Assembly: GCA_902782815.1 (NCBI GenBank) | Contig: CACZOS010000286.1 | Span: 1 to 17,319 of the forward strand | Length of the DNA: 17,319 nucleotides | Origin: an uncultured Lachnospiraceae bacterium | Lineage (GTDB): Bacteria > Bacillota > Clostridia > Lachnospirales > Lachnospiraceae | Direction: 5' to 3' | Part shown: positions 1 to 17,319 of the stretch, one piece after another | Layout: each line of letters opens with the position of its first letter | Position numbering within the stretch: position 1 is the stretch's first letter | The notes under the pieces: generated by a model | What the model was told of the DNA's origin: nothing | Database searches by the model: none | Seen by the model: the letters and a program-made list of their open reading frames with translations, nothing else | Position numbers and translations under genes: made by a program

Positions 1-167
1 CTCATCTTCTGAATCTCGTAAGCTAATCTCTTCTTACCAGCTTCATCGACGTTAGTAATGACACCGTTAAGGGACTCGATCAGAGTCTTTACTTTCTCAA
101 CAGCTTCAATTCTGGCGTCCTCTTCGATCTTTGCATTTATAACCAGACATAATTCATACTTATTCAT
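1..167 (-). CDS. rpsF: 30S ribosomal protein S6, 5' part (cut by window edge)
   Basis: The minus strand encodes a protein starting MNKYELCLVINAKIEEDARI and continuing with a segment reading ESLNGVITNVDEAGKKRLAYEIQKM, the typical N-terminal half of ribosomal protein S6. About 55 of the usual 95 or so residues are present and the gene runs off the left end. S6 binds the central domain of 16S rRNA in the small subunit together with S18. The start at 167 is set by a strong AGAAGGAGGTG ribosome site about 10 nt upstream. rpsF is normally followed by ssb and rpsR, which would lie outside the window. The gene has its own sigma-A-type promoter upstream, separate from the DUF951 gene before it. Confidence 0.95.
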   Translation of the reverse strand, partial: MNKYELCLVINAKIEEDARIEAVEKVKTLIESLNGVITNVDEAGKKRLAYEIQKM

Positions 168-176
168 GGTTATCTC

Positions 177-188
177 GCACCTCCTTCT
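177..188 (-). promoter_or_regulatory. Shine-Dalgarno site of rpsF
   Basis: AGAAGGAGGTGC on the minus strand is a near-perfect anti-16S match just upstream of the rpsF ATG at 167. It fixes the start of this gene, which is cut by the window edge. Confidence 0.85.
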
Positions 189-248
189 GGTCTTTATCGG
201 CCCTTTCCTTTGGAAAGAGCAAGGAAACTTAACATACTGCAGTTCATA

Positions 249-277
249 ATTCTATCATAGAGCATTGGCAAATACAA
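249..277 (-). promoter_or_regulatory. Candidate sigma-A promoter of rpsF
   Basis: On the minus strand, TTGTAT (272-277) and TAGAAT (249-254) are separated by exactly 17 bp. Transcription would start near 242 and leave a leader of about 75 nt before rpsF. The promoter lies just after the DUF951 stop codon. Read from sequence only. Confidence 0.7.
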
Positions 278-285
278 GTTAAATT

Positions 286-459
286 TTAAAGAAAACCCCG
301 GAAATTTTTCTCCACCAGTTTCCGCGGCACCATAACGTCCCTGCCGCATCGCACACACCGGATTCGAAAATCCATCCCTACCCGCAGAAGTTTCCATTCA
401 TTTCCTCCGCAAGGATGAGGTTTTTTCATTTTGATCACCTGACCTACCTGAAAATCCAT
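286..459 (-). CDS. DUF951 family small protein
   Basis: A 57-residue ORF reads MDFQVGQVIKMKKPHPCGGN at its start, then EWKLLRVGMDFRIRCVRCGR and ends near VEKNFRGFL. This matches the DUF951 family, small basic proteins of Firmicutes with the recurring pattern KKxHPCG, WxxxRxGxDxRxxCxxC and xRxxFE/NK. Cys17 and the pair Cys35/Cys38 could bind a metal; this is inferred from spacing. The function is unknown. DUF951 is commonly found next to rpsF and chromosome-partition or mechanosensitive-channel genes in Firmicutes, and here it is directly upstream of rpsF. AGGAAAGGAG lies a few bases before the start. It follows the Ig-like gene by 91 nt with no clear terminator or promoter between, so it may be read from that operon. 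It is too short for most ORF length cut-offs. Confidence 0.92.
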   Translation of the reverse strand: MDFQVGQVIKMKKPHPCGGNEWKLLRVGMDFRIRCVRCGRDVMVPRKLVEKNFRGFL

Positions 460-550
460 CCCGTTCTCCTTTCCTGACCGGATGCCGAGTATCTTTTCCC
501 GGGATCAGCTGCAGGTCAGGGAGGATTCCCCATTCCGGACCTGGGACAAT

Positions 551-3500
551 TCACCGGGTTTTCCTCACTATATCAGAAAATCTCCTCTCAGTCAAAAGGA
601 TCAGGATCAGCAGAAAAACCGAAGCGAGCAGAATCAAAGCCAGGGGCACTCTGTGCAGATAAACAGTCCGCACCAGTGAGGGCCGCATCACAAGAACTCT
701 TTTCTCCTTCCCGGTATTTCTGCTGCTGATCTTATTACCGGCAGAGTCCCAGGCTTCATAGCCGACGATCTGGTAGCCCGGCCGGGAGTCCAGGAATGCG
801 GTCAGGCTGTGGTCCTCATCAAAATCCTTTATGGTATAAAGTGCTGATCTTTCAGATTCTTCCCCTTTCTCGCTGCGCACGTAGACCTTCACTTTTTTCA
901 GCAACGCGTTGTCCATGGCCGTGATGGTATATTCCTTGCGGTCAAGGGCATAGTTTTCCTCCTCCAGACCACCGATCCTCACCGAAGGAGCCGTCTTATC
1001 GACGGCAAACATTATGGGGACGGTCCAGAGTTCATTACCGCTCCGGCTCAAAAATACCCCGGACCCTTCCGGATCCGGCTCCCGGCTTCGGAGGCTGATC
1101 CGGTAGTCCCCTTCCCGGGCGAACAACTCTTTTGAAATATGATAGAGGGTCCGGTACCACCCTTTATATTTAAAGGGAAGGATATCCTGATCCACCTCTT
1201 TCTCCGTTCCCTTAAGCCTCTTTTCCTCCGTCCTGATATCCTTTTCATCCACCTTAAAAACTTCTTCATTATTCCGGGTGACCAGGATCTCTGTTTCCAG
1301 AGGATGAAGGGAATAAGCCACCACCGTGATCTCCCCTTCCTGTTTCCGGTAATATCCGTGAAGATAGGAGGCCGTATCTTCTGTCAGACTGTATCTGGCT
1401 CCCCAACGGTCCACATAGAAGAGAAAATTCTTCTCCTCAGGGCTGTTTCCCGCCAGATCACAGACACTTGTTTTCAGGATATAGGCATTATCCAGTTCTT
1501 TCCTCCTGGGAAAATCCTTCCAGGAAAAGTACAGCTTTCCCCTTCCATTCTCCTCCCTCAGAAAGTAGCGTGACAGGTTTACTGCCTCTGTTCCGTCGCG
1601 GAAACAAAGGGACATCCGGCAGCGATTGCCATCCAGGTTGGTATCACTTACGGCCACGCCCGGTGTCACCTTCTCCGTATAGGTAATGCCCGGATCCCCC
1701 GCAAATCTGACCTCAGGGGGTGTACAGTCAATCACAAAGGGAGAGAGGGTTTCCCGTGGGGAGATGTTACCTGCCAGATCCCTGCAAATACAGCTGATCC
1801 GGTAATGTCCTTCTGCTTCTGCATGATATACATAGACCGACCATCCTTTTTTTCCTGCCTCCCTTACAGCTCCTTTGGGCAAAGATTCCGCCGGACTGAT
1901 TTTTTTCTCTTTACCTTTCCCCGTGAGCAGACTGATCCCTTTCCGGGGCACATTTTTATCCCGTACAAGGACGTATATATCCTGAGCCTGAGCATAATAC
2001 TTTTTGTTTTTGACCCCGGCCCGGTCCATCCACAGAATCAGAGATGGAGAAGTCCGGTCAATGACAAAATCCTCTTTCTGACAATAGGAAGCCGAATTAC
2101 CGGCGTAGTCTCTCACCGTAAGACCGATCCGGTAAGAACCGTCCCCGGTAAAATCCACTTTACACCAGTGTTTCTTCCCGCTGCCCTGCCATTTGCCCAG
2201 AGAATAGCCATCCTTCTCTCCGCTGATCTCCCATTTGGTGGAGGATGGGCGAAAATTCCAGTCCGTCACGGTGATCACTGCACTTCTGGCGGAGGCATAA
2301 TATGTCTTCCCTATGTTCCCGTCTCCGGATTCTTCTTCGGAATCGGAATGAATCTCCTCATCCGTAAATTTGAGGCTGATCACCGGGGCCGTCCGGTCTA
2401 CCACGATCCCGTAACTTGCCTCCTTCTCTTTCACCTGATAACCTGCATTGTCCGTAAACCCGTACCGGATCAGGACGGGGTTATCCCGGCGGGAAGAGGC
2501 ATATGTCCCTGGATCCAGGGTTATGGTCTGAACACTCTGGCAGGAAATGTCCTTCTCCAGATGAAGATCTTTTCCCTCTCCGGACTCTTCCTTTCCGAAA
2601 ACTGTCTTCAGGTAACTGTCCCGGATACCTGCATAGGGATTCCGACAAAGGAGGCTGATCCGGGGAGCTTCCTTATAATATTTAATCTTATGGACTGTAT
2701 CGGTATAGACCGCGTCAGAGTATTCCAGGGCTGCCTCCCCGGTCTGCGCAAACATGTCCCGGGACTCCCACAGAAAAACAGGGCTGATTGTTTCCGGGCT
2801 GGAATGTCCCAGATAGTCTGTACAGAAGGCAACAATCCATCCGCAAAAATCGTCTTTGTCCAGACTCAGGCTGATCTCCTGGTCTCCTCCGGCTACCGGG
2901 TTTGACCGGGTTTCCTCCACCACTGTTCCTCCACTGTCCATATAGCTGTAATGGATGGAGGCTATACCGCTGATCTGATCGGTCGCTTTAATACGAAAAG
3001 AAATCTTTTTTTGGGCAAACATCTGTACAGATGCATAGGAATAGAGACTCAAGGCTGTTTCATCCCCCGGACCTACGGTCAGTGACGGTGCTGAAGCATC
3101 CACCATGAAATCCTTTTTCCCCTCTGCCTTCCTCCCGCTTCCGTCATTTATCCGGAAACTCAAAGGATACTTTCCTTCTCCTTTCGGGGAAAACTCCATT
3201 TTGTTCATCCGATGACCCTCCTGGTAATAGCTGGTCCAGCCGGTCATATTGACAGCAAGATCCGTACCGGAAAGCATGAAAGCAGCGGGATGGAAATTCT
3301 CCTCGCGGATTATGATCTCATAGCCGGGACACTCCGCAAAACAGGGAATTCCCTCCACCGTATTCAGGGGATCTGCCTTGGTATTCACAGACATAATCTC
3401 CGGGCACTGCTTGTCCAGGGTGTATTGGGGACCGTAATAGACACCTTCCCGGAAACATCCCTCCTGGTCATGTCCATGGGGAATCAGAGTTTGGCCCCAT

Positions 3501-4216
3501 GGATCGGTATAGGCGATCTCTAAACGAAAATGTCCTTCCCGGCAGAAAGAAAGAGATAGACATACCATATCCCCGTCTTCCTGTCTCCATCTTTCTTTTT
3601 TCAGGAAACCGGAAGTCACATTCTTTCTCTCCTGTCCCTGATAATTCTCTTCGTAGACAGCCAGGTTAATCCTGTCCGGGTCAAAATCCCTGGTCTTCAT
3701 CCTTATGGTCACCTCCGTATCCTCCCGGATGAACAGTTCCGACTCCGGCCTGATCTCTTCCCCGGAGACGGACCGGATTCCGTACCCCATGTTTTCCGGG
3801 GAAGCAGTACGGCTTTTACGGGAATACTCATGATAAATAACAGAGAGTTCCGGCGGGGCAGGGGGAAGATTCTCCGCTGCCGTCTCAATCCCCGCCGAGT
3901 TTCCCGTCTCCTGAACCTTCTCCGTGGTGCTCCCTGTCTCCTGTCCTTTCTCCGTGGTACCCTCCGTTTCCTGCACTTTCTCCGTGGTACTCTCTGTCTC
4001 CTGTTCTTTCTCTGCGGTACTCTCCGTCTCCTGTTCTTTCTTTGCAGGGTTCTCTGCCGCCTTCTCCGCAGTCATGTCCTCTACGTCCTTCTCCTGTGTA
4101 AAATAATACTCTGTGGAAGGTTCATTTGATACTTCTTCCGCCATCAGACCGGTTTTCGCCGTCAGAAACAGAACCGGAAGAATCACCAGCCACATAAAGA
4201 AGATTCTCTTCCCCAT
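551..4216 (-). CDS. Large membrane-anchored surface protein with Ig-like repeats
   Basis: This is a 1221-residue protein with a signal peptide (basic start MGKRIFF, hydrophobic core, cleavage likely after GLMA). A Glu/Thr-rich linker of five near-identical 10-residue repeats follows at about residues 60-110. The long extracellular body contains Ig-like beta modules: D-x-T/S-x-P motifs recur (VDASAPSL, VDRTAPVI, IDRTSPSL, IDCTPPEV, VDKTAPSV near residues 370, 605, 720, 828 and 1070). Each module tends to end with YRIxL or DxAGN, as in RDYAGNS, RDLAGNI and CDLAGNS. A single C-terminal membrane segment (about 1190-1208) and a short basic tail anchor it, with no LPXTG motif. I start it at the ATG at 4216, 6 nt after GGAGG, rather than at the adjacent GTG. 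It overlaps the kinase gene by 95 nt, so the two are very likely cotranscribed. It is probably a surface adhesin or the sensor/substrate of the kinase; the exact function is not recognised. Confidence 0.8.
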   Translation of the reverse strand: MGKRIFFMWLVILPVLFLTAKTGLMAEEVSNEPSTEYYFTQEKDVEDMTAEKAAENPAKKEQETESTAEKEQETESTTEKVQETEGTTEKGQETGSTTEKVQETGNSAGIETAAENLPPAPPELSVIYHEYSRKSRTASPENMGYGIRSVSGEEIRPESELFIREDTEVTIRMKTRDFDPDRINLAVYEENYQGQERKNVTSGFLKKERWRQEDGDMVCLSLSFCREGHFRLEIAYTDPWGQTLIPHGHDQEGCFREGVYYGPQYTLDKQCPEIMSVNTKADPLNTVEGIPCFAECPGYEIIIREENFHPAAFMLSGTDLAVNMTGWTSYYQEGHRMNKMEFSPKGEGKYPLSFRINDGSGRKAEGKKDFMVDASAPSLTVGPGDETALSLYSYASVQMFAQKKISFRIKATDQISGIASIHYSYMDSGGTVVEETRSNPVAGGDQEISLSLDKDDFCGWIVAFCTDYLGHSSPETISPVFLWESRDMFAQTGEAALEYSDAVYTDTVHKIKYYKEAPRISLLCRNPYAGIRDSYLKTVFGKEESGEGKDLHLEKDISCQSVQTITLDPGTYASSRRDNPVLIRYGFTDNAGYQVKEKEASYGIVVDRTAPVISLKFTDEEIHSDSEEESGDGNIGKTYYASARSAVITVTDWNFRPSSTKWEISGEKDGYSLGKWQGSGKKHWCKVDFTGDGSYRIGLTVRDYAGNSASYCQKEDFVIDRTSPSLILWMDRAGVKNKKYYAQAQDIYVLVRDKNVPRKGISLLTGKGKEKKISPAESLPKGAVREAGKKGWSVYVYHAEAEGHYRISCICRDLAGNISPRETLSPFVIDCTPPEVRFAGDPGITYTEKVTPGVAVSDTNLDGNRCRMSLCFRDGTEAVNLSRYFLREENGRGKLYFSWKDFPRRKELDNAYILKTSVCDLAGNSPEEKNFLFYVDRWGARYSLTEDTASYLHGYYRKQEGEITVVAYSLHPLETEILVTRNNEEVFKVDEKDIRTEEKRLKGTEKEVDQDILPFKYKGWYRTLYHISKELFAREGDYRISLRSREPDPEGSGVFLSRSGNELWTVPIMFAVDKTAPSVRIGGLEEENYALDRKEYTITAMDNALLKKVKVYVRSEKGEESERSALYTIKDFDEDHSLTAFLDSRPGYQIVGYEAWDSAGNKISSRNTGKEKRVLVMRPSLVRTVYLHRVPLALILLASVFLLILILLTERRFSDIVRKTR
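3888..4037 (-). repeat. Five 30-bp tandem repeats coding a Glu/Thr-rich linker
   Basis: Five units of 30 bp lie head to tail. Plus-strand units begin at 3888, 3918, 3948, 3978 and 4008, and the inner ones share TTCTCCGTGGT and TCTCCTGT cores. They encode ten-residue repeats such as EKEQETESTT and EKVQETEGTT, which look like a flexible stalk between the signal peptide and the Ig-like region. The near identity suggests copy number can change by slippage or recombination without breaking the frame. Confidence 0.88.
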
Positions 4217-5855
4217 CACTCGCCTCCAAGATCTTTACCGCCTTCTCCGCTTCGGCAACCAGAGCCGTCAGCCTTTCTCTTCTTTCCAGGTTATGGCTCC
4301 CTGCCAGTCCTGAGGCAAAGGAGTCCACAGCCTTCAGTTCATCAAGCAGCATCTCTTCCGTGATCTCAGGTTCCTCCAGAAAATGACCTGCATAGTCCCG
4401 GATCTCCATGGCAACTTCAAAGGCTGCATACCAGGAGGAAGTCTCATCCTCCCGGATCGATCCCGGTTCCCGGTAATAGACACAAAGTCTTTTCAAAAGC
4501 CGGTAAAACTCCCCGTAGGATTTCCGGGCCCCGTCACTGCTCTCGTCCTGTCCATAGTCCAGAAAAGTCTGGTGGTATTCTCCGATCAGGACATAGCAGG
4601 CAGCCTTTTCTTTTTGTTCAGGGGAAAGGCCGTTCCCGGTACCGAGTGCCCGGGAAAACCAGGTTCCGGCTTCCCTCCTTCCCCCGATTCCTCCCATCTG
4701 ATGAAAGAAACCCATGCCCAGCTCATAACAGAACCTGCTGTAAGCTCCCGGGTTCTGAGTCCGGAGCACGGACAACGCTCCGTTTTCCCGAAGGAGGCTC
4801 ACGAGCTTCACCGCCTGTCCGGAGGAAAAGTGATTGGGAAGGATGTAAACATCGGTCATACTCTGATAGATTTCTTCCTTCCACGGTGCTTTTTTGAGGG
4901 CAGACCGGTAAAAGGAAAGTTTTTCATCCGGCTTTACAGACTCTTCGGCATACTCTACATAACGAAGTGCTTCAGTCTCCCTGGATTCCCGGACAAAACA
5001 TCTTCCCAATAGAAGAAGGCAGAAGAGTGCCCCCAGTCCCCATACCAGATATTCCGCCTTGATTCTTCCGATCGCCGCTTTCTTTCTCTCCTGCCTGCCC
5101 CGGATCAGTCCCAGGGCAGCTTCCAGATCCCCCATATCCCGGTAGCGGTCCCCCGGACAAGGAGCGGTGCATCTCCCAAGAAAAGAGAGAAAGAAGGAAG
5201 ATACCCGCAGATGAGCATCCTCCGGTATCCCGGGTTTTCCGAAGAGGCAGAAGGTTAAGGTCCGTCCCAATCCGTAGATATCTGTTCTGATATCTGGCAA
5301 TATTTCCCCTGTGTACTGTTCCGGGGCCGCATAGGCAGGGGTTCCCAGGTAAGTCTCCCCCATAGCGTGGACATCTCCTCCCAGGGCTGCGCCAAAATCA
5401 ATGAGATACAACTTTCCCGAAGGATGAAGGATGATATTTGCCGGTTTCAGATCCAGGTGCAGAAGAGGTGGATTCCTTCCGTGAAGATCCTTCAGTATGG
5501 AGGCCAGCTGTAATCCCCATCCTGTGACCTGGTCTTCGCTTGCCGGGCCGGATTCCCTTACATATTCTTCCAGAGTCTTCCCGGGAATCCACTCCATGAT
5601 GATCATCAGGGAGTCCTCCTCCGTAAAGACATCGATGATCCGGGGGACAGCCTGATGCCGTATCTTTCTGATATTATGGATTTCCCTGATGAACTGTCCC
5701 AGGATAATCTCCCTGCCGGGGCCTTCCCCCGGCCGGATCATCTTCAGGACTCTTTTCAATACCAGGTGTTCATCAAAAACCAGAAAGACTGTACCGGTCC
5801 CCCCTTCTCCGATCTTGTCCAAAACCCTGTAGCGCCCTCCCAGGATTTTCGTCAT
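4122..5855 (-). CDS. Transmembrane Hanks-type Ser/Thr protein kinase
   Basis: The protein has 577 residues. The N-terminal kinase domain (about 8-250) is complete: glycine loop GEGGTGTV (16-23), lysine K38, alphaC glutamate E58, catalytic HLDLKPAN (133-140, Asp135, Asn140), IDFG (Asp153) and AAPE (176-179). The usual HRD arginine is leucine, so activation-loop control may differ from RD kinases. A membrane segment (about 269-288) follows, then roughly 290 extracytoplasmic residues that look helical and TPR-like rather than PASTA, so it is not a PrkC/StkP-type muropeptide sensor. It starts 7 nt after the ubiquitin-like gene with no clear ribosome site, which suggests translational coupling. 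Its last ~32 codons overlap the Ig-like gene and give a Gly/Ser/Asp-rich tail. It likely phosphorylates a partner in this locus; the substrate is unknown. Confidence 0.93.
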   Translation of the reverse strand: MTKILGGRYRVLDKIGEGGTGTVFLVFDEHLVLKRVLKMIRPGEGPGREIILGQFIREIHNIRKIRHQAVPRIIDVFTEEDSLMIIMEWIPGKTLEEYVRESGPASEDQVTGWGLQLASILKDLHGRNPPLLHLDLKPANIILHPSGKLYLIDFGAALGGDVHAMGETYLGTPAYAAPEQYTGEILPDIRTDIYGLGRTLTFCLFGKPGIPEDAHLRVSSFFLSFLGRCTAPCPGDRYRDMGDLEAALGLIRGRQERKKAAIGRIKAEYLVWGLGALFCLLLLGRCFVRESRETEALRYVEYAEESVKPDEKLSFYRSALKKAPWKEEIYQSMTDVYILPNHFSSGQAVKLVSLLRENGALSVLRTQNPGAYSRFCYELGMGFFHQMGGIGGRREAGTWFSRALGTGNGLSPEQKEKAACYVLIGEYHQTFLDYGQDESSDGARKSYGEFYRLLKRLCVYYREPGSIREDETSSWYAAFEVAMEIRDYAGHFLEEPEITEEMLLDELKAVDSFASGLAGSHNLERRERLTALVAEAEKAVKILEASDGEENLLYVAGDSSGSVSDGENRSDGGRSIK

Positions 5856-5862
5856 TCTGTGT

Positions 5863-6093
5863 TCAGATCATGATCAGGCTGCTTCCATCCGACAGTCCGC
5901 ATTCGCCCAATGTAAGGTTATGGCGAAGGATGTGTCTCTTTCCCACATCACAGAGCCAGGGTCTCTGCAGATGAGGGCAGGCAGCCAGCCTTTGTTTCAG
6001 CCGGTCCATAAGGGTTTCCGTCAGGTCGTCCTCGCTACAGGAAATCTTCAGGACATCACCCTGGTAAGGCAGCATAATATCGACCGTAATCAT
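5863..6093 (-). CDS. YukD/EsaB-like ubiquitin-fold protein
   Basis: A 76-residue protein starts MITVDIMLPYQGDVLKIS and ends TLGECGLSDGSSLIMI. The beta-start, central helix and end of the form LxxxGLxDGSxLxxI resemble YukD/EsaB, the small ubiquitin-like proteins of WXG100 (type VII) secretion loci; YukD ends with a similar GECKLSDCGITNGDRLEIL. It lacks a C-terminal diglycine, so it is not expected to be conjugated. I start it at the second ATG: AAGGAGG (6101-6107) is 7 nt before it, while the first ATG at 6099 is 1 nt from that site. It sits 7 nt upstream of the kinase gene. It may act as a cytoplasmic adaptor for the kinase. The family assignment rests on pattern recall, not on a search. Confidence 0.72.
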   Translation of the reverse strand: MITVDIMLPYQGDVLKISCSEDDLTETLMDRLKQRLAACPHLQRPWLCDVGKRHILRHNLTLGECGLSDGSSLIMI

Positions 6094-6100
6094 ATGCATT

Positions 6101-6107
6101 CCTCCTT
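6101..6107 (-). promoter_or_regulatory. Ribosome site that sets the start of the YukD-like gene
   Basis: AAGGAGG on the minus strand has a 7-nt spacing to the ATG at 6093 but only 1 nt to the in-frame ATG at 6099. The shorter protein is therefore favoured. Confidence 0.8.
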
Positions 6108-6121
6108 GTCATTTTTGACTG

Positions 6122-6152
6122 AATATAACCATATGGCTCTCCTCTTCTTCAA
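6122..6152 (-). promoter_or_regulatory. Weak candidate promoter of the YukD-like/kinase/Ig operon
   Basis: TTGAAG (6147-6152) and TATATT (6122-6127) lie 19 bp apart on the minus strand, with a short leader to the YukD-like gene. The spacing is long and the match modest. It lies downstream of the strong hairpin at 6220-6259, so a separate promoter for this operon would make sense. An 8-bp palindrome CCATATGG (6129-6136) sits inside. Confidence 0.3.
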
Positions 6153-6219
6153 TCCGGGGGAAGGCCGGACCCGCAAAAGGCTCCCTGATACAGCGGGAAA
6201 GAAGGTGCCGGGACGCAAA

Positions 6220-6259
6220 GAACCCCCCGCACAGTTTTATCTTTTGTGCAGGGGGATTC
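6220..6259 (-). terminator. Strong hairpin after the LytTR gene, likely terminator
   Basis: The minus strand folds into a stem of 11 bp (CCCCC, one T-G wobble, GCACA) that can extend to about 15 bp, with an 11-nt loop. It is followed by TTCTTT, a short U-rich tract. It most likely ends LytTR transcription. The U-tract is weak, so it could instead be an attenuating or processing structure. The rest of 6094-6396 holds no convincing gene. Confidence 0.6.
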
Positions 6260-6396
6260 CTTCCCGCGCCGGGGGATTATCATTCCCACAGCCAGGCTAT
6301 CATTTGCCTCCGCCATACTGTATGGCAGAGAACTGATCTGTCCCATTCCCATTTAATATGATTTAATCCGATCTTCGCGTTCCCGCAAATCTTCCC

Positions 6397-7113
6397 TCAG
6401 GCCTGTCCGCAGGAGCCGAAAAATACCTGTTCCGTCCGTCTACGATACTTTCTGGAAACAGGAATGACAATTTCTCCCTCAAGAATGATCTGAAGATGGG
6501 CAAAATCCACCCGGGTCACATAAGTCAGGTTTACGATAAAACTCCGGTGACAACGGACAAATTCCTCGGGAAGCCTTGCTTCCATACTGGAAAAAGAGTC
6601 ATAGAATTCATGCTCATCCCCGGATCTGTACAGGATAACTCTCTTGTTCCTGGTCTCGAAATAGAGGATGGAAGAATAAGCAAATACCATCCTGACCGTC
6701 TTCTTCCTAACCAAAAAGCGATGGCTGAAATGATCCCTCTCCTCCCTGGAGACCATATGGCGGTAGATCCGCATGAGCATATCCGGAAGACAGGATTCTT
6801 CCAGAGGAGATACCCACAGAAACAAAGGTCTGATCTCAGGAATTACCAGTTGAGCTGCAGAAATATCTCCTGAAGTCAGCAGAACCATCTCTACCCGGTC
6901 ATTCCGTCTTCGGATACTCCTGACCAGCCGGATATCCGGAGGACCGGAAACCCCCAGGACAAGCAAATCCACGTCCTGCGTGTCCTTTCTCTCCGGCCGG
7001 TTAATACTCCATTGAAACAAAGTCCTCCCCAAAAGGGTCTCCATCCGGTCCATCTGTCTTGTTATCTTACATGTCTCCTCCGGATACCTGTTATCCAACC
7101 TGATCTTTATCAT
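6397..7113 (-). CDS. LytTR-family transcriptional regulator with degenerate receiver
   Basis: This protein has 238 residues. The C-terminal ~100 residues form a LytTR DNA-binding domain: FLVRKKTVRMVF, SILYFETRNKRVILY, FYDSFSSMEARL, FVRCHRSFIVNLTYV and IPVSRKYR are the usual landmarks. The N-terminal part has a receiver-like layout (VDLLVLGVSG, then VEMVLLTSG), but the phosphoacceptor Asp is replaced by Gly and no acidic pocket is evident. Control is therefore probably not by a histidine kinase. The start at 7113 is chosen because AAGGGGAAGG precedes it, and the alternative ATG at 7143 falls inside the -10 region. It lies upstream of the YukD-like/kinase/Ig block on the same strand, separated by 303 nt holding a hairpin. 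It may control that block; this is inferred from position. Confidence 0.85.
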   Translation of the reverse strand: MIKIRLDNRYPEETCKITRQMDRMETLLGRTLFQWSINRPERKDTQDVDLLVLGVSGPPDIRLVRSIRRRNDRVEMVLLTSGDISAAQLVIPEIRPLFLWVSPLEESCLPDMLMRIYRHMVSREERDHFSHRFLVRKKTVRMVFAYSSILYFETRNKRVILYRSGDEHEFYDSFSSMEARLPEEFVRCHRSFIVNLTYVTRVDFAHLQIILEGEIVIPVSRKYRRRTEQVFFGSCGQA

Positions 7114-7141
7114 ATTACCTTCCCCTTGGATTGATGAACTC

Positions 7142-7172
7142 ATTATAACATACTTTTCATGATAATTGTAAA
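7142..7172 (-). promoter_or_regulatory. Extended -10 promoter of the LytTR gene
   Basis: The minus strand carries TGTTATAAT, an extended -10 (TG-N-TATAAT; hexamer 7142-7147). A TTTACA lies 19 bp upstream (7167-7172), a long spacing that an extended -10 can offset. Transcription would start near 7135, which rules out the ORF start at 7143. Confidence 0.65.
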
Positions 7173-7196
7173 ATATTTACATAAAATGATATTTTT

Positions 7197-7223
7197 ATTA
7201 TATAGTCTGATAAAATATATAAT
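7197..7223. promoter_or_regulatory. AT-rich inverted repeat upstream of the LytTR promoter
   Basis: ATTATATA (7197-7204) and TATATAAT (7216-7223) are perfect inverted 8-mers separated by 11 bp, giving half-site centres 19 bp (about two helical turns) apart. This fits a dimeric regulator site, but an AT-rich context makes chance inverted repeats common. Confidence 0.35.
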
Positions 7224-7231
7224 TTTTATTT

Positions 7232-7260
7232 AAAAAAAGAAGCAGGATAACTCCTGCTTC
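7232..7260 (-). terminator. Intrinsic terminator of the trigger-factor-like lipoprotein gene
   Basis: GAAGCAGGA and TCCTGCTTC (arms 7239-7247 and 7252-7260, loop TAAC) form a perfect 9-bp stem. On the minus strand it is followed by seven T residues. It lies 30 nt after the stop codon of the lipoprotein gene. Confidence 0.93.
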
Positions 7261-7289
7261 CCTATATCTGCTTCTCCGGCAGAGTGTGT

Positions 7290-8402
7290 TCATTTCTTGA
7301 TGGTGGCATTTTTCTCCAGGATCTCCATGACTCTCCCCTGGATCAGCTGGTCCTTGATCTCATCCTTACTGCTGTACTGAAGGAATTCTTCCTCGGATTC
7401 ATAGCCTCCTGCTTCAACCTCGTCCTTGATTGCCTTATCAACTTCTTTATCCGTCGGTTCGATGCCTTCCTTCTCCACGATAAGTTCCAAAAGACAACGG
7501 CGGAATAAGCTGTCCTTGGCATAGTCTTCCAGGGACATCTCATAGGTTTCCATGAAATAATCCTCTGCTTCTTCCCGGGTCTCTCCGATATCAATACCGA
7601 AATAGGAGGCCCATTCCCGCTCATAGGCGAGAGTATTCTCAATCTCTTTTTCCACCATTTCTTCAGGGAAATCCTTGATCTGTCTGCTGTTTTTCACCAC
7701 CGCATCCCAGAGGGCGGTCTGGTCATCATTTTCCGCATCTGCCTGGGCCTGTTCCTCAAGGTCTGCCCGGATGGCTTTACGATACTCTTCCAAAGTTTCG
7801 TATTCTGTATTTTCTTTGACAAATGCATCGTTCAGTTCAGGCAGAACTTCCTCCTCAATAGAGTTGATGGTAACCTCAAAGGTTGCCTTGACACCGGCCA
7901 GATCACCATAGGTATCATCGTCATCAAAGGTACCTGTGACTTTTACCTTGTCCCCAACCTTTTTGCCCACCAGGGCTTTCTCCACGTCAAAGTCCTTTCC
8001 GTAGACCATTTCACCGCTTCCGATGGTCACATCGAAATCACTCTGTGTATAATCATCCACGGTCTTTCCGTTGGCAGTACACACATAGTCCATATTGACA
8101 ATATCTTCATCCTTAACTGTGTCCCTGCCGGTCACCTCGACATACTCAGAATACTGATACCGCATGTCTTCCAGTTCTTCATCAATCTCTTCCTCGGATA
8201 CTGTCACCTCGGATGCTTCGATAGTAATCCCCTTATACTGGCCTAATTCCGCATACTGGGCGGGATTGTCGATCTTCACATCCTCGATCTGGACTCTCTC
8301 GTCCCCCATCTCAGTATTTTCCTCGGCTTTCTTTGCGGAACCACAGGCTGCAAGTCCTGCCGCCAATACAAGAATAAGTAATACTGAAAGTAATCTCTTC
8401 AT
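7290..8402 (-). CDS. Trigger-factor-like lipoprotein (extracytoplasmic prolyl isomerase)
   Basis: This 370-residue protein begins MKRLLSVLLILVLAAGLAAC, a lipoprotein signal with the lipobox LAAC (Cys20). An FKBP-type domain follows (about 95-190, with NMDYVCTANGKTVDDY, VTIGSGEMVYGKDFDVEKAL, VGDKVKVTGTF and ATFEVTINSIEE). The remainder, from ELNDAFVKE to the end, is helical as in the trigger factor C-terminal chaperone domain. The ribosome-binding N-domain of cytosolic trigger factor is missing, as expected for a membrane-anchored foldase acting on secreted proteins. The start at 8402 puts the lipobox at the usual position, with AGAAAGGA upstream; an ORF start at 8429 would add nine residues. 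It has its own candidate promoter and terminator. PrsA-like (parvulin) is an alternative role but the domain is FKBP/Tig type. Confidence 0.88.
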   Translation of the reverse strand: MKRLLSVLLILVLAAGLAACGSAKKAEENTEMGDERVQIEDVKIDNPAQYAELGQYKGITIEASEVTVSEEEIDEELEDMRYQYSEYVEVTGRDTVKDEDIVNMDYVCTANGKTVDDYTQSDFDVTIGSGEMVYGKDFDVEKALVGKKVGDKVKVTGTFDDDDTYGDLAGVKATFEVTINSIEEEVLPELNDAFVKENTEYETLEEYRKAIRADLEEQAQADAENDDQTALWDAVVKNSRQIKDFPEEMVEKEIENTLAYEREWASYFGIDIGETREEAEDYFMETYEMSLEDYAKDSLFRRCLLELIVEKEGIEPTDKEVDKAIKDEVEAGGYESEEEFLQYSSKDEIKDQLIQGRVMEILEKNATIKK

Positions 8403-8435
8403 GATCTCTATCCTTTCTTCCAAAAACATTACGCC

Positions 8436-8478
8436 GATCCTGACGGCAATATAGCTTCACACCTCATGGTTCAGGATC
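8436..8478 (-). promoter_or_regulatory. Inverted repeat in the leader of the lipoprotein gene
   Basis: GATCCTGA (8436-8443) and TCAGGATC (8471-8478) are perfect inverted 8-mers with a 27-nt gap, lying between the candidate promoter and the lipoprotein start. In the mRNA they could form a stem. No known riboswitch class is recognised. Confidence 0.4.
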
Positions 8479-8500
8479 CACCTCCGGTAAATCCTGCTTA

Positions 8501-8529
8501 ACTCTATCATTAATCCCATAAAAACTCAA
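8501..8529 (-). promoter_or_regulatory. Candidate promoter of the trigger-factor-like lipoprotein
   Basis: TTGAGT (8524-8529) and TAGAGT (8501-8506) on the minus strand are exactly 17 bp apart. A leader of about 90 nt would precede the start codon at 8402. Confidence 0.5.
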
Positions 8530-8576
8530 CTCTTCCGGCTTATTTTAAGAAAAATTTAAAAACCTTAATAAAAGGT

Positions 8577-8640
8577 AAAAAACTCCTCTTCCGCCGGGAC
8601 TGCGGGAACTTGGCCCAGGCCCCGGGAAAGGGAGTTTTTT
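8577..8640. terminator. Long terminator hairpin after lysS
   Basis: AAAAAACTCC (8577-8586) pairs with GGAGTTTTTT (8631-8640), and imperfect pairing of TCTTCC with GGGAAAG continues inward. The loop of about 30 nt is GC-rich and can fold on itself. T-runs occur on both strands, so it could work in either direction. On the minus strand it begins 6 nt after the lysS stop codon. Confidence 0.7.
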
Positions 8641-8646
8641 ATCTGA

Positions 8647-10692
8647 TTAGTGGATAGGAGTTCCCTCCGGAACCAGGTCATCCACAAAGATAACCTTACA
8701 GCCGAAATCCTCTCCGCTCGCAGCCAGAAGCATTCCGTCACTCTTCTGTCCGGCAAATCTGGCCGGCTTGAGGTTGGCGATCACGATGATCTTCTTTCCC
8801 GTCATCTCTTCCGGTGTATAATCACTGCGGATGGAGGAGATGATCACCCTCTCTCCGAATCCGTCATCCAGGGTAAGCTTGAGAAGATTATCCGCTTTCT
8901 TCACGATCTCACAGTTCACAACTCTGCATACCCTCAGATCGATCTTGTCAAAATCTTCGATGGTGATCTGATCTTTTACCGGCGGAAGGGCATTCCTCCT
9001 GGCCTCCGCCTCCAGGGCAGCCAGTCTCTCCTCTTCTTCCTCTGCGGCGATCCTCTCTGCTTCCGCCTTTGCCTCAGCAGCAAGTCTCTTCTCCTCCTCT
9101 GTCTGAGGGCCGGAGAAGTCCAGCAACGGGAGATATCTCTCAGGTTCCACAGCATACAGGAAAAGGTAAAGACGGGGACCGGCAGCTTTGCCGATCATCA
9201 GCTGATAGGCATTCTTAAAGAAATTTGCCTGCGCCGCTTTCTTGTTTTCCTCATTAAAGTCCGGATCAGCCTCTCTGGGTATGGTATAGATAAAGGTGTT
9301 CAGGGTATCCAGATCGTAATCTCCCGCGGCGATAAAATCGTGAAGAATGGAGATCTCTCTTTTTTCCACCGGGCTTAAACCTTCATAATAGTCAAAATTG
9401 CGGTAAGCCAGCAGGGTATTCATATTCTGGGGAGCGCATTTTTCCAGCCAGTATTTTGCCAGATCCAGACGTTCCGCAAATTCTTCTTCTTTATAAGGGG
9501 TACCGATCTTTTCGAAGACCGTCTCAAGCATAGGGGAATTGAAATCCACAACGGACCCGAAGTTCACGATCTGCTGCATGGGTACAGGATAGACCGTCCT
9601 TCCCCCGATCAGGCAGTTGTACATGATCCCTTCGATATAGTCAAAATTTTTCCCTTTTCCGGCCTGATAAACCTTGAGCATTTTATCGAACTCAAAATAC
9701 TGGCGGAGAATCTCATCGTCAAAGCAGAAATCAAAGGCCTTGTTAGGCTCCGATTTGGAATACAGCCAAAGGATCACTTCAGGCTGATAGATCTTAAGAA
9801 GGGTCTCCGGCGTCAGGTTGAGGCCGGTGGAACCGGACATCTTTCCTGTGGTCCCCTTGATGCCGATAAATTCATAGCCTTTAAACATAGGGGCATTTAT
9901 CCCGAAGATCTTTTTGGCGATGATCTTGCTGGTATCGTAACTTCCGCCCGGACTTGCATGGTCTTTTCCGCCCGGCTCGAAATCAACTCCCTCCACCATC
10001 CAGCGCATGGGCCAGTCCACCTTCCAGGCCAGCTTACAATTGAAGTCTTTGGTGAAATCCCAGCTTCCGGAATGACCGCATTTACAGGTATATTCTGCCT
10101 TTGTCCCATCCTCGGATGAAGAAATGATGGTGGTCTCGTCTTTGCCGCAGACAGGGCAGTAAATGCTCACCGGATAGTAGGCTTCTCTCTCTTCTTCCGT
10201 GGCATCCTGCTGACGGAATTTATCCAGTATATCAAATATCTCACGTCTCTTACGGATGGCTTCGATCACATGTTTGGCATATCTGCCGCTCCGGTAGTTC
10301 TCACTCTGCCGGCGGGCATCCACCTTTATCCCGAACCTCTCCAGGGAAGATTCAAATTCCTTTTCAAAATGTTCGGCATAGGACCCGCAGCACCCGAAGG
10401 GATCTTTGACATCCACATAGGGCTTTCCAATCTCTTCCTCCAGTTCCGGAGCAATAGCCTTCACATTTACCGGCACCTTGCGGAAACGGTCAAATTCATC
10501 CCAGGAAAAGAGAAGGCGGGCTTTCTTTCCCAGTTTGAGCAGAGCTTTATAAACAAAGTAGCTGGTGGCGATATCCCTGAAATTACCGATATGAATGGAA
10601 CCGGAAGGGCTGATGCCGGCTGCACAGACATACTCTTCCTTATCCGGATTTCTTTTGATGATATCTTTTGCAATCTTCTCAGACCAATGCAT
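8647..10692 (-). CDS. lysS: Class I lysyl-tRNA synthetase with C-terminal tRNA-binding domain
   Basis: This 681-residue protein charges tRNA-Lys. The N-terminal Rossmann domain has the HIGH-type motif SGSIHIGN (HIGN at 34-37) and later GKMSGSTG, the KMSKS motif. CPVCG followed by CKCG forms a zinc-binding insert. The segments around GGSYDTSKIIAKKIFG and SEPNKAFDFCFDDEIL match class I (archaeal-type) LysRS rather than class II LysS. A charged Glu/Ala-rich linker leads to a C-terminal OB-fold tRNA-binding domain of the Trbp111/EMAPII type (about 575-681, from IEDFDKIDLRVCRVVN to DDLVPEGTPIH), which raises affinity for tRNA. GGAGG stands 7 nt before the start. It has its own promoter and terminator. 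The symbol lysS is used loosely; lysK is also used for class I enzymes. Confidence 0.94.
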   Translation of the reverse strand: MHWSEKIAKDIIKRNPDKEEYVCAAGISPSGSIHIGNFRDIATSYFVYKALLKLGKKARLLFSWDEFDRFRKVPVNVKAIAPELEEEIGKPYVDVKDPFGCCGSYAEHFEKEFESSLERFGIKVDARRQSENYRSGRYAKHVIEAIRKRREIFDILDKFRQQDATEEEREAYYPVSIYCPVCGKDETTIISSSEDGTKAEYTCKCGHSGSWDFTKDFNCKLAWKVDWPMRWMVEGVDFEPGGKDHASPGGSYDTSKIIAKKIFGINAPMFKGYEFIGIKGTTGKMSGSTGLNLTPETLLKIYQPEVILWLYSKSEPNKAFDFCFDDEILRQYFEFDKMLKVYQAGKGKNFDYIEGIMYNCLIGGRTVYPVPMQQIVNFGSVVDFNSPMLETVFEKIGTPYKEEEFAERLDLAKYWLEKCAPQNMNTLLAYRNFDYYEGLSPVEKREISILHDFIAAGDYDLDTLNTFIYTIPREADPDFNEENKKAAQANFFKNAYQLMIGKAAGPRLYLFLYAVEPERYLPLLDFSGPQTEEEKRLAAEAKAEAERIAAEEEEERLAALEAEARRNALPPVKDQITIEDFDKIDLRVCRVVNCEIVKKADNLLKLTLDDGFGERVIISSIRSDYTPEEMTGKKIIVIANLKPARFAGQKSDGMLLAASGEDFGCKVIFVDDLVPEGTPIH

Positions 10693-10775
10693 GCTGAATC
10701 CTCCTCAAATCTATCCTTATCCTTTCCGGGCCGTATGACGGCAATGTCTTTACCGTCGGCAAAACCCAGTTAATC

Positions 10776-10804
10776 ATTATAACAAAGGCCCCGGTGAAAG
10801 GCAA
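10776..10804 (-). promoter_or_regulatory. Promoter of lysS
   Basis: TTGCCT (10799-10804) and TATAAT (10776-10781) on the minus strand are 17 bp apart. The -35 box touches the T-run of the SRP RNA terminator. The implied leader is about 75 nt, too short for a T-box, and contains the small hairpin GCCGT-ATG-ACGGC (10732-10744). Confidence 0.7.
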
Positions 10805-10833
10805 GAAAAAAAGCCGCCTCATTCCTGAGGCGG
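10803..10833 (-). terminator. Intrinsic terminator of the SRP RNA
   Basis: CCGCCTCA (10814-10821) and TGAGGCGG (10826-10833) form a perfect 8-bp stem with a TTCC-type loop. On the minus strand it is followed by CTTTTTTTCTT. It lies about 17 nt past the end of the SRP RNA. Confidence 0.93.
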
Positions 10834-10849
10834 TCGTACTGTCATCTGA

Positions 10850-11121
10850 AAATACCGTGCGGTTGACTTTGTATGCTTACCAACAGACGTAACCTCTACA
10901 GTTAGCTCGGACCAGGCACCCTTACGGCACACAGAAGGTCCTCCTTAGTGCTGCTCCGTTCCCGACCTGACACGGTTCAAAGGTTCCTGTTGCGCAAGAC
11001 CCAATCGTCAACACCACTTATAAAGGGCAGCTCCATCCGTAAGTCATCCGGGGACAACCATCACTCCTGCTATAGCGGATTGCAGGTACAGGGCGCCGCT
11101 ACTGCCCCAGCTGCACGGTAT
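10850..11121 (-). ncRNA. ffs: Large bacterial signal recognition particle RNA (Alu-type, ~270 nt)
   Basis: The minus strand carries the conserved SRP54-binding hairpin GTGTCAGGTCGGGAACGGAG followed by CAGCACTAAG (10944-10973). The 5' part has GGGGCAGTAGCGGCGCCCTG and ACCTGCAATCCGCTATAGCA, the Alu-domain sequence of Bacillus/Clostridium scRNA. The ends pair: ATACCGTGC at the 5' end with GCACGGTAT at the 3' end. GTGTGCCGTAAGGGTGCC and GAGCTAACTG, near the 3' part, also match the family. The RNA forms the core of SRP with Ffh and guides membrane and secreted proteins to the translocase. It has a perfect promoter and terminator. Ends are estimated to a few nt. Confidence 0.96.
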
Positions 11122-11125
11122 TCAA

Positions 11126-11154
11126 AGTATAAATGATTTCAAATGGGTTGTCAA
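11126..11154 (-). promoter_or_regulatory. Strong sigma-A promoter of the SRP RNA
   Basis: TTGACA (11149-11154) and TATACT (11126-11131) are 17 bp apart on the minus strand, with transcription starting near 11120 at the paired 5' end of the RNA. The -35 hexamer contains the TGA stop codon of tadA (11151-11153). Confidence 0.9.
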
Positions 11155-11642
11155 TCCTTTTTCTCCTTGTCTTCCTTCTGTTTACGGCGAAGACTGCGGA
11201 AAAAATCCGAGAGCATGGCGGAGCATTCTTCCTCAAGCAGTCCTCTTGTCACCTGGCACTGGTGGTTGAATCTTTCCATCTCCAGAATATTGAGCACGGA
11301 GCCGGCACATCCTGCCTTGGGATTCATGGTGGCGATCACCACCCGGGGTATCCTGGCCTGGACAATGGCACCGGCGCACATCTGGCAAGGTTCCAGGGTA
11401 ACATACATGGTACACTCCTCCAGACGCCAGTCCCCCATGTACCTGCAGGCTTTCCTGATGGCCGCCAGTTCCGCATGGGCAAGGACGGTCTTGTCCTTAT
11501 TTCTCTTATTATAACCTCTGGCGATGATCTTATCCTGGTAAACAATGACACAGCCGATGGGGACATCCCCTATGGCAGCAGCTTTTTTGGCCTGCCTGAT
11601 AGCTTCCTTCATATATTTTTCATCCCGGGTATATTCTTTCAT
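11151..11642 (-). CDS. tadA: tRNA-specific adenosine deaminase
   Basis: The product has 163 residues, the normal size of TadA. It deaminates adenosine 34 to inosine in tRNA-Arg(ACG), allowing wobble decoding. The zinc deaminase motifs are intact: HAELAAI (zinc histidine and catalytic Glu) and PCQMCAGAI (two zinc cysteines). EAIRQAKKAAAIGDVPIGCV and VLNILEMERFNHQ are typical TadA segments. The C-terminus is Lys-rich. It follows rsmA by 89 nt without a terminator, so the two may share a transcript. GAGGCGGG near the start gives a moderate ribosome site. The stop codon lies inside the SRP RNA promoter. Confidence 0.95.
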   Translation of the reverse strand: MKEYTRDEKYMKEAIRQAKKAAAIGDVPIGCVIVYQDKIIARGYNKRNKDKTVLAHAELAAIRKACRYMGDWRLEECTMYVTLEPCQMCAGAIVQARIPRVVIATMNPKAGCAGSVLNILEMERFNHQCQVTRGLLEEECSAMLSDFFRSLRRKQKEDKEKKD

Positions 11643-11731
11643 TTTCCCGCCTCGTTTCCTTCTTTATTAATATCTTTAGCAGGAGACCCTCTTTTATTCC
11701 GGCAGTGCGGCGGATCGTCTTACGGCACATC

Positions 11732-12589
11732 TTAAAAAAGGAGATCCGAAAGTCCGGCATATTCTTCAAGGGTCAGTTTTTCTCCCCGGACAGCAGGCGG
11801 AAGACCCATTTTCTCCAGAGCGTCCAGGATCTTCTCCTTATCAAGACCCAGATCCGGTGAATTATGCAAGGCATTCTGCAAGGTTTTTCTTCTCTGATTG
11901 AAAGCCCCCCGGATCAGACGGAACATCATTTCCGGATCCCTGACCCTGACAGACGGTTCCCTGTATTTCTTCAGCCGGATAACCGCCGAGCCGACGGCAG
12001 GTCTGGGAATGAAGCAGTTGGGGGGCACATTTGCCATGATCTCCGGATGGGAATAGTACTGAACAGCCAGGGACAGCGCCCCGTAATCCTTGGTTCCGGG
12101 ACCGGTCATCATACGCTGGGCCACCTCTTTCTGAACCATCACCGTCACCGAATCCAGAGGGATTTCCTGTTCAAACAGACCCATGATGATGGGTGTGGTG
12201 ATATAGTAGGGAAGATTGGCCACCACCTTGATGGGTTTTCCCTGGTTTTTCTCCTCAGCCAGGGCTGTCAGATCCACCTTAAGGATATCTTCATTGATCA
12301 CGGTGACATTCTGATATTCGGAAAGGGTATCTTCCAGGACAGGAATCAGTCTGGGGTCGATCTCTACCGCCACAACTTCTCCGGCAGCCTCCGCCAGATA
12401 CTGGGTCAGGGTGCCGATGCCGGGCCCGATCTCCAGGACAAAATCCTCCGGCCCGATTCCGGCGGCATCAATGATCTTATCCAGCACATGGGAATCAATC
12501 AGGAAATTTTGTCCGTATTTTTTCTGAAAACGGAAACCATACCGGTTCAGGACCGCGATGGTCTCCTTGGGATTACTTAAATATGCCAT
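11732..12589 (-). CDS. rsmA: 16S rRNA (adenine1518/1519-N6) dimethyltransferase
   Basis: The product has 285 residues, the usual RsmA/KsgA length. It dimethylates two adjacent adenines in helix 45 of 16S rRNA during late small-subunit assembly, using S-adenosylmethionine. Motifs in order are KKYGQNFLID (N-terminal clamp), VLEIGPGIGTLTQYL (SAM-binding motif I), VAVEIDPRL (acidic loop), NLPYYITTPI (the catalytic NLPY motif) and FIPRPAVGSAVIRL. The C-terminal helical domain includes FNQRRKTLQNAL. AAAGGAG precedes the start. It lies 59 nt after tatD on the same strand, an arrangement common in Firmicutes, and is likely in one operon with it. Confidence 0.97.
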   Translation of the reverse strand: MAYLSNPKETIAVLNRYGFRFQKKYGQNFLIDSHVLDKIIDAAGIGPEDFVLEIGPGIGTLTQYLAEAAGEVVAVEIDPRLIPVLEDTLSEYQNVTVINEDILKVDLTALAEEKNQGKPIKVVANLPYYITTPIIMGLFEQEIPLDSVTVMVQKEVAQRMMTGPGTKDYGALSLAVQYYSHPEIMANVPPNCFIPRPAVGSAVIRLKKYREPSVRVRDPEMMFRLIRGAFNQRRKTLQNALHNSPDLGLDKEKILDALEKMGLPPAVRGEKLTLEEYAGLSDLLF

Positions 12590-12648
12590 GGTCTGCTCCT
12601 TTATCAGATCAAAGTAGCCGGTCTGTTCTCACTGTTTCCGTTGACGGT

Positions 12649-13419
12649 TTATTCAGGCAGTCTGTAGAGTTTGTGGGCATTTTTCCAGGTGACCTCTTCA
12701 ACCTCTTCTACGCTGCATCCCTTAAGCCCGGCTACGGCTTCCGCAACCAGCGAAAGCCGGTCTGAAGAATTGCGTTTTCCTCTGTAAGGGGAGGGGGACA
12801 GATAGGGGCAGTCGGTTTCCAGCACAAGATGAGAGAGGGGGGTATCTTCTACCACCCTTTTCAACGCTTTGGAATTCTTAAAGGTCACCACACCGCCGAT
12901 ACCCAGATAATAGCCAAGTTTAACATACTCCCTGGCTATTTCCGCAGAAGCGGAGAAACAATGGATAACTCCGGGAGTAATACAGGCATGCTCTCTTTTC
13001 ATGATTTCAAAGGTATCTCTCACCGCGTCCCTGCTGTGGATCACAACCGGGAGGTCTTCCTCCTTTGCCAGGTTGAGCTGACGGATAAACCACTCCTGCT
13101 GAACTTCTTTGGGGGAAACCATCCAGTGGTAGTCCAGACCGATCTCCCCGATGGCCAGTATCTTTTCTTTTCTGCTCAGACGGCGGATGATCTCCAGGCG
13201 TTCTTCATTCAGCTCCCCCACATGATCCGGGTGGATACCCACGGCTCCGTAAAGAAAAGAATACCTTTCGGTCAGTTCTATGGTCTCCTCCAGGGAATCC
13301 CAGTCGGCCGAAATGTTCACAACCCTTCCCACACCTGCTGCCGCAAGCCCGGTCAGCAGCTCATCTCTGTCGGGGTCAAACTGTCTGTCATTATAGTGGG
13401 TGTGTGTATCAAAGATCAT
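12649..13419 (-). CDS. tatD: TatD-family metal-dependent hydrolase (DNase)
   Basis: The product has 256 residues, typical for TatD/YcfH proteins. These are TIM-barrel metallohydrolases with 3'-5' DNase activity or related roles in DNA repair and tRNA quality control. Metal ligands are visible: DTHTHYNDRQFD (HxH), GEIGLDYHW (Glu), PVVIHSRDA (His), VIHCFSAS (His) and ETDCPYLSPSPYRGKRN (Asp). The start is preceded by AGGAAGGAAG. It is first in the minus-strand run with rsmA and is divergent from the DUF885 gene. Confidence 0.95.
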   Translation of the reverse strand: MIFDTHTHYNDRQFDPDRDELLTGLAAAGVGRVVNISADWDSLEETIELTERYSFLYGAVGIHPDHVGELNEERLEIIRRLSRKEKILAIGEIGLDYHWMVSPKEVQQEWFIRQLNLAKEEDLPVVIHSRDAVRDTFEIMKREHACITPGVIHCFSASAEIAREYVKLGYYLGIGGVVTFKNSKALKRVVEDTPLSHLVLETDCPYLSPSPYRGKRNSSDRLSLVAEAVAGLKGCSVEEVEEVTWKNAHKLYRLPE

Positions 13420-13465
13420 CTGACTTCCTTCCTGTACCGGTCTGTTTGTTGGATTCTGATATCAT

Positions 13466-13494
13466 ATTATAAAATAAAACCGGAACCCCGTCCA
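13466..13494 (-). promoter_or_regulatory. Candidate promoter of tatD-rsmA
   Basis: TGGACG (13489-13494) and TATAAT (13466-13471) on the minus strand are 17 bp apart. The -10 is perfect and the -35 matches four of six positions. A TTGACA at 13495-13500 is next to it but 23 bp from the -10. Confidence 0.55.
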
Positions 13495-13537
13495 TGTCAA
13501 ATCCAAAAAAGCCGTCGCAGAATCCCTCCAAAAAGAG

Positions 13538-13543
13538 TATAAT
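13538..13543 (+). promoter_or_regulatory. -10 element of the DUF885 lipoprotein gene
   Basis: A perfect TATAAT lies 46 nt before the start codon, with only a poor -35 (GTCGCA or TCGCAG). It is divergent from the tatD promoter, about 70 bp away. Confidence 0.5.
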
Positions 13544-13589
13544 CTTTAAAGACAGGGGATTCCCTGCATCAATCAATCCGGAGGCAGCC

Positions 13590-15323
13590 ATGAAAAAAGC
13601 ACGCATTCTCTTTATTCTGTTATTGATTTCCTATATATTATGCGGGTGCCGGTCCCGCACTCAGATCCTTTTCGATGATTTTCTGGACCATTGCCTGAAA
13701 GAGTATGCCGGCGAGGATGCCGTGTCTCTGCATTCCCTCTTGTCCCATCCCTCATCATGGGGGATCAGGGAGACGGATTGTTCCCCTTATCCGGATCCCT
13801 GCAGGGCAGCCGGGGATGATTTTGCAGAAGAAAAGCAGGAAATGCTGACTAAGCTGAAAGCCTTTGACACTACCAGGCTGACTGCGGAGCAGCAGCAGAT
13901 CGCGGTTCTCCTGAGAACGGACCTGGAGGCATCCCTGGACATAGCCCGTAAATACCCCTGGCACAGAACCACCCTGGGAAAAAACGGGGATGCGGTTTCT
14001 TTTGCCCTTTCCCTCTCTAGGTATGAATTCCGGAGAAAAGAGGATATCCGTCTCTATTTCCGGATTCTGGAGCAGACTCCGGCCTACCTGGACAGGATCT
14101 ACCTCTATGAAAAGGGCCGGAACAAGGCAGGTCTTCTGACCTCTCCCCTCCTCCTTCAGGACACTTCTGAGGAAATCACTTCCCTTGTTTCTTCGGAGCC
14201 GGAAAATAATATTCTGGTAATGGGGTTTAAAGAGAGGCTCGGATCCATCCCTTCCATTACGGACAAGGAAATTGAAACCTATGTAAAAGACAACAGAAAG
14301 ATTGTAAAAGAAAAGATTATTCCTGCTTATCAGCATTTGAACAGAAATCTGACGGAAAAACTGGAGTGCGGCACGGACCAGGAACGAGTCTGCCAGTATC
14401 CGTCCGGATCAGACTACTATGCTTTTCTGCTGAAGACCAACGTGGGTACCCTGCGTACCGCTGAAGAATGTCAGGCTGCCCTAAAAGGCCTCTACGCGGC
14501 TGCCGAAGAAGAAAAGAAAGGCTTATATAAGGAATATCCGGATCTTGACAGCGACTATTACGGTGTCCTCCCATCCTTAAGCAAGGCGGATGATATCCTG
14601 AACGCCCAGCGGCAGGATACCCTGATCTACTTCCCGGCCATCAGCCCTGTCTCCCTGGAGATCAGAGATCTGCCCGAAGAACTTTCCGGCAGCAGCGTCA
14701 GAGCTTATTATTCACTTCCTCCGGCGGATAGCGATTCCTCCCAGTCACTCTGGCTTGATCCCACGATCAAGGACGCAGGAGAACTCTACGGTCTTTTGTC
14801 CCATGAAGGCTACCCGGGGCATGCCTACCAGACAAACCATCTTTATCAGCATATGTATCATCCCCTTCAGCTCTATCTGCGGAACAAGGGCTTCGATGAA
14901 GGCTGGGCCACCTATGCCCAGTTATTCTCCTACGGCTTTCTGACTTTTACCGGAAAAGAGGATGAGGAGGCAGAACCACTGAGAACTCTGTATAAGGATC
15001 AGAAGCTCATGGAGTTGTGCCTGTATGCCATAAGCGACATTTATGTCAATGTGGATAACCATTCCATGCAGGAACTGGATACCATGCTCCGGGAATATCA
15101 GGTTCCGGAAGGGAAGGCCGAGGCCATATACCATCATGTCATTGCCCATCCCACAGATTATCTGACCTATGCCATGGGCTACTGCCTGATTCAGGAAATA
15201 AAGGAAGCACAGGGGGAAGGAACCAGTCCGCAGCAGATCCATTCCGCCCTTTTGCGGTTCGGATCCTGTCCCGGCTACATTCTCTCTTCTTTTATGGAAG
15301 TGTGGGAGAGAAACCGGCAATAG
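13590..15323 (+). CDS. DUF885 metallopeptidase-like lipoprotein
   Basis: This 577-residue protein begins MKKARILFILLLISYILCGC, a lipoprotein signal ending in a Leu-Cys-Gly-Cys lipobox. The body matches DUF885, a family of predicted zinc carboxypeptidase-like enzymes. The motif SHEGYPGHAYQ supplies an HExxxxH-type pair (His405, Glu406, His411), and FDEGWATYAQ supplies Glu437, the likely third ligand. LTAEQQQIAVLLRTDLEASL, YPWHRTT and the C-terminal YAMGYCLIQEIKEA also fit. The start at 13590 is chosen over an ATG at 13494 because GGAGG is 5 nt upstream and only this start gives a signal peptide. It probably acts outside the membrane on peptides; the substrate is unknown. No clear terminator follows before the next gene. 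Confidence 0.88.
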   Translation: MKKARILFILLLISYILCGCRSRTQILFDDFLDHCLKEYAGEDAVSLHSLLSHPSSWGIRETDCSPYPDPCRAAGDDFAEEKQEMLTKLKAFDTTRLTAEQQQIAVLLRTDLEASLDIARKYPWHRTTLGKNGDAVSFALSLSRYEFRRKEDIRLYFRILEQTPAYLDRIYLYEKGRNKAGLLTSPLLLQDTSEEITSLVSSEPENNILVMGFKERLGSIPSITDKEIETYVKDNRKIVKEKIIPAYQHLNRNLTEKLECGTDQERVCQYPSGSDYYAFLLKTNVGTLRTAEECQAALKGLYAAAEEEKKGLYKEYPDLDSDYYGVLPSLSKADDILNAQRQDTLIYFPAISPVSLEIRDLPEELSGSSVRAYYSLPPADSDSSQSLWLDPTIKDAGELYGLLSHEGYPGHAYQTNHLYQHMYHPLQLYLRNKGFDEGWATYAQLFSYGFLTFTGKEDEEAEPLRTLYKDQKLMELCLYAISDIYVNVDNHSMQELDTMLREYQVPEGKAEAIYHHVIAHPTDYLTYAMGYCLIQEIKEAQGEGTSPQQIHSALLRFGSCPGYILSSFMEVWERNRQ

Positions 15324-15335
15324 CTCTCAATAACA

Positions 15336-15349
15336 ACAATACATATTGT
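15336..15349. promoter_or_regulatory. Small inverted repeat overlapping the -35 of the next gene
   Basis: ACAATA-CA-TATTGT is a 6-bp inverted repeat whose right arm covers part of the -35 box (15346-15351). It could be an operator, but it is short and AT-rich. Confidence 0.3.
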
Positions 15350-15374
15350 AATTGTGATCAAAGAATGATATGAT
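15346..15374 (+). promoter_or_regulatory. Candidate promoter of the DUF6273 gene
   Basis: TTGTAA (15346-15351) and TATGAT (15369-15374) are 17 bp apart. A leader of about 30 nt ends with AAAAGGAG before the ATG at 15413. Confidence 0.65.
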
Positions 15375-15412
15375 AGTTGCGCTGAGCATGCTTAGGAAAA
15401 GGAGACTTTTCG

Positions 15413-16762
15413 ATGAAAAACGATGAAAAGATAGATATTATTCTTAACGATGACAAAACCGAAGAAGAGCTGAATCGGGAAGAAGTAATCAATCAGAATT
15501 ACCAGACAGCCCAGCGGTATATCAATATTGCCGAGTATATGCGGCAGTATGAGGAGCAGGATAAGTATTATCATCGTGCTATCCAGACCCTGGAAAAATG
15601 TAATGAAGATCATCGGTTTGATAAAGAGATCGAGGAACTGAACTACAAAAAATTTGCTGTCCGCACAAACGGTAAGATCACTCTTTATAAAGAGGCCTGT
15701 AAGATCCGTGATAAGGCCAAATCACCCCAGGATTATTATTCTGCCCAGGCAGTTTTCCGCCGTATCGCAAAATATGAGCCTAATCATACCATCCAGGAAA
15801 AATGGGTCAGTCCGGAGTTATATCAGGAAGCATTGAAGTGTTCGGATTCGGCAAAACAGGCAGATCTCTGTGAGAAGATGGCTGTTGCCCGGGAAAAAGC
15901 GGACAAAAGACAAAGTTTATACGCCAGCGTTGCATTGATCGTGGTTATACTGGCTCTGGTTGTTTTTTCCAGGACTACCATGGCCCGCCGGGTTCTTGCT
16001 TACGCCTATGAGACAGTGGGAATCCATACCGGAGCCTGGCAGAAGTATAATGCTGTATACAGACGTACAGGCGAGAAAGAGGCATATCTTAAGTATCTGG
16101 AAAACCGTTACAAAGCCGCAAAACATGCTCTGGACGAAGGTGATCTGGATATGGCTTACGATGATTTCGCGGCGGTATCCCGCCCTGAAAAGGGTTTCGG
16201 TTATGATCGGGGTTACGAAGACAGTTGTCTTCAGTTCTCCCGGCTGGAGCAGCAGAGAATCAAAGAAAGTCCCGCAGAAGAGGTCGTTCATTTTGCCGGG
16301 ATGGACTGGCGTATCCTGGAAAGGCAGGATGACCGCGTATTACTGATAAAAGACGAATCACTGGGATCCATTCCTTTTGATGAGGCAGGTAAACATTCCT
16401 CCTGGGCAGATTCCTCAGTCAGGAAATGGCTCAACAACACTTTTCTCACCGAAAATTTTTCTCAGGAAGAAACCGATCTGATTCTGGACACCGAAGTGGT
16501 CACGGAAAAGAATACTTATTTCCCGGGAGTTGATCCGGGAGAGACCACCACAGACAAGCTTTTCCTCATGAGTATCGGAGAGGAGCAGCAGTATTATGAT
16601 CTGCTCCATGAAACAGAAACCTGCTGGTGGCTGAGGACTCCGGGAGCCCATGAAGGAAGCATGGCTTTTGTCTATCGGGACAAAGAAGTCATGCCCTACG
16701 GCTATGAAGTCAGCAACACGGAGATCACTGTAAAACCGCTGATCTGGCTTTCTCTCAACTGA
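15413..16762 (+). CDS. Single-pass membrane protein, helical N-terminus and DUF6273
   Basis: The protein has 449 residues. The N-terminal part (about 1-165) is charged and helical with TPR-like pairs (YQTAQRYINIAEYMRQYEEQ, YYSAQAVFRRIAKYEPN) and is probably cytoplasmic. One membrane segment lies at about 169-186. A second helical TPR-like stretch follows, then DUF6273 (about 290-449): VHFAGMDWRILE, VLLIKDE, SSVRKWLNNTFL, DKLFLMSIGEEQQYY, ETCWWLRTPG and the end TVKPLIWLSLN. DUF6273 is a C-type-lectin-like or formylglycine-related small domain of unknown function found in many gut Firmicutes; this fold link is tentative. AAAAGGAG is 8 nt before the start. It has its own promoter and a strong terminator. 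Similar architecture is often seen near surface kinases, but no partner is certain. Confidence 0.84.
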   Translation: MKNDEKIDIILNDDKTEEELNREEVINQNYQTAQRYINIAEYMRQYEEQDKYYHRAIQTLEKCNEDHRFDKEIEELNYKKFAVRTNGKITLYKEACKIRDKAKSPQDYYSAQAVFRRIAKYEPNHTIQEKWVSPELYQEALKCSDSAKQADLCEKMAVAREKADKRQSLYASVALIVVILALVVFSRTTMARRVLAYAYETVGIHTGAWQKYNAVYRRTGEKEAYLKYLENRYKAAKHALDEGDLDMAYDDFAAVSRPEKGFGYDRGYEDSCLQFSRLEQQRIKESPAEEVVHFAGMDWRILERQDDRVLLIKDESLGSIPFDEAGKHSSWADSSVRKWLNNTFLTENFSQEETDLILDTEVVTEKNTYFPGVDPGETTTDKLFLMSIGEEQQYYDLLHETETCWWLRTPGAHEGSMAFVYRDKEVMPYGYEVSNTEITVKPLIWLSLN

Positions 16763-16790
16763 AATACAGTTTTAAAAAAATAAAATGCAA

Positions 16791-16840
16791 AGAGGCTTCC
16801 TTCCGAAGTGGTTTTCCATTTCGGAAGGAAGCCTCTGTTT
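16791..16840. terminator. Very strong bidirectional terminator between DUF6273 and fhs genes
   Basis: A 17-bp perfect stem (16791-16807 with 16820-16836, AGAGGCTTCCTTCCGAA) extends through GTGG/CCAT to 21 bp with a TTTT loop. On the plus strand GTTTTTCTTT follows; on the minus strand the A-rich tract before it gives TTTTATTTTTTT. It can end both converging genes. Confidence 0.95.
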
Positions 16841-16861
16841 TTCTTTACATGATCGGATCGA

Positions 16862-17319
16862 TCAGAATAAACCGGTGATCTTTCCGTCATCGGTCACATC
16901 GATGCCGAATGCGGCAGGTTTCTTGGGGAGACCCGGCATGGTCATAATGGCTCCGGTAATGGCTACCACAAAGCCTGCGCCCGCACTGACATAGACCTCT
17001 CTGACAGTGATCTTGAATCCCTGGGGACGTCCTAATTTATCCTGGTCGTCGGAAAGGGAATACTGGGTTTTGGCCATACATACCGGAAGGTTGCCAAAGC
17101 CAAGCTTTGTCAGATTATCCAGTGTCTTCAGGGCTGCCGGCTCAAAGTTCACGCCGTCTGCTCCGTAGATTTCTCTGGATACTGTCTCGATCTTCTCCTT
17201 AAGAGGCATTTCGTCCGGGTAGAGCACATGGAAATGACTCTCTTTTTCCTCCAGTGTCTTGACAACTTTCTCAGCCAGAGCGATTCCGCCTTCTCCGCCT
17301 TTTGCCCATACTTCGGACA
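16862..17319 (-). CDS. fhs: Formate-tetrahydrofolate ligase, C-terminal part (cut by window edge)
   Basis: About 151 C-terminal residues of a normally ~556-residue enzyme are present. It makes 10-formyl-tetrahydrofolate from formate, ATP and tetrahydrofolate in the one-carbon/Wood-Ljungdahl route. Recognisable segments are [73 protein letters not shown] and [17 protein letters not shown]. The frame opens at the right edge with a Ser codon at 17317. The reading frame is intact to its stop. It converges on the DUF6273 gene across a shared terminator. Confidence 0.97.

Follow-up and report, generated by a model that had tools for sequence, protein, structure and literature searches.

The three genes described here very probably represent components B, D and I of a type VII secretion locus of the T7SSd/e/j type, from which the ATPase EssC and the WXG100 proteins have been lost. 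The best overall explanation, which we hold with moderate confidence, is a motor-less B-D-I locus in which D and I would act as an ATPase-independent, envelope-spanning receptor-kinase. We consider it likely that D and I are functional without the motor, and the signalling mechanism as such is proposed tentatively. The window is the whole stretch of 17,319 nt that was analysed, and G000 is taken here as the label of its own genome. The main features are the following:

286..459, minus strand: DUF951-type small gene, then presumed rpsF, a downstream landmark of the same place in relatives, where both have matches
551..4216, minus strand: large Ig-repeat surface protein (component I) with signal segment, Ig-like domains, C-terminal TM and short tail, from Pfam, hydropathy and the relatives adjoining the kinase
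3904..4041, minus strand: 30/60-nt tandem repeat that encodes a spacer rich in Glu and Thr, close to the N-terminal end of the Ig protein
4122..5855, minus strand: membrane Ser/Thr kinase (component D), 577 aa, with kinase domain, one TM and C-terminal ectodomain (Pfam Pkinase, 7e-34)
4122..5009, minus strand: ectodomain of the kinase, predicted to be all-helical and TPR-like
5863..6093, minus strand: ubiquitin-fold YukD/EsaB-like protein (component B), 76 aa, from the family profile, the predicted fold and its position between EssC and the kinase in relatives
6223..6255, minus strand: strong terminator-like hairpin (z -5.0) with T-rich tail, separating the trio from the LytTR gene
6397..7143, minus strand: LytTR-domain regulator (Pfam); in EssC-positive relatives a related gene adjoins the WXG100 genes

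The three genes are real. A re-check of the frames confirmed their coordinates and strand, the 7 nt between B and D and the 95-nt overlap between D and I (1,221 aa), taking the ATG at 4216 as the start of I, and the arrangement is not due to chance, since the synteny recurs in relatives. The hairpin is absent from the list of the pattern scan, which permits loops of up to 8 nt. No promoter pattern was listed on the minus strand from the hairpin to the B gene, so a separate transcript of the trio is only suggested, by the hairpin.

The B gene starts at the ATG at 6093, with a well-spaced AAGGAGG upstream; its product has the N-terminal MI.VD common to most of the aligned relatives and ends in LIMI, without Gly-Gly. 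Its match to Pfam YukD (PF08817; 19 bits, E = 0.0024) did not reach the cut-off of 27 bits, and the match to Pfam ubiquitin (PF00240) had an E value of 0.0032. However, the YukD assignment is rescued by the family profile, whose top PDB matches are an EccD-type ubiquitin domain and YukD from B. subtilis (E = 0.0043), together with the predicted structure, a ubiquitin fold with a pLDDT of 91. By profile and model, B is a ubiquitin-fold protein related to YukD/EccD.

Concerning D, hydropathy places a single TM at about residue 270. The residues K38, E58, D135, K137, N140 and D153, to which catalytic roles are presumptively assigned, are invariant across 16 aligned full-length kinases, including ones without a local EssC; the kinase relative of L068, which has no kinase domain, was left out of this alignment (A2) and of the kinase tree. 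The window's D reads HLD where HRD is expected, and the Arg is also absent in L071 and L079 (3/16 kinases). The best-scoring solved structures for the kinase profile are the PASTA kinases PknB/Stk1/StkP, but D has the TPR-like ectodomain predicted above and no PASTA domain by Pfam, and it reaches 123 bits against NF033483, where the cut-off is 450. Regarding the ectodomain, the model (pLDDT 86) retrieved generic TPR superhelices, EssB/YukC not being among the matches listed. A search with the ectodomain found six proteins including the query, the other five being 48-53% identical, and in a scan of named genomes, which may omit near records, the best match had 30% identity. A 717-aa frame on contig C25 of G000 is, by our reading, another, PknB-like kinase.

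The frame of I starts at 4216 or 4219, with GGAGG upstream, and ends at 551. Pfam found Big_13 (1.5e-11) and Big_3_2 (1.1e-7), and no LPXTG motif was found in the protein. By hydropathy, the N terminus is a hydrophobic signal segment and a single TM lies near the C terminus, at about residue 1191, with about a dozen residues after it, in agreement with the first-pass annotation of a single-pass protein with a short tail.

The T7SSd/e/j-type systems were described in 2024 by Garrett, Higginson and Palmer (PMC11217815). As described there, they share with the trio a ubiquitin-like B (not in T7SSd), the kinase D and the large I. Their D is a membrane Ser/Thr kinase with a helical C-terminal region (TPR in TsjD), and their I carries a signal peptide, Ig-like domains and a C-terminal TM, as here. 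The trio shows the features of TsxB, TsxD and TsxI, D also having synteny with EssC/WXG100 in relatives; D and I were likened to the published TsxD and TsxI by their described features. The window differs from these systems in having neither the TsxC ATPase nor WXG100 (TsxA). Phosphatase F, the FHA protein J, H and K are also absent from this place, with no match within the window to the references for F and J; the PPM phosphatase F and the DUF6382-FHA protein J belong to T7SSe and T7SSj.

In same-genus relatives, WXG100 genes, EssC, B, D and I stand at the same place, which supports the earlier suggestion of an orphan piece of a T7SS. The window reads LytTR, B, D, I, DUF951, rpsF, whereas G005 reads two WXG100-type genes (one passing the Pfam cut-off, the other with 25 of 27.3 bits), LytTR, two unrelated genes, EssC, B, D, I, DUF951, rpsF. 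G004 is the reverse case, with WXG100-EssC-B present and D and I absent. The flanks are contiguous with the trio, with LytTR, trigger factor and metG on one side and DUF951 and rpsF on the other (LytTR by Pfam, the other names presumed). The absence of EssC and WXG100, noted at first for the window, extends to the whole G000 assembly (84.6% complete, 458 contigs), where neither family gave a match over its cut-off. For EssC there was one SpoIIIE-like match of 90 bits (839-aa frame), while EssC matches in the genus have 308-2341 bits and contig-edge or partial pieces 41-75 bits; for WXG100, two matches at E of about 0.3 lie inside longer frames. The genes are neighbours in more than one strain, and with contiguous flanks and neither family elsewhere in the assembly, EssC/WXG100 genes do not lie just beyond a rearranged locus.

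In a scan of 24 genomes of the genus, 10 lack EssC, and these are also the 10 that lack WXG100 (Fisher p = 5e-7), four of them 92-98% complete (G003, G007, G008 and G022). The EssC-positive status of G023 is given by a 65-bit fragment and that of G012 by a partial gene. The Ig gene is kept in 8 of the 10 EssC-less versus 13 of the 14 EssC-positive genomes (p = 0.55); in G008 and G019, both EssC-less, neither Ig nor a full-length D gave a match. B tracks EssC, being found in 12/14 EssC-positive versus 2/10 EssC-less genomes. The adjacency count excluded G011, G013 and G023, in which Ig or kinase genes are cut by contig ends. At locus level, 39 stretches were chosen by a kinase or Ig match, so that 30/39 is not an unbiased frequency; the candidates scored were at most four per genome, and some stretches, such as that of G051, stop close to the kinase. 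Among the 30 kinase-Ig stretches, 15 are in genomes without detectable EssC and seven in genomes with EssC on another contig. G012 carries another T7SS-type contig, which its D and I could serve in trans, a point against the motor-less reading.

Moreover, where relatives lack a local EssC, selection has kept their D and I intact. In two such pairs dN/dS ranged from 0.16 to 0.23: 0.156 for the kinase and 0.160 for the Ig gene in G016/G012 (no EssC at the place, dS 0.7), and 0.19 and 0.23, respectively, in G002/G010 (no EssC in either genome, dS about 1.5). These low values and the persistence of D and I without EssC point to a separable, selected envelope module. The self-contained envelope module of the first-pass annotation therefore stands for the kinase and the Ig protein, which persist under purifying selection with no EssC/WXG100 detected, but not for the whole trio. 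Backbone support is moderate to weak in the kinase and Ig trees. In the Ig tree, the rows without local EssC form two groups, with G000, G003, G016 and G012 in one clade; a single-clade constraint was rejected (p-AU 0.009) by an AU test chosen after a tree had been seen. The Ig tree does not include L082, whose Ig gene is in two frames, and the AU-test tree does not include L089. Co-divergence of ectodomain and Ig protein was also considered (r = 0.94 in 15 genomes, 0.87 with the kinase domain removed). Since the unrelated LytTR gave nearly the same value against Ig (r = 0.93 in 11 genomes), it shows little and was not used as evidence; the ectodomain-Ig correlation given LytTR was 0.71.

Regarding the mechanism, the most likely role of I is that of a sensor that spans the wall and is coupled to kinase D. 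The Ig protein would cross the wall as a sensor or adhesin, and its C-terminal TM may pack on the TM of D, as with YukC, which is suggested to touch YueB mainly via TM regions (PMC9600267). The TPR-like ectodomain would read the state of I and adjust how strongly the kinase domain phosphorylates putative cytosolic targets. In some EssC-positive relatives, one reader of this phosphorylation could be the FHA domain of EssC, and in the window some other reader would have to serve. B itself is most likely a leftover of the lost motor, and it may be a survivor on its way out. Pfam found FHA in the EssC of L069 and L194 and no match in that of G005; the FHA motif pattern is present in 3/6 EssC rows, one of the other three being without its N terminus. 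The DUF6382-FHA protein was rejected as phospho-reader of D: it occurs in 22/24 genomes of the genus but away from the trio locus, and the G000 matches sit on other contigs. Its neighbours at the single place checked with Pfam (L188) include a T2SSE-type ATPase, and one G000 copy (L186) adjoins a different, 956-aa kinase.

A scaffold without signalling is an unlikely alternative, in which D and I would form a wall-spanning tether or adhesin, the TM-TPR half anchoring I in an EssB-like role with kinase activity dispensable. In G003 the kinase domain is missing, while B, the TM-ectodomain half of D, and I remain in order; this favours a structural role and counts against signalling, although G003 is a single genome. 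In the T7SSb literature (PMC9600267, PMC12599244), EssB/YukC is described as a scaffold without catalytic activity that shares the topology of D, with a kinase fold inside, one TM and a helical ectodomain, and, as in the window, the kinase-fold protein adjoins a partner whose extracellular part is large (YueB/EsaA). Unlike EssB/YukC, the window's D keeps the active-site residues, apart from the HRD change, and the partner here is a single-pass Ig-repeat protein, whereas YueB is polytopic. The invariance of the named residues in the 16 kinases is something that a pure scaffold would not need. PF10140 (EssB/YukC) had no match in the window or G000 and none over the cut-off in the 24 genomes. Two weak matches were seen, in G021 and G017.

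That the locus is a decaying remnant of a recent T7SS loss, with B, D and I functionless leftovers, is quite unlikely. It would fit the altered HRD, the absence of both D and I from G008 and G019, the loss of B in G016 and G012, the closest relatives, and the long branch to the window's clade in the kinase tree, which relaxed constraint would also give. It is opposed by the low dN/dS in the two pairs, by the 1.7-kb kinase and 3.7-kb Ig frames of the window, open throughout, and by the two deeply diverged groups without local EssC that keep both D and I.

The module of the first-pass annotation, in which all three proteins cooperate with B as kinase adaptor, is improbable. In G000 and G003, members of the Ig-tree clade that also holds G016 and G012, B still lies in front of I and of D or what remains of D without its kinase domain, and between these two B genes pN is 0.39, clearly lower than the saturated pS of 0.87. 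The YukD-YukC contact in B. subtilis is weak but reproducible (PMC9600267). However, the adaptor role is not supported as a rule: D and I are adjacent in G002, G007, G010, G016 and G022, five genomes in which a genome-wide search gave no B, and in G004 B stays with EssC without D or I. A T7SS whose EssC and WXG100 genes lie in the portion of the MAG that was not assembled, to which its completeness, its many contigs and the seven stretches with EssC on another contig would lend themselves, is the least probable of all, given the joint absence from 10 genomes, four nearly complete, and the contiguous genes without EssC/WXG100 at the ancestral place.

Returning to the motor-less locus, its kinase-Ig pair might be, although we would put it somewhat below even, an autonomous cross-wall receptor-kinase system independent of any motor, T7SSd/e/j having arisen when an EssC-WXG100-YukD core joined the pair. 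Half of the kinase-Ig stretches (15/30) lie in genomes without detectable EssC. Our literature searches found no paper on EssC-less modules of this kind. The survey of PMC11217815 took EssC neighbourhoods as its starting point, which put loci without the ATPase outside its reach.

Taken together, a recently described secretion system splits into a motor core (WXG100, EssC and B) and an envelope part (D and I), each of which is found alone at one and the same chromosomal site. This split is a natural test of the roles of the T7SS-linked kinase and Ig protein, left at prediction in the literature as far as consulted. Furthermore, a YukD-like gene, kinase or Ig protein alone is no evidence for a working T7SS.

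The three genes are located on the minus strand between a LytTR gene and a downstream landmark formed by two genes, which we take to be a DUF951-type gene and rpsF:

6255-6223, strong hairpin with a T-rich tail, separating the LytTR gene from the trio (z -5.0)
6093-5863, minus strand, 76-aa YukD/EsaB-like protein (B)
5855-4122, minus strand, 577-aa membrane Ser/Thr kinase (D)
4216-551, minus strand, 1,221-aa Ig-repeat protein (I)

These coordinates bear out the spacings of the first-pass annotation (7 nt, then a 95-nt overlap). The hairpin upstream suggests a separate transcript for the trio; in the interval from the hairpin to B, a pattern scan listed no promoter-like site. At the other end of the window, 15413-16762 (plus strand) encodes a 449-aa protein with one TM segment and a C-terminal DUF6273 domain, which has a weak relative (23%) in a T7SS-type locus of G009 (contig C37, stretch L193).

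The trio corresponds to B, D and I of T7SSd/e/j, judging from the domains of the proteins and from the synteny that their relatives show with EssC and WXG100 genes. According to the survey by Garrett and colleagues, these systems comprise a WXG100 protein (A), a ubiquitin-like protein (B, not in d), an ATPase (C, the EssC of this text), a membrane kinase (D) and a large protein (I) that combines a signal peptide, Ig-like domains and a C-terminal TM; TscD, the T7SSc kinase, is described with an EssB-like topology and a conserved active site (PMC11217815). The survey began from EssC, its abstract gives every new subtype an ATPase, and the words orphan, incomplete and remnant are absent from its main text. 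No paper on EssC-less D/I modules was found in a literature search without preprints and most subscription papers.

B scores 19 bits against Pfam YukD, under the cut-off of 27. A profile of the window's B and nine relatives, compared with PDB sequences, placed an EccD-type ubiquitin domain and Bacillus subtilis YukD first (E 0.0043), and the predicted structure is a ubiquitin fold (pLDDT 91) matching YukD of 9qks (Foldseek E 3.9e-5). Its C-terminal end is LIMI, without Gly-Gly. In the same genome, stretch L001 (contig C116, 864-3114) holds a second YukD-like gene (PF08817 33 bits, over cut-off), located between a 171-aa protein without Pfam match, which we read as E2-like, and a ThiF-family protein; these genes, distinct from the trio, resemble a bacterial cassette for ubiquitin-like conjugation.

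The residues assigned to the active site are the same in all 16 aligned kinases, D included, though D has HLD in place of HRD. A single TM segment is located near residue 270 of D, and its ectodomain is predicted to be all-helical and TPR-like. Since YukC (PF10140) was not found over cut-off in any of 24 genus genomes, D occupies EssB's position. I consists of a signal segment, Ig-like domains, one C-terminal TM and a short tail; no LPXTG was found in it, and a 30-nt tandem repeat near the N terminus codes for a Glu/Thr-rich spacer. Stretch L186 of the window's genome (contig C332, 657-5822) has another membrane kinase (956 aa) near a DUF6382-FHA protein. In stretches L086 and L095, from family-level relatives, the neighbours of the kinase comprise a PP2C phosphatase, DUF6382-FHA and WG-repeat proteins and a prepilin-peptidase-like gene; these were assigned with Pfam for L086 and, for L095, partly through BLAST against L086. 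This group of kinases is possibly linked to pilus-type loci.

The kinase and the Ig protein were searched against 116 related genomes and 38 stretches were fetched. The genome of G005, which belongs to the same genus and consists of one contig, carries in sequence WXG100 (25 of 27.3 bits), WXG100 (46.8 bits), LytTR, a gene of the acetyl-CoA hydrolase family, NA37 (other strand), EssC (FtsK_SpoIIIE 2e-44), B, D, I, DUF951 and rpsF. The genes of the window at this place are LytTR, B, D, I, DUF951 and rpsF. The trio is thus a remainder after removal of WXG100 and EssC. Kinase and Ig genes are adjacent without B in G016, G002, G010, G022 and G007. G004 (L194, contig C17, 7193-13284) is arranged in the reverse way: WXG100, EssC, B, DUF951 and rpsF stand together, D and I are absent from the place, and its genome gave no Ig match. 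G011 is organised likewise and has its Ig gene on a different contig. Hence, the core and D/I are separable both ways at one place. L068 (G003, contig C23, 7987-12610) carries B, a kinase-less D (292 aa, TM and ectodomain only) and I; the stop reported in this D relative is, by position, the gene's own end. L074 (G018, contig C52, 10456-14976) has EssC broken by a stop into two open frames in an otherwise complete locus.

Kinase and Ig matches occur together in 30 of 39 stretches (the window and the 38, chosen for a kinase or Ig match), counting G043 with a weak Ig match (60 bits) and G003 with its kinase-less D. For 8 of these EssC lies within the stretch itself, for 7 elsewhere in the same genome, and for 15 none was detected; the 15 include G079, which has a WXG100.

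Across the genus, the EssC profile (A1) matched 13 of 24 genomes, partly on incomplete contigs, and a contig-edge fragment in G023 gives a 14th. These 14 genomes are also the ones with WXG100 (PF06013, over cut-off); both families are missing from the other 10, namely G000, G002, G003, G007, G008, G010, G013, G016, G019 and G022 (Fisher p 5e-7); G003, G007, G008 and G022 are 92-98% complete. A search of the window's own genome (G000) found no EssC, its single FtsK match over cut-off being SpoIIIE-like. The Ig gene is present in 8/10 EssC-less versus 13/14 EssC-positive genomes (p 0.55), and B in 2/10 versus 12/14 (p 0.003).

Concerning the mechanism, B. subtilis YukC has been suggested to contact YueB mainly via TM regions, and it makes a weak contact with YukD (PMC9600267). 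By analogy, D and I would be expected to pair via their TM segments, with I spanning the wall and D signalling inward. In some EssC-positive relatives the EssC FHA domain, matched by Pfam in L069 and L194 and not in G005, could read phosphorylation by D, a reader that would be gone in the window; 3/6 EssC rows have an SRxH-type motif. These steps are inferred, and a scaffold role of D with a dispensable kinase domain is a serious rival, since the kinase-less D of G003 indicates that this domain is not always needed.

Regarding selection, the pair G016/G012, in which neither genome has EssC or B at this locus, gave dN/dS of 0.156 (kinase) and 0.160 (Ig gene) at dS about 0.7, with 0.175 for LytTR and 0.069 for what is presumably a trigger-factor gene. 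A further T7SS-type contig is present in G012. The values for G002/G010, with EssC in neither genome, were 0.19 and 0.23 (dS about 1.5); several other pairs were near or at saturation.

The Ig tree divides the rows that lack local EssC into two groups, {G000, G016, G012, G003} (support 100/100) and {G002, G010, G007, G009, G022, G020} (90/93 in one tree, 84/86 in another). G001, which has EssC, branches as sister of this second group (93/96 in the first tree, only 68/56 in the second), and at least 2 changes of EssC state are needed. A single clade of rows without local EssC was rejected (p-AU 0.009) in a test made after the tree was seen. The kinase tree has a weak backbone. Within the same order, L091 (G074) holds C, B, two WXG100 genes, the DUF6382-FHA protein J, the PPM phosphatase F, D and I all together, so loss of C within the genus is the simpler reading.
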